A DNA stretch of 64,000 nt. It comes from Geodermatophilus sp. YIM 151500 (GTDB lineage Bacteria; Actinomycetota; Actinomycetes; Mycobacteriales; Geodermatophilaceae). The position numbers and the translations under genes are program-made. The stretch covers positions 26,391 through 90,390 of the forward strand of contig NZ_JAOVZT010000004.1 in NCBI RefSeq assembly GCF_025716945.1, written 5' to 3'. The number at the start of each line of letters is the position of its first letter. The first letter of the stretch is position 1. The notes under the pieces were generated by a model. That model worked only from the letters and a program-made list of their open reading frames with translations, was not told the DNA's origin and searched no databases. Of the stretch, positions 1-64,000 are shown in pieces.

Positions 1-145
1 CGGTCCGGAGGACCGCGATGACACCGCGGTGCGGTCCGGAGGACCGCGATGACACCGCGGTGCGGTCCGGAGGACCTCGATGACACCGCGGTGCGGTCCG
101 GAGGACCTCGATGACACCGCGGTGCGGTCCGGAGGACCTCGATGT
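1..145. repeat. 31-bp tandem repeat, about 4.7 copies
   Basis: Units start at 1, 32, 63, 94 and 125, and the last is cut off near 145 as the sequence diverges. The array probably continues left of the window. Each unit holds two inverted repeats: CGGTCC-GGA-GGACCG (in units 3-5 the right arm reads GGACCT) and the perfect palindrome CACCGCGGTG. The array ends 10 bases before the stop codon end of the minus-strand dppF gene, so it lies just downstream of that operon. Every unit could fold as two small hairpins in RNA. Confidence 0.95.
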
Positions 146-155
146 CCCGGCCTGC

Positions 156-1169
156 TCACTCCACCGGGACGACGTGGCGCGCCTCGGCGAAGTGGCAGGC
201 CGACGGGTGCCCCTGCCCCCGGTCGACCAGCGCCGGCGGGTCGGTGGCGCAGACGTCCTGGGCCTTCCAGCAGCGGGTGCGGAAGCGGCACCCGGACGGC
301 GGATCGGCCGGGCTGGGCACGTCGCCGGTCAGCAGGATCCGCTCCTTCTGCCCGCGCAGGTGCGGCTCGTGCACCGGCACCGACGAGAGCAGGGCCTGGG
401 TGTAGGGGTGCGCGGGCGAGCCGTACACCTCCATGTCCGTGCCGGTCTCCACGACGCTGCCCAGGTACATGACGGCGACCCGGTCGGAGATGTGCCGCAC
501 CACGGAGAGGTCGTGGGCGATGAACACGTAGGCCAGGCCGAACTCGTCCTGCAGGTCCTCGAGCAGGTTGACCACCTGGGCCTGCACGGAGACGTCGAGG
601 GCCGACACCGGCTCGTCGCAGACGATGATCTCCGGTTGCAGGGCCAGCGCCCGGGCGATGCCGATGCGCTGCCGCTGGCCGCCCGAGAACTGGTGCGGGT
701 AGCGGTTGACGTAGTCGGGGTTGAGGCCGACCCGCTCCAGCAGCTCGCGGGCCCGCTTGCGCCGGTCCTTCTTCGGGACGACGTCGCTGTGGATCTCCCA
801 GCCCTCGGCCACGATGTCGCCGACGGTCATCCGCGGGTTCAGCGACGAGTAGGGGTCCTGGAAGATGATCTGCACGCGGCGCCGGTAGTCCTTCAGCGCG
901 CGGCCGCTCATCTTCCCGACGTCCTTGCCGTGGAACAGGATCTGCCCGGCCGTCGGCTTCTCCAGGCCCATCAGCAGCTTGGCCACGGTCGACTTGCCGC
1001 AGCCGGACTCGCCCACCAGGCCCAGGCTCTCGCCCCGGTGCAGCGTGAGGTCGACGCCGTCGACGGCGTGCACGTGACCGACGACCCGGCGGGCGATGAC
1101 GCCCAGGGTCAGCGGGAAGTGCTTGACCAGCCCGCGGACCTCGAGGATCGGCTCGCGCCCCTCAGGCAT
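156..1169 (-). CDS. dppF: Dipeptide/oligopeptide ABC transporter ATP-binding protein (DppF/OppF type)
   Basis: This is a cytoplasmic ATPase of a peptide importer. The 337-aa protein has Walker [10 protein letters not shown] at residues 53-61, Q-loop FQDP at about 103, signature SGGQ at 162-165 and Walker B IVCDEP at 182-187. The C-terminal region (FRTRCW..C) matches the oligopeptide/dipeptide transporter tail that can carry an Fe-S or zinc-type cysteine cluster. It is the last gene of a five-gene operon. Its ATG start at 1169 overlaps the end of the upstream ATPase by 8 nt, indicating translational coupling. The family is well recognised, but the exact substrate (dipeptide, oligopeptide or another small peptide) cannot be read from sequence. 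Confidence 0.93.
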
Positions 1170-2175
1170 GCAGGACCTCCTCGCGGTAGTGGCAGGCGCT
1201 GGCCCGGCCGGGCGCGCCGACCGGCAGCAGCAGCGGGACGTCGTCGTCGCAGTCCTTGCCGGGCGGGGCGTTCTCGAGCACCCGGCGCGGGCACCGCGGG
1301 TGGAACGCGCAACCCGGCGGGATGCGGGCGAGGTCCGGCGGCGTGCCGACGATCGGGCGCAGCCGGGTGCCCTTGGCCTCCACCGCCGGCACCGAGGCCA
1401 TGAGGCCCTCGGTGTAGGGATGGGTCGGGTCGGTGAACACCTCGTCGACCGTGCCGGTCTCGACGACCCGGCCGGCGTACATGACGACCACCCGGTCGGC
1501 GACCTCGTTGACCACGCCCAGGTCGTGGGTGATGAGCAGCAGGCCCATGCCGGTGTCGCGCTGGAGCTCCTGCAGCAGCTCCATGATCTGCGCCTGCACC
1601 GTCACGTCGAGTGCGGTGGTCGGCTCGTCGGCGATGAGCACCTTGGGGTCCAGCGCCAGCGCCATGGCGATCATGACGCGCTGGCGCATGCCACCGGAGA
1701 ACTGGTGCGGGAAGGAGCCGGCACGCCGGCGCGCCGCCGGGATGTGCACCCGGTCGAGCAGCTCGATCGCGGCCTCCCTGGCCTCCTTGCGGCTGGTGCC
1801 GCGGTGCGCCCGGAACATCTCGGCGATCTGGTGACCGACGGTGAACACCGGGTTCAGCGCCGACAGCGCGTCCTGGAAGATCATCGAGATGCCGGGGCCA
1901 CGGACGGCGCGCTGCTCCTCCGCCGAGGCGGTCAGCAGGTCGCGCCCCTCGAACAACACCCGGCCGCCGGTGACGTAGCCCGGCGGCGAGTCGAGGATGC
2001 CCATGACCGCCTGCACGCTGACGCTCTTCCCCGAGCCCGACTCGCCGAGGATCGCCAGCGTCTCGCCGGTGCCGACCTGGTAGCTGATCTCGTTGACCGC
2101 CCGGACCACGCCCTTGGGGGTGCGGAACTCGACGGAGAGGTCCTCGACCTCGAGGACCGGGTCGGAGGTGGTCAT
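1162..2175 (-). CDS. dppD: Dipeptide/oligopeptide ABC transporter ATP-binding protein (DppD/OppD type)
   Basis: This is the partner ATPase of the peptide importer. The 337-aa protein has Walker A GESGSGKS at residues 44-51, signature FSGGMRQR, Walker B VLIADEP and a C-terminal oligopeptide-transporter extension with cysteines (CAFHPRC). The start at 2175 is preferred although the frame is open far upstream, because ATG there overlaps the permease stop in a TGATG arrangement and begins the conserved domain ([13 protein letters not shown]). The heterodimeric pair DppD/DppF would power the DppBC channel at the inner face of the membrane. Confidence 0.93.
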
Positions 2176-3158
2176 CACCGCAGCTTCGGGTCGAGGGCGT
2201 CGCGCAGCGCGTCGCCGATCAGGATGAACGAGAGGACGGTCAGCGACAGGAAGGCGCTGGGGAAGAAGATCAGGTGAGCGGCGTCGCGCAGCCGGTTCTG
2301 CGCCGAGTTGATCTGCAGGCCCCACGAGATCTCGGGCAGCTGGAGCCCGATGCCGAGGAAGGTCAGCGTCGCCTCGGCGGCGATCAGGGTGCCGACGTAG
2401 ATCGTCGAGTAGACCAGCACGGGCGCGACCGCGTTGGGCAGGATGTGCCGGGTCAGCACCCGGCCCGTGGAGCCGCCCAGCGCCCGGGCCGCCTGCACGT
2501 AGTCGGCCTCCTTGACCGAGACCACCGTCGAGCGGACCAGCCGCATGGCAGTCATCCAGCCGAACACGACGAGCGCCAGCGCGACCTCGAGGACGCCGCG
2601 GTCGGGCAGCACCGACAGCAGGATGAATGCGCCCAGGATGAGCGGCAGGCCGTAGAAGATGTCGGCGAGCCGGGCCAGCAAGCTGTCGATCCAGCCGCCG
2701 TAGTAGCCGGCCAGCGAGCCGATGACCACCCCGATGAGCAGCGTACCGAGCATGGCGAGGAAGCCGATCGACACCGACACCTGGGCGCCGTGGACCACGT
2801 TGGCGTAGTAGTCGCAGCCCTGCACGTCGTAGCCGAACCAGGCGCCGGCGCTCGGCCCGTCCGCCGACCGGGAGAGGTCGCAGTCCCGCGGGTCGGTGCG
2901 CGTGAACAACGTCGGGAAGGCCGCCATCAACAGGAAGACCGTCAGCAGGACGGCGCCGACCAGGAAGAACGGGTTCTTCCGCAGGCTGCGCCACGCGTCC
3001 GACCAGAGGCTGGCCTCGCCGATGTCCTCGCTGCCGGCCGCCTTGGCCTCGAGGGTGGTCGCCGCCCACCCCTCGGCGCGGTCGGTGGCCTCGGGCGGCC
3101 GTCCGGTGACCTGTCCCTCGGTGGGCCGGCGCTCGGTCCCGGCACGCTGGTCAGTCAT
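2175..3158 (-). CDS. dppC: Dipeptide ABC transporter permease (DppC/OppC type)
   Basis: This is an inner-membrane permease of 327 aa. A long charged cytoplasmic N-terminus of about 60 residues is followed by an N-terminal membrane segment (FFLVGAVLLTVFLLMAAF). The binding-protein-dependent transport domain with about five more membrane helices comes next. The EAA-loop region (AARALGGSTGRVLTRHILPN) contacts the ATPases. It overlaps dppB by 8 nt and dppD by 1 nt. The large extracytoplasmic insertion with cysteines (DCDLS, QGCDYY) before the permease domain is typical of the OppC N-terminal region in actinobacteria. Confidence 0.92.
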   Translation of the reverse strand: MTDQRAGTERRPTEGQVTGRPPEATDRAEGWAATTLEAKAAGSEDIGEASLWSDAWRSLRKNPFFLVGAVLLTVFLLMAAFPTLFTRTDPRDCDLSRSADGPSAGAWFGYDVQGCDYYANVVHGAQVSVSIGFLAMLGTLLIGVVIGSLAGYYGGWIDSLLARLADIFYGLPLILGAFILLSVLPDRGVLEVALALVVFGWMTAMRLVRSTVVSVKEADYVQAARALGGSTGRVLTRHILPNAVAPVLVYSTIYVGTLIAAEATLTFLGIGLQLPEISWGLQINSAQNRLRDAAHLIFFPSAFLSLTVLSFILIGDALRDALDPKLR

Positions 3159-4074
3159 AGCGGATCCTCGGGTCCAGGAGGGCGTACAGGACGTCGACCA
3201 CCAGGTTGAAGAAGATGTAGAAGAAGACGAACAGGGTCACGATGCCGACGACGACGGCGCCCTCCTGGCGCAGCACCGAGTCGTACACCGCCCGGCCGAG
3301 GCCGGGGATGTTGAAGATGGTCTCGGTCACGATCGCCCCGGCCATCAGCGAACCGACGTCGGCACCGATGTAGGTGACCACCGGGATCAGGCTGTTGCGC
3401 AGGGTGTGCTTGCCGACGACGACCGACGGCTTGAGCCCCTTGGCGCGGGCGGTGCGCACGTAGTCCTGGCGGAGGTTCTCGGCCAGGCTGGTGCGGGTCA
3501 ACCGCGCGACGTAGGCCAGCGACAGGCTGGCCAGCACCAGCCCGGGCAGCAGGTAGCTGTAGAGGCCTTCGTTGATGCCGGACGTCGGGAAGATCGGGAA
3601 GCGCAGGCCGAAGAGGTACTGGGCGACGAAGCCGAGCACGAAGACCGGGATCGACACGATCAGCGTCGTGGTGACGAGGACCAGGTTGTCGAAGAAGGAG
3701 CCCCGGCGGATGCCGGCGAGGATGCCGGCGACCAGGCCGATGACCGCCTCGAAGAACACGGCGACGGCGGCGAGCTTCGCGGTCACGGGCAACCGCTGCT
3801 CGATGGTGTCGAGGACGGCGCGGCCGGAGAAGTCGGTCCCGAAGTCGCCCTGCAGCAGACCACCGACGTACTTGACGTACTGGAGCCAGAGCGGGTCGTC
3901 GAGGTTGTACTCGGCGCGCAGCTGCGCCTGGACGGCCTCCGAGAGCGGCCGGTCACCGGCGAGCGCGCGGATCGGGTCGCCGGGCAGCGCGTACACCATC
4001 GCGAAGATGAGGAACGACGCGCCGATGAGCACGGGGATCGTGAGCAGCAGGCGCCGGGCGATGTAACGCCCCAT
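3151..4074 (-). CDS. dppB: Dipeptide ABC transporter permease (DppB/OppB type)
   Basis: This 307-aa polytopic membrane protein starts MGRYIARRLLLTIPVLIGAS, the canonical DppB opening. A periplasmic segment carries the family motif LNLDDPLW-like sequence (YNLDDPLWLQY), and an EAA loop (ARAKGLKPSVVVGKHTLRN) follows. It pairs with DppC to form the translocation pore. It is separated from dppA by 274 bp that contain direct repeats and a strong hairpin, so its expression is probably lower than that of the binding protein. Confidence 0.92.
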   Translation of the reverse strand: MGRYIARRLLLTIPVLIGASFLIFAMVYALPGDPIRALAGDRPLSEAVQAQLRAEYNLDDPLWLQYVKYVGGLLQGDFGTDFSGRAVLDTIEQRLPVTAKLAAVAVFFEAVIGLVAGILAGIRRGSFFDNLVLVTTTLIVSIPVFVLGFVAQYLFGLRFPIFPTSGINEGLYSYLLPGLVLASLSLAYVARLTRTSLAENLRQDYVRTARAKGLKPSVVVGKHTLRNSLIPVVTYIGADVGSLMAGAIVTETIFNIPGLGRAVYDSVLRQEGAVVVGIVTLFVFFYIFFNLVVDVLYALLDPRIRYD

Positions 4075-4203
4075 GCACTGCCTCCAGGGATGTCGGACCG
4101 GTGCCCTCGTGAGGACCGGTCGGAGGGGTCGGGCTGGTCGGTCGGCTCAGGCTAGTGCCGGGGGGATCCGGCCTCCTGGCGGGTGGAACGGGGGCAGGGC
4201 CGG

Positions 4204-4289
4204 CCCCTGGACGCGGCGGAGCGCCCGCCCCGGACGCAGCGGAGGGGCCGGTCCCGGACGACGTAGAGCGCCCGCCCCGGACGCAGCGG
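4204..4289. repeat. Direct repeats between dppA and dppB
   Basis: A 24-bp sequence containing GCGCCCGCCCCGGACGCAGC occurs at 4219-4242 and again, identical, at 4266-4289, a period of 47 bp. A degenerate partial copy (CCCCTGGACGCGGCGG) lies at 4204-4219. The repeats sit in the untranslated gap of the peptide-transport operon beside the hairpin at 4288-4319. Confidence 0.8.
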
Positions 4290-4319
4290 TGCGCCCGACC
4301 CCGGAGGGCCGGGCGCACC
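4288..4319 (-). terminator. Hairpin downstream of dppA, probable partial terminator or RNA-stabilising stem
   Basis: A perfect 10-bp inverted repeat, GGTGCGCCCG at 4288-4297 and CGGGCGCACC at 4310-4319, encloses a 12-nt loop. It lies about 30 nt past the dppA stop and before dppB on the same transcript. It has no T-tract. Such stems between a binding-protein gene and its permease genes commonly limit read-through or protect the upstream mRNA; which applies here is inference. Confidence 0.6.
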
Positions 4320-4348
4320 CCTGCATCCCGGTGCGGGTCAGCCGCGCG

Positions 4349-5995
4349 TCACTCGGTGACCTGGACCGCAGCCGTGTCGATCCGCCCGAAGGCGTTGATG
4401 ACCACGTTGCTGACCCGGTCGGAGTGGGCGAGCTGGTTGGTGCGGTGGAACAGCGGGGCAGCCGGCATCTGGGCGATGAGCAGGTCCTCGGCCGCCTGGT
4501 AGGCCTCGATGGCCGCCTCGTTGCTGTCGGCCGCGTTGCCCTGCTGGAGGAGCGCGTCGAACTCGGGGTTGCTGAAGAACGTGACGTTCGAGCCGGCCGG
4601 CGGGATCGCCGCGGTGCTGTAGAGCGGGCCGAGGAAGTTCTCCGCCACCGGGTAGTCCATGATCCAGCCGGACCGGAAGGGGCCGGTCATGCCCTGCGCG
4701 TCCTGCAGCGGCAGGTACTCGGCGAACTGCAGGTCACCGCGGAGCTGGTACTCGACGCCCAGGTTCTCGCGGATCTGGTTGCCGACGGCCTGCATCCACT
4801 CCTCGTGGCCGGCGCCGGCGTTGAACCACAGGTCCACCGGCTCGCTGCGGTCGAAGCCGGCCTGGTCGAGGAGCTGGTTGGCCTGCTCGACGTCCAGCAC
4901 GCAGACGTCGCACGCGTCCTCGCGGTGGCCGTCGACGACGGGGCTGATGAACGAGGTGGCCGGCTGCCGGGTGCCCTGGAAGATGGCGTCGGAGATGGCC
5001 TGGCGGTCGATGGCCAGGGAGAACGCGCGGCGCACGTCGGGGTCGGCGAAGCGCTCGTCGTAGGTCGGGAAGCCCAGCGAGGTGATGTCGCCGTAGGCCG
5101 ACTCGATGAACCGGTCGCCGAACTCGCCCTCGGCCGACGCGATCGCGTCCGGCGGGATGGTGTCGACGATGTCGAGCGAGCCGCCCTGCAGGTCGGTGTA
5201 GGCGGTGTTCAGCTCGGTGTAGATGCGGTACTCCAACGTCTCGGCGTTGGCGACCTCGCCGGCGTAGTCGTCGAAGCGGGTCAGCGTGATGCCCTGCCCG
5301 GGGACGAAGGGCTCCTCGGCCATGAACGGGCCGTTGCCGATCGGCTGCTCGCCGAAGCCCTGGGGGTCGTCGAAGAACGCCGGGGGCAGCGGGAAGAAGG
5401 CCGTGTACCCGGTGGTGGTCGGCCACTGCGCGTAGGGAGCCGACAGGGTGACCTCGAAGGTCAGGTCGTCGACGACCTGCAGGCCGGACATCTCCTGCGC
5501 GGCGGGCGCACCACCGGTCTCCGGCGCCTGCAGGTCGGCGTACCCGGCCACGTTGGAGAAGAAGTAGGAGTTGCCCTGGGCGTTGGTGCTCAGCGCGGTG
5601 TAGTTCCAGGCGTCGACGAAGGACTGGGCGTCGACCGGGGAGCCGTCGTGGAAGGTCCAGCCGTCGTTGAGGGTGACGGTCCAGGTCGTCTGGTCGACGG
5701 ACTCGATGGACTCGGCGACGCCGGTGTAGACCGCCTCGTTGGTCTCGGCGTCGTACTCGACCAGACCCGTCCACAGGGAGTCGACGACCTGGCCACCCTC
5801 GGTCTCGTTGGTGTTGCCGGGGACCAGCGGGTTCTCGGGCTCGCCGATGTAGATGCTGTACGACCCGCCGCTGCTGGCAGCGCCCGCACCGCCGCCGCCG
5901 CTGCCCTCGTCCTCGCCACCGCCGCAGGCCGACAGCGTCAGGGCGCCCACGACGCCAGACGCGATCAGCGCGGCACCGCGCTTGCTCAACTTCAC
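4349..5995 (-). CDS. dppA: Peptide ABC transporter substrate-binding lipoprotein (family 5)
   Basis: This is an extracellular solute-binding protein of 548 aa, the usual DppA/OppA length, that captures peptides for DppBCDF. The frame stays open upstream, but a GTG at 5995 is the best start: it follows AGGGAGG at proper spacing and begins a lipoprotein signal peptide with lipobox L-S-A-C, lipidated Cys at about residue 24, then a Gly/Ser/Glu-rich linker. The body shows family-5 features such as GTGLVEYD-like (LWTGLVEYDAETNEAV) near the N-terminus and FHDGSPVDAQSFVDAWNY. It is the first gene of the operon. Confidence 0.92.
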   Translation of the reverse strand: MKLSKRGAALIASGVVGALTLSACGGGEDEGSGGGGAGAASSGGSYSIYIGEPENPLVPGNTNETEGGQVVDSLWTGLVEYDAETNEAVYTGVAESIESVDQTTWTVTLNDGWTFHDGSPVDAQSFVDAWNYTALSTNAQGNSYFFSNVAGYADLQAPETGGAPAAQEMSGLQVVDDLTFEVTLSAPYAQWPTTTGYTAFFPLPPAFFDDPQGFGEQPIGNGPFMAEEPFVPGQGITLTRFDDYAGEVANAETLEYRIYTELNTAYTDLQGGSLDIVDTIPPDAIASAEGEFGDRFIESAYGDITSLGFPTYDERFADPDVRRAFSLAIDRQAISDAIFQGTRQPATSFISPVVDGHREDACDVCVLDVEQANQLLDQAGFDRSEPVDLWFNAGAGHEEWMQAVGNQIRENLGVEYQLRGDLQFAEYLPLQDAQGMTGPFRSGWIMDYPVAENFLGPLYSTAAIPPAGSNVTFFSNPEFDALLQQGNAADSNEAAIEAYQAAEDLLIAQMPAAPLFHRTNQLAHSDRVSNVVINAFGRIDTAAVQVTE

Positions 5996-6134
5996 GAGAC
6001 ATGCCTCCCTGACCCCGCGGTGGCGGGGGGAACGGATTGTTCGACCAGCACCGGCTCGCCCCGTCGGTCGACGGACGGATCTCCCGGTGCGGACGCGCCC
6101 AGCAGGCCGCAGCCCTCTCGGCACGCTGCGAGCG

Positions 6135-6164
6135 ACCCTAGGCGCGCCTTCTCCGGAGCGTCCA
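6135..6164 (-). promoter_or_regulatory. Candidate promoter of the dpp operon
   Basis: Reading the minus strand, TGGACG (6164-6159) is followed by an 18-bp spacer and TAGGGT (6140-6135), a good actinobacterial -10 of TANNNT form. This predicts a start of transcription near 6128 and a 5-prime leader of about 130 nt before the dppA GTG. The assignment rests on motif and position only. Confidence 0.4.
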
Positions 6165-6203
6165 CGGCCGAGTCCCATTCGTGACCTTCGTGTCCCAGGC
6201 GCC

Positions 6204-6237
6204 CCACGGCACGCCGTGGACGGGCCGTCCGGACGGC
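6204..6237. repeat. Two adjacent palindromes in the gap between dppA and the NUDIX gene
   Basis: CCACGGC-AC-GCCGTGG lies at 6204-6219 and the perfect 14-bp palindrome GCCGTCCGGACGGC at 6224-6237. They are in the 369-bp gap 5996-6364, which has no convincing gene. They lie downstream of the NUDIX stop and upstream of the proposed dpp promoter, so they may end NUDIX transcription or bind a regulator. Nothing else is recognised in the gap. Confidence 0.6.
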
Positions 6238-6364
6238 GACGAACGCTCGTCCACCCCCCGTGTTCCGTCACTTTTTCAGCGCGATTCCCGGCCTTTCCTG
6301 CCGAGTGCGGGCGCCGTCGCGGACCGCGGGCAGGACGCCGGGCAGCATGTCGGGCAGCGGCCCG

Positions 6365-7123
6365 TCACGAGCGGGCGAGCAGGGCCCGGACGGCGGGCAG
6401 CAGCGGGCGGTCGGCGGGGATCCAGTCGAGCGCCGCGAGCTCCTCGGCCCGCACCCAGCGGAGCTCCGCGTGCTCGGCGGCCGCGAGCTCGCCCGAGGCC
6501 TCGCGGGCCCACCACACCCGCAGGGTCGACGCACCCGGCGCGCCGCCGCCGACCACGCCGTCGAGCACGACCTCGCCGAGGAACGCCTGCGGTGCCACGA
6601 CGACACCGAGCTCCTCCCGGCACTCGCGCACCAGCCCGTCGAGTTCCGGTTCCCCCGGTTCCACCTTGCCACCGGGGAACTCCCAGCAGCCGTCGTAGGG
6701 CCCCCCGGCGCGCCGCGCCACGAGCACCCGGTCGCCGCGGACGATCGCCGCACCGACCACCTGGACGACGCCCGCGGCCGCCCGGGAGGCAGCCGCGGCG
6801 TACACCTCCTGGTGGTCGCGCATGGCCCGCAGCACGCGGGGCCGCAGCACCAGCTCCTCGACCGCGCCCCGCAGCACCGGGGGGACCCGTGGCTCCCAGT
6901 CGACCTGCTCGGTCACCAGCGTGCCGGCGCCGGTGGCGGTGAAGCGGCGGGTGTGGGCCAGCCGGCGCCGTCCGCCCGGGGCCGCGGCGTAGGCGTCGTG
7001 CTCCGGCCGGACGGCGGCCACCTGCACCAGCGGTCCCGGCCACGGCGGCGGGGTGGCCTGCGCGACGTCGTAGGCGACCGTCAGCGGAGCACCCACGAGG
7101 GTGGTGAACCGCAGCCGCAGCAC
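6365..7123 (-). CDS. NUDIX hydrolase with N-terminal SRPBCC-like domain
   Basis: The last 125 or so residues form a MutT-type NUDIX domain. The complete Nudix box (G-x5-E-x7-RE-x2-EE-x-G) starts at about residue 150 in the context WEFPGGKVEPGE, typical of 8-oxo-dGTP or similar nucleotide diphosphatases. The first 120 residues look like an SRPBCC/polyketide-cyclase-like fold (repeated Arg-rich strands, then a terminal helix LRPRVLRAMRDHQEVY). The chosen GTG start at 7123 follows GGGGAGGGGAG and gives 252 aa; the frame is open further upstream into the divergent gene but shows no conserved sequence there. The start is only 33 bp from the divergent Rrf2 gene. Confidence 0.8.
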   Translation of the reverse strand: MLRLRFTTLVGAPLTVAYDVAQATPPPWPGPLVQVAAVRPEHDAYAAAPGGRRRLAHTRRFTATGAGTLVTEQVDWEPRVPPVLRGAVEELVLRPRVLRAMRDHQEVYAAAASRAAAGVVQVVGAAIVRGDRVLVARRAGGPYDGCWEFPGGKVEPGEPELDGLVRECREELGVVVAPQAFLGEVVLDGVVGGGAPGASTLRVWWAREASGELAAAEHAELRWVRAEELAALDWIPADRPLLPAVRALLARS

Positions 7124-7156
7124 CGCACTCCCCTCCCCGAGGCGCAGGATGGGCCG

Positions 7157-7639
7157 GTGCGCATCACCGCTCGCGTCGACTACGCCGTCCGCGCCGCCCT
7201 GGAGCTGGCGGCCGCGGCGCCCGGTGCGCTGACCTGCGACCGGATCGCCACGGCGCAGGACATCCCGGTCCGTTTCCTGCAGGCCATCCTGGCCGACCTC
7301 CAGCACGCCCGCCTGGTGACCAGCCAGCGGGGGCGGGACGGCGGGTACCGGCTGGCGCTGCCGGCCTCGGAGGTGTCCGTGGCGCGGGTCATGCGGATCG
7401 AGCAGGGCTTCCTCGCCGAGGTGCACGGCCAGCGCCCGGAGGACGTCGACAACCCTGGGGCCGCCGCGGCGCTCGGCGCGGTCTGGGTCGCCGCGCGGGA
7501 GGCCTACCGGCAGGTGCTCGAGGAGGTCACGCTGGCCGACGTCGTCGCCGGCCGGCTGCCCGCGCGGGTCGCCGAGCTGGTCGCCGTCGAGGACGCGTGG
7601 CGCTCCTTCGGCGACGCGCGCACCTCCGGCGTCCGCTGA
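7157..7639 (+). CDS. Rrf2 family transcriptional regulator
   Basis: This 160-aa DNA-binding protein begins VRITARVDYAVRAALELA, the hallmark Rrf2 winged-helix N-terminus. The recognition helix region IPVRFLQAILADLQ and wing TSQRGRDGGYRL follow. Only one cysteine (about residue 27) is present, so the three-cysteine Fe-S site of IscR/NsrR is absent. That makes it more like the CymR-type sulfur regulators. It sits directly upstream of the sulfite reductase operon and probably controls it (inference from context). The GTG start at 7157 has only a weak ribosome binding site. Confidence 0.88.
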   Translation: MRITARVDYAVRAALELAAAAPGALTCDRIATAQDIPVRFLQAILADLQHARLVTSQRGRDGGYRLALPASEVSVARVMRIEQGFLAEVHGQRPEDVDNPGAAAALGAVWVAAREAYRQVLEEVTLADVVAGRLPARVAELVAVEDAWRSFGDARTSGVR

Positions 7640-7710
7640 CCGGCGCGACACCGCCGTCCGCGGGGAGCCACGTGCGGCCTGCCGGCCGTTCGTGTGGCAC
7701 CATCGTGCGC

Positions 7711-7797
7711 ATGACGGACCGCGGCGCCCTGCTCGTCGCGCGTCTGCACATCGACCTGGCGCTGGTGTCCAGCGCGGTCTGTCGCGCCGCGCGCTGA
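7711..7797 (+). CDS. Short leader peptide upstream of the sulfite reductase operon
   Basis: This 28-aa ORF starts at ATG 7711. Its central ARLHIDLALVSSAVCRAAR matches the pattern (R-L-H-[IV]-D-L ... S-A-x-C-R) of the short putative leader peptides annotated before sulfur-assimilation genes in many actinobacteria. Cysteine-responsive attenuation by related upstream ORFs has been shown in mycobacteria. It has a single Cys codon near the end, is followed 10 nt later by a hairpin, and the sulfite reductase start is 105 nt downstream. The function as a cysteine sensor is inferred from family and position. Confidence 0.8.
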   Translation: MTDRGALLVARLHIDLALVSSAVCRAAR

Positions 7798-7807
7798 CCC
7801 CGCCCTC

Positions 7808-7825
7808 GCGCAGCGGCTGCTGCGC
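7808..7825 (+). promoter_or_regulatory. Hairpin after the leader peptide, candidate attenuator element
   Basis: GCGCAGC-GGCT-GCTGCGC forms a perfect 7-bp stem with a 4-nt loop, beginning 10 nt after the leader stop codon. It could be one arm of a switch that exposes or hides the ribosome binding site (GGAAG near 7887) of the sulfite reductase gene. Confidence 0.5.
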
Positions 7826-7902
7826 CCCCGATCGGTAGCGCCACGACACCGCGCCCGCGTGCCCCCCTGCGCGCTCGGTCCGGCGCAGGAAGAAGTACGA
7901 CC

Positions 7903-9594
7903 GTGACCCAGACACCTCGCACGAGCGACCGGCCGTCCCGGCGCGACACGGTGCAACGCGGCCAGGGCCAGTGGGCACTGGGGTACCGCGAGCCGCTCAA
8001 CCCCAACGAGCGGATGAAGAAGGACTCCGACGGCCTCGACGTGCGCCAGCGGATCCTCGACATCTACTCGAAGACCGGCTTCGACGGCATCGACCCCGGC
8101 GACCTGCGCGGCCGGATGCGCTGGATGGGCCTCTACACCCAGCGCGCCCAGGGCATCCCCGGCGGCAAGACCGCCGTCCTCGAGCCCGAGGAGCTCGAGG
8201 ACTCCTACTTCATGCTGCGCGTGCGCATCGACGGCGGGCAGCTCACCGGCGAGCAGCTCCGGGTGGTCGCCGGGATCAGCACCGAGTTCGGTCGGGACGT
8301 CGCCGACATCACCGACCGGCAGAACGTCCAGCTGCACTGGATCCGCATCGAGGACGTGCCCGAGATCTGGCGGCGGCTCGAAGCCGTCGGGCTGTCGACC
8401 ACCGAGGCCTGCGGTGACACGCCGCGCGTGATGCTCAACTGCCCGCTGGCCGGCATCCTCGAGGACGAGGTGATCGACGCCTCGGACGTCGTCGCGCAGA
8501 CCGTCGCCCGGTACGTCGGCGATCCGGAGTTCAGCAACCTGCCGCGCAAGTGGAAGACGTCGATGTCCGGCTGCGTCGACCACTGCACCGGCCACGAGAT
8601 CAACGACGTGTCGTTCGTGGGCGTGGTCGACGACTACGGCCGGGCGGGCTACGACCTGTGGGTCGGCGGCGGCCTGTCGACCAATCCCAAGCTGGCGCAG
8701 CGGATCGGCGTGTTCGTCCGCCCGGAGGAGGTCACCGAGGTCTGGGCCGCGGTCACCTCGATCTTCCGCGACTACGGGTACCGCCGGCAGCGCAACCACG
8801 CCCGGATGAAGTTCCTCATGGCCGACTGGGGGCCGGAGAGGTTCCGCTCGGTGCTGGAGGACGAGTACCTGCACCGCGGACTGCCCGACGGCCCGTCGCC
8901 GGCGCCGCCGAGGAACGACGAGCGCGACCACGTCGGCGTGATGAAGCAGAAGGACGGCGCGAACGCCGTCGGCTTCGCGCTGCGCACGGGGCGGATCAGC
9001 GGCACGCTGCTGGCCCGCGTCGCCGACCTGGCCGACGCGTACGGCGCCGGTCGGATCCGGACGACGGCGCAGCAGAAGCTGGTGATCCTCGACGTGCCCG
9101 ACGAGCGGGTCGAGGACCTGGTGGCCGCGCTGGGCGAGCACGACCTGCAGGTGCGGCCGAGCGCCTTCCGCCGCGGCACCATGGCCTGCACCGGCCTGGA
9201 GTTCTGCAAGCTGGCGATCGTCGAGACCAAGGGCCACGCGCAGGACCTGTACGCCGAGCTGGAGAAGCGGCTGCCGGACTTCGACGAGCCGATCTCGATC
9301 AACGTCAACGGGTGCCCCAACAGCTGCGCCCGGTTCCAGACGGCCGACATCGGCTTCAAGGGCTCGATGGTCCGCGACGAGGCCGGCGAGATGGTCGAGG
9401 GCTTCCAGGTGCACCTGGGCGGGCACCTCGGCGTGGAGGCCGCCTTCGGCCGGAAGTTCCGCGGCCACAAGGTGACCAAGGCCGAGACCGCCGACTACTG
9501 CGAGCGGGTGCTGCGCGGCTACCTCGAGCGGCGCGAGCCGGACGAGCGGTTCGCCGCCTACGTGGCGCGGGCCGACGAGTCCTGGCTGGTCTGA
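7903..9594 (+). CDS. sir: Ferredoxin-dependent assimilatory sulfite reductase (nitrite/sulfite reductase family)
   Basis: This enzyme reduces sulfite to sulfide with six electrons from ferredoxin, using siroheme coupled to a [4Fe-4S] cluster. The cluster ligands are visible as C429-x5-C435 (CTGLEFC) and C471-x3-C475 (GCPNSC). The 563-aa length and duplicated ferrodoxin-like half-domains fit the SirA/NirA family. Nitrite reductase activity is the alternative, but co-transcription with cysH and the Cys-type leader favours sulfite. The GTG start at 7903 follows AGGAAG. The next small gene starts 6 nt after its stop. Confidence 0.92.
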   Translation: MTQTPRTSDRPSRRDTVQRGQGQWALGYREPLNPNERMKKDSDGLDVRQRILDIYSKTGFDGIDPGDLRGRMRWMGLYTQRAQGIPGGKTAVLEPEELEDSYFMLRVRIDGGQLTGEQLRVVAGISTEFGRDVADITDRQNVQLHWIRIEDVPEIWRRLEAVGLSTTEACGDTPRVMLNCPLAGILEDEVIDASDVVAQTVARYVGDPEFSNLPRKWKTSMSGCVDHCTGHEINDVSFVGVVDDYGRAGYDLWVGGGLSTNPKLAQRIGVFVRPEEVTEVWAAVTSIFRDYGYRRQRNHARMKFLMADWGPERFRSVLEDEYLHRGLPDGPSPAPPRNDERDHVGVMKQKDGANAVGFALRTGRISGTLLARVADLADAYGAGRIRTTAQQKLVILDVPDERVEDLVAALGEHDLQVRPSAFRRGTMACTGLEFCKLAIVETKGHAQDLYAELEKRLPDFDEPISINVNGCPNSCARFQTADIGFKGSMVRDEAGEMVEGFQVHLGGHLGVEAAFGRKFRGHKVTKAETADYCERVLRGYLERREPDERFAAYVARADESWLV

Positions 9595-9599
9595 GCGCC

Positions 9600-9770
9600 G
9601 TGACGGAGGACACACCCGGAAGAGGCCGCTCCCTGCCGCCGTTCCACTGCCCGTACTGCGGGGACGAGGAACTCACCCCGTACGGGGGGACTTCCGACGG
9701 TTGGCGTTGCGCAGCGTGTCTGCGTGCATTCAGAGTGCAACTGATCGCGACGGGGGTGCAGCAGGGATGA
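9600..9770 (+). CDS. Small zinc-ribbon protein between sulfite reductase and cysH
   Basis: This 56-aa protein has two CxxC knuckles, CPYC at about residues 17-20 and CAAC at about 37-40, forming a rubredoxin/zinc-ribbon-like module (HCPYCGDEELTPYG...WRCAACLRAF). It starts at GTG 9600 and its TGA overlaps the cysH ATG (ATGA at 9767). The position and tight coupling imply a role in sulfite/APS reduction, perhaps as an electron carrier or assembly factor, but no function is established from sequence alone. Confidence 0.75.
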   Translation: MTEDTPGRGRSLPPFHCPYCGDEELTPYGGTSDGWRCAACLRAFRVQLIATGVQQG

Positions 9771-10477
9771 CGACCGCCATCCGGCCGACGCCGCTGCTCG
9801 CCGAGGCGGCGAACGCCTGGTTCGAGGACATCGCCGACCCGGTGGAGCAGGCGCTCACCGTGCTGCGCTGGGCCGGTGACACCTTCGGCGACGACTTCGC
9901 CATCACGTCGTCGATGGCCGACGGGCTGCTCGCGCACCTGGCCAGCCGGGCGGTCCCCGGCGTCCGGGTCGTCTTCCTCGACACCGGCTACCACTTCGCC
10001 GAGACCCTGGGCACCCGCGACTGGATCACCTCGGTGCTGCCGATCACGCTGGTGGACGTGCGACCGGCGCAGTCGGTCGCCGAGCAGGACGCCGAATTCG
10101 GGTCGCGGCTGCACGAGCGCGACCCTGACCTGTGCTGCTCGCTGCGCAAGGTCCAGCCGCTCGCGCAGGCGCTGTCCGGCTTCGTCGCCTGGGGGTCGGG
10201 CGTGCGGCGGGAGGAGTCCGCGTCGCGCAAGTACACCAAGTTGGTCGATTGGGACGCCGCACGCGGAATGATCAAGATCAATCCGCTGGCAGCCTGGACC
10301 CAGGACGACGTCGACGCCTACGTCACCGAGCACTCGGTGCCGGTCAACCCGCTCACCGACCTCGGCTACGCGTCGATCGGCTGCGCGCCGTGCACCCGGC
10401 CGGTCGCCCCCGGCGAGGACGCGCGCGCCGGTCGCTGGGCCGGCCGCGGCAAGACGGAGTGCGGGCTGCACGTCTGA
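9767..10477 (+). CDS. cysH: Adenylyl-sulfate (APS) reductase
   Basis: It reduces adenosine 5-prime-phosphosulfate to sulfite in assimilatory sulfate reduction. The 236-aa protein has the [4Fe-4S] cysteine pairs C123-C124 (CCSLRKVQPL) and C206/C209 (GCAPC) that mark APS rather than PAPS reductases. The catalytic C-terminal ECGLH has Cys232. ATG 9767 is chosen over an upstream in-frame ATG at 9701, which lies inside the preceding gene, because of the ATGA coupling. Its product, sulfite, feeds the reductase encoded upstream. Confidence 0.94.
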   Translation: MTTAIRPTPLLAEAANAWFEDIADPVEQALTVLRWAGDTFGDDFAITSSMADGLLAHLASRAVPGVRVVFLDTGYHFAETLGTRDWITSVLPITLVDVRPAQSVAEQDAEFGSRLHERDPDLCCSLRKVQPLAQALSGFVAWGSGVRREESASRKYTKLVDWDAARGMIKINPLAAWTQDDVDAYVTEHSVPVNPLTDLGYASIGCAPCTRPVAPGEDARAGRWAGRGKTECGLHV

Positions 10478-10553
10478 GGAGGGACCTCGTCCCACCTCAC
10501 GACGCGCGCCGCGGGCCCGGGACGAGGCCGTTCCGGGGCGGCAGGATGAGCCC

Positions 10554-10847
10554 GTGCCGCGTCCTCCGCGCCTCTCCCCCGACGAGCTGTCCGCCGCCCT
10601 CGGCGACCTGCCGCTGTGGTCCGGTGACACCGGCGGCCTGCACCGCACCGTCGAGCTGCCCAGCTTCCGCGACGCCGTCGCCGCGATCGGAGCCGTCGCC
10701 GACGTGGCCGAGGAGCTCGACCACCACCCCGACGTCGACCTGCGCTGGCGCACCCTGCACTTCGCGCTGGTCAGCCACTCCGCCGGCGGCGTGACCGAGC
10801 TCGACCTGCAGCTCGCCCGCCGCATCGACGCCCTGCTCCCCGGCTGA
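10554..10847 (+). CDS. Pterin-4a-carbinolamine dehydratase
   Basis: This is a small single-domain enzyme of 97 aa. The conserved motif EELDHHPDVDLRW followed by H and a second conserved segment (TLHFALVSHSAGG) identifies the PCD/DCoH family, which dehydrates 4a-hydroxytetrahydropterin formed by aromatic amino-acid hydroxylases. The start is GTG 10554. No phenylalanine hydroxylase is nearby, so the partner is unknown. It converges with the DUF3037 gene across a long inverted repeat. Confidence 0.9.
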   Translation: MPRPPRLSPDELSAALGDLPLWSGDTGGLHRTVELPSFRDAVAAIGAVADVAEELDHHPDVDLRWRTLHFALVSHSAGGVTELDLQLARRIDALLPG

Positions 10848-10877
10848 CCCCGGGGCCCGGTCCCCGACCCCCCGCTG

Positions 10878-10951
10878 ACGCGATCACGAAGTTCCGGAGG
10901 CGACACGCCGCTCCACGCCGGCGCGCCGCTTCCGCGACTTCATGATCGCGT
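10878..10951. terminator. Long inverted repeat between convergent genes
   Basis: ACGCGATCACGAAGT at 10878-10892 pairs with ACTTCATGATCGCGT at 10937-10951 (14 of 15 bases) across a 44-nt loop. It lies between the ends of the PCD gene and the minus-strand DUF3037 gene and could terminate both. A further GATCGCGTG follows at 10962. There is no T-tract. Confidence 0.5.
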
Positions 10952-10992
10952 GAGGAGGAGGTCGATCGCGTGTGGAGGGGCGCCGTGGGGGG

Positions 10993-11391
10993 TCAGCCCG
11001 CCACGGGGAGGACGAGCAGGCGCAGCAGGCGGTCGGCCTCGGCGTCCGGGTCCTCGGTGAGGCCGGTGTGCACCGGCCCCGGCTGGACGACGGTGCTGCG
11101 CGGCGCGGTCAGCCAGCGGAAGCGGGACCCCAGCGCCTCGCGCCCGGCGGCCCCGGCGGCCGGCGCGGCGGCGCAGACGTCGGCCGCCGCCCGGAGCGCC
11201 CGGCCGATCGCGTCGGCGTCGGCGGTCGGGTCGAGGGCGCGCAGCCGGTCGACGTCGAGGTGCACCCGAGAGCCGAGGTAGTCGCGCTGCCGGCAGTAGA
11301 CGAGCACCCCGGCGTTGATCGCCTCTCCCCGCTCCACGCGGGGGACGACCCGCAGCACGGCGTACTCGAAGGTGTCCCGGGAGCCGCTCAC
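10993..11391 (-). CDS. DUF3037 domain protein
   Basis: This 132-aa protein contains the DUF3037 signature: FEYAVLRVVPRVERGEAINAGVLVYC near the N-terminus and a downstream RFRWLTAPRSTVVQPGPVHTG segment. The GTG start at 11391 overlaps the stop of the HipA-like kinase gene by 4 nt (GTGA), so the two are translationally coupled. HipA-like/DUF3037 pairing is recurrent in bacterial genomes to my knowledge. The biochemical role is unknown. Confidence 0.85.
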   Translation of the reverse strand: MSGSRDTFEYAVLRVVPRVERGEAINAGVLVYCRQRDYLGSRVHLDVDRLRALDPTADADAIGRALRAAADVCAAAPAAGAAGREALGSRFRWLTAPRSTVVQPGPVHTGLTEDPDAEADRLLRLLVLPVAG

Positions 11392-12230
11392 CGTTGCCTC
11401 ACCCCCTCCGGCGGCGGAGGGCCCAGCCAGGCCGGCCGGTTCTCCCCGCGCGGCGCGCGGCGGCGCCCCCCGCCGCCGGCGGCCGCGGTGGCGACCAGCC
11501 CGGGCAGCCAGGCGTCGCGCGCGTCCAGCCGGGCCAGCAGCTGGTCGACGTAGCGGTCGCGGAGGTCCTCGGCGTCGCCGTCCAGCCAGTCGTCGGGCAC
11601 CTGTGCCAGCACGCCGGCGAGCAGGTCGCGGGTGATCCGGGGGGCGAGCGCCGCGTCGGCGTCCGCCACCTGCGGGTCGCGTTCGACCAGTGCGTGCGCG
11701 CTCGCGTCGTACGGCCGGGTGACCGCGGCGGCCGCGCCCGGCCAGGAGTGGTGGAAGGTCAGGCAGGCGCCGTGGTCGATCAGGTGGAGCCGACCGTGCC
11801 AGAAGAGCATGTTGGGGTTGCGCCACGAGCGGTCGACGTTGCCGACGAGCGCGTCGAACCACAGCACCCGCCCGGCCAGCCCCGGGCCGACGCCGTCGGC
11901 ACCGGCCTCGAAGTCCAGCGCGCCGGGGAGGTAGTCGAGGCCCAGGTTGCGGCCCGCCGATCGGCGCAGCAGCTCCTGCACCTCGACGTCGGGCTCGCCC
12001 ACGGCCAGCTCCGGGGCGACGTCGACGGTGACCAGCGCCGGCACCGGCAGGCCGAGCGCGCGGGCCAGCTCGCCGCAGACCACCTCGGCCACCAGCACCG
12101 GCAGACCCTGACCGGCGCCGCGCCACTTGACCACGTACGTGCCCAGGTCGTCGGCCTCCATGAGCCCCGGCAGCGAGCCACCCTCGCGCAGCGGGGTGAC
12201 GTAACGGGTGGCGGTGACGGCGGGCAGCAC
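11388..12230 (-). CDS. HipA-like kinase domain protein (HipA_2 type)
   Basis: This 280-aa protein has protein-kinase-like features of the short HipA family. They are an ATP-lysine region (TYVVKWRGAGQG, Lys34), a catalytic-loop-like segment (FDALVGNVDRSWRNPN, about residues 125-139) and a metal-binding DFG-like LIDHG at about 149-153. The N-terminal HipB-contacting domain of classical HipA is lacking. The GTG start at 12230 opens the conserved domain. It is coupled to the DUF3037 gene. It could phosphorylate a protein substrate, but no antitoxin-like HTH gene is present. Confidence 0.85.
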   Translation of the reverse strand: MLPAVTATRYVTPLREGGSLPGLMEADDLGTYVVKWRGAGQGLPVLVAEVVCGELARALGLPVPALVTVDVAPELAVGEPDVEVQELLRRSAGRNLGLDYLPGALDFEAGADGVGPGLAGRVLWFDALVGNVDRSWRNPNMLFWHGRLHLIDHGACLTFHHSWPGAAAAVTRPYDASAHALVERDPQVADADAALAPRITRDLLAGVLAQVPDDWLDGDAEDLRDRYVDQLLARLDARDAWLPGLVATAAAGGGGRRRAPRGENRPAWLGPPPPEGVRQR

Positions 12231-12345
12231 AGTGGGCCGGACGTTACCGCCGCGCGCCGTGCGGGGTCGGCGGGAACACTGGCGGCGTGACCGTCGACGC
12301 ACCGCCCGGCCGCCGCGGCGCCGCGCCGGCCGGCGGGCGGTAGCG

Positions 12346-12906
12346 GTGGGGCTGCTGCGGGCCGCGGACCTCGACCGGCTCCGCGACGCGCCGTTCACCT
12401 ATCCCGACGTCGGGGCCACCCGCGAGGCGCGGTACCCGGCCGGCTGGCCGCACCTCGAGCGGACGGCGGTGGTCGGCTCGGGACGGCCGGCCTTCGAGCG
12501 GGCCGCCGCCGCGCTGTTCGACTGGGGCTGCCAGCGCGGCGCGGGGCTGCGGGTGCGCGCCACCGGCCCGGCGAGCGAACCGGGCGCCGTCGTCGTGCTG
12601 ACCGCGGGACTGCCGCGGCTGGGCTACGACATCCCCTGCCGGGTCGTGTGGGCGCAGCCAGACGGCGACGAGCGCGGCTTCGGCTACGGCACCCTGCCCG
12701 GCCATCCGGAGAGCGGCGAGGAGGCGTTCCTCCTCCGGCTCGACCCGGACGGGCAGGTGCTCTTCACCACCCGCGTCTTCTCGCGGATGACCGGCCCGGT
12801 CGCCCGGCTCGCCGGGCCGGTCGGCCGGCGGGTGCAGGAGCTGGCGCTGACCGCCTACGCCCGTGCGGCGCGCCGGGCGGCCGGGGGCCGAGCGGCCGGC
12901 GGCTGA
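12346..12906 (+). CDS. DUF1990 (UPF0548) family protein
   Basis: This 186-aa protein contains the DUF1990 pattern: FTYPDVGATR near the N-terminus, then GWPHLERTAVVGSGRPAFERAAAALF, then RVVW...GYGTLPGHPESGEEAF. The family is common in actinobacteria and has no assigned function. GTG 12346 is preferred as the start of the conserved region. An upstream in-frame ATG at 12208 would add an Arg-rich stretch overlapping the divergent kinase start, which is unlikely to be coding. Confidence 0.85.
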   Translation: MGLLRAADLDRLRDAPFTYPDVGATREARYPAGWPHLERTAVVGSGRPAFERAAAALFDWGCQRGAGLRVRATGPASEPGAVVVLTAGLPRLGYDIPCRVVWAQPDGDERGFGYGTLPGHPESGEEAFLLRLDPDGQVLFTTRVFSRMTGPVARLAGPVGRRVQELALTAYARAARRAAGGRAAGG

Positions 12907-12945
12907 GCGATCGGCCGGGTCGGCGGTTGCGGTCCGCCGACCCGG

Positions 12946-13749
12946 TCAGACGTCGCGGCGCTCGGTGACGACGGCGCCGGCGACCCAGGCCGCCAGTGCC
13001 CAGGCGCCGCAGACGGCCAGGCCGGTGGGCCAGTCGGTCGCCGCGGCGAGCAGCGCGTCGCCGCCGGCCGGCAGGCCGAGCGAGCCGCGGGTCGCGACGG
13101 TCAGCAGGTCCTCCTCGCCCACCCGCAGCGCGGGCAGCAACCAGGCGACGTCGACCACGGCGGCCACGCCGCTCAGCACCGCGGCCGTCGGCAGCACGAC
13201 GACCAGCGCGACGCCGAGCACGACCGCCGGCACGGCGCGGCGCAGCAGCGCGCCCAACCCCACGCCCAGGACGACGACCAGCACGGCGGCGGCGACCTGC
13301 ACCCCGGCCGCCCGCAGCACGACCGGGTCGCCGACGGGCGGCCCGCCGGCCCCGGCGGTCAGCACCGGCACGGCGGCGACGCACGCGGCGGCCGCCCCTG
13401 CAGTGAGCAGCGCGGTCCAGAAGGCGACGAGCACGGTCTTCGCGACCAGCCAGCGGATGCGCCGGGGCACGGCGGTCAGGGACACGAGCACCGTGCCGGC
13501 CCGGTACTCACCGGTGACGACCAGGGCGCCCAGGCCGACGAGCACCAGCTGCGCGGGGGCGAAGCCGACCAGCGCCGCCGCGACCGCCCGGGCGGGGTCG
13601 GCCGGCGCGGTCGTGCCGCTCAGCGACACCCAGGCCCCCGCGGCGACCACCGCGAGGTAGGCCAGCAGGCACGTGCCGATCGAGCGCGAGGTGCGCAGCT
13701 TGGTCCACTCGCTCCGCAGCAGGGCACGGGCGGGCACCCGGCGGCTCAC
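12946..13749 (-). CDS. ABC-2 type transporter permease subunit
   Basis: This 267-aa protein has about six hydrophobic helices. The cytoplasmic N-terminus (LLRSEWTKLRTSRS) is the classic opening of actinobacterial ABC-2 permeases. GTG 13749 overlaps the ATPase stop by 4 nt (GTGA). With the upstream ATPase it would form an exporter of unknown substrate. It resembles the permease at 46648-47451 in size and layout. Confidence 0.87.
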   Translation of the reverse strand: MSRRVPARALLRSEWTKLRTSRSIGTCLLAYLAVVAAGAWVSLSGTTAPADPARAVAAALVGFAPAQLVLVGLGALVVTGEYRAGTVLVSLTAVPRRIRWLVAKTVLVAFWTALLTAGAAAACVAAVPVLTAGAGGPPVGDPVVLRAAGVQVAAAVLVVVLGVGLGALLRRAVPAVVLGVALVVVLPTAAVLSGVAAVVDVAWLLPALRVGEEDLLTVATRGSLGLPAGGDALLAAATDWPTGLAVCGAWALAAWVAGAVVTERRDV

Positions 13750-14639
13750 GTGGCCGCCCCGCCGGTCTCGTCGGCGAGGGCGAGGTAGGCCTCCGCCAGG
13801 GTGAGCGGCACGACGGCGAGCTCGTGCACGGGGGCCTCGGTGAGGTAGGCGACGTCGCCGACCTCCTGCGCCGACAGGCCGTCGACCCGCAGCGCGCCGT
13901 CGACCTCCAGCGCGACCCGGCCGCCGGCCTCGCGCAGCGCGGTCGCCAGCAGCGGGGCGCGCGGCGTGCGCACCCGGACGCCGGCGCCTCCACCGAGCAG
14001 GTCGGCGACCGGCAGGTCGGCCAGCAGCCGCCCGCGGTCGAGGACCACCAGGTGGTCGGCGGTCTCCTCCAGCCCGCTTGACGGGTGACCGGAGAGCAGC
14101 ACCGTGCGGCCCTGCTCGGCGTAGTCGCGCAGCAGTTCGCGCACCATCCGCACCCCGCCCGGGCCCAACCCGGTCACCGGCTCGTCGAGCAGCAGGACCT
14201 CCGGGTCGCCGAGCAGCGCGACCGCCAGGCCCAGCCGCCGCGCGCCGGCCGAGGGCAGGCCGCGCACCCGCTCGTGCGCGACCGAGCCGAGGCCGACCAG
14301 CTCGATCACCTCGTCGACCCGCCGGGCCGGGATGGCGTTGCTCTGCGCGAGCGCCCGCAGGTGCTGGTAGGCCGTGCGGTGCGGCCGGCCGGCTCCGTCG
14401 CCGATCAAAGCACCCACCTCGCGCAGCGGGCGGGCCAGCTGGCGGTACCGGCGGCCGAGCACCACCGCCGATCCGGACGTCGGCCGGGTCAGCCCCACGA
14501 CGCAGCGCATGATCGTCGTCCGGCCGGAGCCGTCCGGCCCGAGCAGCCCGGTCACCCGGCCCGGGCGGACGGCGGTGGTCACGCCGTCGACGGCGACGTG
14601 CGACCCGTACCGCTTGGTCAGCGCGTCGAGCACGATCAC
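13746..14639 (-). CDS. ABC transporter ATP-binding protein with degenerate Walker A
   Basis: This 297-aa ATPase of the ABC-2 (DrrA-like) class has an unusual Walker A, GPDGSGRTT. The invariant Lys is Arg. The signature is also weak (PSAGARR in place of LSGGQ). Walker B (VLLLDEP) and the H-loop (LLSGHPSSG) are present. The GTG at 14639 begins MIVLDALTKRYG-like sequence; an in-frame ATG at 14651 is an alternative. It is coupled to the permease gene. Hydrolysis may be slow or absent, unless the Arg form is functional as in some actinobacterial relatives. Confidence 0.85.
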   Translation of the reverse strand: MIVLDALTKRYGSHVAVDGVTTAVRPGRVTGLLGPDGSGRTTIMRCVVGLTRPTSGSAVVLGRRYRQLARPLREVGALIGDGAGRPHRTAYQHLRALAQSNAIPARRVDEVIELVGLGSVAHERVRGLPSAGARRLGLAVALLGDPEVLLLDEPVTGLGPGGVRMVRELLRDYAEQGRTVLLSGHPSSGLEETADHLVVLDRGRLLADLPVADLLGGGAGVRVRTPRAPLLATALREAGGRVALEVDGALRVDGLSAQEVGDVAYLTEAPVHELAVVPLTLAEAYLALADETGGAAT

Positions 14640-14742
14640 ACCGCACAGCATCGCGGCAGCCGGCGCCCGGCCCGCGCCGACACAGCGGGACGGGCGCCGA
14701 TCCGGTCTGGACGGCGGGACGGCCGACCGGCACCCTTCCGGC

Positions 14743-15015
14743 GTGTCCACCACCCCACCCGCGCGGCTGCGCGACCTGCGCAACCTGGGGCCGGCCAGCG
14801 AGCGGGCGCTGGCCGCGGTGGGCATCCGCACGCCGGCGGATCTCGACGCGGTCGGCGCGGCCGCGGCCTTCCGCCGGCTGGCCGACGCGGGCACGCCGCA
14901 CCTGACCCGCACCTTCCTGTGGGCGCTCGCCGGCGCGCTCGACGACCTGGACTGGCGCGAGCTGCCGCCCGACCTCCGGCGGCGGCTGGCGGTCGAGGCC
15001 GGCCTGACCGGCTGA
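14743..15015 (+). CDS. TfoX C-terminal domain protein
   Basis: This 90-aa protein consists of the helical TfoX/Sxy C-terminal domain: LRDLRNLGPASERALAAVGIRTPADL with a helix-hairpin-helix-like GPASE core, then FLWALAGALDDLDWRELPPDLR. In gammaproteobacteria Sxy is a competence coactivator. Stand-alone domains in actinobacteria have no proven role. It starts at GTG 14743 and is monocistronic, in the gap between the exporter and a membrane protein gene. Confidence 0.85.
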   Translation: MSTTPPARLRDLRNLGPASERALAAVGIRTPADLDAVGAAAAFRRLADAGTPHLTRTFLWALAGALDDLDWRELPPDLRRRLAVEAGLTG

Positions 15016-15073
15016 CCGGGCCCCGGCCGGCTGACCGGGCCCTCGGCCGGGCGGACGGGACCCGACGGCCGGG

Positions 15074-15562
15074 CTACGGGGCGGCCGCGCGGTAGGGCTC
15101 GGCGACTCCGTCGGCGACGAACGGGATCTTGACCGTGTACTGCTGGTAGAGCTTGGCGGCCTCCTCGATCGGCAGGTGCCCGACCTGCACGAGGGTGGCC
15201 AGCCCGTCCAGCTCCGCGGCGGCCGACTCCGCAGCACCCACCCGGGCGCCGGTGTTCTGCGACCGCTCGAGGTTGACCAGCACCGCGGCGCCCACCGAGA
15301 CCACGAGCGCGGCGAGGCACAGCAGCCGCCAGACGATCGAGTTCTCGGCGAGCCCGAGGGCATTCGCCACCGCGTCGGCGAACGTGTTGCCCCCCAGCGC
15401 CGGACCGGCGGTGAAGGCGGCGGACATCGAGCTCAGCACCATGGTCACGGCCACCCGGCGCTGCGCCTTGGGCCGGGTGGTGCGCAACCAGACCTGGACG
15501 TCGGCGTGGCGGCGCTGCACGCGGGCCAGGAACTCGCGGCGCTGGTCGCTGTCGTCGGTCAT
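15074..15562 (-). CDS. Hypothetical membrane protein
   Basis: This 162-aa protein is not recognised. It has an Arg-rich cytoplasmic N-terminus (about 40 residues), then two hydrophobic segments (VAVTMVLSSMSAAFTAGPAL and VWRLLCLAALVVSVGAAVLV). A C-terminal amphipathic region (ESAAAELDGLATLVQVGHLPIEEAAKLYQQYTVK) resembles small solute/effector two-TM proteins. The ATG start at 15562 lacks rivals. It converges with the TfoX-domain gene. Confidence 0.65.
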   Translation of the reverse strand: MTDDSDQRREFLARVQRRHADVQVWLRTTRPKAQRRVAVTMVLSSMSAAFTAGPALGGNTFADAVANALGLAENSIVWRLLCLAALVVSVGAAVLVNLERSQNTGARVGAAESAAAELDGLATLVQVGHLPIEEAAKLYQQYTVKIPFVADGVAEPYRAAAP

Positions 15563-15786
15563 CGACGTCTCCCGCTCCGAGCAGTGCGACCCCCCGGATG
15601 CTATCGGCCGAGGAGACCCGATCCCCGCACGGTCCCGTCACCTGCGGCGACGCCGTCGTCGCGCGATCATGCGACACGCCGAGGGTGTGCCGCTGCGCAG
15701 GCCCTTGACTACGCGGCGTCCCCTCCCGGGCCCTAGCGTCCGCGACACCCCTCCTGTCCGGGGGGCGCGGGCGTGAGGGAGCAGCG

Positions 15787-17244
15787 GTGGACCGCAGGTG
15801 GACGGTGTCGACGGCGACGGTGCTGGTCGTGGGGCTCGTGCCCGGGGTCGCGGCCGCGGAGACGGCAACGGCCCGGACCGGCTCGCCGGGTGCCCCCGGG
15901 ATCGGCGACACGTACTACCCGCTCGACGGCAACGGCGGCTACCAGGTCGAGCACTACGACCTCGACGTCCGCTACGACCCGGCCACCGACGCGCTCAGCG
16001 CCACGGCCGCCATCCGGGCGGTCGCCACCCAGGACCTGTCCAGCTTCAACCTGGACTTCGTCGGGCTGGACATCAGCGAGCTCACGGTCGACGGCGCGGC
16101 GGCCACCTTCGAGCGGGACGCCGGTGAGCTGACCGTCACCCCCGCGCAGTGGTTGCCGGTCGACAGCGAGTTCACCGTCACGGTCACCTACGAGGGCGTC
16201 CCGGAGACCATCGAGACCGCATTGGGGACGATCGCCGGCTTCATCCACACCGACGACGGCGCGCTCGTCGTCGGCCAGCCCGACGTGGCGGCGACCTGGT
16301 TCCCGGCCAACGACCACCCGCTGGACGCGGCGACCTTCGACGTCGCCCTCACCGTGCCCGAGGGTCTGGAGGCCCTCTCGAACGGTGAGCTGGTCTCCAC
16401 GGAGACGGCGGACGGCCTGAGCACGTGGCGGTGGGCGGCCGCCGAACCCATGGCGCCCTACCTGGCGGTGGTCGCCATCGGCGAGTTCGACGTGCGCGCC
16501 TACGAAGAGGCCGGCCTGCGCTACTGGGACGCCTTCGACCCCGACCTGTTCACCACGCCGTCGAACCCGGAGGACCCCGCCTCGCCGACGCTGGGCGAGA
16601 TCGCCGAGGCCTCGCTGGCGCGGCAGCCCGAGGTGCTGGACTGGCTGGCCGGCCTCGGCGGACCCTACCCGTTCGTCACCGCCGGCGGCATCGTCGACGA
16701 CAGCACCGACCTCCGCTTCGCCCTGGAGACCCAGACGCGGCCGATCTACTCGCCCTTCTTCTTCACCGACCAGGTCTTCGGCGACCTCGTGGTCGTGCAC
16801 GAGCTGGCCCACCAGTGGTTCGGCGACGACCTGCGCCTCGGGGCCTGGCAGGACATCTGGCTCAACGAGGGCTTCGCCACCTACGCCGAGTGGTTGTGGC
16901 TGGAGAAGGAAGGCCTGGCCACCGCCCAGCAGGTGTTCGACGACAGCTACGCCACCGTCCCGGCCGACGACCCGTTCTGGACCGTGCTGCCCGGCGACCC
17001 CGGCCCGGACGCGCTGTTCGACGGCGCGGTCTACAACCGCGGGGCGATGACGCTGCACGCGCTGCGCCAGGTGATCGGCGACGAGACGTTCTTCGCCGTC
17101 GTCCGGGCGTGGGCGGAGTCCCAGGCCGGCGACACCGTCAGCACCGACGAGTTCGTCGCGCTGGCGGAGGAGCTGTCCGGCCGGCAGCTCGACGACCTGT
17201 TCGACGCCTGGCTCTACACGCAGGAGAAGCCCGCCCTCGGCTGA
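15787..17244 (+). CDS. Secreted M1 family metallopeptidase
   Basis: This is a zinc aminopeptidase-like exoprotein. The GTG start gives a signal peptide (TVSTATVLVVGLVPGVAAAE, cleavage near residue 25). The zinc site is HELAH at residues 338-342 with Glu361 in NEGFATY, the exact M1 spacing. The GAMEN-like substrate motif is replaced by ALETQ at about 310-314. At 485 aa it has only the N-terminal beta domain and the catalytic domain and lacks the large C-terminal helical domain of PepN/ERAP. That short form is common for actinobacterial secreted M1 enzymes. A hairpin follows the stop. Confidence 0.93.
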   Translation: MDRRWTVSTATVLVVGLVPGVAAAETATARTGSPGAPGIGDTYYPLDGNGGYQVEHYDLDVRYDPATDALSATAAIRAVATQDLSSFNLDFVGLDISELTVDGAAATFERDAGELTVTPAQWLPVDSEFTVTVTYEGVPETIETALGTIAGFIHTDDGALVVGQPDVAATWFPANDHPLDAATFDVALTVPEGLEALSNGELVSTETADGLSTWRWAAAEPMAPYLAVVAIGEFDVRAYEEAGLRYWDAFDPDLFTTPSNPEDPASPTLGEIAEASLARQPEVLDWLAGLGGPYPFVTAGGIVDDSTDLRFALETQTRPIYSPFFFTDQVFGDLVVVHELAHQWFGDDLRLGAWQDIWLNEGFATYAEWLWLEKEGLATAQQVFDDSYATVPADDPFWTVLPGDPGPDALFDGAVYNRGAMTLHALRQVIGDETFFAVVRAWAESQAGDTVSTDEFVALAEELSGRQLDDLFDAWLYTQEKPALG

Positions 17245-17256
17245 CCCGGGTCGACC

Positions 17257-17279
17257 GGCGGCGGGCGCAGCCCGCCGCC
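17257..17279. terminator. Bidirectional hairpin terminator
   Basis: GGCGGCGGGC (17257-17266) and GCCCGCCGCC (17270-17279) pair perfectly around a 3-nt GCA loop. The stem lies between the convergent M1 peptidase and ferredoxin-reductase-like genes. It has no T-tract, as is usual in high-GC actinobacteria. Confidence 0.75.
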
Positions 17280-17294
17280 AGTCGGTGCGGCCCC

Positions 17295-18017
17295 TCAGCC
17301 GCTGGGGCCGAACCGCTCGATCCGGACGTCGGACGGCGCGAAAGCCAGCCGTTCGACCAGGACCGTGCCCAGCGCCTCGGCGAACGCGGGCGACCCGCAG
17401 ACGTAGCCGGTCTGGCCCGGCTCCCACAGCGGCAGCAGCTCGTCGGCCGACAGCCGGCCGGCCGGGCGGATGCCGTGCGCCTCGCGGCTGAGCGCCAGCA
17501 GCGCGCCGGCGTCGGCCAGCTCCCCGGCGTAGGGCAGTCCCGCGCGGGTGCGCGCGGCGACGGCGACCCGCAGCAGGTCGGTGCGGCCGGTCGCCCGCGC
17601 GGTGCGCAGCATGGCGACCAGCGGGACGACGCCGGTGCCGCCGCCGACCAGCAGGGCCGGCGACGCGCCGTCCCAGACGAACCAGCCGCCGATCGGCCCC
17701 CGCACCTCCAGCACGTCACCGGGCTCGACGACCTCGGCGAGGTAGCCGGAGACCTCGCCGTCCTCCAGCCGCTCGACGAACAGCTCGACGAGGGGGTCGT
17801 CCGGCGCCGAGGCCGCCGAGTAGGAGCGCTGCGCGGTGTACCCGTCCTCCGCGGTCAGGCGGACGACGTAGTGCTGGCCGGGCAGGTGATCGATCCGGTC
17901 GGTGACGTCGAGGCGCAGCAGCACCCCGCCCGGGACCGGGTGCTCGACGCCGACGACCGTTGCCGTCCGCCAGCCGCCGCTGGGCGCCCGCGCTCCGGCG
18001 CCGTGCAGCGCGGCCAC
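17295..18017 (-). CDS. FAD/NAD(P)-binding oxidoreductase of the ferredoxin-NADP reductase family
   Basis: This 240-aa single-component reductase has an FAD domain with RSYSAASAP (the RxYS motif, about residue 64). The NAD(P) domain has GGGTGVVPLVAMLR (about 124-137) and the late motif GYVCGSPAF. No 2Fe-2S domain is present. It lies 3 nt downstream of the molybdopterin oxidoreductase gene and likely supplies electrons to, or takes them from, that enzyme. This two-gene arrangement is widespread in actinobacteria. Confidence 0.88.
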   Translation of the reverse strand: MAALHGAGARAPSGGWRTATVVGVEHPVPGGVLLRLDVTDRIDHLPGQHYVVRLTAEDGYTAQRSYSAASAPDDPLVELFVERLEDGEVSGYLAEVVEPGDVLEVRGPIGGWFVWDGASPALLVGGGTGVVPLVAMLRTARATGRTDLLRVAVAARTRAGLPYAGELADAGALLALSREAHGIRPAGRLSADELLPLWEPGQTGYVCGSPAFAEALGTVLVERLAFAPSDVRIERFGPSG

Positions 18018-18020
18018 GGC

Positions 18021-18629
18021 TCAGTCCCCCCGGTAGCGCTGCTCGCGCCAGGGGTCACCGCGCTCGTGGTAGCCGTTCTCCTCCCAGAAGCCGGGCTGGT
18101 CGCGGGTCAGCAGCGTCAGCCTGGTGACCCACTTGGCGCTCTTCCAGAAGTACAGGTGCGGCACCAGCAAACGGACCGGGCCGCCGTGCTCCACGGGCAG
18201 CGGGCGGCCGTCGAACTCCCAGACGACCCACGCCTTGCCGCCGGTGACGTCGGCCAGCGGCAGGTTCGTCGTGTAGCCGGTCTTGGACGTCGCCACGACG
18301 AACCGGGCCTCGGGTGTCGGGCGGGCGGCCTCGAGGAACGTGTCGACGCTGACGCCGGTGAAGCGGGTGTCGAACTTCGACCAGGTGGTCACGCAGTGGA
18401 TGGCGCCGCGGTACTCGGACGGGGGCAGCCGGTGCGCCTCGTCCCAGCTCCAGGTGGTGGGCCGTTCCACCCGGCCGTCGACGGTGATGCTCCAGGTCTC
18501 GGGGGCGATGCGCGGGGTCGGCTCGGCGGTCAGCACCGGCCAGTCGGACCCGACGTCGTACTGGCCGGGCGGCAGCCGCGGGTCCCGCTCGCGCCGCCGG
18601 CCGAGGAAGCCCCGGGTCGGTCCTGCCAC
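18021..18629 (-). CDS. Molybdopterin-dependent oxidoreductase (sulfite oxidase / MsrP fold)
   Basis: This 202-aa protein consists of the oxidoreductase molybdopterin-binding domain. Cys79 in HCVTTWS is the expected molybdenum ligand, and HGGPVRLLVPHLYFWKSAKWV is the conserved cofactor/dimer region. It has no Tat signal and no heme or dimerisation domain, so it resembles the short cytoplasmic YedY-like proteins and not full sulfite oxidases. The substrate is unknown. It is coupled with the downstream flavin reductase. Confidence 0.88.
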   Translation of the reverse strand: MAGPTRGFLGRRRERDPRLPPGQYDVGSDWPVLTAEPTPRIAPETWSITVDGRVERPTTWSWDEAHRLPPSEYRGAIHCVTTWSKFDTRFTGVSVDTFLEAARPTPEARFVVATSKTGYTTNLPLADVTGGKAWVVWEFDGRPLPVEHGGPVRLLVPHLYFWKSAKWVTRLTLLTRDQPGFWEENGYHERGDPWREQRYRGD

Positions 18630-18783
18630 GGCGTCGTCCTCCCTCCTCGGCGCGCAGGCGGCGGGCCGGGCGCGCCGGCGCGCGACCGGTGGGCCGACGC
18701 GCCGCAGGCAGTGTCCACCCGCCGGGCGCCCTGCCGCACGGGAATCGCGCCCCAGGTCAGCGCAGGGAAGGCTCTCCTTACAT

Positions 18784-18798
18784 GAGGTGTGTCACCTC
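18784..18798. promoter_or_regulatory. Palindromic operator candidate upstream of sdh
   Basis: GAGGTG-TGT-CACCTC is a perfect 6+3+6 inverted repeat within the nearly symmetric ACATGAGGTGTGTCACCTCG. It lies 45-60 bp before the sdhC GTG. A -10-like TACCTT at 18831-18836 sits 6 nt before that GTG, so the transcript may be leaderless and the palindrome would fall near -45 to -60. The binding protein is unknown. Confidence 0.5.
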
Positions 18799-18842
18799 GT
18801 GTTTACCTGGCCGCCGAGCCACCGTGGACCTACCTTCGGTAC

Positions 18843-19550
18843 GTGGCGACCGTGACGCGACCGGCCCAGCGCAGGGCCCCGAAGACCGGACGGGCGAGCT
18901 CGTCGGTCTTCAAGAAGTCCGTGATGGCGGTCAGCGGCATCATCCTGGTGCTGTACCTGATCGCCCACATGATCGGGAACCTGAAGGCCTTCGCCGGAGC
19001 GGAGTCCTTCAACGAGTACTCCGGATGGATCCGGTCGATCGGCGAACCGGCGGTCCCGACCCAGACGGTGCTGTGGGTGATCCGGCTCGTCCTGCTCGCC
19101 GCGGTCGTCGCGCACATGTGGGCCGCGTTCTCGCTGTGGAAGCAGGCCCGGGCCGCGCGGCCGGTCCGCTACGTGACCAAGAAGCCGGTGCAGCAGAGCT
19201 ATGCCTCCCGCACGCTGCGCTGGGGTGGCGTGATCATCGCGCTGTTCATCGTCTGGCACATCCTCGACCTGACCCTCGGCACGGTGAACTCCGCCGGCGC
19301 CGACAGCACGCCGTACGAGCGGCTCGTCGCCAGCTTCTCCAACCCGTTCGTCACCGCCTTCTACGTGGTGGCGCTGGTGCTGCTCGGTTTCCACCTGCGC
19401 CACGGCATCTGGAGCGCCGCCCAGACCCTGGGCCAGAGCAACAAGCGCCGGGAGCGGCTGCTCAACGTCTCCGCGACGGTCTTCGCGTTCGTCCTCATCG
19501 GCGGCTTCCTGCTCGCGCCGGCCGGTGTCCTGCTCGGCATCGTTGACTGA
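18843..19550 (+). CDS. sdhC: Succinate dehydrogenase cytochrome b membrane subunit
   Basis: This 235-aa single membrane anchor has five helices and belongs to the di-heme type B succinate:quinone reductases used by actinobacteria. Candidate heme-ligand histidines lie in IAHMIGN, VAHMWAA, IVWHILD and GFHLRHG. GTG 18843 is chosen because it starts soon after a -10-like element; a GTG 9 nt later is possible. It is the first gene of the sdhCAB operon, with sdhA starting 14 nt after its stop. Confidence 0.92.
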
Positions 19551-19563
19551 CGAAGGAGTCGTC

Positions 19564-21510
<1,947 letters not shown>

Positions 21511-21549
21511 CCACCCAGCGCAGCCACGAGTGACCCAGCGGAGAGACGA

Positions 21550-22371
21550 GTGACGAGCACGCAGACCCCGCGCCGGGAGAAGGCCGGCCCGTCGGCCGCC
21601 GACGAGAAGCGCGGGATGCGCCTGACCCTGCGGGTCTGGCGGCAGAAGGACGCCTCCGTCAAGGGCCGGATGGTGACCTACCAACTCACCGACATCTCCC
21701 CCGACATGTCGTTCCTGGAGATGCTCGACGTCCTCAACGAGCAGCTGATCCTGGACGGCGAGGAGCCGGTCGCCTTCGACCACGACTGCCGCGAGGGCAT
21801 CTGCGGGTCGTGCGGTCTGATGATCAACGGGTTCGCGCACGGCCCGCTGCAGACCACGACCTGCCAGCTGCACATGCGGTCGTTCAAGGACGGCGACACG
21901 ATCGACATCGAGCCGTGGCGGGCCGCCGGCTTCCCGGTCATCAAGGACCTGGTGGTCGACCGTTCGGCGTTCGACCGCATCATCGCGGCGGGCGGCTACA
22001 TCAGCGCCCCGACCGGCACCGCGCCCGACGCGCACGCCATGCCGGTGTCGAAGATCAACGCCGACGCCGCGTTCGACGCCGCGACCTGCATCGGGTGCGG
22101 CGCCTGCGTCGCGGCCTGCCCCAACGCCTCGGCCATGCTGTTCACCGCGGCGAAGGTCACCCACCTCGGCCTGCTCCCGCAGGGGCAGCCCGAGCGGGAC
22201 AGCCGGGTCATCAACATGGTGGCGCAGCAGGACGCCGAGGGCTTCGGCGGCTGCACCAACATCGGCGAGTGCTCCGCCGTCTGCCCCAAGGGCATCTCGA
22301 TGGAGACGATCTCCCGGCTCAACCACGACCTGCTCGGCGCGCTGCGCGCCGGCGGCGTGCCCAAGAGCTGA
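21550..22371 (+). CDS. sdhB: Succinate dehydrogenase iron-sulfur subunit
   Basis: This 273-aa electron-transfer subunit has a [2Fe-2S] ferredoxin domain ([10 protein letters not shown]) and a C-terminal dicluster domain ([12 protein letters not shown] and [14 protein letters not shown]) for the [4Fe-4S] and [3Fe-4S] centres. It has an N-terminal extension of about 25 residues. It starts at GTG 21550 after a short gap in which the sdhA end is partly repeated (GCGCAGCTACAAGTGACC then GCGCAGCCACGAGTGACC), a local duplication. A strong terminator follows. Confidence 0.95.
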
Positions 22372-22388
22372 GACGCCGCATCCGTCGC

Positions 22389-22427
22389 CGAGGGGCGCCC
22401 ACCCGGTCAGCGGGTCGGCGCCCCTCG
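22389..22427 (+). terminator. Terminator of the sdh operon
   Basis: CGAGGGGCGCC at 22389-22399 pairs with GGCGCCCCTCG at 22417-22427. An inner ACCCG/CGGGT stem pairs after one mismatch and leaves a 5-nt loop. It begins 18 nt after the sdhB stop and is one of the strongest hairpins in the window. Confidence 0.85.
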
Positions 22428-22596
22428 TGCATCCCGGGCCGCCTCGATCCCGCGAGCGCCCCTGCATTGACACGTCCCGGCGGCCGAGCAGGATGCGGCC
22501 CAGCGGGGCGCACCGACGCCTCCGCGGACGCCGGCGCGCCCCACGCCCACCGACTCTCCGCTGCCGCGCCGGCCGAGCAGGGACAGGAGGACGGCC

Positions 22597-22902
22597 ATGA
22601 TCGTCGTGCGCTTCCGGGTGACGTGCCAACCGGACAGGACCGACGACGTGCGGCGCGTGCTGGAGGACGTCGTCGCACCGAGCCGGCAGGTCGATGGGGT
22701 GGTCAGCTTCGACATCGGCCGCGACGTCAGCGACCCGGACGTCTTCATCGCCACCGAGGTGTTCGACGACCGCGCCGCGCTCGACCGGCAGGAGTCGCTG
22801 GCCGAGGTGGCAAGCGCGATGAGCGTCCTGGAGAAGTCCCTCGTCGGACCTCCCGAGGCCACGGTCTACCACGTCTCCCGCGCCGAGCCGTACGGCGACT
22901 GA
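22597..22902 (+). CDS. Antibiotic biosynthesis monooxygenase (ABM) domain protein
   Basis: This 101-aa single ferredoxin-like ABM domain resembles the quinol monooxygenase YgiN and similar proteins. It shows [16 protein letters not shown], then [25 protein letters not shown] and the final [13 protein letters not shown] 22597 follows GGACAGGAGGACGGCC. Such proteins often detoxify quinones or act as oxidative-stress enzymes. The substrate is not predictable. Confidence 0.87.
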
Positions 22903-22941
22903 GAGCCGGGGGTCCGCCCGACCGCCGACGCCGGCCGGGCG

Positions 22942-25236
22942 TCAGCCGACCGGCGCCTCGACGGCGGAGTTCGACCCGAGCCAGGCCCAGAGCTGGTCGG
23001 GCGGCAGCGGCCGGCTGAGGTGGTATCCCTGGACGACGTCGCACCCGATGCCCGCCAGCGCGTCGACGGTCGCCTGGTCCTCGGCACCCTCGGCGACCAG
23101 CACGAGGCCGAGGGCGTGCGCCAGCCGCAGCGTCGAGACGACGATCGATTCGGCACGGGCGCTGCCCGACATGGCCGCGGTGAACGTGCGGTCCAGCTTC
23201 AGCTCGGTGACCGGCAGCACCGCCAGGTAGGCCAGGCTGGAGTAGCCGGTGCCGTAGTCGTCGATGGCGATCCCGACGCCGCTGTCGCGCAGCCGGGCGA
23301 GCACCCGCACGGCCCGCTCCCGGTCCTCCATGAGCAGGCTCTCGGTCACCTCGAGCACCAGCGCCGAGGCCGGCAGGCCGTGCTGTCGCAGCAGCGCGGC
23401 CACGTGGTCCGGGAACTGCTCGTCGACCAGGTTCGACGGGCTGACGTTGACCGCCACGGTGAGCCGCCGTCCGTCGTCCGCCCAGAGCCGGCACTGCGCC
23501 AGGGCGAGGTCGAGCACCGCCGTGGTGAGCTCGCCCATCAGCCCGGCGGACTCGGCGAGCTCGACGAACGCGTCGGGGAACAGCAGGCCCCGGGTCGGGT
23601 GCTGCCAGCGCACGAGCGCCTCGACGCCGTCGACGCTGCCGGTCGGCAGGGACAGCTTGGGCTGGTAGTGCAGCACCAGTTCCCCGGAGCGGACGGCGGA
23701 GCGGAGCTGCTCGACGGCCTCCAGCCGGTGCCGGCCCTGGCCGTGCGCGGCCTCGTCGTACACCGTGACGCCGCGCCGGTGGCTCTTCGCCTCGTACATG
23801 GCCAGGTCGGCGAGCTGCAGCAGCTCGTCGGCGTCGGTGGAGTGCTCCGGGCCGAGGGCCAGACCGAGGCTGGCGTCCACGGTGAGCTCCATGCCGCCGT
23901 GGCGGAACGGCCGGCGCAGCTGGTCGCGGAGGCGCCCGGCCAATGCGACGGCGCCGTCCCGGTCGAGGTCGGCCGTCAGGACGACGAACTCGTCGCCGCC
24001 GAGGCGGGCCAGCAGGTCGCCGGGGCGCAGCTGGCCGGCCAGGCGGGTGCCGACCTCGTGCAGCAGCGCGTCGCCGACCGCGTGGCCCAGCGAGTCGTTG
24101 ATCTCCTTGAACCGGTCCAGGTCGACGACGAGGACGCCCAGCGTGCCGCCCTCGGCCAGCCGGCCCCCGGCGGCGCGCAGCGCCTCGTGGGCGCTGCGCC
24201 GGTTGGGCAGGCCGGTGAGCTCGTCGGTACGGGCCTGCCGCCGGCTGTCGGCCAGCGCCCGGACGTCGTGGAAGGTCAGCGCCGTGCGGCCGAGTGCCGC
24301 GAGGACGGCCCCGAGCGCCAGGACGCCGGCCAGCGGGTCGCCCTCGCCGAGGTGGCCGGCGAAGAGCAGGCCGGAGGCGGCCAGGGCGCACGCGCCGGGG
24401 ACGGCGATGGCCGCCAGGCCGTCGAGCCGCCGCGCGCTGCCGCGCCGCGGGGACTGGCACGCGGCCAGGCCCAGGCAGGTGAGGGCCAGGCCCCACCCCA
24501 GGTCGAGCGGACCGCCCGCGACGTAGCTGCCCTCGGCGACCTGGACGACGTAGACGGTGTCGGTGACGACGAACAGCGCCATGCCACCGGCCAGCCACCA
24601 CCAGCACCCGCCCGCGCCGCGGCCGATCACGGCGAGCGCCCCGGCGATCAGCACGAGCAGCAGCAGGTCGGCGACCGGGTAGGCGAGGCTGGTCGCGACG
24701 GCGGCGACGCCACCCGTGGCCGCCCGCATCGCCGGTCCGAGCGCGAACTGGACGGCCAGCGCCGCTGCGGTCAGGCCGGTGACCACGCCGTCGAGCCACA
24801 TCGCGGGGGTGAGCCGGCCGAGCCGGGCCCGCAGCATGAGGAACAGCGCGGTGTAGGCCGTCGGGTACAGCAGCATGAAACCGGCGTCGGCCCACGACGG
24901 CCGCGGGACGACCGGCAGGTCGCGGTAGAACAGCTCGTGGAGGACACCGCCGGCGAGGTAACCGGCCACGCCCACGGCGAAGCAGGCCCACGCGAGCCGG
25001 TCACCGGCCGGGATGACGGCGCGCGACGCGAGCAGTCCGACCAGGCCGCCCATCATGACCAGCTTGCCGCCACCGGCGAGCACCCCGCCGGGGCCGGCGA
25101 GCCCGAGCCCGTCGGCGAGCAGGGTGGTCAGGTAGACCGCCAGCAGGCCGGCGGCGAGCAGCCGGACGACCCGCAGCGGACGGTCCGCGGGCCGGGTCCG
25201 CTCGTCGGGGCGAGAAGGCAGTCGCCGGTCGGCCAT
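22942..25236 (-). CDS. Membrane GGDEF-EAL protein, bifunctional diguanylate cyclase/phosphodiesterase
   Basis: This 764-aa c-di-GMP enzyme has an N-terminal membrane sensor of about eight to nine helices (residues 25-290), then a GGDEF domain with the catalytic GGDEF at about 412-416. An inhibitory I-site RPGD lies five residues before it. The EAL domain has EAL at about 538-540, EVTES and DDYGTGYSS. All key residues for both activities look intact. The helical sensor resembles MASE-like domains and has no recognised ligand. The gene is monocistronic and its stop is near 22942. Confidence 0.92.
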   Translation of the reverse strand: MADRRLPSRPDERTRPADRPLRVVRLLAAGLLAVYLTTLLADGLGLAGPGGVLAGGGKLVMMGGLVGLLASRAVIPAGDRLAWACFAVGVAGYLAGGVLHELFYRDLPVVPRPSWADAGFMLLYPTAYTALFLMLRARLGRLTPAMWLDGVVTGLTAAALAVQFALGPAMRAATGGVAAVATSLAYPVADLLLLVLIAGALAVIGRGAGGCWWWLAGGMALFVVTDTVYVVQVAEGSYVAGGPLDLGWGLALTCLGLAACQSPRRGSARRLDGLAAIAVPGACALAASGLLFAGHLGEGDPLAGVLALGAVLAALGRTALTFHDVRALADSRRQARTDELTGLPNRRSAHEALRAAGGRLAEGGTLGVLVVDLDRFKEINDSLGHAVGDALLHEVGTRLAGQLRPGDLLARLGGDEFVVLTADLDRDGAVALAGRLRDQLRRPFRHGGMELTVDASLGLALGPEHSTDADELLQLADLAMYEAKSHRRGVTVYDEAAHGQGRHRLEAVEQLRSAVRSGELVLHYQPKLSLPTGSVDGVEALVRWQHPTRGLLFPDAFVELAESAGLMGELTTAVLDLALAQCRLWADDGRRLTVAVNVSPSNLVDEQFPDHVAALLRQHGLPASALVLEVTESLLMEDRERAVRVLARLRDSGVGIAIDDYGTGYSSLAYLAVLPVTELKLDRTFTAAMSGSARAESIVVSTLRLAHALGLVLVAEGAEDQATVDALAGIGCDVVQGYHLSRPLPPDQLWAWLGSNSAVEAPVG

Positions 25237-25371
25237 GGAGCAGGGATCGGCACGACGCGGCTCCCCCTGGAGGCTCGGCGGCGGTCGGGCCGTCGACGTT
25301 CATCCGGGCGGGGTAACCGCCCGGCGTCCGCGCCCCTCCCCCGAAGCGGCGGGGATCCGTACGGTGCGGCC

Positions 25372-25761
25372 ATGGCGACGTGGGACGACGTGGCGCGGAT
25401 CTGCGCCGCCCTGCCCGGCACGACCGAGGTCGAGTCGCGGGGGCTGCGCCAGTGGAGGGTCGGCGACCGGCTGTACCTCTGGGAGCGCCCGCTGCGCCCG
25501 CGCGACCGGGCCGAACTCGGCGCCGCCGCCCCGACCGGGCCCGTGCTCGGCGCGCGGGTGCCCGACGAGGGCGCCAAGCACGCGCTCGTCGCCGACGACC
25601 CGGCGGTCTACTTCACCACCGCCCACTTCGACGGCTACCCCGCGGTGCTCGCCCGCCTCGACGAGCTGGACGTCGCGGAGCTGGCCGAGCTCGCCGGCGA
25701 GGCGTGGGCGTGCCGTGCGCCGAAGCGGCTGCTCGCCGAGCGGGGCCCGGCCCGCCCGTGA
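25372..25761 (+). CDS. MmcQ/YjbR family DNA-binding-like protein
   Basis: This 129-aa protein has the MmcQ/YjbR fold (pfam YjbR). It starts MATWDDVARICAALPGTTE and shows the family pattern RVGDRLYLWERPL ... KHALVADDPAVYFTTAHFDGYPAVLARLD. Despite the family name, direct DNA binding is not established for most members. Its stop overlaps the next start as GTGA, so it forms a two-gene operon with the YdeI-like gene. Confidence 0.87.
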   Translation: MATWDDVARICAALPGTTEVESRGLRQWRVGDRLYLWERPLRPRDRAELGAAAPTGPVLGARVPDEGAKHALVADDPAVYFTTAHFDGYPAVLARLDELDVAELAELAGEAWACRAPKRLLAERGPARP

Positions 25762-26348
25762 CCGCCTTCCGCGACCGCCCGCGGGTGCACGCCGAGACGG
25801 TGGAGCAGTGGCGCCGATGGCTGGCCGAACACGCGGACGCCGGCGACGGCGTCTGGCTGGTGTCCTGGAAGGCAGCGACCGGACGGCCGCGGCTGTCGTA
25901 CGACGAGGCCGTCACCGAGGCGCTGGCCCACGGCTGGGTCGACAGCCGACCGGCCGCCCTCGACGACGAGCGCAGCATGCTGTGGTTCAGCCCGCGCAAG
26001 CCCGGCAGCGCCTGGTCGCGGCCGAACAAGGAGCGGGTGGAGCGGCTGCTGGCCGAGGGCCGCATGCGACCGGGCGGTCAGGCCGCCGTCGACGCGGCCA
26101 GGGCGTCGGGCACGTGGTCGCTGCTCGACGAGGTGGAGGACGGCGTCGTGCCCGGCGACCTCGCCGCGGCCCTGGCCGCCCACGACGGCGCGCGGGCGAA
26201 CTGGGACGCCTTCCCCCGCTCGGTGCGCCGCGGGATCCACGAGTGGATCGTGCAGGCCAGGCGGCCGGAGACCCGCCGCGCGCGGGTCGAGGAGACCGCC
26301 GCCCTGGCCGCCCGCGGCGAACGGGCCAACCAGTGGCCGCGGCGCTGA
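25758..26348 (+). CDS. YdeI/OmpD-associated family protein
   Basis: This 196-aa protein is related to bacteriocin-protection YdeI-like proteins. It shows VHAETVEQWRRWLAEH, then LSYDEAVTEALAHGWVDS and FSPRKPGSAWSRPNKERVERLLAEGRM, the conserved DUF1905/YdeI core with a helical C-terminal region. The start is GTG 25758, overlapping the MmcQ-like stop by 4 nt. A 12-bp tandem repeat begins within the stop codon of this gene. The function in actinobacteria is unknown. Confidence 0.87.
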   Translation: MTAFRDRPRVHAETVEQWRRWLAEHADAGDGVWLVSWKAATGRPRLSYDEAVTEALAHGWVDSRPAALDDERSMLWFSPRKPGSAWSRPNKERVERLLAEGRMRPGGQAAVDAARASGTWSLLDEVEDGVVPGDLAAALAAHDGARANWDAFPRSVRRGIHEWIVQARRPETRRARVEETAALAARGERANQWPRR

Positions 26349-26394
26349 GCGCCCCGCCGAGCGCCCCGCCGAGCGCCCCGCCGAGCGCCCCGCC
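26347..26394. repeat. 12-bp tandem repeat, four perfect copies
   Basis: The unit GAGCGCCCCGCC is repeated four times exactly, starting inside the TGA of the YdeI-like gene. A slip-strand expansion is likely. The array would lengthen the 3-prime untranslated region and could vary in copy number among strains. Confidence 0.95.
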
Positions 26395-26450
26395 GGCTGC
26401 CTGCCGAGTGCCCGGCCGCGCCCGGGGCGGCACGCCGCGGCCGCCGGACC

Positions 26451-27347
26451 TCAGGCCGTCGGCACGATCCGGGCCACGACGTCGGCCGGGATGAGACCTG
26501 CCCGGCCGAAGCGCTGCGCCGCCTCGACGAACTGAGGGTGCACGCCGCCGAGCTCGGCGAGCATCGCGCGGGCGGCGTCCTCCCGGCCGGCCAGGGCCGC
26601 GACGACCGCCCGCCACAGCACCTGGTCCGGCTCGGTCTTCGGGTCCTGCGGCCGCAGCTGCTCCAGCTCCCGGTCGGCGGTGAGCGGATCGCCGTCGATG
26701 GCGAGCTGGAAGGCGCGGACGACGTCCTGGTAGCGGGCGAGTTTGATCATCAGCGACTCGAGCTCGGCCACCGGCTCGACCGCGTCGTCGACCCGCAGGT
26801 CGACGACGGTGTCCCGCCAGGGACGCCCGGTGGTGGTGGCCCGGACGACGACGACGGCGGCCGAGCGCCGACCGCGGAAGTCACCGCCCTCCTCCTCGGC
26901 CGCGTGCAGCGCGGCGAGCAGCCGGGAGGCCAGCGACCCACCGGTGCCCTCGAAGCGGTGCACCATCGACTCCCACACCGCCGGTGCGGTGGCCATGTTG
27001 GCCAGCGCGACGCAGTTCTCGCCCTGCAGGTGCCCGGCGACCTCGACGCAGTCCCGGCCGGTGTAGACGGCCAGGTCGCCGTCGACGTCGAGGATGGCGA
27101 CCTGGCGCCGCTCGGGGTGCGGGTCGACGCTGCTCAGCGCGGTGAGCGACTCGTGGGCGGTGAACCCGCCGCGCAGCAGGTCGAGGCCGACCTGCCCGTA
27201 CATCGGCTCGGCCATCGACTGGGTGGCGATCACGCCGAAGCCGGGCAGGGCGAACGGGACGCTGTTGCCGACGGCGAAGGCCTGGGACTGGGTGGCGACG
27301 CCGACCTCACCGGTCTCGGTGTCGCGCGCCACGATCGAGTAGGTCAC
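26451..27347 (-). CDS. DUF1028 domain protein
   Basis: This 298-aa protein starts MTYSIVARDTETGEVGVATQS, the DUF1028 hallmark. The domain (about residues 1-200, with GENCVALANMA) is thought to have an Ntn-hydrolase-like fold. A C-terminal extension of about 90 residues (residues 205-298) resembles a helical repeat or peptidoglycan-binding-like tail. The family is of unknown activity. It is followed by nothing on its strand and converges with the YdeI-like gene. Confidence 0.87.
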   Translation of the reverse strand: MTYSIVARDTETGEVGVATQSQAFAVGNSVPFALPGFGVIATQSMAEPMYGQVGLDLLRGGFTAHESLTALSSVDPHPERRQVAILDVDGDLAVYTGRDCVEVAGHLQGENCVALANMATAPAVWESMVHRFEGTGGSLASRLLAALHAAEEEGGDFRGRRSAAVVVVRATTTGRPWRDTVVDLRVDDAVEPVAELESLMIKLARYQDVVRAFQLAIDGDPLTADRELEQLRPQDPKTEPDQVLWRAVVAALAGREDAARAMLAELGGVHPQFVEAAQRFGRAGLIPADVVARIVPTA

Positions 27348-27626
27348 CGACGTCGCCTACCCCCGACCGGCCGTCGGACGCACATCGGCTCCGGCCGGCC
27401 ACCAGCGGGCCACCCGGCACCCGGGATCCGCGGCTCCGCGCGCCGCGCGCCGCCGGCCGGCATCCCTCCGCGGGGTGAGCCCGTCGCCCGGTCGGCTGAC
27501 ACGCAGAGTGATCGATGCGTTACTGCTTGCCAACAGGTGGGCCGGCTCATCCCTGCGGGGGTGCCCGGGAGAACGGCGCTCAGGTCGGACGGGGTTCCGG
27601 CCGATCAGGCACGGGAGGAGGTGATC

Positions 27627-30188
27627 ATGGTGACCGCAGCGACCGCCGAGGTGCCGCTGGACTTCCGGCGCGTCCGCGTCGCCCGCGAGACGCTCGTCGT
27701 CCAGGCGTTCTCGGCCCTGCTGCTCGGCGGCGGGTTGGCGGTCGCCTGGCCCCTCCTCGACGACGGGCCGTACCTGCCGTCCCCCGAGCTGCCCTGGTGG
27801 GCGCTCGCCGTCGCCTTCGCCGTCGCCGAGACCGCGGTGGTCTACCGGCAGGTCAAGCGCGAGGCCAAGAGCATCACCCTCAGCGAGGTGCCGCTGGTCA
27901 TCGCGCTCTACCTGGCCTCGCCCGTGGCGCTGCTCGCGGGCCGCGCCGCCGGGATGGCGGCGATCAGCGTCCTGCACCGCCGGACCCCGGCGCTCAAGAC
28001 GACCTTCAACGTGGCCAACGTGGTCGGCGAGACCGGCATCGCGATCGCCGTGTTCGCCCTGCTCACCCCCGCGGCCGGCGGCGTGGCGCCGATGACCTGG
28101 CCGGGCGCGCTGGCCGCCGCGGTCATCGCCAACGCCTTCGGCATCACCACGGTCAACCTGGTGATCGCCGTCTACGAGGGCCGCCCGGCCTGGCGGGCCC
28201 TGCTGCGCGAGAGCGTCGAGGGGCAACCCGCCGCCCCGCTGGCCGTGGCGGTCGCGCTGGTCGCCGTGACCGGGCTGTCGGCCTCCCCCGACACGGCGTG
28301 GCTGTTCGTCGCGCTGGGCGCGACCCTCCTGGTGGGGTACAAGGCCTACGGCGCGCTCGCCGACCGCCACATGCACTTGGAACGGCTGTACCGCTTCAGC
28401 CAGCGGGTCAGCGGTGCCCCCGGGATCGACGAGGTGATGGCCGGGGTGCTCGCCGAGGCGCGGGAGATGCTGCGCTCCGAACGTGCCTCGGCCGCGTTCG
28501 TCGGCGCCGACGGCGGCATCATCGCCCGGGTCCGGGCGGTCGGCACCCAGGTCACCCGCTCCGAGGAGCCGGCCACCGACGACGACGCCTGGCTGCTGCG
28601 GCAGGTCGTCGACGGGGGCGGCGCGCTGCTCATGCCGCGCCACGGTCGCGACGCGGCGGCACGGCGGTGGCTGGACTCGTACGGCATGCGCGACGCGGTC
28701 GCGGTGCCCCTGCGCAGCGGCGACGGCGTGATCGGCGTCCTGGTGGTGGCCGACCGGCTGGGCGACGTCCGGACCTACGAGCCGGGCGACGTGCTGCTGA
28801 TGGAGACCATCGCCAACCACGCCAGCGTGGCCCTGCGGAACGGCGAGCTGATCGAGAAGCTGCGCCACGAGGCCCTGCACGACGCCCTGACCGGGCTGGC
28901 CAACCGGGTTCAGCTGCAACGGCGCCTGGCCGCCGCCCTGGAGGACGTGTCCGCCGGACGGTCCGCCGGCGCGGCGGTCATGATCCTCGACCTCGACGAC
29001 TTCAAGGAGGTCAACGACACCCTGGGCCACCAGCAGGGTGACGCCGTGCTGGTCGAGATCGGCGCCCGGCTGGGCGGCGCGGTCGGGCAGGCCGGCCTGG
29101 TGGCCCGGCTGGGCGGCGACGAGTTCGCCGTCCTGCTGCCGGACGGCGCCGACGAGCAGCGGGCGCAACAGGTCGGCCGCCGGGTGCTGCGGGCGCTGGA
29201 GCAGCCGATCCTGCTCGACGGCATGGAGGTCGAGGTCGGCGGCTCCATCGGGCTCGCGCTCGCCCCCCGGCACGCCACCGACCCGGCCGCGCTGCTCAAG
29301 CGTGCCGACATGGCCATGCACGACGCCAAGGTGTCCACCCGGCGGCTGCGGCTGTTCGAGTCCGACCTGGACACCGACAACCCGCGCCGGCTGACCCTCG
29401 CCGCCGAGCTGCGCGCGTCGCTGCAGAACGGCGACCTGACCGTGCACGTCCAGCCGCAGGCGCAGCTGGCCGGCGGCGAGGTGACCGCCGTGGAGGCGCT
29501 GGTGCGCTGGCGGCACCCCGAGCTGGGCGACGTGCCGCCGGACCAGTTCATCCCCGTGGCCGAGCGCAGCGGGCTCATCGGCCCGCTCACCACCCGGGTG
29601 CTGGACCTGGCGCTGGCGGCGAGCGCCGGGTGGTCGGCCGTCGGGCACGACGTCGCGGTCGCGGTCAACCTCTCCCCGCGCAGCCTGCACGACGCCGACC
29701 TGGTCGACGAGGTGGAGCGGCTGCTGCGCCGGCACGGCGTGCCGGCCGACCGGCTCACGCTCGAGGTCACCGAAAGCGCGGTCATGGCCGACCCCGCGCG
29801 CGCGGTCGGCGTGCTCCACCAGCTGCGCGACCTCGGCGTCCGGCTGTCGGTCGACGACTTCGGCACCGGCTACTCGTCGCTGTCGTACCTCAAGCGACTG
29901 CCGGTGCAGGAGGTCAAGATCGACCGCAGCTTCATCACCGGCCTGGGCACCGACGGCGACGACCTGCCGATCGTGCGGGCCATCGTGGACATGGGCCGGC
30001 ACATGGGCCTGGAGGTCGTCGCCGAGGGCGTCGAGGACCAGGCCACCGAGGAGCTGCTGGCCGCCATGGGCTGCGACCTGGTGCAGGGCTGGCACCTGGG
30101 CCGCCCGATGCCGGCGTCCGAGCTGGTGCCGTGGCTGCGCACCCGGGTCCGGACGCGCCGGGGTCGCGGCCCGCTGCGGGTGGTCTGA
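27627..30188 (+). CDS. Membrane GAF-GGDEF-EAL protein
   Basis: This 853-aa c-di-GMP signalling protein has an N-terminal membrane region (six to seven helices, residues 20-245), a GAF domain (about 258-395) and GGDEF at about 496-500. The EAL domain has EAL at about 622-624, EVTES and DDFGTGYSS. The usual I-site RxxD before GGDEF is replaced (GQAG), so product inhibition through that site is predicted to be lost, unlike its neighbour at 22942-25236. ATG 27627 follows GGAGGAG. A -35-like CTGACA near 27496 may belong to its promoter. The 279-bp upstream gap has no gene. Confidence 0.92.
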   Translation: MVTAATAEVPLDFRRVRVARETLVVQAFSALLLGGGLAVAWPLLDDGPYLPSPELPWWALAVAFAVAETAVVYRQVKREAKSITLSEVPLVIALYLASPVALLAGRAAGMAAISVLHRRTPALKTTFNVANVVGETGIAIAVFALLTPAAGGVAPMTWPGALAAAVIANAFGITTVNLVIAVYEGRPAWRALLRESVEGQPAAPLAVAVALVAVTGLSASPDTAWLFVALGATLLVGYKAYGALADRHMHLERLYRFSQRVSGAPGIDEVMAGVLAEAREMLRSERASAAFVGADGGIIARVRAVGTQVTRSEEPATDDDAWLLRQVVDGGGALLMPRHGRDAAARRWLDSYGMRDAVAVPLRSGDGVIGVLVVADRLGDVRTYEPGDVLLMETIANHASVALRNGELIEKLRHEALHDALTGLANRVQLQRRLAAALEDVSAGRSAGAAVMILDLDDFKEVNDTLGHQQGDAVLVEIGARLGGAVGQAGLVARLGGDEFAVLLPDGADEQRAQQVGRRVLRALEQPILLDGMEVEVGGSIGLALAPRHATDPAALLKRADMAMHDAKVSTRRLRLFESDLDTDNPRRLTLAAELRASLQNGDLTVHVQPQAQLAGGEVTAVEALVRWRHPELGDVPPDQFIPVAERSGLIGPLTTRVLDLALAASAGWSAVGHDVAVAVNLSPRSLHDADLVDEVERLLRRHGVPADRLTLEVTESAVMADPARAVGVLHQLRDLGVRLSVDDFGTGYSSLSYLKRLPVQEVKIDRSFITGLGTDGDDLPIVRAIVDMGRHMGLEVVAEGVEDQATEELLAAMGCDLVQGWHLGRPMPASELVPWLRTRVRTRRGRGPLRVV

Positions 30189-30342
30189 CCGCACCCGCCA
30201 CCCCGCGCCCCGGCGCTGTACCGGCCGACCCGGTCCGGGCCGTGGTCCCCGCGCGCGATGGAGGCCGGGACGGCAGGATGCGGGCGGTGACCCGCTCGAG
30301 CAGCAGCGCCGCCCGGACCGGCCCCGCCCGGACCCGTCGCCG

Positions 30343-31305
30343 GTGACCGTCCGGGTCGGCCTGGTCGGCGCCGGCGGGGTGGGCGCCCGGCACGCCCGCA
30401 CGCTGGCCGGGTTCGACGACGTGGAGGTCCTCGGCGTCTGCGACGCCGCGCGCCCGGTGGCCGACGCCCTCGGTGCCGAGCTCGGCCTCGACGTGCTCGA
30501 CGACCTCCCCGCGCTGCTCGCGCGACGGCCGGACGCCGTCTGGCTGTGCGTGCCGCCGTTCGCGCACGGCGACCTGGAGCTCTGCCTCGTCGACGCCCGG
30601 GTCCCCTTCTTCGTCGAGAAGCCGCTCGCCGCCGACCTGGCGGTGGCCGAGCGGGTCTCCGCGGCGGTGGCCGCGTCGGGACTGCCGACGGCGACCGGCT
30701 ACCACTGGCGGCACCTGGACACCGTGGCCCGGGCGCGGACCGTGCTCGACGGCGCGGCGATCGGCCTGGTCGACGCGCGCTGGTGGGGCACCACCCCTCC
30801 CCCGCCCTGGTGGGGGAGGCTGGACCGGTCCGGCGGCCAGGTGGTGGAGCAGGCCACGCACGTGCTCGACCTCGTGCGGGTGCTGGCCGGCGAGGTGGTC
30901 GAGGTGGTCGGGGGCGCGTCTCCGTCCACGACCGAGGGCAGGGACGTGCCCGACGCGACCGCCGCGGTGCTCCGCTTCGCCTCCGGTGCCGTCGGCACGG
31001 CCAGCACCTCGTGCGTGCTGCCCGCGCTCACCGCGGCGGGCGTCGACGTCGTCGCCGCCGCCGTGGCCGTGCAGCTCACCGAGACCACCCTGCGGGTCCG
31101 TACCGGCGACGGCGCCGACCAGGTGGCCGCGCCGACCGTCGAGGCGCGCACCGCGGTCGACCGGGCCTTCGTGGACGTGCTCGCCGGTGGCGATCCCAGC
31201 GGCGACCTGGTCGACGTCGCCGAGGCGCTGCGCACCCACCGGTTGGCCTGCGCGGTGGCCGAGGCGACCCGGACCGGCACGGCCGTCCGTCCGGACGGCA
31301 CGTGA
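30343..31305 (+). CDS. Gfo/Idh/MocA family oxidoreductase
   Basis: This 320-aa NAD(P)-dependent sugar or polyol dehydrogenase has a Rossmann motif VGAGGVGARH at about residues 7-16 and the conserved EKPLAADLAVAE with its catalytic lysine. The substrate-domain WRHLDTVARAR and EQATHVLDLVR follow. The start is GTG 30343. Its stop overlaps the start of the next dehydrogenase by 4 nt, so the pair is translationally coupled and probably acts on related sugars. The substrate is unknown. Confidence 0.9.
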   Translation: MTVRVGLVGAGGVGARHARTLAGFDDVEVLGVCDAARPVADALGAELGLDVLDDLPALLARRPDAVWLCVPPFAHGDLELCLVDARVPFFVEKPLAADLAVAERVSAAVAASGLPTATGYHWRHLDTVARARTVLDGAAIGLVDARWWGTTPPPPWWGRLDRSGGQVVEQATHVLDLVRVLAGEVVEVVGGASPSTTEGRDVPDATAAVLRFASGAVGTASTSCVLPALTAAGVDVVAAAVAVQLTETTLRVRTGDGADQVAAPTVEARTAVDRAFVDVLAGGDPSGDLVDVAEALRTHRLACAVAEATRTGTAVRPDGT

Positions 31306-32393
31306 GCGCCACCGTCCGCACCCTCGTCGTCCCGCGGCCGGGCGTGCTCGAGGTCGAGGAGGGCGACGAGCCGCCGCTGGCCGCCGGCCGGTTCCGGGCG
31401 CACACGCTGTTCACCGGTCTGTCGGCGGGCACCGAGCTCACCTGGTACCGCGGCACCAACCCGTACCTGTCCGCCGGGTGGGACGCCGACCTCGGCCTCT
31501 TCGACCGCGACCGGCCGGCCCAGGGCTACCCGGTGCGGCGGCTGGGCTACATGGAGGTCGCCCGGGTGACCGACAGCCGCACGCCGGCCGTCACCGAGGG
31601 CGGGCTGGTCGCCATGGCCTACGGGCACACGACCGTGCACCACGGCGACCCGCTCGCCGCGCACGTCGTGCCGCTTCCGGACGGGCTCGACCCGCGGCTC
31701 GGCGTGTACGTCGCCCACCTCGGGCCCATCTGCGTCAACGGCGTGCTGCACGCGGCGGCCGACGCCGGCGGCGGCCGGCTCGCCGACGGGGTGGCCGGCC
31801 GGCTGGTCGCGGTGACCGGAGGGGGCCCGATCGGCCTGCTCGTCGGGATGCTGGCGCGGGTGCACGGAGCCGCCGAGGTCGTCGTGCTCGACCCGACCGA
31901 ACGGCGCCGCGCGGCCGCGGTGGCGCTCGGGCTGCAGGCCGACGAGGACACTCCGGACGCCGTCCGGGCGCTCAAGGCCCGGTGGCGGCACGGTCCGGCC
32001 GACCACGGCGCCGACGTGGTGTTCCAGTGCCGGGGGCAGGCCGCCGCGCTGGCCACCGCGCTGCGGGCGCTGCGGCCGCAGGGCACGGTCGTCGACCTGG
32101 CCTTCTACACCGGCGGGGCGGACGTCGTGGCGTTCGGCGAGGAGTTCCACCACAACGGCCTGACCGTGCGGTGCGCCCAGATCGGCCGGGTGCCGCGGGG
32201 GCTGGCGCACCTGTGGGACCGGCGCCGCCTCTCGCACGAGACGGTCGCGCTGCTGGCCGACCACGGCGCCGGGGTGCTGGCCCACCTGCTCACCGACGTC
32301 GTCCCGTTCGACGAGGCGCCCGGCTTGTTCGCCGACCTGAGCGCGCGGCGGCGGCACCTCATCTCGGCAGCGTTCGCGCTCCCGCCCCCGTGA
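31302..32393 (+). CDS. Medium-chain (zinc-binding-like) alcohol dehydrogenase
   Basis: This 363-aa MDR-superfamily enzyme has a nucleotide-binding GGGPIGLLVGML at about residues 170-181. In the N-terminal catalytic domain the usual zinc-ligand Cys is replaced by a Ser-containing segment (LSAGTELTWYRG). It therefore resembles the zinc-less threonine-dehydrogenase-like/BchC group and not classical zinc ADHs. It overlaps the end of the convergent glycosyltransferase gene by 35 nt. Its product and substrate are not predictable. Confidence 0.88.
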   Translation: MSATVRTLVVPRPGVLEVEEGDEPPLAAGRFRAHTLFTGLSAGTELTWYRGTNPYLSAGWDADLGLFDRDRPAQGYPVRRLGYMEVARVTDSRTPAVTEGGLVAMAYGHTTVHHGDPLAAHVVPLPDGLDPRLGVYVAHLGPICVNGVLHAAADAGGGRLADGVAGRLVAVTGGGPIGLLVGMLARVHGAAEVVVLDPTERRRAAAVALGLQADEDTPDAVRALKARWRHGPADHGADVVFQCRGQAAALATALRALRPQGTVVDLAFYTGGADVVAFGEEFHHNGLTVRCAQIGRVPRGLAHLWDRRRLSHETVALLADHGAGVLAHLLTDVVPFDEAPGLFADLSARRRHLISAAFALPPP

Positions 32394-33582
32394 GCGGCTC
32401 CGCGGCGTGCCCCAGCACGCGGCGGTGGGCACCGGCGCGGCGCACCACCTCGGCGTACAGCCGCTCGTAGGCGCCGGCCATCACCGCCGGGGCGAACCGG
32501 CGGCGGGCCGTCGCCAGGCAGGCGGCGGGGTCGAGCTCGTCGAGCCGCAGCAGCCCGTCGACCAGGCCGTCCTCGTCGTCGGCGAGGAACCCGGTGGTGC
32601 CGTGCTCGACCAGCGAGGGCAGGCAGCCGCGCGCCGTCGCCACCACGGGGGTGCCGGCCGCCATCGCCTCGCAGACCGCGGTCGCGCCGGGCTCCTCCCA
32701 CTGGATCGGCACGAGCGCTGCGCGCGCGGTGCGCAGCAGGTCGTCCTTGGCCGGTCCCGCGACGCTGCCGATCCACCGCGCCCGCGCCCCGTCGAGGAGC
32801 GGCTCGACCTCGTCGAGGAAGTAGCGGACGTCGGGATTCGCGTGCAGCGGCGACGCGCGGTCGGCGAGCGCGGCCCGCAGCGCCGCGGCGTCGGGGCAGC
32901 CGGCGACCGGACCGGCCAGCACGACCGGGACCCCGGCCCGGGCGGCCGCCCGCACCCCGAGCGCCGTCCCCTTGAGCGGGGTGATCCGGCCCAGCGCGAC
33001 CACGTGCGGCGCCCGCTCGAGCGGTCCGGCCGGCGCCGCGTGCGGGGACGGCGGCACGGCCAGCGGGACGGCGCCGAGGGCCTGACGCCGCAGCAGCTCC
33101 GGGCCGCGGGCCAGCTGGGACGCCGACACCCCGGCGAAGAAGACCCGCCCGCCGCCGTCGAACGCGGCGTAGAAGTCGGCGTTGCGGTGCAGGTCCCAGT
33201 GCAGCGTGTGCAGCACCGGCGGCGCGGCCGGCCCGAGGGCACCGAGCACGGCCGGGCCGACCACCTCGACGTGGGTGTGCACGACGTCGAACGGCCCGCC
33301 GTCGGCGGCGTGCGCGGCGATCGCGGCCACCACGGCCTGCTCGTGCGCGTGCGCGACGCCGACGACCTCCGGGTACGGACCGGCGAGCCGGTCGAACCGG
33401 CCGGTCGGGAAGGACGCGACGCGGCCGTCGGCCGGCAGTTCGCTGTCGCCGACCGTGGCCAGGACGACGGTGTGCCCGCGGCGGCGCAGCTCGGTGGTCA
33501 GCGTGGCGACGACGTTCTCCAGGCCGCCGTAGCCCCGCGGTGGCACGGGGAGCCACGGGCCGGCGTCCATCAGGATCTTCAT
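32359..33582 (-). CDS. Glycosyltransferase family 4 (GT-B)
   Basis: This 407-aa retaining glycosyltransferase begins MKILMDAGPWLPVPPRGYGGLE with the N-terminal GYGGLE motif. The C-terminal Rossmann domain shows GRITPLKGT, then PIQWEEPGATAVCEAMAAGTPVVA with the catalytic E-x7-E arrangement. It lies 7 nt downstream of gpgS and is probably co-transcribed with it, suggesting a role in glucosylglycerate, glycolipid or exopolysaccharide synthesis. Confidence 0.9.
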   Translation of the reverse strand: MKILMDAGPWLPVPPRGYGGLENVVATLTTELRRRGHTVVLATVGDSELPADGRVASFPTGRFDRLAGPYPEVVGVAHAHEQAVVAAIAAHAADGGPFDVVHTHVEVVGPAVLGALGPAAPPVLHTLHWDLHRNADFYAAFDGGGRVFFAGVSASQLARGPELLRRQALGAVPLAVPPSPHAAPAGPLERAPHVVALGRITPLKGTALGVRAAARAGVPVVLAGPVAGCPDAAALRAALADRASPLHANPDVRYFLDEVEPLLDGARARWIGSVAGPAKDDLLRTARAALVPIQWEEPGATAVCEAMAAGTPVVATARGCLPSLVEHGTTGFLADDEDGLVDGLLRLDELDPAACLATARRRFAPAVMAGAYERLYAEVVRRAGAHRRVLGHAAEPLTGAGARTLPR

Positions 33583-33589
33583 GCCGTCG

Positions 33590-34576
33590 TCAGCACGCGC
33601 CCCCGCCGGCCGCGGCGGCCCGGGCGGCGCGGCGCGCGGTGTAGGCGGGCACCGTCCCCATCGGGGGCCGGGCGCAGACGCCGACGTCCCAGGTCACCGG
33701 CTCCACACCGGCCTCGGTGCGCACGTACTGGACGAGCGCGTCGCTGGTCACGCGGACGCCGGGACAGCGGGCCAAGGCCGTCTGCAGGATCTGCCCCGCC
33801 ATGCGGCCGAGGGCCGCGTCGGACTGGTGGGTGTGCCGGCGGGTGCCCAGGTCGACCTGGCCGAGCGCGTCGATGCCGGCCAGGTCGGCCAGGTCGACCA
33901 GCAGCGCCAGCTCCACTCCGTACCCGGAGACGAACGGCACCCGTTCGAGCAGGTCCCGACGGCCGGCGTACTCCCCCGACAGTGGCTGGACGAAACCGGC
34001 CAGGCGCGGCCACAGCGCGTTGAGCAGGGGGCGGGCGACCAGCTCGGTGACCCGACCGCCGCCGGTCGGCACGATGCCTTCGGTGGTGCTCAGCGGGCGG
34101 TCGTAGAGCGCCTTGACGTACCCGAGGGCGCGGTTGGTCAGCAGCGGGCCGAGCAGGCCGACGACGAAGTGCGGGGTGAAGCAGACGAGGTCGGAGTCGA
34201 CGAAGACGACGAGGTCGCCGTCGGTGGCGTAGAGCCCTTTCCAGAGGGCCTCGCCCTTGCCGGGCACCGGTCGGAGGTCGGGCAGCACCTCCTCCGCCCG
34301 GACGACACGGGCCCCGGCGGCGGCGGCCACCTCCGCCGTCCGGTCGGTGGAGCCGCTGTCGACGACGACCAGCTCGTCGACCAGCGGGGTGCGCACGACC
34401 AGCTCCCGGTGGATGGCGCCGACGATGGCGCCCACGGTGCGTTCCTCGTCGAGCGCCGGGAGGACGACGCTGACCGTGCAGCCCTGGTCCCGCTTGGCGG
34501 CCAGGAGGTCGGGCGCGCCGAAGGACGCGGCCGAGTAGGTGCGGCGGCGGAGCCACCGGTCGACGTCGCTGCGCAC
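33590..34576 (-). CDS. gpgS: Glucosyl-3-phosphoglycerate synthase
   Basis: This 328-aa GT81 family retaining glucosyltransferase makes glucosyl-3-phosphoglycerate from UDP-/ADP-glucose and 3-phosphoglycerate. That is the first step to glucosylglycerate (a compatible solute) and to methylglucose lipopolysaccharide. It shows PALDEERTVG at about residues 40-49, the metal-binding DSD at 127-129 and VPGKGEALWKGLYAT. The start is GTG 34576. No gpgP phosphatase is adjacent. Confidence 0.92.
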   Translation of the reverse strand: MRSDVDRWLRRRTYSAASFGAPDLLAAKRDQGCTVSVVLPALDEERTVGAIVGAIHRELVVRTPLVDELVVVDSGSTDRTAEVAAAAGARVVRAEEVLPDLRPVPGKGEALWKGLYATDGDLVVFVDSDLVCFTPHFVVGLLGPLLTNRALGYVKALYDRPLSTTEGIVPTGGGRVTELVARPLLNALWPRLAGFVQPLSGEYAGRRDLLERVPFVSGYGVELALLVDLADLAGIDALGQVDLGTRRHTHQSDAALGRMAGQILQTALARCPGVRVTSDALVQYVRTEAGVEPVTWDVGVCARPPMGTVPAYTARRAARAAAAGGGAC

Positions 34577-34689
34577 TCCGGGCGCCTCCCCGCTGGTCGG
34601 GCGGGTGACCGCCCCGGCCTGCGCCCACCGGGTCCTCCGTGCGGCGCCCGGTCACCATGCCCGATGAGGTCGGCGCGCGCCAGCGGGTG

Positions 34690-34740
34690 CCGCGCCGGAC
34701 CGCGGCGGTGGAGCCGCGCCGGACCGCGGCGGTGGAGCCG
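34690..34740. repeat. 24-bp tandem duplication
   Basis: A 24-bp unit that includes CGCGCCGGACCGCGGCGGTG occurs back to back at 34690-34713 and 34714-34737, followed by 3 more matching bases. It lies in the 173-bp space between gpgS and the LURP-one-like gene, downstream of the latter. Confidence 0.9.
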
Positions 34741-34749
34741 TCCAGTGCG

Positions 34750-35370
34750 TCAGCGGCTCTGCAGCGCGTCGAGGGCGACGGCCATGCTCGCGGCGACGCG
34801 GAAGTCCAGCCGCGGGTCTGGCACCGTCACGGTGTAGCGGTCGCGGATGGCCTTGCGCCGCTCGCTGATCAGGACCGGTTGCCCGGTCGCGGTGTCGACG
34901 AAGTCGAAGTGGAAGACGAACGGGATCCACACGTCGCCCACGTAGGGGATCCACTGCCACACCCGGCGCAGGATGGCCAGGAGGGGCCGGCGCTCGCGGC
35001 CGACGGCCTGCAGCCCCGGCACCGACAGGTCCCAGGTGGAGCGCAGCAGGCTCGCGCCGAACTGCTTGCTGAACGAGCCGAGCACGGTGCCGCCCTCGTC
35101 GACGACGTCGTGCTCGGCGTGGACGTCGAGCACCTGCCGCGCCTTGAACGAGAAGACCCTGCGGGTGCGCGTCTCGTCGGTGAAGAAGTCGACCTGCTCC
35201 TTGAGCTTGAGCCGCTTCTGCTCGGCGAAGGCCATGAGCGGGCCCTCGCTGCCGTCTGGATTCGCGGCGCGGATCTCGTACCGGTTGACCATCAGCGTGA
35301 TCCGCTGGGCGACGAAGAACTTCGGCACGACCATGGCGGCCTGAGGCCGCTGTTCGGCGGGACTGCTCAC
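34750..35370 (-). CDS. LURP-one-related / scramblase-like protein
   Basis: This 206-aa protein resembles the Tubby-like beta-barrel of LURP-one/phospholipid scramblase proteins. It begins VVPKFFVAQRITLMVNRYEIR and shows LMAFAEQKRLKLKEQVDFFTDE, FSFKARQVLDVHAEHDV, and GSFSKQF. C-terminal aromatic strands follow. It has no transmembrane helix except one hydrophobic stretch. The exact role is unknown, and the family assignment is moderate. ATG 35370 is the only upstream start before the strongly conserved segment. Confidence 0.7.
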   Translation of the reverse strand: MSSPAEQRPQAAMVVPKFFVAQRITLMVNRYEIRAANPDGSEGPLMAFAEQKRLKLKEQVDFFTDETRTRRVFSFKARQVLDVHAEHDVVDEGGTVLGSFSKQFGASLLRSTWDLSVPGLQAVGRERRPLLAILRRVWQWIPYVGDVWIPFVFHFDFVDTATGQPVLISERRKAIRDRYTVTVPDPRLDFRVAASMAVALDALQSR

Positions 35371-35605
35371 GAGCGCTCCTTCGTGGCCGGGAGTGGCAGG
35401 CGCCCATCCTCACCCACCGCGGTCACCGGTGGCCCGGTCCGGGGCCGGGCTGCTGCTGTTCGCGGGTCGAGACCACGTCGGTGCGCGAGCCGGCGGCCGC
35501 CGGCTCCTGACCGCGCCACCGAGCGCAGGCAGCCGCGCCCTGCCCCCGGTGGTGCGTGCGTCGGAACCGCCCGCCCGCCCGGTGCCCGGCCGGGCGGGCG
35601 GTCGC

Positions 35606-35776
35606 TCACTTGAAGGCGTCCTTGACCTTCTCACCGGCCTGCTTGAGGTTGCCGCTGGCCTGGTCGGCCTTGCCCTCGGCCTGCAGGTCGGGGTCGTCGG
35701 TGGCCCGGCCGGCCGCCTCCTTGCCCTCGCCGCGCAGTTCCTCGGCCTTGTTCTTCATCTTGTCGATGCCGCTCAT
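35606..35776 (-). CDS. CsbD family stress protein
   Basis: This 56-aa hydrophilic protein was found by reading the minus strand. It begins MSGIDKMKNKAEELRGEGKE and continues with AGRATDDPDLQAEGKADQAS and a Lys-rich tail ending KDAFK. This is the complete CsbD motif set (KxxxxxAxEExxGxxKExxGxxTxDxxLQxEGKxD). CsbD-like proteins are induced by general stress; their molecular role is unknown. It falls in a 490-bp gap between the LURP-one-like gene and the aldo/keto reductase. Confidence 0.9.
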   Translation of the reverse strand: MSGIDKMKNKAEELRGEGKEAAGRATDDPDLQAEGKADQASGNLKQAGEKVKDAFK

Positions 35777-35861
35777 GACCGGTGCGGTACCCCGTTCCGC
35801 CTGCGCGTACCCGCGCCCGGAGGATGGGACGGGCCCGGCGGCCGGCCCGCGGGGTGGCCGG

Positions 35862-36896
35862 TCAGCGCGTGCCGGCGAGATCGCGGCTGCGCTGCTCGGC
35901 GCCGACGTCGCCGTAGGGGTAGTCGGCCGCTGCGGGTCCGCTCACCTCGTCCAGCCGCCAGGTGTCGATCCCGTCGATCGAGACGTCGGCGGCGCCGAGG
36001 TTGTCACGCAGCTGCTCGGTCGTGCGAGCGCCCAGGATCACCGAGCTGACGCCGGGCCGGCCGAGCAGCCAGGCGAGCGCGACCTGCGCCATCGTGGCGC
36101 CGGTCGCCCCGGCGGCGTCCTGCACCGCCTCGAGCACGTCCCAGGTGCGCTGCCGCGCGCCGACCCGGTCGTAGGCCTCCATCCCCCGGCCCGGGTCCTC
36201 CCCCAGCCGGGTCGCCCCCGTCGGCCGCTGGTCGCGGGTGTACTTGCCCGACAGCCAGCCGCCGCCGAGCGGTCCCCAGGCCAGCAGGCCCAGGCCGTTG
36301 TGCAGGCACGCCGGCACGATCTCGAACTCGACGCCGCGGACCAGCAGGCTGTACGCGGTCTGCACGGTCACCGGCACGGCCAGGTGCTCGTGCTCGGCGA
36401 GGTCGACGGCCTTCTGCACCTGCCAGCCGGTGAAGTTCGACAACCCCGGGTAGCCGATCTTGCCCGCGCGCACCGCGTCGTCGAGGAAGCGGAGGGTCTC
36501 CTCGAGCGGGGTGTGCGGATCCCAGGCGTGCAGCTGGTACAGGTCCACGTGGTCGACTCCGAGCCGGCGCAGCGAGTCGTCGAGGGCGCGGCGCAGGTGC
36601 CGCCGGGAGTTGCCCACGGCGTTGGGCTCGTCGCCCATCGGCATGCGGCCCTTGGTGGCGAGGACGACGCGGTCGCGGACGTCGGACGGCCGGCTGGCCA
36701 GCCAGCGGCCGACGATCTCCTCGGCGGCGCCGGCCGAGTAGACGTCGGCGGTGTCGACCAGCGTGCCGCCGGCCTCGACGAAGACGTCGAGCTGCTCGTG
36801 CGCGCCGGCCTCGTCGGTCTCGGCGCCGAAGGTCATGGTCCCCAGGCAGAGCGTGGAGACCGAGCAGCCGCTGCGGCCGAGCGTGCGGTAGTCCAT
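35862..36896 (-). CDS. Aldo/keto reductase
   Basis: This 344-aa NADPH-dependent (alpha/beta)8-barrel oxidoreductase shows the catalytic residues of the family: Asp (VDTADVYSAG), Tyr (VYSAG), Lys (LATKG) and His (DLYQLHAWD). The cofactor motif is VILGARTTEQLRDNL. ATG 36896 begins MDYRTLGRSGCSVSTLCLGT, the canonical start. Substrate not predictable. It is monocistronic. Confidence 0.93.
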   Translation of the reverse strand: MDYRTLGRSGCSVSTLCLGTMTFGAETDEAGAHEQLDVFVEAGGTLVDTADVYSAGAAEEIVGRWLASRPSDVRDRVVLATKGRMPMGDEPNAVGNSRRHLRRALDDSLRRLGVDHVDLYQLHAWDPHTPLEETLRFLDDAVRAGKIGYPGLSNFTGWQVQKAVDLAEHEHLAVPVTVQTAYSLLVRGVEFEIVPACLHNGLGLLAWGPLGGGWLSGKYTRDQRPTGATRLGEDPGRGMEAYDRVGARQRTWDVLEAVQDAAGATGATMAQVALAWLLGRPGVSSVILGARTTEQLRDNLGAADVSIDGIDTWRLDEVSGPAAADYPYGDVGAEQRSRDLAGTR

Positions 36897-37019
36897 GGCG
36901 GCGCCTGTGCCCGCCGGGCGCCGGCTCCAATCCGCGCCGCCGCGGGACGGCCCGGTCCGCACCGCCGCGCACCGTGTGCGGCCCGGGCGTCCGGCGGGCT
37001 CCGAGCGCAGGCCGGCCGC

Positions 37020-37048
37020 GCGGCCGGCACCGCTTCGGTGCCGGCCGC
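37020..37048 (-). terminator. Hairpin terminator downstream of the PspC gene
   Basis: GCGGCCGGCACCG (37020-37032) and CGGTGCCGGCCGC (37036-37048) pair perfectly over 13 bp around a 3-nt CTT loop, 32 nt beyond the PspC stop. It is among the most stable hairpins in the window, and there is no T-tract. Confidence 0.8.
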
Positions 37049-37080
37049 CGCGTGTTCCCCGCTCCTGCGCCCCGGGGTCG

Positions 37081-37467
37081 TCAGCCGCGCCGGGAGAGCG
37101 CGCCCCGCAGCGAGTCGTGCAGGCGGGCGACCAGGCCCTCCAGCGCGCTGGGCTCGGAGCCCGGGCTCGGAGGCGCCGGCGGCAGGAGCACCCACAGCAG
37201 GAGGTAGAGCGGGATGCCGGCGCCGCCGGTGAAGGTCAGGACGAGGAACCCGACCCGCCACAGGACGGCGTCGATGCCGGTGTGCTCGCCGAGTCCACCG
37301 CAGACCCCGCCGAGCATGCGGTCGGTGCCGCTGCGGCGGAGCTCCGGACGCGACGGCTGCGGGGGTGGGAGCCGGTCACCGGCCGGGGAGGCGGGCGGTG
37401 GGGTGGGCGTGGGCGGAGGGGTCGGCGGTGGTGTCGGCGGTGGGGTGGGCGGAGGTGCTGTCGTCAT
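37081..37467 (-). CDS. PspC domain protein with low-complexity Pro/Thr N-terminus
   Basis: This 128-aa protein has residues 1-45 as a proline/threonine-rich tract built from PPPT-like units (DNA repeats of the form GGTGGGG). The PspC domain follows (RRSGTDRMLGGVCGGLGEHTGIDAVLWRVGFL) with one membrane helix (about 70-95), then a charged tail. PspC proteins are membrane stress or sigma-linked signalling components in actinobacteria. The Pro/Thr tract may be an extended spacer and looks prone to length variation. ATG 37467 is preferred over an upstream in-frame ATG at 37503. Confidence 0.82.
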   Translation of the reverse strand: MTTAPPPTPPPTPPPTPPPTPTPPPASPAGDRLPPPQPSRPELRRSGTDRMLGGVCGGLGEHTGIDAVLWRVGFLVLTFTGGAGIPLYLLLWVLLPPAPPSPGSEPSALEGLVARLHDSLRGALSRRG

Positions 37468-37653
37468 GGCTCGAGCCTGCCGATCGGGGAGGCGCCGGAC
37501 CATCGGGTGATCCCCGGATCCGTCCCTGATCTCCGGAGCACGTCCGCGCCGGGGGGTCCCCGAGGGGTGCCGCCACCGGACGCTCGGACGACCGCCGCCG
37601 TCCGGCCGCCGGGACCACCGCCACCGGGCCGCCCCGACCGCCGCCTCCGGCGC

Positions 37654-39054
37654 TCAGCGCACCCGCTGGCAGCCGAAGAAGCCGCGCTTGCGGATCAGCT
37701 CGGCCACCTCGGGCGGCACCATCGACTCCCACGTGGTGTCGTCGGTCGGGATCCGCCGCAGCACATCGCGGCTGAGGATGGGCAGGTAGTCGGGCTTGTA
37801 GTTGTCCAGGCCCACGAAGCTGCCGCGTCCGTTGAGGTAGTCGTAGAGCGGCTGCAGCTCGTCGGACACGCGGACCGTGTCGACCGTGACGACCTCGCCG
37901 TCGCGCAGCATCGGGTAGACGAACAGCCGCAGGTCGTTCTTGAGCAGCCGGCCGAAGCTCTCCAGGATCCCGCCGGGCAGGTCCGCGTGGTGCGCCTCGT
38001 CGAACAGGTCGATCAGGCTCGGCACGCCCATGACCATCCCGATCGGACCGTCGGTGCGCCAGGCCAGGTAGGCCCCGAGCCGGTGGTAGGCGACGTAGTC
38101 GGAGATGAGGGTGGTGAGCCCGCACGCCGCCATCAGGTCGGCGCGCGCGAGGAAGTCCTTGCGGTCGACGACGTCGCCGCCCGCCCGCAGGTTCGCCATG
38201 GTCAGCTCGGTGAGCAGCACGACGTCGCGGCCGGCCACCCGCGGGTCGTCGGCGAACGTGGCCCGGGCCGCCTCCAGCATGTCGATGTTGACCACGGTCG
38301 GCGGGCGGAAGCTGCCCCGCTCGACCAGCACCGCCTTCTTGCGCAGCGCCTCGCTCGGCTGCAGCACCTGCCGGTCGGGGCCGAGCATCGCCGCGCCGGA
38401 CAGCCCGAGCTGCACGAGCGTGAGCGCCATCAGCCGGTTGTCGACCGCCCGGAACTCGATGCCCTTCATCTCGATCAGGTCGATCTCGATGCGCCCGGTG
38501 GTGAGCCGGTCGAGCAGGCTCTCGACCAGCCGCTCGGGCTCGTGGTGCTGGAAGAACGCGGCGTGCAGCAGGTTCACGCCGACGACGCCCAGGGCCTCCT
38601 GCTGCTGCGCGGCCTCGGCGTCGAGCATCCGCACGTGCAGCACGATCTGGCTCGGCTCGTCCCGCGGGTGCGACTGGAACTTGACCCCCATCCAGCCGTG
38701 GCACTCGTTGCCCCCGCGGTAGCTGCGCGCGACCACGGTGTCGGCGAAGGCGAAGAACGACGTGTCGTCGCCGCGTTCCTCGCCGAGCCGGTCGAGGTTG
38801 AGCTGGAACTCCAGGTCCAGCATCGCCTGCAGCCTGCCCTTGGACACGTAGCGGTCGGCCTTGCCGTAGACCGCGTCGCTGACCGCCATGTCGTAGGCCG
38901 ACATCGACTTGGCCACCGTGCCCGCGGCGCCGCCGGCGCGGAAGAACCAGCGGGCGACCTCCTGCCCCGCGCCGATCTCCGCGATCGTCCCGTACCAGCG
39001 GAGGTCGAGGTTGATCTGCAGCGCCTTCTGCAGCGTGTCGACGCCGGCGTCCAT
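37654..39054 (-). CDS. Conserved hypothetical protein (466 aa)
   Basis: Not confidently recognised. It belongs to a conserved bacterial family that, as I recall, is sometimes named TonB-dependent receptor or nicotinate-nucleotide-like protein in databases without support. It begins MDAGVDTLQKALQINLDLRW and has several well-conserved stretches (YRGGNECHGWMGVKFQSHP, VDNRLMALTLVQLGL, RIPTDDTTWESMVPPE). No signal peptide or membrane helix is evident, so a TonB receptor name would be wrong. ATG 39054 follows GGAGGGG with correct spacing. Confidence 0.75.
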   Translation of the reverse strand: MDAGVDTLQKALQINLDLRWYGTIAEIGAGQEVARWFFRAGGAAGTVAKSMSAYDMAVSDAVYGKADRYVSKGRLQAMLDLEFQLNLDRLGEERGDDTSFFAFADTVVARSYRGGNECHGWMGVKFQSHPRDEPSQIVLHVRMLDAEAAQQQEALGVVGVNLLHAAFFQHHEPERLVESLLDRLTTGRIEIDLIEMKGIEFRAVDNRLMALTLVQLGLSGAAMLGPDRQVLQPSEALRKKAVLVERGSFRPPTVVNIDMLEAARATFADDPRVAGRDVVLLTELTMANLRAGGDVVDRKDFLARADLMAACGLTTLISDYVAYHRLGAYLAWRTDGPIGMVMGVPSLIDLFDEAHHADLPGGILESFGRLLKNDLRLFVYPMLRDGEVVTVDTVRVSDELQPLYDYLNGRGSFVGLDNYKPDYLPILSRDVLRRIPTDDTTWESMVPPEVAELIRKRGFFGCQRVR

Positions 39055-39145
39055 GCGGGCCCCCTCCACGGTGCCGCCCCCGCCTGGCCGGCAGCCTAGC
39101 CGGAGCGGCGCGGCCGACCGCCGTCCGGCGCACCTGGCCCGCGGG

Positions 39146-39952
39146 TCAGGCCGGGCCGGCCGCGGAGAAGAGGAAGGCCCCGTAGCCGACGACCCGGCGG
39201 GGGTCGCCGTCGGCGTCGGCGGCCGTGGCCAGCCGCAGCTGCTCGACGGCGAGGTGGCGGTCGGCGGCGTACCGGAGCAGCCCGCGCAGCGGATGGGACC
39301 CGCAGGCGTCGCCGCTGCCGATCGCGTCGGCGTCCCGGGCGAGGACCGCGGCGGCGGTGCGCTCGTCCCGCCGCCGCGCCGCGCGCCGGCCGAGGAAGTG
39401 GCTGAGGTCGGTGGAGACGACGGCGACGGTGCCCGGCAGGGCGAGCAGCGTGCCGAGCAGCGCGGCCACCGTCACCGGTGGGGTGTCGCCGACCAGCACC
39501 GGCAGCACCCGGACGCCGGGGCCGAGGGCGCGCTGCAGGAACGGCAGCTGGGTCTCGAGGGAGTGCTCGCCGGTGTGCGGCCGATCGTCCACGGCGACGG
39601 CGGCTGCCGCGGTGGCCGCCGTCCGGAGGTCGTCGTCGACCTGGACCGGACCCAGCGGGGTGGCGGCGGCGTCCGCACCGGGGACCGCCATGCCGCGCAG
39701 CGGCACGACGTGCGCCGGCCCCAGCAGGACGACGCGGCGGATCCCGTCGCGCCACGCCCCGAGGACGGCGTGCGCGGCGGCGGCGACCGCGCCCGACCAC
39801 CGGTAGCCGGCGTGCGGCGAGACGACGGCGACCGGCCGGGGCGGCCGCGCCGCGGGCCGGGCGGCGGCGAGCAGGTCGTCGACCAGGGCGGCCAGCTCGG
39901 CCGGATCGGCGGGGTAGAACGTACCGGCCACCGCGGCCGGGTGGACGCTCAC
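39146..39952 (-). CDS. amrB: AmmeMemoRadiSam system protein B (MEMO1 family)
   Basis: This 268-aa protein of the Memo-like dioxygenase-fold family shows MSVHPAAVAGTFYPADPAEL, VSPHAGYRWSG with a metal-site His, VDDRPHTGEHSLETQLPFL, and VSTDLSHF with further His residues. Family members bind iron or copper; the bacterial reaction is unknown. It lies 4 nt downstream of the radical SAM gene and is almost certainly co-transcribed with it. Confidence 0.93.
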   Translation of the reverse strand: MSVHPAAVAGTFYPADPAELAALVDDLLAAARPAARPPRPVAVVSPHAGYRWSGAVAAAAHAVLGAWRDGIRRVVLLGPAHVVPLRGMAVPGADAAATPLGPVQVDDDLRTAATAAAAVAVDDRPHTGEHSLETQLPFLQRALGPGVRVLPVLVGDTPPVTVAALLGTLLALPGTVAVVSTDLSHFLGRRAARRRDERTAAAVLARDADAIGSGDACGSHPLRGLLRYAADRHLAVEQLRLATAADADGDPRRVVGYGAFLFSAAGPA

Positions 39953-39956
39953 CGGC

Positions 39957-41063
39957 TCAGCGGCCGCCGGCGACCGACACCCGCAGCCGGCGGGCGCCCC
40001 AGCCGCCGACCGGTCCGTCGTAGCGGCCGGGGACCGCCGTCCCGCAGGTGGTGCAGCGGCCGTCGTCGGTGAGCCGGTAGCCGTCGATGCGGTACCAGTC
40101 GCGTTCCACCACCGCGGTGCCGCAGCCGGGGCAGGCGGTCCGCCCGCCGTCGACGTCGTGGACGTTGCCGGTGTAGACGTAGCGCAGGCCCTGCCGCAGG
40201 GCGATCCGGCGCGCGCGGGTCAGCGTGGCCGGCGGGGTCGGCGGCACGTCGCGCATCTTGTAGTCGGGGTGGAAGGCCGTGAAGTGCAGCGGCACGTCGA
40301 CGCCGAGGTGCTCGGCGATCCAGGCGCATTCGGCGGCGACCTCGTCGTCCGAGTCGTTGTGGCCGGGGATGAGCAGCGTGGTGATCTCGAACCAGACGTC
40401 CGTCTCGTGCCGCAGGTGGGTCAGGGTGTCGAGCACCGGCTGCAGGCGCGCCGCGGAGACGCGGCGGTAGAAGTCGTCGGTGAACGCCTTGAGGTCGACG
40501 TTCGCGGCGTCGACGTGGGCGAACAGCTCGCGGCGGGGCTCGCCGGTCAGGTACCCGGCGGTGACGGCGACGGACCGGACGCCGCGGGCACGGCAGGCGT
40601 CGGCGACGTCGACGGCGTACTCGAGGAAGATCACCGGGTCGTTGTAGGTCATCGCCACGCTGCGGCAGCCGAGCCGGACGGCGGACTCGGCGATGTCGTC
40701 CGGGCCGGCGGCGTCGGACAGCCGGTCGATCTCGCGCGACTTGGAGATGTCCCAGTTCTGGCAGAACTTGCAGGCCAGGTTGCAGCCGGCGGTGCCGAAC
40801 GACAGGACGGCGCTGCCCGGCAGGAAGTGGTTGAGCGGCTTCTTCTCGATCGGGTCGACGCAGAAGCCGCTCGACCGCCCGTAGGTCGTCAGCACGACCT
40901 GGTCGTCGACCCGGCCCCGGACGAAGCACAGTCCGCGCTGGCCCTCGTGCAGCCGGCAGGCCCGCGGGCAGACGTCGCACTGCAGGCGGCCGTCGTCCAG
41001 CCGGTGCCAGTGGCGCCCCGGCACCGTGAACGGGTCTGCGAGGCTGATGTCGGACGTCGTCAT
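39957..41063 (-). CDS. amrS: AmmeMemoRadiSam system radical SAM enzyme
   Basis: This 368-aa radical S-adenosylmethionine protein has the [4Fe-4S] motif C94-x3-C98-x2-C101 (CNLACKFC). It has an N-terminal zinc-binding CDVCPRACRL region and a C-terminal zinc ribbon (CPGCGTAVVE, then CTTCGTAVP). Usually AmrS and AmrB sit with AMMECR1 (AmrA). No AMMECR1 gene is present on either side in this window. The substrate of the system is unknown. Confidence 0.93.
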   Translation of the reverse strand: MTTSDISLADPFTVPGRHWHRLDDGRLQCDVCPRACRLHEGQRGLCFVRGRVDDQVVLTTYGRSSGFCVDPIEKKPLNHFLPGSAVLSFGTAGCNLACKFCQNWDISKSREIDRLSDAAGPDDIAESAVRLGCRSVAMTYNDPVIFLEYAVDVADACRARGVRSVAVTAGYLTGEPRRELFAHVDAANVDLKAFTDDFYRRVSAARLQPVLDTLTHLRHETDVWFEITTLLIPGHNDSDDEVAAECAWIAEHLGVDVPLHFTAFHPDYKMRDVPPTPPATLTRARRIALRQGLRYVYTGNVHDVDGGRTACPGCGTAVVERDWYRIDGYRLTDDGRCTTCGTAVPGRYDGPVGGWGARRLRVSVAGGR

Positions 41064-41214
41064 CGCGCGGCCTCCCGTCGCTCACGGTGACCACCGCCGC
41101 TCCGACGCGGCGTGCCGACAGGCCGCCGGCGACGGATGGCCCGTGCACACGAGTCTTCACCCCTGAGCGCGCGCGGCGCACAGTTGCCGCGCGGGGGGCC
41201 GAGAGCCGGCCCGG

Positions 41215-41616
41215 CCGCCGACACCGCCGCCGCGATCAACCTGAACGGCATCGCGGCCGCGGAGGACGACCGGTTGGTCGTCGCGCACTCGGCGCACGGC
41301 GGGCTGTACACCCACGACCCGGCGACCGGCGAGAGCGCGCAGATCGCCGGTGTCAGCGTGCCCGGGGTGGACGGCATCGTGCTGGACGGCCGGGAGCTCT
41401 GGGCGGTCCAGAACGGCAACCAGGTGACCGAGGTGCGGCTGGACCGGGACCTGGCCGCCGGCTCGGTCGACGAGGTCATCACCTCCGACGCCTTCCAGAC
41501 ACCGGCCACGGGCATCCGGTACGACGGCCGCCTCGCGGTGGTGAACGCGAAGTTCGACACCGGCATCCCGCCGACCGCCGACCAGTACGAGGTCGTGCTC
41601 GTCGACGACTGGTGCC
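41215..41616 (+). pseudogene. Decayed SMP-30/gluconolactonase-like gene fragment
   Basis: An in-frame stretch of about 130 residues begins TAAAINLNGIAAAEDDRLVV and includes VVAHSAHGGLYTHDPATGES, VDGIVLDGRELWAVQNGNQV and VNAKFDTGIPPTADQYEVVLV. It matches the C-terminal half of the secreted SMP-30/gluconolactonase-like beta-propeller proteins common in actinobacteria. The signal peptide and the first half are missing. The frame runs on past the expected C-terminus into unrelated sequence without a stop. No proper start is visible, so this is a remnant. Confidence 0.7.
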
Positions 41617-41776
41617 GGTTGCCCGCCGTCCGTCGGATCCCTGCCGCGACGGGATCGAGCCGGCCGGGCGTCGACCGTTGCCCCGGGTCGGGGGGGCGAG
41701 AAGAGTGGACCGCGCGGCGGTGCCGCACGGGCTCGCCGCCACCCGGAGATCGCCGTCACCTGGAAGGAGTGGTGGC

Positions 41777-42397
41777 ATGTTCGCCCGAACCACCACCGTA
41801 CGCGTCGACCCGCAGGCCCTCGACGACCTCGTGGCGACCGTGCGCGACGAGGTCATGCCGATGGTCACCGAGATGGACGGCTGCGTGGGCCTGTCCCTCC
41901 TGGTCGACCGGGACGACGGCCGGGCCGTCGTCACGAGCTCGTGGGAGACGGAGGAGGCGATGCGCGCCAGCGCCGACCGGGTCGCGGCATCCCGCGACCG
42001 CACGGCGCAGCGGTTCGGCGCCACGCCGGAGGTGCGGGAGTGGGAGATCGCCGTCCTGCACCGGGCGCACCGGGTCGGCGACGGCGCCTGCGCGCGCGTG
42101 ACGTGGACCCGCACCGACCCCGGCAACCTCGACCGCGTCGTCGACGCCTACCGGGAGAGCCTGATGCCGTGGTGGGAGCGGACGGACGGGTTCTGCAGCA
42201 ACAGCCTGCTGGTCGACGCCCGCGAGGGCCGGTGCGCCTCGGCCGTGGTGTTCGACAGCCGCGACGCGATGGCCCACACGCGCGACCAGTTCACGACGCT
42301 GCGCGAGGAGTTCACCCAGCGGATGGGGATGGACATCCTCGAGGTCGCGGAGTTCGACATCGCGCTCGCCCACCTGCGGGTGCCCGAGACCGTCTGA
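41777..42397 (+). CDS. Tandem ABM-like domain protein
   Basis: This 206-aa protein contains two ABM-like (dimeric alpha/beta barrel) domains in a row. Domain 1 (about residues 1-95) begins MFARTTTVRVDPQALDDLVATV; domain 2 (about 103-206) begins ACARVTWTRTDPGNLDRVVDAY. Each shows the GFCxxSLLVDxxxGR pattern (GCVGLSLLVDRDDGRAVVTS and GFCSNSLLVDAREGRCASAV). Fused twin domains would mimic the usual ABM homodimer in one chain. ATG 41777 follows GGAAGGAG. Substrate unknown. Confidence 0.75.
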   Translation: MFARTTTVRVDPQALDDLVATVRDEVMPMVTEMDGCVGLSLLVDRDDGRAVVTSSWETEEAMRASADRVAASRDRTAQRFGATPEVREWEIAVLHRAHRVGDGACARVTWTRTDPGNLDRVVDAYRESLMPWWERTDGFCSNSLLVDAREGRCASAVVFDSRDAMAHTRDQFTTLREEFTQRMGMDILEVAEFDIALAHLRVPETV

Positions 42398-42414
42398 CCG
42401 GCCGCTCCCGAACG

Positions 42415-42449
42415 GTTCCCCGGCGGACACGGCGGTGCCGCCGGGGAAC
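42415..42449. terminator. Bidirectional hairpin terminator
   Basis: GTTCCCCGGCGG (42415-42426) and CCGCCGGGGAAC (42438-42449) pair perfectly across an 11-nt loop, between the ends of the twin-ABM gene and the convergent inorganic pyrophosphatase gene. Confidence 0.8.
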
Positions 42450-42509
42450 GCCGTCGGCCTCGGACCCGGGCCGGCGGACCCGGACCGGCGGGCCCGTGCG
42501 CCCCGGCCG

Positions 42510-43016
42510 TCAGGCCTGGGCGCCGGCCGCCGCGAACCGCTCGGCGTGGCGCCGCCGGGCGTCCTCGACCGCGCGCGTCGCCTCCGCCCGGCGCTCCCAG
42601 CCGCGTGTCTCGCTCGACTTGCCGGGTTCGAGGGCCTTGTAGATGTCGAAGAAGTGCCAGATCTCGGTGATCTGGTACCACGGCACGTCGTCGAGCTCCT
42701 GCAGGTGGGAGTGCCGGGGGTCGTCGGCCGGGACGCACAGGAGCTTGGCGTCCGGGCCGGCCTCGTCGTGCATCCAGAAGACGGCGATGACCCGGGCGTG
42801 CACCAGGCAGCCGGGGAAGGTGGGTTCGTCGAGCAGCACGAGGGCGTCGATGGGGTCGCCGTCCTCGGCCAGCGTGTCCGGCACGAACCCGTAGTCGCTG
42901 GGGTAGCCCGTGGAGCTGAACAGCATCCGGTCGAGCCGGATCCGGTCCAGCCGCGGGTCGTACTCGTACTTGTTCCGCGATCCCTTGGGGATCTCGACCA
43001 TCACGTCGACGTCCAC
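42510..43016 (-). CDS. ppa: Inorganic pyrophosphatase (family I)
   Basis: This 168-aa soluble enzyme hydrolyses PPi to phosphate. It shows EIPKGSRNKYEYDPR near the N-terminus and the signature DYGFVPDTLAEDGDPIDALV with the metal-binding aspartates. The start is GTG 43016. It is next to polyphosphate kinase 2 on the same strand, a phosphate-metabolism pair. The predicted hexameric family I enzyme is of normal length. Confidence 0.94.
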   Translation of the reverse strand: MDVDVMVEIPKGSRNKYEYDPRLDRIRLDRMLFSSTGYPSDYGFVPDTLAEDGDPIDALVLLDEPTFPGCLVHARVIAVFWMHDEAGPDAKLLCVPADDPRHSHLQELDDVPWYQITEIWHFFDIYKALEPGKSSETRGWERRAEATRAVEDARRRHAERFAAAGAQA

Positions 43017-43114
43017 GACCCGCTCCCTTCCTCGGCAGCGAGGCGACTGTGACCCGGCCCGACGACCGCGTCAAACCGAGTGGACCCGGCGGCCGTCCGC
43101 GAACCGGCGGCCGC

Positions 43115-43954
43115 TCAGGGCACGACGTCGGGCACGAGGCGCTGGGTGTCCTTCGGCGGGCGGACGTAGTCGTCGCTGATGGGCGGCCGCGGCGGCAGTT
43201 GCGGAGGGGCCTCCGGGGTGAGGTCCTCGTAGGGGACCGAGGCCAGCAGGTGGCTGATGACGTTGAGCCGGGCGCGCTTCTTGACGTCGGCCTCGACCAC
43301 CCACCACGGCGCCTCGGGGATGTCGGTGGCGGCGAACATGGCGTCCTTGGCGCGGGAGAAGTCGACCCAGCGGTTGCGCGCCTCGAGGTCCATCGGGCTG
43401 AGCTTCCAGCGCCGGGTCGGGTCCTTCAGCCGTGACTGGAAGCGCTTCTCCTGCTCCGTATCGCTGACCGAGAACCAGTACTTGAGCAGCGTGATGCCGC
43501 TGCGGACGAGCATCCGCTCGAACTCCGGGCAGGAGCGGAGGAACTCCTCGTACTCCTCGTCGGTGCAGAAGCCCATCACCCGCTCGACGCCGGCGCGGTT
43601 GTACCAGGAGCGGTCGAGCAGGACCATCTCGCCCCGGGTGGGCAGGTGGGCCACGTAGCGCTGGAAGTACCACTGGCCCTTCTCGCGCTCCGTGGGGGCC
43701 GGCAGGGCGACGACGCGGGCGGCGCGCGGGTTGAGGCTCTCGGTGATCCGCTGGATCGCGCCGCCCTTGCCGGCGGCGTCGCGGCCCTCGAAGACCAGGA
43801 CGACCTTCAAGCCCTCGGCGCGGATGTACTCCTGCTGCTTGACCAGCTCCACCTGGAGCCGCGCCATCTCCTTCTCGTAGTACTTCGTCTCGACCTTGCC
43901 GGTCGACCGCGGCGCCTCCTCGACGGAGGGCGTGGACTCCGAGGGTGCGGTCAT
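43115..43954 (-). CDS. ppk2: Polyphosphate kinase 2
   Basis: This 279-aa PPK2 family enzyme transfers phosphate between polyphosphate and nucleotides (class I like, on length). It has Walker A GRDAAGKG at residues 57-64, the lid/Walker B region LLDRSWYNRAGVERVMGF, and TRRWKLSPMDLEARNRW. ATG 43954 is chosen over an upstream in-frame ATG at 43990 because the family conservation starts well downstream of both and the spacing is better. It is upstream of, and in the same direction as, ppa. Confidence 0.93.
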   Translation of the reverse strand: MTAPSESTPSVEEAPRSTGKVETKYYEKEMARLQVELVKQQEYIRAEGLKVVLVFEGRDAAGKGGAIQRITESLNPRAARVVALPAPTEREKGQWYFQRYVAHLPTRGEMVLLDRSWYNRAGVERVMGFCTDEEYEEFLRSCPEFERMLVRSGITLLKYWFSVSDTEQEKRFQSRLKDPTRRWKLSPMDLEARNRWVDFSRAKDAMFAATDIPEAPWWVVEADVKKRARLNVISHLLASVPYEDLTPEAPPQLPPRPPISDDYVRPPKDTQRLVPDVVP

Positions 43955-44022
43955 GGCCCGCAGCTTGGCCCGGCCCCGGCACCCGGACAACCCGGGCCGC
44001 GCCGTCCGGCCGCCGGGTGCGG

Positions 44023-44850
44023 TCAGCCCTCCGGCGCCGGTGCGTCGAGGAAACGCAGCACGACGTCCAGGACCAGCGCGGTCCGGGCGAGCCCGAAGAA
44101 GTGCGTGGTGCCCGGGAAGACCGCCAGCTGCGAGGCCGGGACGCCGACGAAGTCACCGTTGACGTCACCGCCGCGCAGCCGGAGGAACCGGACGGCGTGG
44201 TCGAGCGTCACCGCATCGCAGTCGCCGACCGTGACGAGGGTGGGCGCGGCGATGCCCTGGATGTCGGCGTCCGACCAGCCGGGGAAGCCCTCGTCGTAGG
44301 TGCCGAGCTTGTCGAGCAGGGTCTGCAGGCGGTCGGGGTGCGGCGACTTGGCGCGGTACTGCTGCTCCATCGGCGTGCCGGCGATCATCTCGACGGTCAG
44401 CTCGCTCACCGCCGCGCTGTTCTCCGGGCGGTCGCCGTCGGGGTGGAACGACGCCGACGAGACGACGAGCTTGCGGACCAGCTCCGGATGGCGGATGGCC
44501 AGGTGGAGCGCGGTGGCACCGCCCACGCTGAAGCCGAAGACGTCGGCCCGGCCGACGTCCAGGTGCCGGAGCAGTCCGACGACGTCGGAGGCCAGGTGCT
44601 CGCTGCGGAGCGGCCGGGCCACGTCGTTGGTCCGCCCGTGGCCCTGGAAGTCGACGGCGATGACCTGCCGGTCCTCCGCCAGCCCGGGGATGAGCTCGCC
44701 GAACTGCTGGTCGATGTCGAACAGGCCGCCGTGCAGCAGGAGCAGCGGCGTCCCACCCGAGCCGTGGATCTCGTAGTACATCTGCAGGTCCCCGACCGGG
44801 GCGTATCCGGTGCGCGGCGGAGTCTCCGGCGAGGTCTGCGGGACGGTCAC
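44023..44850 (-). CDS. Alpha/beta hydrolase
   Basis: This 275-aa serine hydrolase has an HGG oxyanion motif (LLLHGGLFD, about residues 30-38) and nucleophile elbow GFSVGG (about 101-106). The catalytic His is in TTHFFG near the C-terminus. The start is GTG 44850. The substrate is not predictable; the pattern resembles haloalkane-dehalogenase or epoxide-hydrolase-like proteins. Monocistronic on its strand. Confidence 0.9.
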   Translation of the reverse strand: MTVPQTSPETPPRTGYAPVGDLQMYYEIHGSGGTPLLLLHGGLFDIDQQFGELIPGLAEDRQVIAVDFQGHGRTNDVARPLRSEHLASDVVGLLRHLDVGRADVFGFSVGGATALHLAIRHPELVRKLVVSSASFHPDGDRPENSAAVSELTVEMIAGTPMEQQYRAKSPHPDRLQTLLDKLGTYDEGFPGWSDADIQGIAAPTLVTVGDCDAVTLDHAVRFLRLRGGDVNGDFVGVPASQLAVFPGTTHFFGLARTALVLDVVLRFLDAPAPEG

Positions 44851-44947
44851 CGGGTGAGTCTCGGGTCCACGTCCGGCACCGGTCAACGAGGTCCGCGCCC
44901 GCCGTCGTCCCCCCACGGCCAGTGACACGCCGGTCGAGTGAGATCTA

Positions 44948-44976
44948 TTGACTTTCGATAGTCAGGCATCGACAGT
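44948..44976 (+). promoter_or_regulatory. Candidate leaderless promoter of the DUF2975-YozG-ABC cassette
   Basis: TTGACT at 44948-44953 is followed by 17 bp and GACAGT at 44971-44976. Transcription would begin near 44983, which is the first base of the DUF2975 GTG, so the mRNA may have no leader. The interval also contains the near-palindrome GACTTTCGATAGTC (44950-44963), a possible autoregulatory operator for the YozG-like HTH protein. Confidence 0.5.
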
Positions 44977-44982
44977 CGATCC

Positions 44983-45462
44983 GTGCTGACGACGCAACGG
45001 GCGGTGCTCGCCCTCCGGGTCTTCCTCGTGCTGCTGTTCGGGATCCTGGTCCTGTTCCAGGTGATATCGCTGCCCGGGCAGTTCGCCCACATGGCGCAGG
45101 AGTCCCCGGACCTCGCCTACCTGCGGTGGCCGCTGACCGCCGTGTCGGTGTTCTTCGTGCTGTGCGTCCAGGTGGTCGTCGTGTCCACCTGGAAGCTGCT
45201 CGGCCTGGTCGAGGCCGACCGCATCTTCAGCGAGGCGTCCCTGCGGTGGGTCGACGCGATCGTGTGGGCGATCACCGCCGCGTGGGCGGTGCTCGTCGCC
45301 CTGTTCCTCTACGTCGGCTTCCGCGCGGACGACCCCGGGCTGCCGCTCCTGCTGTTCCTGGTGGTGATCGGCGTCGCCGTGGTGGGGCTGCTCATGGTGG
45401 TGATGCGCGCGCTGCTGCGGCAGGCGACGACGCTGCGGACCGACATGGAAGCGGTCATCTGA
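44983..45462 (+). CDS. DUF2975 membrane protein
   Basis: This 159-aa protein has four hydrophobic segments (ALRVFLVLLFGILVLFQVIS, LTAVSVFFVLCVQVVVVSTW, AIVWAITAAWAVLVALFLYV and PLLLFLVVIGVAVVGLLMVV) and the DUF2975 pattern EADRIFSEASLRWVDAI. DUF2975 is known to pair with small YozG-like HTH proteins. The GTG start at 44983 has no ribosome binding site, consistent with a leaderless transcript. It shares one base with the next gene (TGATG). Confidence 0.85.
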   Translation: MLTTQRAVLALRVFLVLLFGILVLFQVISLPGQFAHMAQESPDLAYLRWPLTAVSVFFVLCVQVVVVSTWKLLGLVEADRIFSEASLRWVDAIVWAITAAWAVLVALFLYVGFRADDPGLPLLLFLVVIGVAVVGLLMVVMRALLRQATTLRTDMEAVI

Positions 45463-45713
45463 TGCCCATCGTCGTGCGCATCGACGTCGAGCTGGCCCGG
45501 CGCAAGATGAGCGTCGGCGAGTTCGCCGAGAGGGTGGGGCTCACGCCGGCGAACGTGGCCGTGCTGAAGAACGGCCGGGCCAAGGCCGTCCGCTTCAGCA
45601 CCCTCGAGGCCATGTGCCGGGTGCTCGACTGCCAGCCCGGCGACCTGCTCGAGTGGGTCGAGGAGGTGGACGGCCACGGCGCGCCGTCGGCTCCGCACGA
45701 GGCCCACCGGTGA
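45462..45713 (+). CDS. YozG-like Cro/C1 HTH regulator
   Basis: This 83-aa protein consists of a Cro/C1-type HTH: MPIVVRIDVELARRKMSVGE, FAERVGLTPANVAVLKNGRA, then KAVRFSTLEAMCRVLDCQPGDLLEW. The family commonly regulates its own operon. It overlaps the DUF2975 stop and the ABC ATPase start (GTGA), so the three are translationally coupled. Its likely binding site is the near-palindrome upstream of the cassette. Confidence 0.9.
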   Translation: MPIVVRIDVELARRKMSVGEFAERVGLTPANVAVLKNGRAKAVRFSTLEAMCRVLDCQPGDLLEWVEEVDGHGAPSAPHEAHR

Positions 45714-46651
45714 TCGAGGTCCGTGGGTTGACGAAGCGTTACGGCGACGTCCTCGCCGTAGACGACCTGGGCTTCGTCGTCGAGCCGGGCAAGGTCACCG
45801 GCTTCCTCGGGCCGAACGGGGCCGGGAAGTCCACCACGATGCGGATGGTGCTCGGCCTCGACCGGCCCACCTCGGGCGAGGCCCTCGTGAACGGGCGGCC
45901 GTTCGCGACCCTCGACGAGCCGTTGCGGGAGGTCGGCGCGCTCCTCGACGCCGGCGCCGTGCACCCCGGCCGAACGGGGCGCGACCACCTCCGGGTGGCG
46001 GCCCGGACGCACGGCATCCCGTTGCGGCGCGTGGACGAAGTCATCGAGGAGGTCGGGCTCGGCCGCGCGGCCCGCCGCCGGGTCAAGGGCTACTCGCTCG
46101 GCATGCGGCAGCGTCTCGGGATCGCGTCGGCGCTGCTCGCCGACCCCCGCGTGCTGCTGTTCGACGAGCCGGTCAACGGTCTGGACCTCGACGGCGTCCG
46201 CTGGATCCGGGAGCTGCTGCGCGGGCTCGCCGAGGAGGGGCGCACCGTGCTGGTGTCCAGCCACCTGCTCGGCGAGATGCAGCAGATCGCCGACCGGCTG
46301 GTCGTCATCGGTCGCGGTCGGCTGATCGCCGACGCGACGACGGAGGAGATCCTGCGCGGGCTGGGGCACCTCCAGGTGCGGGTCCGCACCCCGCAGCCGG
46401 ATGCGCTGCTCTCCCGGCTCCGGGAGCACGGCCTGACGGTCCGGCGCGTCGATCGCCACGAGCTGCTCGTCGAGGACAGCACCGCCGAGGAGGTGGGCGA
46501 CCTCGCCAACGCCTCCGCCCTCCCGCTGCATCACCTCTCCGAGGTGTCCCAGTCCCTCGAGGACGCCTACCTCACGCTGACCAGCGGCAGCGTTGAGCAC
46601 TCCAGCCGCCGAGCCGAGCTCGTCGGGACGACGACGGAGGGAGCACGGTGA
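45710..46651 (+). CDS. ABC transporter ATP-binding protein
   Basis: This 313-aa ABC-2 exporter ATPase has intact Walker A GPNGAGKST, signature YSLGMRQR (SGGQ-like), Walker B VLLFDEP and H-loop VLVSSHLLGEM. The C-terminal domain ends in a Ser/Glu-rich tail. It starts at GTG 45710, overlapping the YozG-like stop by 4 nt, and overlaps the permease start by 4 nt. It is a paralogue of the degenerate ATPase at 13746. Confidence 0.92.
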   Translation: MIEVRGLTKRYGDVLAVDDLGFVVEPGKVTGFLGPNGAGKSTTMRMVLGLDRPTSGEALVNGRPFATLDEPLREVGALLDAGAVHPGRTGRDHLRVAARTHGIPLRRVDEVIEEVGLGRAARRRVKGYSLGMRQRLGIASALLADPRVLLFDEPVNGLDLDGVRWIRELLRGLAEEGRTVLVSSHLLGEMQQIADRLVVIGRGRLIADATTEEILRGLGHLQVRVRTPQPDALLSRLREHGLTVRRVDRHELLVEDSTAEEVGDLANASALPLHHLSEVSQSLEDAYLTLTSGSVEHSSRRAELVGTTTEGAR

Positions 46652-47451
46652 CCGCTGCGGCGACGTCGCCTGCCGAGCAGGGGGTGGCCGGCGACGTCCT
46701 CACCGGACGCGTGCTCGCCCGCACCTGCGCGGCCGAGTGGACCCGGCTGTGGACGGTCCGGACCACGTGGTGGTTCCTGGCGGCGGCAGCCGTGGTGATG
46801 GTGGGCATCGGCACGGTCGCCGGGCTCGACGCCGACGGCGACGCGTCGCCCGGCGCCCCGGCGTGGCTGGCGTCGTCCGTCACCGCCATGCCGGGGCAGT
46901 TCGCCCTGCTGGCGCTGTGCCTGATGGCGGTGACGGCCGACTACGCGACCGGGGGGATCGTGCCGGCCCTGCAGTGGACGCCGCGCCGCGGCGTGCTCTT
47001 CGTCGCCCGCGCGGTCGTGGCGGTCGGCGCGGCCACGGCGCTCGGGGTGCTGCTGGCGCTGGCCGCGGCGCTGGCGGCCTTCGCCGCCGCGCGGCCCGTC
47101 CTGTCGTTGCCGCTGGACGAGGGCCTCGACGTGCTCGGCACCGTCGCCGTCGTCTTCGCGGCCGGCGGCGCCCTCGCGGTCGGGCTCGGCTTCCTGCTGC
47201 GCAACACGGCCGGCGGTCTGGTCACGGTCTTCCTCGTCATGCTGGTGCTCCCGCTGCTCCTGCCGCAGTTCGGCTACGAGTGGATGACCGAGCTCGCGCG
47301 GGTCCTGCCGGGGACCGGTGCAGCGTTCCTCCTGCTCGGGGAGGTGCCGGGGATGACGACGACGTCCTCGGTGACGACCCTGCTCGGCTGGGCCGGCGGC
47401 GCGCTCCTGCTCGGCTGGCTGCGGCTGGTGCGGGACGACGCGAACCGGTGA
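46648..47451 (+). CDS. ABC transporter permease
   Basis: This 267-aa protein has about six hydrophobic helices. Its N-terminus (LARTCAAEWTRLWTVRTTWW) is the same ABC-2 permease opening as in the paralogue at 12946. GTG 46648 overlaps the ATPase stop; its TGA overlaps the next GTG. The exporter probably moves a hydrophobic compound or peptide. Confidence 0.88.
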   Translation: MTAAATSPAEQGVAGDVLTGRVLARTCAAEWTRLWTVRTTWWFLAAAAVVMVGIGTVAGLDADGDASPGAPAWLASSVTAMPGQFALLALCLMAVTADYATGGIVPALQWTPRRGVLFVARAVVAVGAATALGVLLALAAALAAFAAARPVLSLPLDEGLDVLGTVAVVFAAGGALAVGLGFLLRNTAGGLVTVFLVMLVLPLLLPQFGYEWMTELARVLPGTGAAFLLLGEVPGMTTTSSVTTLLGWAGGALLLGWLRLVRDDANR

Positions 47452-48647
47452 GCCGCGCCTCCGTCGGCGAGGGCGCGACGCGGGCCCGCCCCGGTACCGG
47501 GGACGGCGCCCCGGCTCCTCGCGCGCGCAGCCAGACCGCCGACGTGCTGGTCGTCGGGGCCGGCCTGGCCGGCCTGCACACGGCCACGCTGCTGGCCCGG
47601 CGGGGCCACGACGTGCTGCTCGTCGACCGGCGGACGGGCCTCACGAGCGCCATCCGCACCACGGGGATCTTCGTGCGGAAGACGCTCGACGACTTCCCGC
47701 TGCCGCCGGAGTGCCTCGGGCCGCCGATCCGCCGCGTGGTGCTCTACCCGCCGGGGCTGCGCCGTCCGGTGACCGTGACCAGCGCGCGCGACGAGTACCG
47801 GGTGGGCGACATGGCGCCGCTGTACCTGACCGCCGCCCGCGCCGCGGCCGACGCCGGCGTGCGGATCGCGCTGGGCACCCGCTACGCCGGTCGGCGGGCC
47901 GGCGAGTTCCACCTGCTCGGTCGGGGCGGGCCGACCCGGGTGCGGGCGCGGTTCGTCGTCGGCGCCGACGGGGCGCGCTCGTTCGTGGCCCGCGACCTCG
48001 GCCTGGACCGCAACACTCACCTGCTGGTCGGCGCCGAGGAGGTCTTCGCGGTTCCGCGCAGCGACGGGCCGCCGGCCTTCCACTGCGTCCTCGACCCCTC
48101 GCTCGCTCCCGGCTACCTGGCCTGGGTGGTCAACGACGGTCGCCACGCGCACGTCGGCGTGGCCGGCTACGCCGACCGGTTCCCCGACGGTCTGCGCGGG
48201 GCGCTGCGGCGGTTCGCCGCAGCGGCGCCCGGACTGCCCGACGTCGACCGGCGCGGGGACGTCGAGCGGCGCGGCGGGCCGATCCCGGTCGGGGGTCCGC
48301 TGCACCGGATCAGCTGCCCCGACGGGCTCCTCGTGGGTGACGCGGCGGGTGCGGTGTCCCCGCTCACCGCCGGTGGCCTCGATCCGTGCCTGCGGCTGTC
48401 GGAACACGCCGCCGCCGTCCTGGACGACGCCCTGCGCGCGGGGAACTCCTACCCCCTGGTCCGGTACGACGGGGCCGCGCTGCGCGCCCGCTTCCGCGGC
48501 CGGCTGGCGCTGCGCCGGGGGCTGGCCCGGGTGCGCACGCCCGCCGCGGCGGCGACGGCGTTCACCCTGCTGCGCACGCCGCTCGGACAGGCCGCGGCCC
48601 GCCGGATCCTCTTCGGCGACCGGTCCTTCCCCGCACCGTCCGGATGA
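47448..48647 (+). CDS. FAD-dependent oxidoreductase (geranylgeranyl-reductase-like)
   Basis: This 399-aa flavoprotein has an N-terminal VLVVGAGLAGLHTATLLARRG FAD motif at about residues 33-53. A Ser/Arg-rich prefix of 30 residues precedes it. The mid-region VGADGARSFVARDLGL and the late GLLVGDAAGAVSPLTAGGLDP motif are typical of the p-hydroxybenzoate-hydroxylase/geranylgeranyl reductase group. It is the fifth gene in the coupled cassette (GTGA with the permease). It may make or modify the compound exported by the adjacent ABC transporter. Confidence 0.87.
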   Translation: MSRASVGEGATRARPGTGDGAPAPRARSQTADVLVVGAGLAGLHTATLLARRGHDVLLVDRRTGLTSAIRTTGIFVRKTLDDFPLPPECLGPPIRRVVLYPPGLRRPVTVTSARDEYRVGDMAPLYLTAARAAADAGVRIALGTRYAGRRAGEFHLLGRGGPTRVRARFVVGADGARSFVARDLGLDRNTHLLVGAEEVFAVPRSDGPPAFHCVLDPSLAPGYLAWVVNDGRHAHVGVAGYADRFPDGLRGALRRFAAAAPGLPDVDRRGDVERRGGPIPVGGPLHRISCPDGLLVGDAAGAVSPLTAGGLDPCLRLSEHAAAVLDDALRAGNSYPLVRYDGAALRARFRGRLALRRGLARVRTPAAAATAFTLLRTPLGQAAARRILFGDRSFPAPSG

Positions 48648-48790
48648 GTGCGAGCGACTGACCAACCGGCGCGCCACCCGGCAGGGCGGACCGGCGTGGG
48701 CCGTGGTCGACGCTTCTCGGGCTGTTCGCGGACCGGCGCGGTACGGCCGGACTCCGCGCCAGCCAGGCCGGCCCCCTTCTCCGGTAGCCG

Positions 48791-48809
48791 CCCAACATTT
48801 ACTGTTGGG
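48791..48809. promoter_or_regulatory. Operator palindrome at the antitoxin start
   Basis: CCCAACA-TTTAC-TGTTGGG is a perfect 7+5+7 inverted repeat that ends 2 nt before the antitoxin ATG (48812). TTTACT (48798-48803) lies inside it and could serve as a -10, giving a leaderless transcript. The Xre-type antitoxin is the obvious candidate repressor. Confidence 0.75.
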
Positions 48810-48811
48810 TC

Positions 48812-49357
48812 ATGGACGAGTCGCACGCTGCGGGACCGGTTGACACAGCGGCGGCTCAGCTGCGGCTGCCGGGCGCCAGGGAGGAGACGGTCGAGCTGCA
48901 CCGCGACCGGGAAGGCCACTACGTGCTCCCCAAGGGCGCGCACGTGACGACGTCACAGCAGCGCGCGCGCCCGGTCAAGCCGGTGACCCGGCGGGTCAAG
49001 GAGACGATCGCGTTCAAGGGCGAAGGCGCTACGTCGTACGGCACCGCTGCCGTCACCGAGAGGCTGGTCGGCCTGCTCGGCAACAACACGGTGGCAGAAC
49101 TCCTCGGCGTGGCGAAGGACCGGCCGGGTCGCTGGATCCGGGGCGAGGGCATCGACGCGGTCAATCGCGTCGCCCTGGCGGACCTGGAGGCCCTCGTCGG
49201 GCAGCTGCTCGCCGCGTTCACGCCGGAGCAGGCCTCGCTGTGGCTGTTCGGAGACAATGCGCACCTCGGCGCACGCCCCATCGACGTCTTCCGACTGCAG
49301 GGCAGCGGCCCGGTCGTGGACGCCATCGCGGCGCACGAGCAAGGCGCATTCGCCTAG
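48812..49357 (+). CDS. Antitoxin with Xre/MbcA/ParS toxin-binding domain
   Basis: This 181-aa protein has an N-terminal region of about 70 residues (basic) and a central helical HTH-like region (ERLVGLLGNNTVAELLGVAK). The C-terminal MbcA/ParS toxin-binding domain shows FTPEQASLWLFGDNAHLGAR and FRLQGSGPVVDAIAAHEQ. It neutralises the RES toxin encoded next (TAGTG overlap at 49355-49359). It is expected to autoregulate through the palindrome at its start. ATG 48812 is fixed by that palindrome. Confidence 0.9.
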   Translation: MDESHAAGPVDTAAAQLRLPGAREETVELHRDREGHYVLPKGAHVTTSQQRARPVKPVTRRVKETIAFKGEGATSYGTAAVTERLVGLLGNNTVAELLGVAKDRPGRWIRGEGIDAVNRVALADLEALVGQLLAAFTPEQASLWLFGDNAHLGARPIDVFRLQGSGPVVDAIAAHEQGAFA

Positions 49358-49914
49358 TGGACCTCTGGCGCGTCTGCGTCTGGTTGCCCGGCGAGACCGA
49401 CACCGCCAGGAACGGTCACCCCGCCTTCGTCTGGCCACGTCAAGGCCACGGGCGCGTCGACGACCCCGAGCACGACTACCTCGTCCTCTACCTCGGTGAC
49501 TCGCCCGTCGGTGCCATCGCCGAGTACCTGGGCGACTACGCCCGCTGGACGCCGGCCGTGCTGGAGCCGCCACCAGCCGCTCCCACGGGCAGTCGACTCG
49601 GCCTGGCCCGCTACACCTTCACCGGCAGCATCCTGGATCTCGATGACCCCGAGGTGCTGAGCGAGTGGGCGCTGCGACCGAGTTCGGTGGTCACCCGCGA
49701 CCGCGGTATCACCCAGCGCTGGGCGCGGGCGATCCACGACAGCGGCGAGTACGCGGGGGTCTCGTGGTGGTCCCACCGCGATCCCCGCTGGGCCAGTCTC
49801 GGAGTCTGGGATCGTGCCCAGCTCCGGGTCAGCGACGAGGTCGAGGAGTTGACGCTCGTCCACCCGGCACTGATCGAAGCGAGTCACGTGATCAGTCGGG
49901 TCGTGGAGACCTAG
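49357..49914 (+). CDS. RES domain toxin (NAD+ phosphorylase/glycohydrolase family)
   Basis: This 185-aa toxin of the MbcT/ParT RES family has an N-terminal DLWRVCVWLPGET strand with Arg, the central LVLYLGDSPVGAIAEYLGDYARW and the late GVSWWSHRDPRWASLGVW. These match the conserved Arg/Tyr/Glu/Ser-type active site of RES proteins, which deplete NAD+ or ADP-ribosylate targets. The GTG at 49357 overlaps the antitoxin TAG. The RES-Xre module is well characterised in mycobacteria and pseudomonads. Confidence 0.9.
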   Translation: MDLWRVCVWLPGETDTARNGHPAFVWPRQGHGRVDDPEHDYLVLYLGDSPVGAIAEYLGDYARWTPAVLEPPPAAPTGSRLGLARYTFTGSILDLDDPEVLSEWALRPSSVVTRDRGITQRWARAIHDSGEYAGVSWWSHRDPRWASLGVWDRAQLRVSDEVEELTLVHPALIEASHVISRVVET

Positions 49915-49957
49915 CCGTCACCTGGAACGGGGCTCACCCGAGCAACCCCGCCGCGGA

Positions 49958-49984
49958 TGTCACACCCGGGTCGCGGGCGGTGTC
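49958..49984 (+). promoter_or_regulatory. Candidate ECF41-type promoter
   Basis: TGTCACA at 49958-49964 is followed by exactly 16 bp and TGTC at 49981-49984. The reported ECF41 consensus is TGTCACA-n16-CGTC, so only one base of the second box differs. The downstream gene is a carboxymuconolactone-decarboxylase/AhpD-like protein, the classical ECF41 target. No ECF41 sigma factor gene is in this window. Confidence 0.7.
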
Positions 49985-50018
49985 TCCCTGTCGACGCCAG
50001 CAACCACCTGGAGGAGAC

Positions 50019-50624
50019 ATGGCGAGCAACACCCGGGTTCCCCCGACCGAGATCACCGGCCTCTACGGAGCCCTGCTGAAGACGATCAGCCGGAGGATCT
50101 TCGGTCAGGTGCCGGAAGGCGCGGCGGTGATGTGGCACCACCCGGCCGTGCTCAAGGACTCGATGGCATTCGGCCGCAAGGTCGACTCGTGGAACCGGCT
50201 GGACCCGAACCTCGCGTCGTTCGCGGCCATGGCCGCGGCGGGCGTGGTCGGCTGCGGCTTCTGCCTGGACCTCCACTACTTCATGACGCACGACCGCGGC
50301 CTCGACGAGGCGAAGGCGCGGGAGGTACCGCGGTGGCGGCAGTCCACGGCCTTCACCCACTTGGAGCGGCGGGTCATGGAGTACGCCGAGGCGATGAGCT
50401 CGACCCCGCCCGCCGTCACCGACGAGATGTCGGCCGCGCTGCTCGAGGAGCTGGGCGCGCCGGCGCTCGTCGAGCTGACCGCCCGGATCGCCTTCATGAA
50501 CTCCAGCGCCCGGGGGAACGTGGCGCTCGGCATCCGCTCCCAGGAGTTCTCGGCGTCCTGCGGCCTGCCGCCGCTGGCGGCGGCGTCGGCGGGGGCGTCG
50601 GCGGACGCTGTCGCCCCGGCGTGA
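50019..50624 (+). CDS. AhpD/carboxymuconolactone decarboxylase family protein
   Basis: This 201-aa all-helical AhpD-like protein has the redox motif C79-x2-C82-x3-H86 (CGFCLDLH). The EYAEAMSSTPPAVTDEM segment is the second conserved region. It may be a peroxidase partner or hydroperoxide-reducing enzyme. ATG 50019 follows GGAGGAG. The tail is Ala-rich. A possible 30-codon ORF begins at its stop (GTGA, 50621), but its coding status is doubtful. Confidence 0.9.
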   Translation: MASNTRVPPTEITGLYGALLKTISRRIFGQVPEGAAVMWHHPAVLKDSMAFGRKVDSWNRLDPNLASFAAMAAAGVVGCGFCLDLHYFMTHDRGLDEAKAREVPRWRQSTAFTHLERRVMEYAEAMSSTPPAVTDEMSAALLEELGAPALVELTARIAFMNSSARGNVALGIRSQEFSASCGLPPLAAASAGASADAVAPA

Positions 50625-50722
50625 CCCACGCACCGTTGCTCGTGCGCGGCCCCGCCGTGCGCGCTCCCCAGGAACTGGGCAGGCTGGACAGGGTGGCCGA
50701 GCTGCGGCAGTGACGGAGGTTC

Positions 50723-51931
50723 GTGGCCTTGTTTCCGGGAGCGGACGTGGAACGTGCCGAGGTGCTCGTCGTCGGCGGTGGCAACGCCGGGATCTCGCTG
50801 GCGGCGCGGCTGCTCCGCGACGGCGCCCCGGACGTCGCCGTCGTCGCCCCCCAACCGGTGCACAGGTACAAGCCGCTGCTCAACTACGTCGCCGGGGGCG
50901 AGGCGACGATGGCCGACCTGGAGCGCCCGATGGCCGACGTCGTCCCCGAGGGGTGCCGGTGGATCCGCGACGCGGTCGAGGCGGTCGACCCGACCGCCAT
51001 GACCGTGCGCACGCGCGGCGGGCGGGCGCTGTCCTGCTCGACCCTCGTCCTCTGCCCGGGCCTCGTCGAGGACTGGGAGGCCACCCCGGGGCTGCAGTCG
51101 GCCTACACCGACGGGTGGGCCGCCTCCTCGTACGTCCCGGGCAGCACGCCGCAGGTGTGGCCGAGGCTGACGGCGCTGCGGCGCGGCTCGGTGGTGTTCA
51201 CCGTGCCGCCGGAACCGGCGTCCTGCGGTCCGACCGCGCTCAAGCCGCTGCTCATGGCGTGCGACCACTGGCGGCGCGCCGGCGTGCTGCCGGACGTCGC
51301 GGTCCGGCTGGTGCTGCCCGGGCCAACGGCGACGGCTGTGCCGGAGGCCGACGAGATCCTCGACCGGACGTTCGCCGGCTACGGCGTCGAGGTGCTGCGC
51401 GAGGCCCGGATCGAGCGGGTGGACTGGGAGCGCCGCGCCGTCACGGTCACCTCGCCGTCCGGCCGGCGGGTGCTCGAGGACGTGGACTTCGCGCACGCGG
51501 TCCCGCACTACCGGGCGCCGAGCTGGATCGCCGACGGCGGCCTGGCCGCCGATCCGACCCCCGGCCTGGTCGACATCGACCCGGAGACGTTGCGCTCCCG
51601 TCGGCACGGATCGATCTGGGCGATCGGCGACGCCGCGGCCGTGGCGACCCGGCCGTCGGGCGGGGCGCTGCGGCAGCAGGTCGACATCCTGGCCAAGAAC
51701 CTCGCGGCCGCCCGGAAGGGGAAGCCGCTGCAGCGGTACGACGGCTACACGGTCATGCCGATCACGGTGGCCCGCCGGACGCTGCTGCTCGCGGAGGTCG
51801 ACCGTGACAGCCGGCCCAGCCCGTCGGTGCCGTTCGTCGACCCGATGAAGCCCCGCCGCGCCACCTGGTTCTTCGACCGCTACGTGCTGCCCAGGACCTA
51901 CTTCCGCCGCATCCTCCGCGGCCGGGTCTGA
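50723..51931 (+). CDS. FAD-dependent pyridine nucleotide-disulfide oxidoreductase, SQR-like
   Basis: This 402-aa flavoprotein resembles sulfide:quinone oxidoreductase. It shows VLVVGGGNAGISLAARLLRD (FAD), then PQPVHRYKPLLNYVAGGEAT, GSTPQVWPRL with a TVPPEPASCGPTALK segment (one Cys) and the late IWAIGDAAAVATRPSGGA. The second active-site Cys of true SQR is not obvious, so another quinone-linked substrate is possible. It follows the AhpD-like gene after 98 nt and may share its ECF41-type promoter. Confidence 0.85.
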   Translation: MALFPGADVERAEVLVVGGGNAGISLAARLLRDGAPDVAVVAPQPVHRYKPLLNYVAGGEATMADLERPMADVVPEGCRWIRDAVEAVDPTAMTVRTRGGRALSCSTLVLCPGLVEDWEATPGLQSAYTDGWAASSYVPGSTPQVWPRLTALRRGSVVFTVPPEPASCGPTALKPLLMACDHWRRAGVLPDVAVRLVLPGPTATAVPEADEILDRTFAGYGVEVLREARIERVDWERRAVTVTSPSGRRVLEDVDFAHAVPHYRAPSWIADGGLAADPTPGLVDIDPETLRSRRHGSIWAIGDAAAVATRPSGGALRQQVDILAKNLAAARKGKPLQRYDGYTVMPITVARRTLLLAEVDRDSRPSPSVPFVDPMKPRRATWFFDRYVLPRTYFRRILRGRV

Positions 51932-52006
51932 CCGGCCGCCGCTCCTCGGAGGGATGTCCGCCCTCTGGTGCAGGCTGGATCCCCACGTCACGGACAGGAG
52001 GCCGGG

Positions 52007-52747
52007 ATGGCCCAGCCGGCAGCGACCGGAGCGGCGGTGACCGAGGTGGTGGCCGAGCTGGCCGCGCTCGAGGACCCCAGGATCCGCGAGGTGAACGCCA
52101 GGCACGGTGACGACCACGGCGTGAACCTCAGCAAGCTGCGCGCGCTCGCCAAGCGGCTGAAGACGCAGCACGAGCTCGCGCGCGAGCTGTGGGAGACCGA
52201 TGACCCCGCGGCAAGACTGCTGGCCATCCTGGTCTGCCGCCCCAGGGCCTTCGAGCGGGACGAGCTGGACACCATGCTCCGCCGGGCGCGCACCCCCAAG
52301 GTGCACGACTGGCTCGTGAACCACGTGGTCAAGAAGCACCCGGCCGCCGAGGAGCTGCGCCTGGACTGGCTCACGGACCCGGATCCGGTGGTCGCAAGCG
52401 CGGGCTGGGCGCTGACCACCGAGCGCGTGGCCAAGGAACCCGACGGCCTCGACCTCGCGGGACTGCTCGACGTCATCGAGGCGGAGATGGTGGACGCCCC
52501 GGAGCGGCTGCAGTGGGCGATGAACCACTGCCTCGCCCAGATCGGGATCGAGCACGCCGAGCACCGCGCCCGCGCCATCGACATCGGCGAGCGCCTGCGG
52601 GTGCTCGAGGACTACCCGACACCCCCGAACTGCACGTCCCCGTTCGCGCCCATCTGGATCACCGAGATGGTGCGCCGCCGGCACGACGACAAGGGTTCCG
52701 CACTCCCGCTCAGCGGGGCGGACGCGAACACGCCGGCGAGCTCCTGA
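52007..52747 (+). CDS. DNA alkylation repair protein (AlkD-like HEAT repeat)
   Basis: This 246-aa protein of the AlkC/AlkD HEAT-like family excises alkylated bases without base flipping. It shows EDPRIREVNARHGDDHGVNLSK, LRALAKRLKTQHELARELWE, then LLAILVCRPRAFERDELDTM, and NHVVKKHPAAEELRLDW. ATG 52007 follows AGGAGG; the longer ORF start at 51968 is not supported. It converges on the ychF end, whose original 3-prime tail lies 20 nt beyond this gene. Confidence 0.85.
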   Translation: MAQPAATGAAVTEVVAELAALEDPRIREVNARHGDDHGVNLSKLRALAKRLKTQHELARELWETDDPAARLLAILVCRPRAFERDELDTMLRRARTPKVHDWLVNHVVKKHPAAEELRLDWLTDPDPVVASAGWALTTERVAKEPDGLDLAGLLDVIEAEMVDAPERLQWAMNHCLAQIGIEHAEHRARAIDIGERLRVLEDYPTPPNCTSPFAPIWITEMVRRRHDDKGSALPLSGADANTPASS

Positions 52748-52770
52748 CCCGTGCAGGTGCTCCCGGTCAG

Positions 52771-52782
52771 ACGTTGAAGCGG
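52771..52782. repeat. Left attachment site (att core)
   Basis: ACGTTGAAGCGG equals the core at 61794-61805. On the minus strand the left copy lies within V-Y-R-F-N-V-stop (52767-52787), the displaced original end of ychF. With one mismatch the homology extends to GT-N-CCGCTTCAACGT. Nothing is annotated in the 686 bp from 52748 to 53433 except the doubtful ORF at 53065. Confidence 0.85.
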
Positions 52783-53064
52783 TACACCGGACTGTGGTCC
52801 CGGCTGACACTCATGACGCGTCGAGTGGCGTCCCACCGGCACAAACGCCTGCAGCGGCTACCGTCCGCTCCCACGTTCTTTCATCGTCCTGTGCCATGAA
52901 TGTGCCATGACGCGTCATGGCACGGGTTGCGCTGGCCCACGCGCTCGACGACGCCGCCGAGCCCGCCGTCCAGGAACCCGCCCCGGCCGTGCGTCCCCTG
53001 CGGTCGACAACCTCGCCGTCGAGTGAGCACGGTCACCAGCTCTCGCCGCCGACCGGCCACTAAC

Positions 53065-53331
53065 ATGATCATCGTGGTCGACGGGTATCGGCAGACCTCG
53101 TTCATCCCGGAGACCGCGCTCGGCGCGTGGGCCGACCTCGTGGCCGCCCTTGTGGGGATCCACGGCCCCGGCGCCGGCGCCCTGTGTGACGTCGTCCGGG
53201 GAGCGGACCGGCGCCCGTCGAAGCCCGGGTTCCCCGCGCAGGACCAGCCGGTCGACGGCCTCGCGGGGGCACGACGCCTACGCTGCACGAGGACCGCGGC
53301 GGCCAGCGCGAGGGGGTCAATATCGCAGTAG
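53065..53331 (+). CDS. Doubtful small ORF
   Basis: This 88-aa ORF starts at ATG 53065. Its first 40 residues (MIIVVDGYRQTSFIPETALG, then ALVGIHGPGAGALCDVV) look protein-like, but the rest is Arg/Pro-rich and unremarkable. There is a -10-like TAACAT just before the start. It could be a truncated or spurious gene. No family is recognised. Confidence 0.25.
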   Translation: MIIVVDGYRQTSFIPETALGAWADLVAALVGIHGPGAGALCDVVRGADRRPSKPGFPAQDQPVDGLAGARRLRCTRTAAASARGSISQ

Positions 53332-53433
53332 GGACACGTTTGGCTGTGCCGCGTCGCCGCTCAGGCGCGCTAATTAGTACCACTCAGGTATGACTTTGCA
53401 CTGTCCCACGACGTCGGCTCACGGGGGTTTGTC

Positions 53434-53886
53434 ATGCGGAAGGCCATCATCGGCACGGCGGTCCTGCTGGCGACAGCGGGCTGCGGCAGCGACATAGACG
53501 CGTCACAGCTGGACAACGGCCCCCGTCTCGATGGACGGCAGAGCTACAGCAGTCCGAACGAGTTGCTCGATGACCTCCTCGAACGAGGGATCCACTGCAC
53601 CGACCCCAAACCGCGACATAACCCCTCACGAGTGGTTGATGTCGACACGTCGGAATGCCGTATCGAAGGTGAGGATTACAACATCGAAGTGTTTGCGTCG
53701 CCTGTCGATCGGGACATGCTGATTGAGGGCCGTCAAGCCACTCTCGCCATCCTCGATGGACCTCACTGTGACGTGGTCGGAATTGGTTCTGGCGCGTGGG
53801 CGGTCGGCTCGTCGGACGACGTGGAGACGTGCGAACTGATCGCTCAGGCGCTCGGCGGAGAGGTCCGAGTGGTCGGTGGAGGCTGA
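53434..53886 (+). CDS. Putative lipoprotein (element cargo)
   Basis: This 150-aa secreted protein has a lipoprotein signal: MRKAIIGTAVLLATAGCGSD, lipobox A-T-A-G-C with Cys17. The mature part has about five more cysteines (IHCTDPK, SECRIEGED, HCDVVG, ETCELI), suggesting a disulfide-stabilised domain. Its base composition is less GC-rich than the chromosome, a sign of transfer. ATG 53434 follows GGGGG. Function is unknown; cell-surface roles such as superinfection exclusion are possible but unproven. Confidence 0.75.
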   Translation: MRKAIIGTAVLLATAGCGSDIDASQLDNGPRLDGRQSYSSPNELLDDLLERGIHCTDPKPRHNPSRVVDVDTSECRIEGEDYNIEVFASPVDRDMLIEGRQATLAILDGPHCDVVGIGSGAWAVGSSDDVETCELIAQALGGEVRVVGGG

Positions 53887-54081
53887 AATCGCTGGTTCAA
53901 GCCCGCAGTCGCAGCCAGGGGACCCCGCACCTTAGCCCATCGGGGGTAGGACGCCTCACCAACTGATGGTCGACCGTGGAGACGTTATGCAGCCTCGGTC
54001 GCCGGGGCAACGGGCGCCCCCCAGGGTGTGCAGACGACAGAGGTGCCTCCCGCCGGTCGACGTATAGGAGGCGGCAAGAGC

Positions 54082-54394
54082 TTGGACCGAGGTTGGAAGA
54101 TCGCGATCGCGGTTGTGTCGGTTGTGGCCTGGATGCTGTGGCGCAACGCCGCCGAGAGCGATGCCGTACCTGCGGCGCCAGCCGTCTGTAACCCACCCGA
54201 GCTGCGTGAAGAGTTCCTTGGGCCAGGTCAGGGTCCGCAGTGGTACACCGCCGAGTGGGATGCCTACTTCGACAGGTGCGGCCGTCCCGTACGTGCCGCC
54301 AGACCACTTGATCCCGGACGACCCGATTGATGACCCCGGGTTCTACGAACCAGACTTCGAGCCCTACTGTCCCGCTGGTCCTCGCAGCTGCTGA
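54082..54394 (+). CDS. Small single-TM protein, apparently frameshifted
   Basis: A TTG start at 54082 after AGGAGG gives a short N-terminus, one membrane helix (KIAIAVVSVVAWMLW) and an extracytoplasmic part with CNPPELREEFLGPGQGPQW and YFDRCG. In that frame a stop falls at 54330. In the +1 frame, reading continues as AAVPYVPPDHLIPDDPIDDP and ends YCPAGPRSC at 54394, with the same acidic, aromatic, cysteine-containing character. The simplest explanation is a single-base frameshift near 54275-54290, or programmed shifting. The family is not recognised. Confidence 0.45.
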
Positions 54395-54457
54395 TGGGCC
54401 ACGGTGGGGCTCGCCCGCCGCTCCGGAAACGGTGACGGTGCGCGCGGCCGATGAAAC

Positions 54458-55174
54458 TCACGCCTCCTCCAGCCGAGCTAGACAGGCTCGGCCCAGGTCG
54501 GTGATAGCCCACCGTCCGGGACCGCCCAACAGCTCGGACTTCACACCGCCGGAGACGGGCTCGATGAGGTGATGACCGGCCAGCACCTGCGTGACGGCAC
54601 CGAGAACCGTCCTGTGCCCCGGGAGCCGGTCGACGATCTCCGTATTCGTCAGGGTCAGGAGCTTCGCGCGGTCGGCGTAGCGGACCTCCGTCTCGTGACC
54701 GTCAGCCTGCTCGCGCAGCACGGCGAGCACCTGGACGTGCGGGGCCTCGATCGCGTCGAGCGCGGCGGTGAGGATCTGCGACTGGTCGACGGTGGCGTGC
54801 CCGTCGAGCCCGTTGGCCAGCACACGCCCAAGCGCCCGGATCTTGTTCTCATGGGTCGTGCGCATCGCGGCCTCGATCACCCGGACGGTCAGCTCTAGTC
54901 GAGCCTCGTCGGCGGTCGCGAGGTCGGCGAGTCGGTCAAGCCCGCCGACCTGCTCGGCGGTCGCTTCCAGAACACGCTCGCCACGGCTTGACCGGACGTC
55001 GAGTCCGTACCGGACCAGCGCGGCCAGCAGCGGAGCAGCCACCCCGGCGCTCGGTGTGCCGGTGGTCGCGAGGTCAAGCACTCCGGTGGCAGCAGAGGCG
55101 ATGGCGTCGGGCAGGGCGTCGAAAAGCCGCCGTTGCACGCTGCGGCTCGGCTCCGGCGTCTCGTCGTTGGTCAT
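54458..55174 (-). CDS. Hypothetical protein (238 aa) in the element
   Basis: Not recognised. The 238-aa protein has an N-terminal helical region with a hydrophobic stretch (AGVAAPLLAALVRYGLDV), a central helical segment (THENKIRALGRVLANGLDG) and a C-terminal winged-helix-like part (RTVLGAVTQVLAGHHLIEPV, then RWAITDLGRACLARL). This pattern resembles several phage/ICE-borne actinobacterial proteins. It lies outside the structural block and is likely cargo. ATG 55174 is the only reasonable start. Confidence 0.65.
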   Translation of the reverse strand: MTNDETPEPSRSVQRRLFDALPDAIASAATGVLDLATTGTPSAGVAAPLLAALVRYGLDVRSSRGERVLEATAEQVGGLDRLADLATADEARLELTVRVIEAAMRTTHENKIRALGRVLANGLDGHATVDQSQILTAALDAIEAPHVQVLAVLREQADGHETEVRYADRAKLLTLTNTEIVDRLPGHRTVLGAVTQVLAGHHLIEPVSGGVKSELLGGPGRWAITDLGRACLARLEEA

Positions 55175-55375
55175 GGCGGGACGTTACGACGTCCGACTCC
55201 GGGTAAGCCGCGCCCCCGGGAGGGGCGGCAGGGGCCACCTCCCGGGGGGCGCGGTCCTCGGCGCTGGTCGGATCCCCGGGGGGCTCACGTCCCCCTCCCC
55301 GCCATCGAGTCCCGCCGTCGGCCCCGGTGCCCCAGGGGCGCGGTCGCGGGTGACGTTGACGCCGAAGGTTCCAGA

Positions 55376-55639
55376 TCAGCCGCCGCGGCGGCGCTTGCGC
55401 GACGGCCGGCTGCCGGTGGCCGGTTCGGTTCCGGCGGCCGTCCGGTCGTCCGCGCTGCCGATCCCGCCGTCGACGAACGTGACCGTCTTGGCGATCTCGC
55501 CGCCGCGCCGGTCACCGGCCAGCCGGCCCATCACGGCCTGCTCGGCGGCGGCCGGTGAGGTGGCCCGGACCCGATGGACGGTCTCGTGCCCGTCGGGACG
55601 GCGGGTGAGCACCTCGAAGACCTCGGCGCTGTCGGCCAT
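55376..55639 (-). CDS. Small hypothetical protein downstream of the capsid gene
   Basis: This 87-aa protein shows FEVLTRRPDGHETVHRVRAT, VTFVDGGIG, and a basic tail (RPSRKRRRGG). It follows the capsid gene by 20 nt on the same strand and is probably co-transcribed. A capsid-decoration or head-associated role is possible but not evident from motifs. Its C-terminus resembles nucleic-acid-binding tails. ATG 55639. Confidence 0.6.
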   Translation of the reverse strand: MADSAEVFEVLTRRPDGHETVHRVRATSPAAAEQAVMGRLAGDRRGGEIAKTVTFVDGGIGSADDRTAAGTEPATGSRPSRKRRRGG

Positions 55640-55659
55640 GACGGGTCCTACCCTTCGGC

Positions 55660-57087
55660 TCAGGCGTCCAGGACGCGGACGGCGTCGGGGACGACCAGGT
55701 CGGCGCCGGTGCGGAACCACATGAGGAAGCCGCGCTCGCCGGTCGGCCGGCGGTTGGCGCCGAACAGGTGCGGCACGAGTTCGACGACGGTCCCGACCCG
55801 GTCGACCACGTAGTACTGCCGCAGGTCGCCGTAGATCATCAGGTGGTTGGTCGCCGCGGCGGTGACCGAGCCGTCCATCTCGGAGGACTCGTACACCCGG
55901 CGGCCGAGCAGCGCCGCCGGGGTGTTGTCGCCGAGCGCGGCCCAAAGGGCGGCGCTGCCGGTGGTGTCGAACTGCCGGACGGCGTCGTAGATGTCCTCGT
56001 TGGCCAGCCACGCCGCCTGCGCTCGCCACCGGGCCGGCAGCGCGGCCTTGAGCTTGTAGAGGTCGCCGAGGGCGAGGGTGTCGGCGCTCGCCGTCGCCAC
56101 GGTCTTGCCGGCCGCCACCGCGGCGGTGACGATGCCGCGCGGCTGGCCGGTGCCAGTGCCGGTGACGAACGCGGCGGCCTCCAGGCGGTCCTTGGCGTCG
56201 ACCAGCAGCCGGGCCATCTCCGCGGCGAAGGCCGCGGCGTCGCCGCCGACCTCGAAGGAGAAGGGGATCCAGGCGTCGCCCTTGTGCACCGGGATCGACG
56301 GCTGGCTCACCGTCGGGGAGGCGTCGGCGACCTCGGCCGCCTCGGCCTTCCACTCGGCGGTGACCCCGGCGGAGGTGACGCCGTTCCAAGCGTCGGTGGC
56401 GATGGTCTTGGTGGTGAACGCGTCGCGCAGCCGGACGTTCGAGGTTCCCGAGTTGGTCACCACGACCGCCGGGTCCAGGCTGAAGGGGACCATGAAGCCG
56501 CCGGCCCCGTCGGTGAGGCTCATCGCCCGCTGGAGCTGCTGCACGCGGGCGAACGCCTGCCGCTCGGCGTCGTCCCACTCGAACGAGCCGTGCTGCGGGT
56601 TCCGCACGAGCTTGTGGAACGCCGACCGGTAGGCCGGGTCACCGGCGACGGTGACCCACCGGGCCAGGGCGTCGGTCTCGTCGGCGTCGACGGCGCGGGC
56701 GACGGCGTCCAGCGCCGACCGGTGCAGGTGCCCGTCGGTGCGCTCGGTGCGGTCGAGCACGTCCAGCGCCCGACCGCGGACACCCTCCCGGACCGGACGC
56801 GCGTCCTGGCCCCCGCCCCAGTGGATGCCGTCGCGGCCGACCGGCACGACGCCGCGCCGGTCGATCACGGTCATGTCCTCGACCAGGTTGAGCAGGCCGT
56901 CGAGGGTCTTGACGAGGCCGCGGACCTCGGCCTGCTCGGCGTCGGAGAGGGCGCCGTCGGTGGCGCCGCGCTCCAGGTACTCGATCCGGGCGCGGACGCC
57001 ATCGGCCTCGCGCAGTACCTCGCCGGGGCTGGCGTCGGCGGCGCGGAACTGGTCGGCGGTACGGAAGATCACGGAAGGCTTGGGCAT
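55660..57087 (-). CDS. Phage major capsid protein, HK97 fold
   Basis: This 475-aa capsid protein has an N-terminal helical scaffold/delta region (about residues 25-70, EVLREADGVRARIEYLE). A linker leads to the HK97 body: SLTDGAGGFMVPFSLDPAVV, SQPSIPVHKGDAWIPFSFEV, RLEAAAFVTGTGTGQPRGI and LMIYGDLRQYYVVDRVG. No separate maturation protease is encoded nearby. It is the only recognisable structural gene of the element, the pattern of capsid-encoding phage satellites or phiRv1-type remnants. Confidence 0.9.
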   Translation of the reverse strand: MPKPSVIFRTADQFRAADASPGEVLREADGVRARIEYLERGATDGALSDAEQAEVRGLVKTLDGLLNLVEDMTVIDRRGVVPVGRDGIHWGGGQDARPVREGVRGRALDVLDRTERTDGHLHRSALDAVARAVDADETDALARWVTVAGDPAYRSAFHKLVRNPQHGSFEWDDAERQAFARVQQLQRAMSLTDGAGGFMVPFSLDPAVVVTNSGTSNVRLRDAFTTKTIATDAWNGVTSAGVTAEWKAEAAEVADASPTVSQPSIPVHKGDAWIPFSFEVGGDAAAFAAEMARLLVDAKDRLEAAAFVTGTGTGQPRGIVTAAVAAGKTVATASADTLALGDLYKLKAALPARWRAQAAWLANEDIYDAVRQFDTTGSAALWAALGDNTPAALLGRRVYESSEMDGSVTAAATNHLMIYGDLRQYYVVDRVGTVVELVPHLFGANRRPTGERGFLMWFRTGADLVVPDAVRVLDA

Positions 57088-57091
57088 GGGG

Positions 57092-57508
57092 TCACTCGCT
57101 CCACAGCAGAAGGGGGCACAAGGAGGACGCGCGTTGATGCGCTGGTCCGGCCTGCCTGTCCGTGCGGTGACGGTGGCCCTGGGTGCGGTGCCCCAAGCCG
57201 ACGACGATCACGGTACCGGCCTGTCCGCCGGGCCACGCGTGTCCCGTGACGGCTGGGGCCACCGGGAACTCCCATCCCGACCCGACGATCGAGCCCTCGG
57301 CGTCCTCGTCATCGAGGACGTTCAGCTCGGCGACGGCCAGGATCCGGCGGCGCTCCTGAAGCGCCCGGACCAGCGCGGCGGCCATGCGCATCCGGAAGTT
57401 CCGGACTGCGCCCGGGTCGGTCGCCGAGCGGCCGTCCATGAGGTCGAGCACCATCCACTTGATGGTGTCGTCGGACAGCCGGGCGACGTCGGTCTGGGAG
57501 ATCAGCAT
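57092..57508 (-). CDS. Hypothetical protein upstream of the capsid gene
   Basis: This 138-aa ORF lies 4 nt upstream of the capsid start. Its N-terminal half (ISQTDVARLSDDTIKWMVLD, then GAVRNFRMRMAAALVRALQE) looks like a genuine small helical protein; the C-terminal third is Arg/His/Gly-rich and less convincing. The start could be GTG 57508. A head-completion or regulatory role is possible. Coding status is moderate. Confidence 0.5.
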   Translation of the reverse strand: MLISQTDVARLSDDTIKWMVLDLMDGRSATDPGAVRNFRMRMAAALVRALQERRRILAVAELNVLDDEDAEGSIVGSGWEFPVAPAVTGHAWPGGQAGTVIVVGLGHRTQGHRHRTDRQAGPAHQRASSLCPLLLWSE

Positions 57509-57782
57509 GTGCGTGCCCTTAGCGTCATGACAGCGAGCCGTTGTTCGGTTGGGGGGAAATCGACGGCGGCGGGTCCAGCGCGGTGATCCGCCAGAGATTG
57601 CTCGGCGCCCAAGTAGCCGATGCGAGTCCGACCGGGGCGCACCGTCCGGCCTCCGAGCTGCGAGAACACACGTTTCCGCTGTCAGACTTGTCTCGCTTGA
57701 CGCTCGGACCCCGAATTACTGTGGGCCGCACGGAACCCGTCTGGACGTCCCTGGTTCGGGACTTCATCCGCCGGTTCGACCG

Positions 57783-57956
57783 GTGAGCGGGGCGTTCATC
57801 GCGCTGATCGGCACGCTGGTCGGGCTGATGGGTGCGTGTTTCCTGTGGCAGACCCGCACGCTCAAGGCCGGGTTCCGGGTCGAGATGGGGAGGGTGCGCG
57901 GCGAGCTGCGCGAGGGTCTGGCCCGCATCGAGGCCACCCTGCGTCGGCGTGGATGA
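57783..57956 (+). CDS. Possible small membrane protein on the opposite strand
   Basis: This 57-aa ORF has one membrane helix (FIALIGTLVGLMGACFLW) and a basic cytoplasmic tail (RVEMGRVRGELREGLARIEA). Its GTG start overlaps the TGA of an upstream 81-aa ORF (57541-57786), a gene-like arrangement. A competing minus-strand ORF (57525-58103), which overlaps the DUF3631 stop by GTGA, has poorer composition. Which strand is coding here is unresolved. Confidence 0.4.
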   Translation: MSGAFIALIGTLVGLMGACFLWQTRTLKAGFRVEMGRVRGELREGLARIEATLRRRG

Positions 57957-58099
57957 AGCCAGAACGGCCGCGCCGGGGTCGATGAGGTCCGACCGACGGT
58001 CGGCTGCCGGGCACCACGCGCACCTCGGTGGTCGGCCGGTGCTGCGCCGGCAAGTAGCAGTGCAGGCACGCCGCGTATGCGACGACATCAGGTTCCTGA

Positions 58100-59449
58100 T
58101 CACGCGACCCTCCCGGCGTTACACCCGTGCTCGTGGCCCTGGGTCTCGACGTGCCAGCCGCAGCCGGGGCAGCGACCAGGGCCGGTGAGCTTCACGAAGG
58201 GACGATCCGTATCCGGTCCAGCCGGTTGAGCCGCTTTATCCGGTTCGTGAAGAGGGGCCAGGTGGAACCGGCTGAACGGGAGGGTGAACGAGGCGCGCAG
58301 GTAGCCCCGGGGGCCCTGGGTGTGCGGCCGGCTGGCGTGGACGTCGTAGGCGGTGACGAGCATCCGGCCCAGCCGCTGCGCGGTGAGGCGCTTGCCGAAG
58401 GACGACCCCTCGCCCCACATCTCGGGGTGCTCCGAGACCAGGCGGTCGATCAGGTCCTCCGTGGCGATGAAGGACGCGGTGGTGTCGCTCCAGACCTTGT
58501 GGATGTGCTTGAGGAGCACGACGGCGGGCTGCTGCTGCATGAGTCCTTCCTCCTGTTCGAGCTGGATGCGCTTGACGTCGGCCACAGCAAGCACGTCGAC
58601 GAGCGCGGGCCAGCGGTCGCCGGCGGCGGCGGCCACGCGCTTGAGCGGCAGCCACCGCTCGCGGGCGCGACCCTTGATCAGCGGCGGCAGGTCGGGCCGG
58701 TGGTTCCGGACCCGGTCACGAACGTCGTCGGCCCACGCCGCCAGCCGGGCGCCCAGGAGGGCGGCGTCGTCCTCGATCCGCTCCCAGTCCGACTCCTCGA
58801 TGTCGTCGTCGGGCATGAGCAGGACCCGGATGCAACGGCTGCGGGTGTCCCCCGGGAGGTTCGGGTTGTTCCCGGCCATCGCGACGGGGGCGAAGGTGGG
58901 CATCTCCTTCGGCTCCCAGCCGCCGCCCTTGACCGGCACCAGGACCGGCCGGGTGGCACCGCGCTTGTACCCGCTATTGAGGATCGCCACCAGATCGGTG
59001 ACGCCGTCCTTGTTCGGGGCCAGCGTGCGGTCGACCTCGTCGATGAGCAGCGTGCGCAGCTCGGTGTCGAGCATCCGGGTGAGCAGGGCCGGCGAGGACA
59101 GCGCGGCTATCTGCACCGGCGCCCGGCAGAGCCGGAGCAGGTGCTCCAGCACGGTCGTCTTGCCCGCGCCGGGAACCGGCGAGTCCAGCACCAGTCGCGG
59201 GGTCGAGTAGGTCTCCTCGACCAGCCAGGTGTGCGCCGCCCACAGGGTCAGCAGGTCCAGGTCGGCCGGCGTCATGGTGGAGATGAACCGCCCCAGCCAG
59301 GCCCGGACCTCGTCGAGCACGAGGCCGTCGGCGTCGTAGCCGGTTCGGTCAGCCCTCTCCGGGAAACCGGATACTGCGGCTGAACCGGCCGAGCCGGATA
59401 CCGGCACCCCCTCGTCGAGGTCGACCTCGGCCAGCCACGGGTCACTCAT
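58100..59449 (-). CDS. DUF3631 domain protein (helicase/primase-like)
   Basis: This 449-aa protein is a phage/ICE replication-type ATPase with DUF3631. It shows a Walker A-like SPVPGAGKTTVLEHLLRLC at about residues 93-111 and Walker B-like RTLLIDEVDRTL at about 135-146. The AAA-type domain continues with AMAGNNPNLPGDTRSRCIRV, and a C-terminal zinc-ribbon-like CPGCGWHVETQGHEHGC follows. DUF3631 proteins are common in actinobacterial mobile elements. ATG 59449 overlaps the upstream TGA by 4 nt. Confidence 0.88.
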   Translation of the reverse strand: MSDPWLAEVDLDEGVPVSGSAGSAAVSGFPERADRTGYDADGLVLDEVRAWLGRFISTMTPADLDLLTLWAAHTWLVEETYSTPRLVLDSPVPGAGKTTVLEHLLRLCRAPVQIAALSSPALLTRMLDTELRTLLIDEVDRTLAPNKDGVTDLVAILNSGYKRGATRPVLVPVKGGGWEPKEMPTFAPVAMAGNNPNLPGDTRSRCIRVLLMPDDDIEESDWERIEDDAALLGARLAAWADDVRDRVRNHRPDLPPLIKGRARERWLPLKRVAAAAGDRWPALVDVLAVADVKRIQLEQEEGLMQQQPAVVLLKHIHKVWSDTTASFIATEDLIDRLVSEHPEMWGEGSSFGKRLTAQRLGRMLVTAYDVHASRPHTQGPRGYLRASFTLPFSRFHLAPLHEPDKAAQPAGPDTDRPFVKLTGPGRCPGCGWHVETQGHEHGCNAGRVA

Positions 59450-59793
59450 GCACACCGCCTCGGAAGGACCGGGCCATAGCGCCGAGGATCCGCGCCGAGG
59501 GCCCTGCGCACATGAGCCGGAGGCAGCCCGACCAGCCCAACGGTGCGCAGGTGAGCCAGCGCGCGCGCCCAGGCGTCCAGCTCGACGACGTCGACGAGGC
59601 CGACGTCGTTCGCCGGGTTGAGCGGATCGCGACGGCCGTCCGGCAGCGGCTCACACCGCAGGGCGGCCCGACGGCGACGGCCGAGCTGTGCGGCGGTCGT
59701 GTCCGACGTCCTGGGACCGGTACCGTGGTCGTGCCCGCCCGGCACGTTCACCACGGCGCCCTTCTCGACCTTGTTGGGACGGGCGTTCGTCAT
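59446..59793 (-). CDS. Small hypothetical protein between excisionase and DUF3631 genes
   Basis: This 115-aa protein shows EKGAVVNVPGGHDHGTGPRT, AQLGRRRRAALRCEPLPDGR and VELDAWARALAHLRTVGL. No family is recognised. It overlaps both neighbours by 4 nt (ATGA at each end), so it is firmly part of the coupled early block. It could be a replication or regulatory accessory protein. Confidence 0.7.
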   Translation of the reverse strand: MTNARPNKVEKGAVVNVPGGHDHGTGPRTSDTTAAQLGRRRRAALRCEPLPDGRRDPLNPANDVGLVDVVELDAWARALAHLRTVGLVGLPPAHVRRALGADPRRYGPVLPRRCA

Positions 59794-59990
59794 GCCGCCC
59801 CCGCGCTCGGCCCGTCCGCCTGCTCGTCGAGCCAGGCGTCGACGTCCTCCCACCGGTAGCGAAGGTGCTTGCCGACGCGGATGCCGCGGGGGCCCTTGGC
59901 CTGCGTCCTCCAGTTGTAGAGCGTCTGCTTGGGCACGCCGATGTAGGCGGCCACATCCTCGACCGTGCCGAGCGGGGTGGGGTGGATCAT
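59790..59990 (-). CDS. xis: Excisionase-family HTH protein
   Basis: This 66-aa protein consists of an AlpA/excisionase-type MerR-like HTH: GTVEDVAAYIGVPKQTLYNW, then RTQAKGPRGIRVGKHLRYRW and EDVDAWLDEQAD. Such proteins bend DNA for excision or act as transcriptional regulators. It is the first gene of the leftward block, and its promoter lies in the divergent region with the repeated operator. ATG 59990. Confidence 0.88.
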   Translation of the reverse strand: MIHPTPLGTVEDVAAYIGVPKQTLYNWRTQAKGPRGIRVGKHLRYRWEDVDAWLDEQADGPSAGAA

Positions 59991-60014
59991 GAGCTTGAGC
60001 CTCCATCGAACAGC

Positions 60015-60091
60015 TTGACGGGGTGTTCCGACGAGGAGTCAACCACGATGAGCCGCGTGGTGGTGCAAGTTGACGGGATGTACCGTCGTGG
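60015..60091. promoter_or_regulatory. Two copies of a 22-bp operator in the divergent control region
   Basis: Copies at 60015-60036 and 60070-60091 share TTGACGGG, TGT, CCG, CG and GG in the same register, 18 of 22 bases identical, with start positions 55 bp apart. The second contains the inverted repeat GACGG-gatgta-CCGTC. They lie between the leftward excisionase gene and the rightward regulator-like gene. TTGACG and TACCGT inside copy 2 could also be promoter boxes. Confidence 0.75.
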
Positions 60092-60097
60092 TGTCAC

Positions 60098-60667
60098 ATG
60101 GCTCCCATGCCTAACGTGCTCATGGCGATCGAGGGCCCCCCCGACGGCTGGATCCTGTACGGGGGTCGGCTGTCGGCGACGCCCGCAACGGTGACGCTCA
60201 CCCCGGACGACGAGGACAAGGACCCGTTGAACTTCGAGGTGGTCATGGACCTCGACGTGATCGACGGCCGGCTGTCCTGCACCCGCGTGGCCGCCCAGCG
60301 CCTGTCCGAGGACGCGCCGGGCATCAGCACCGAAGACCTGCGGCGCATACCGGTGGCGAGCTACGTGCGGCTGGCGGCGCTGGAACTGGGGCTGGTCCGT
60401 GAGCCAACCGACCGGGGGTGGGGCCAGGTCGGCCCCTTACCGCCGCCCGACTTCGCGAAGTCGGGCATGACCGACGAGGCACTTGATCAGTTCGCGCGGC
60501 TCTACGCGATCGTCCAGGCGGCCGGCGGCAAGCCGTCCGGCGTCCTGCTGAACGACTACGGGATGCCGCGCGCCACCTCCTCCCGGTGGCTGGCCACCGC
60601 CCGGCGGCGTCGGGTCCTCGTCGAAGATCACTACCGGATCGAGGAGGCAGTCCGTGGCCAGCGTTGA
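60098..60667 (+). CDS. Element regulator-like protein upstream of the integrase
   Basis: This 189-aa protein is not assigned to a family. The N-terminal part (WILYGGRLSATPATVTLTPD) is a small beta-rich region. The C-terminal part (VQAAGGKPSGVLLNDYGMPR, then ATSSRWLATARRRRVL) looks like a helix-turn-helix, with the SSRWLATARRR segment as a recognition helix. It overlaps the integrase start by 14 nt. It is the best candidate for the repressor that binds the 22-bp operators. ATG 60098. Confidence 0.7.
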   Translation: MAPMPNVLMAIEGPPDGWILYGGRLSATPATVTLTPDDEDKDPLNFEVVMDLDVIDGRLSCTRVAAQRLSEDAPGISTEDLRRIPVASYVRLAALELGLVREPTDRGWGQVGPLPPPDFAKSGMTDEALDQFARLYAIVQAAGGKPSGVLLNDYGMPRATSSRWLATARRRRVLVEDHYRIEEAVRGQR

Positions 60668-61769
60668 ATCCCGGGTGACGCGGCGGAACGGCCGCGGGAC
60701 GAAGGTCTACGACGTCCGGTTCCGCGACCCGGACGGGCGCCAGCGGAAGAAGACGTTCGCGAAGAAGGGTGACGCCGACCGGTTCGCCGCGACCGTCGAG
60801 GCCGACAAGCTGCGCGGTCAGTACGTCGATCACTCCGACCGTACGACGGTTGCGGAGTACGCCCGTGCATGGGCGGCAGCCCGGCCGCACCGTCCAACGA
60901 CGGCTCGCCGGGTGTCCAGCCTGATTGAGACGCACATCGCGGGGACGAGGCTCGGCGATCGTCGGCTCTCGGCGGTGCGGCCGTCGGAGGTGCAGACCTG
61001 GGCCAGCGACCGGGCGCATGTGCTCGCGCCGTCGACGCTGCGGAATCTCGTCTCACTGCTGCGGTCGATCTACGCCAGCGCGGTACTGGACCGGCTGGCG
61101 GCGTCCTCGCCGGTCGTCCGTGTGGCACTTCCTCGGCATGAACGTGCTCGCGTCGTGCCGCTGACCGTGGCGCAGGTGCAGGCACTCGCCGATGCGATGC
61201 CAGCGAGGAACCGGGCGATGGTCCTGACACAGGCCGGCCTGGGCCTCCGCATCGGCGAGCTGCTGTCACTGCGGCTTGAGGACGTCGACTTTCTGCGGCG
61301 CACCGTGCGGGTCGAGTGGCAGATCGCACCGGGCAGCAAGATGCGGTCAGAGCCGAAGACCCCTCGATCGCGGAGGACGCTCCCTCTCCCCCAAGTCGTC
61401 GCCGACGCGCTAGCCGCCCACATCCATCAGTTCCCGCCGGGCGCGGATGGGTCGCTGTTCACCACGACCACCGGCGCCGTGTACCGACACGACTACTACG
61501 GGTCGATGATCTTAGCGTCGGCAGTAGAGCGCGCCGGGCTACCCGCGGGGACCACCAGCCACGACCTCCGGCACCACTTCGCCTCGGTCCTGCTGGCCGC
61601 CGGCGAGTCCGTCGTCGCGGTCGCCGAGCGCCTGGGCCATGAGAACGCGGCTCTCGTGCTGTCGACGTACGGACACCTGATGCCCGACTCGGAGGAGCGC
61701 ACCCGGCGGGCCATCGACGAGGCGTGGTGCGCCATCACCGTGCCATCGGAGCAGGCCGCAAGCGGCTGA
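60654..61769 (+). CDS. int: Tyrosine recombinase (integrase)
   Basis: This 371-aa phage-type integrase has an N-terminal arm-binding AP2-like region (VYDVRFRDPDGRQRKKTF), a core-binding SAM-like domain (TTVAEYARAWAAARPHRPTT) and the catalytic domain. Arg is in GLGLRIGELLSLRLED (about residue 199), the HxxR box in HDLRHHFAS (about 303), and the nucleophile Tyr is at about 339 in STYGHLMPDS. It sits 24 bp from attR and is expected to catalyse site-specific insertion into ychF. GTG 60654. Confidence 0.93.
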   Translation: MASVESRVTRRNGRGTKVYDVRFRDPDGRQRKKTFAKKGDADRFAATVEADKLRGQYVDHSDRTTVAEYARAWAAARPHRPTTARRVSSLIETHIAGTRLGDRRLSAVRPSEVQTWASDRAHVLAPSTLRNLVSLLRSIYASAVLDRLAASSPVVRVALPRHERARVVPLTVAQVQALADAMPARNRAMVLTQAGLGLRIGELLSLRLEDVDFLRRTVRVEWQIAPGSKMRSEPKTPRSRRTLPLPQVVADALAAHIHQFPPGADGSLFTTTTGAVYRHDYYGSMILASAVERAGLPAGTTSHDLRHHFASVLLAAGESVVAVAERLGHENAALVLSTYGHLMPDSEERTRRAIDEAWCAITVPSEQAASG

Positions 61770-61789
61770 CCTGCGAAGACAGAGAGGAG

Positions 61790-62863
61790 TTACACGTTGA
61801 AGCGGAACTCCACGACGTCGCCGTCCGCCATGACGTAGTCCTTGCCCTCGATGCGCACCCAGCCGCGGGCCTTGGCCTCGGCCATCGATCCGGCCTCCAT
61901 CAACTGGTCGTACGACACGATCTCGGCCTTGATGAAGCCGCGCTGGAAGTCGGTGTGGATCACCCCGGCCGCCTGCGGAGCCGTGGCGCCGATCGGGATC
62001 GTCCAGGCGCGCGCCTCCTTGGGACCTGCCGTCAGGTAGGTCTGCAGGCCGAGGGTGGCGAAGCCGACCCGGGCCAGCTGGTGCAGGCCCGGCTCGTCCT
62101 GACCGACGGCGGCCAGCAGCTCGGCCGCCTCCTCGTCGGGCAGCTCGGCGAGCTCGGCCTCGACCTTGGCGTCGAGCACGATCGCCTCGGCCGGCGCGAC
62201 CAGCTTCCGCAGCGAGGCGATCAGCTCCTCGTTGGCCAGCTCCTCCTCGTCGACGTTGAACACGTAGAGGAACGGCTTGGTGGTCAGCAGCGACAGCTCG
62301 CGCAGCGGCTCGCGGTCGACCCCGGCGGCGTACAGCGTCCGCCCGCTGTTCAGCACCTCCTGGGCGGTCACCGCGGCGGCCAGGACGGCGGATTTCTCCT
62401 TGTCCTTCCGCGATTCCTTCTCCAGCCGCGGGATCGCCTTTTCCAGCGTCTGCAGGTCGGCCAGCACCAGCTCGGTGTTGATCGTCTCGATGTCGTCCGC
62501 CGGGTCGACCGTGCCCTCGACGTGCACCACGTCGGGGTCGTCGAACACCCGGATCACCTGGCAGATCGCGTCGCTCTCGCGGATGTTCGCCAGGAACTTG
62601 TTGCCCAGCCCGGCACCCTCGCTCGCACCCTTCACGATGCCGGCGATGTCGACGAATGACACCGTCGCCGGCACGACCTTCTGGCTGCCGAACAGCTCCC
62701 CGAGCCTGGCCAGCCGCCCGTCGGGCACGCCGACGACGCCGACGTTCGGCTCGATCGTCGCGAACGGGTAGTTCGCCGCCAGCACGTCGTTCTTGGTCAG
62801 CGCGTTGAACAGCGTCGACTTGCCGACGTTGGGCAGCCCGACGATGCCGATGGTGAGACTCAC
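61790..62863 (-). CDS. ychF: Redox-regulated ATPase YchF (element insertion target)
   Basis: This 357-aa Obg-like GTPase-family ATPase (OLA1/YchF) begins VSLTIGIVGLPNVGKSTLFN with the P-loop. It has a helical region and the C-terminal TGS domain ending VEFRFNV. The protein is essentially complete; its last codons and stop are supplied by the integrated element. YchF binds ribosomes and 26S-type complexes in other organisms and affects stress survival. The insertion keeps the coding region intact, as usual for integrases that target conserved gene ends. GTG 62863. Confidence 0.95.
   Translation of the reverse strand: MSLTIGIVGLPNVGKSTLFNALTKNDVLAANYPFATIEPNVGVVGVPDGRLARLGELFGSQKVVPATVSFVDIAGIVKGASEGAGLGNKFLANIRESDAICQVIRVFDDPDVVHVEGTVDPADDIETINTELVLADLQTLEKAIPRLEKESRKDKEKSAVLAAAVTAQEVLNSGRTLYAAGVDREPLRELSLLTTKPFLYVFNVDEEELANEELIASLRKLVAPAEAIVLDAKVEAELAELPDEEAAELLAAVGQDEPGLHQLARVGFATLGLQTYLTAGPKEARAWTIPIGATAPQAAGVIHTDFQRGFIKAEIVSYDQLMEAGSMAEAKARGWVRIEGKDYVMADGDVVEFRFNV
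61794..61805. repeat. Right attachment site (att core)
   Basis: ACGTTGAAGCGG is the second copy of the 12-bp repeat. It lies within the current ychF 3-prime end. The minus-strand reading F-R-F-N-V-TAA shows that the element supplied the present stop codon. Confidence 0.85.
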
Positions 62864-62906
62864 GGGAGTCCAGCGTACGGACGGCGGGCCACCGTCCGAC
62901 GGCCCG

Positions 62907-62976
62907 GCTCTTGCGGCGTTCCGCTCGCTCCCGCGGTCCCGCAACACCGCGGACGTGGGCGCAGCACCGCAAGAGC
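62907..62976. repeat. Long inverted repeat between ychF and the ada/alkA-like gene
   Basis: GCTCTTGCGG at 62907-62916 pairs with CCGCAAGAGC at 62967-62976 across a 50-nt loop rich in CGC. It falls in the 225-bp gap between two divergent genes, so it is not a simple terminator. It may be a regulatory or mobile remnant structure. Confidence 0.6.
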
Positions 62977-63088
62977 GGGGCGTCGCTCGTGCCGGGCGTA
63001 CGGAGGTCGGCGGCCCGACCCCCGAGGCGCCTCCGCGATGTCCGGAATCCGCCAGTCTGGGGCTCCTGCCGCTGGCATGCTCGACGCC

Positions 63089-64000
63089 GTGACGGCCTCC
63101 CTCGACCACGACCGCTGCTACCGCGCGGTGGCCAGCCGCGACGTGCGCTTCGACGGCTGGTTCGTCACCGGCGTGCACACCACCGGCATCTACTGCCGCC
63201 CGTCGTGCCCCGCGCGGACGCCGCTGGCCCGCAACGTCTCCTTCTTCGCCACCGCCGCGGGCGCGCAGGCCGCCGGCTTCCGCGCCTGCCGGCGCTGCCG
63301 GCCGGACGCCGTCCCCGGCTCGCCGGAGTGGGACGTCCGGGCCGACGTCGTCGCCCGGGCCATGCGGCTCATCGCGGACGGCGAGGTCGAGCGCTCGGGC
63401 GTCCCGGGCCTGGCCGCGCGGCTGGGCTACTCCGAGCGGCAGCTGCACCGGCACCTGGTCGGCGAGCTCGGCGTCGGCGCGCTGTCGCTGGCCCGCGCCC
63501 AGCGGGCGCACACGGCGCGTCTGCTGGTGGAGACCACCGACCTGCCCATCGCCGACGTCGCGTTCGCGGCCGGTTTCGCCAGCATCCGGCAGTTCAACGA
63601 CACCGTCCGCGAGATCTACGCGACCACACCGTCCGGGCTGCGCGGCGCACGCCGCGGTACCGACGGCGGGCCGCCCGGCTGGCTGACCCTGCGGCTGGCC
63701 GCGCGGCCACCGTTCGCGGCCGACGAGGTGCTGCTGTTCCTGGGCCTCCACGCCGTCCCCGGCCTCGAGGAGTGGGACGGGACGACGTTCTCCCGCGTGC
63801 TGGACCTACCGCACGGCCCGGCGGTCGTCCGGCTGTCCCCGGCCCCGGACGGCGGCTCCGCGGTCACCGCCCGGTTGCACCTGACGGCCCTGCGCGACCT
63901 CGGGACGGCGGTGAGCCGCTGCCGCCGGATGCTCGACCTGGACGCCGACCCGGCCGCCGTCGACGACGTGCTGGGTGTCGACCCCGCGCTTGCGCCGCTG
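63089..64000 (+). CDS. Ada/AlkA-type DNA repair regulator (partial, runs off the window)
   Basis: The frame stays open to the window end and codes at least 304 residues. The N-terminal Ada-type zinc/methyl-acceptor domain shows GIYCRPSCPARTPLARNVSF and RACRRCRPD (the four-Cys site). An AraC-type HTH follows (LAARLGYSERQLHRHLVGEL, IADVAFAAGFASIRQFNDTV). The beginning of an AlkA N-terminal domain comes last. The likely product is the bifunctional transcriptional activator/DNA-3-methyladenine glycosylase. GTG 63089 is preferred; the ATG at 63077 is an alternative. Confidence 0.88.
   Translation, partial: MTASLDHDRCYRAVASRDVRFDGWFVTGVHTTGIYCRPSCPARTPLARNVSFFATAAGAQAAGFRACRRCRPDAVPGSPEWDVRADVVARAMRLIADGEVERSGVPGLAARLGYSERQLHRHLVGELGVGALSLARAQRAHTARLLVETTDLPIADVAFAAGFASIRQFNDTVREIYATTPSGLRGARRGTDGGPPGWLTLRLAARPPFAADEVLLFLGLHAVPGLEEWDGTTFSRVLDLPHGPAVVRLSPAPDGGSAVTARLHLTALRDLGTAVSRCRRMLDLDADPAAVDDVLGVDPALAPL

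Follow-up and report, generated by a model that had tools for sequence, protein, structure and literature searches.

Divergent control of repressor and excisionase genes, exerted through repeated operators which overlap the promoters, is known from lambda-like phages and integrative elements. The stretch of DNA analyzed here, 64,000 nucleotides from Geodermatophilus sp. YIM 151500 (the window), resembles such regions in its divergent regulator and excision genes and in its repeated candidate operators at a likely promoter. It differs from them in that its regulator was assigned to no repressor family by the libraries against which it was scanned, and in that its two sites are widely spaced, one of them lying over a likely leaderless promoter. 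As a divergent control region with a pair of operators, the wider system would be of a known kind, with a regulator that is little studied. In pSAM2-type elements, the GntR-type KorSA represses pra, and Pra activates the operon of int, xis and repSA, as set out in PMC3218068. The locus in the window shares with these elements that it is an actinobacterial integrative element whose excision genes would be under element-encoded regulators (PMC3218068), yet, judged by the description of KorSA and Pra given there, it differs in having divergent xis and int genes and a candidate repressor beside int. For the candidate PICIs of Mycobacterium, the criterion given in PMC10654092 is an integrase and a major capsid gene in the integrated region; the element in the window contains both genes (PF00589 and PF05065), enclosed by likely att cores, and may on this basis be classed as a candidate PICI or capsid-carrying phage satellite. 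The three tyrosine-integrase examples drawn in that paper sit at tRNA genes, whereas the present element sits at ychF. The literature searched contained no paper joining phage satellite, actinobacteria, capsid, integrase and excisionase.

Positions 52771-61805, about 9.0 kb, are the most likely extent of the element. Its likely attL core, ACGTTGAAGCGG (52771..52782, plus strand), is a 12-bp match to the likely attR core at the ychF 3' end (61794..61805, plus strand), which is the start of a block common to other ychF 3' ends and is kept in 27 of the 28 readable family ychF ends, L129 being different. Since several other 12-bp matches to the attR stretch are present in the window, such a match is weak by itself, and the proposed span draws in addition on the TCAG left of 52771, the bases seen at many family junctions, and on loci L125 and L122, in which the end of the gene stopping at 51931 directly adjoins ychF; in the window, an extra 259-aa ORF (51968-52747) separates that gene from 52771. 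Within the element, the rightward tyrosine integrase (371 aa, 60654..61769, plus strand; PF00589 2.4e-20, phrog_1 2.6e-60) overlaps the regulator 3' end and ends 24 bp before the core ACGTTGAAGCGG; as a query against viral contigs it found no relative. On the minus strand, the excisionase gene is followed downstream by a 115-aa protein with no assigned function (59446..59793), for which 52-71% identity over the N-terminal 25-59 residues is found in L017, L051 and L052, and the same strand encodes a DUF3631 protein (451 aa, 58100..59455; PF12307 1.1e-22) and an HK97-type major capsid protein (475 aa, 55660..57087; PF05065 1.2e-41, TIGR01554). Two ORFs lie at the left end of the element (about 52.8-55.2 kb): one of 150 aa, lipoprotein-like and scanned against PADLOC only, and one of 238 aa for which no clear family match was obtained. 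The same site at ychF is occupied by L050 (in G020), an element whose integrase is 89% identical and whose 120-aa minus-strand ORF (L050:2587-2949) may resemble a phage terminase small subunit. In several relatives, integrase-tail-like sequence directly adjoins the ychF 3' end (61790-61860 and L113-L140), which appears to be a hotspot of integration within the bacterial family.

The leftward side of the control region begins with an excisionase-like HTH_17 protein of 66 aa (59790..59990, minus strand; PF12728 2.9e-12, phrog_66 1.7e-10, TIGR01764 33.6 bits against a cut-off of 28.8), preceded by GGAGG, a ribosome-binding-like site read from the sequence (60000..60004, minus strand). Between this gene and the rightward regulator lie two direct copies of a repeat, TTGACGGGGTGTTCCGACGAGGAGTCA at 60015 (copy 1, 60015..60041, plus strand) and TTGACGGGATGTACCGTCGTGGTGTCA at 60070 (copy 2, 60070..60096, plus strand). 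An earlier note had placed two copies, 55 bp apart and 18/22 identical, between a leftward excisionase block and rightward regulator-integrase genes; recomputation gave the same values (p=1e-4 by dinucleotide shuffles of the 116-bp intergenic region), and family matches support the excisionase and the integrase. The unit of 22 bp was too short, as the match extends to at least 27 bp, with 22 of 27 positions identical at the same start-to-start distance of 55 bp, and none of 20,000 dinucleotide shuffles of the intergenic region reached this value (p=5e-5). When the first six and last three columns, those which a promoter could explain, were dropped, 13 of the remaining 18 were still identical (binomial 7e-5). 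Repeated sites above chance between divergent genes, as expected of a repressor-operator switch region, are therefore present.

The repeat is rare outside the control region: elsewhere in the window no site exceeded 18/27 to either copy, and a degenerate 27-mer pattern with at most two mismatches found both window sites and one two-mismatch site in G041 in a draw of 108 family genomes which left out the genome holding L017. Four of the five differences between the copies are exchanges of A and T (composition-based P of about 6e-4, post hoc), and it may be that these positions require A or T, in whichever orientation. The spacing corresponds to about 5.2 helical turns; cooperative binding at this distance is possible but not indicated. 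Dyad symmetry was not relied on, the self reverse-complement match being 14/28 for copy 1 and 12/28 for copy 2. One reading of the copies gives LDGVFRRGVN and VDGMYRRGVT, with three silent changes; a coding explanation was rejected because 55 is not a multiple of three and the copies are thus not in one frame.

The start of the regulator bears on how copy 2 is read. The earlier note had a 189-aa protein starting 7 bp beyond copy 2, at 60098; a start at 60107 fits better and is probably the real one, giving a gene of 186 aa (60107..60667, plus strand) that encodes a beta-rich N-terminal part and HTH-type C-terminal helices, and the choice follows from reading copy 2 as part of a leaderless promoter. 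A -35-like TTGACG (60070..60075, plus strand) lies 37 nt before the ATG at 60107, and a putative -10, TCACAT (60094..60099, plus strand), a poor match to TATAAT, lies 7 nt before it. The window and L017 share the order TTGACG, 18 nt, TCACAT (TCACTT in L017, at the same spacing), 7 or 5 nt, start codon and then a proline codon. Copy 2 would thus not stand alone as an operator; it probably fills the interval between the -35 and -10 boxes, these included, of a leaderless promoter of the regulator. Among 11 aligned control regions, eight have a box matching TTGACA at five or six positions 35-37 nt before the start, L051 has a box matching at 4/6, and L085 and L092 have none; as the start codons of the relatives were partly picked by box fit, some circularity enters this regularity, to a lesser degree in L050, L051 and L065 with their XRE-like genes. 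Further boxes, each 37 nt before the start, are TTGAAA in L143, TTGGAC in L144 and TTGACG in L150. Some actinobacteria have many leaderless genes: in M. tuberculosis they make up 26% of those genes for which there is a primary start site, in the account given in PMC3898074, which describes TANNNT at -10 in 73% of primary starts and, in that account, no -35 motif. The poor -10, the lack of a -35 motif in that account and a consensus promoter scan of the control region that called no promoter on either strand all keep the leaderless promoter at the level of a likely inference. On the excisionase side, TTGACT at the edge of copy 1 (60037..60042, minus strand), also read from the sequence, is a possible -35 with no good -10 after it, and nothing was called there by the same scan.

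With moderate confidence, the two copies are read here as operators of the element's own 186-aa HTH-type regulator, which would repress the divergent promoters. We infer from the DNA the binding, the repression, the promoter activity and what relieves the repression. Binding at copy 2 would silence the regulator-integrase operon, a form of autorepression, because copy 2 covers the -35 to -10 of the regulator promoter. Copy 1, the putative xis-side operator, lies immediately before the excisionase gene, on what would be its promoter or the first part of its transcript, and the regulator bound there would hold the excisionase and the leftward genes silent while the element is integrated. Both sides would be released once the regulator is lost or displaced. 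For a small integrative element with a capsid gene at ychF, this would be a control scheme open to testing.

The closest relative of the regulator is in L017, from a Frankiales metagenome assembly, with 47% identity in the regulator and 63% in the excisionase. It has one clear copy only, at the promoter position: this counterpart of copy 2, TTGACGAGATGTTTCGCGGGCGGTTCA, matches the two-copy consensus at 19/27, a value reached by 2 of 300 simple shuffles. The motif search also listed a possible second, inverted site of 17/27 in L017. A long imperfect inverted repeat, seen by eye between the excisionase and regulator genes (L017:5052-5096), is a possible separate operator.

Recurrence of the arrangement, as distinct from its letters, was assessed by asking whether the 16-mer anchored at the -35 recurs upstream as a direct repeat in 12 regulator-family regions and in three with an XRE-like regulator. 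The 12 were chosen by a visible regulator match and, in nine, a visible -35-like box; for the three others, L085, L145 and L146, the anchor was assumed to lie 36 nt before the start. The set does not include L092 and weaker family members, no upstream excisionase match was found in L146, and the limit of the regions on the excisionase side was drawn by eye. In 10 of the 15 regions (L068, L082, L143, L144, L145, L146, L150, L050, L051 and L065) the printed codon is not a start codon. The anchored 16-mer recurred at p<0.05 in five of the 12 family regions (the window, L068, L084, L143 and L150), in four of them at <0.01, and L144 stood at p=0.054 (0.046 in a second run); no repeat was found in L017, L082, L083, L085, L145 and L146. 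For the 11 family regions without the window, the Fisher combined p was 1.9e-4, to be read with the possible shared ancestry of L143 and L144, which makes the 12 regions not fully independent. The three elements with a related integrase and excisionase and an XRE-like regulator (L050, L051 and L065) gave no such repeat. As a control, 240 segments from within the 12 regulator genes were compared in the same way: three of them gave 12/16, five gave 11, and none gave 13 or more. The -35 segments scored 14 in both the window and L150, 12 in L068 and L143, and 11 in L084 and L144. Only the window and L150 therefore lie outside the control, and L068, L143, L084 and L144 are at its edge.

The single cases differ in their letters. 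An exact 10-mer pair, TGACGGAACC, is found in L068 at 55 bp, as in the window (p=0.002 for an exact repeat); its second member lies within the -35 box and its first reaches into the start codon region of the excisionase, with which it shares the last base, and the regulator of this locus is only 22-28% identical. In L150, TTGACGTTGGTAT is repeated 24 bp apart. An untargeted search for 27-bp repeats, which left out the L068 copy at the excisionase start, reached p<0.05 in two regions, the window and L084 (0.027), and not in L017, L068, L082, L083, L085 or the three XRE elements. The arrangement is thus seen again, with other letters, in part of the regulator family. The earlier note had proposed searching other elements for the motif: among the relatives examined, the sequence was recovered only in part, as the single copy of L017, and the arrangement in five of the 12 family regions, six being without it.

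Three other explanations of the copies must be weighed. One, which is improbable, is the duplication of a promoter. Copy 1 would then be a second rightward promoter or a decayed relic, and the likeness of the copies would reflect RNA polymerase recognition and recent descent, not a regulator. Each copy indeed has TTGACG at its start and TCA at its end, as far apart as in a promoter, L017 retains the promoter copy only, and half of the 12 family regions are without a repeat. The 13 of 18 matching spacer columns speak against it, as a promoter need not conserve them; moreover, the -10 position of copy 1 reads TCAACC, with no start codon 5-7 nt beyond, and in L068 and L150, too, the -35 flanks are repeated, although their sequences are different ones. 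Some excisionases regulate their own region, and the copies could accordingly be sites of the 66-aa HTH_17 protein, whose gene adjoins copy 1 and whose best PHROG is annotated as 'excisionase and transcriptional regulator' (phrog_66). Excisionase sites are usually near att cores, whereas the copies lie about 1.7 kb from the att core, and in L050, whose excisionase is 63% identical, the best motif match is 13/27 (p 0.997) with no -35-anchored repeat, so that this explanation, too, is judged unlikely. The excisionase of L050 is as similar as that of L017, yet L050 is without such a site, and the repeats occur in 5/12 of the regulator's family as against 0/3 of the XRE-like elements; on both counts the 186-aa protein would be the better candidate binder.

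Sites of the arm type for the integrase would be direct repeats beside the integrase operon, as the copies are, and the integrase N-terminus is 88-92% identical in three genomes. The copies are, however, separated from attR by about 1.7 kb and the whole integrase gene, and a different short motif, TGACCTGC, flanks the att core both in the window and in L050 and recurs at 8 of 28 other ychF junctions; L050, with its 89% identical integrase, lacks the repeat motif. Arm sites, which the distance and the different core-flanking motif led us to reject, are thus highly improbable. Operators of the 186-aa regulator remain the preferred reading. The proposal of the earlier note, that the copies bind a switch protein, possibly the 189-aa protein, gains from their position, their duplication and the recurrence in the family, and loses in that copy 2 is also a likely promoter and that six family regions have no repeat.

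The regulator itself is modeled with a mean pLDDT of 73.6, with a beta-rich N-terminal part and C-terminal helices at residues 123-138, 143-151 and 155-167, and the model suggests an HTH-like C-terminus. It has no match among the Pfam and NCBIfam models and none better than E=0.19 in PHROG, and a Foldseek search against the PDB gave no match at E<=0.001. Other members of its alignment, not the window's regulator, match HTH models and, weakly, DUF6214 (PF19720), which four of seven members match with a best E of 0.0016, a lead only; the window's regulator has no match to the DUF6214 model, with no Pfam family at E<=0.1 or at E<=1. The literature searched contained neither DUF6214 nor a described function for the regulator family. 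Against viral contigs, phages and plasmids the regulator found no relative, as did the L068 regulator against viral contigs; against genome contigs it found one locus, L017. The order of a divergent excisionase-like gene, then the regulator, then the integrase occurs in 12 of 41 family loci, the window included, and in six of 11 further loci, one of which (L142) is a repeat of L085. The family often stands beside integrases across many actinobacterial genera. It is a tentative proposal, and rather doubtful at present, that this is a widespread undescribed actinobacterial HTH-type family, often directly before an integrase, in which the -35 of the regulator's own leaderless promoter anchors an operator that is repeated towards the divergent excisionase; the letters would drift with the regulator, forming element-specific immunity groups, and the geometry, with the box 35-37 nt before the start and a second copy 24-55 bp upstream, would persist. 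If operators do track the regulator, they would be usable for sorting such elements into immunity groups.

In L050, L051 and L065, an XRE-like regulator (named by eye) occupies the slot of the 186-aa protein beside a related integrase and excisionase, which suggests that the regulator-operator module is swapped between elements. Paired GTTGACTGG-type repeats are found near the att core by the ychF 3' end in L115, L119 and L120, and are possibly arm sites of the integrase.
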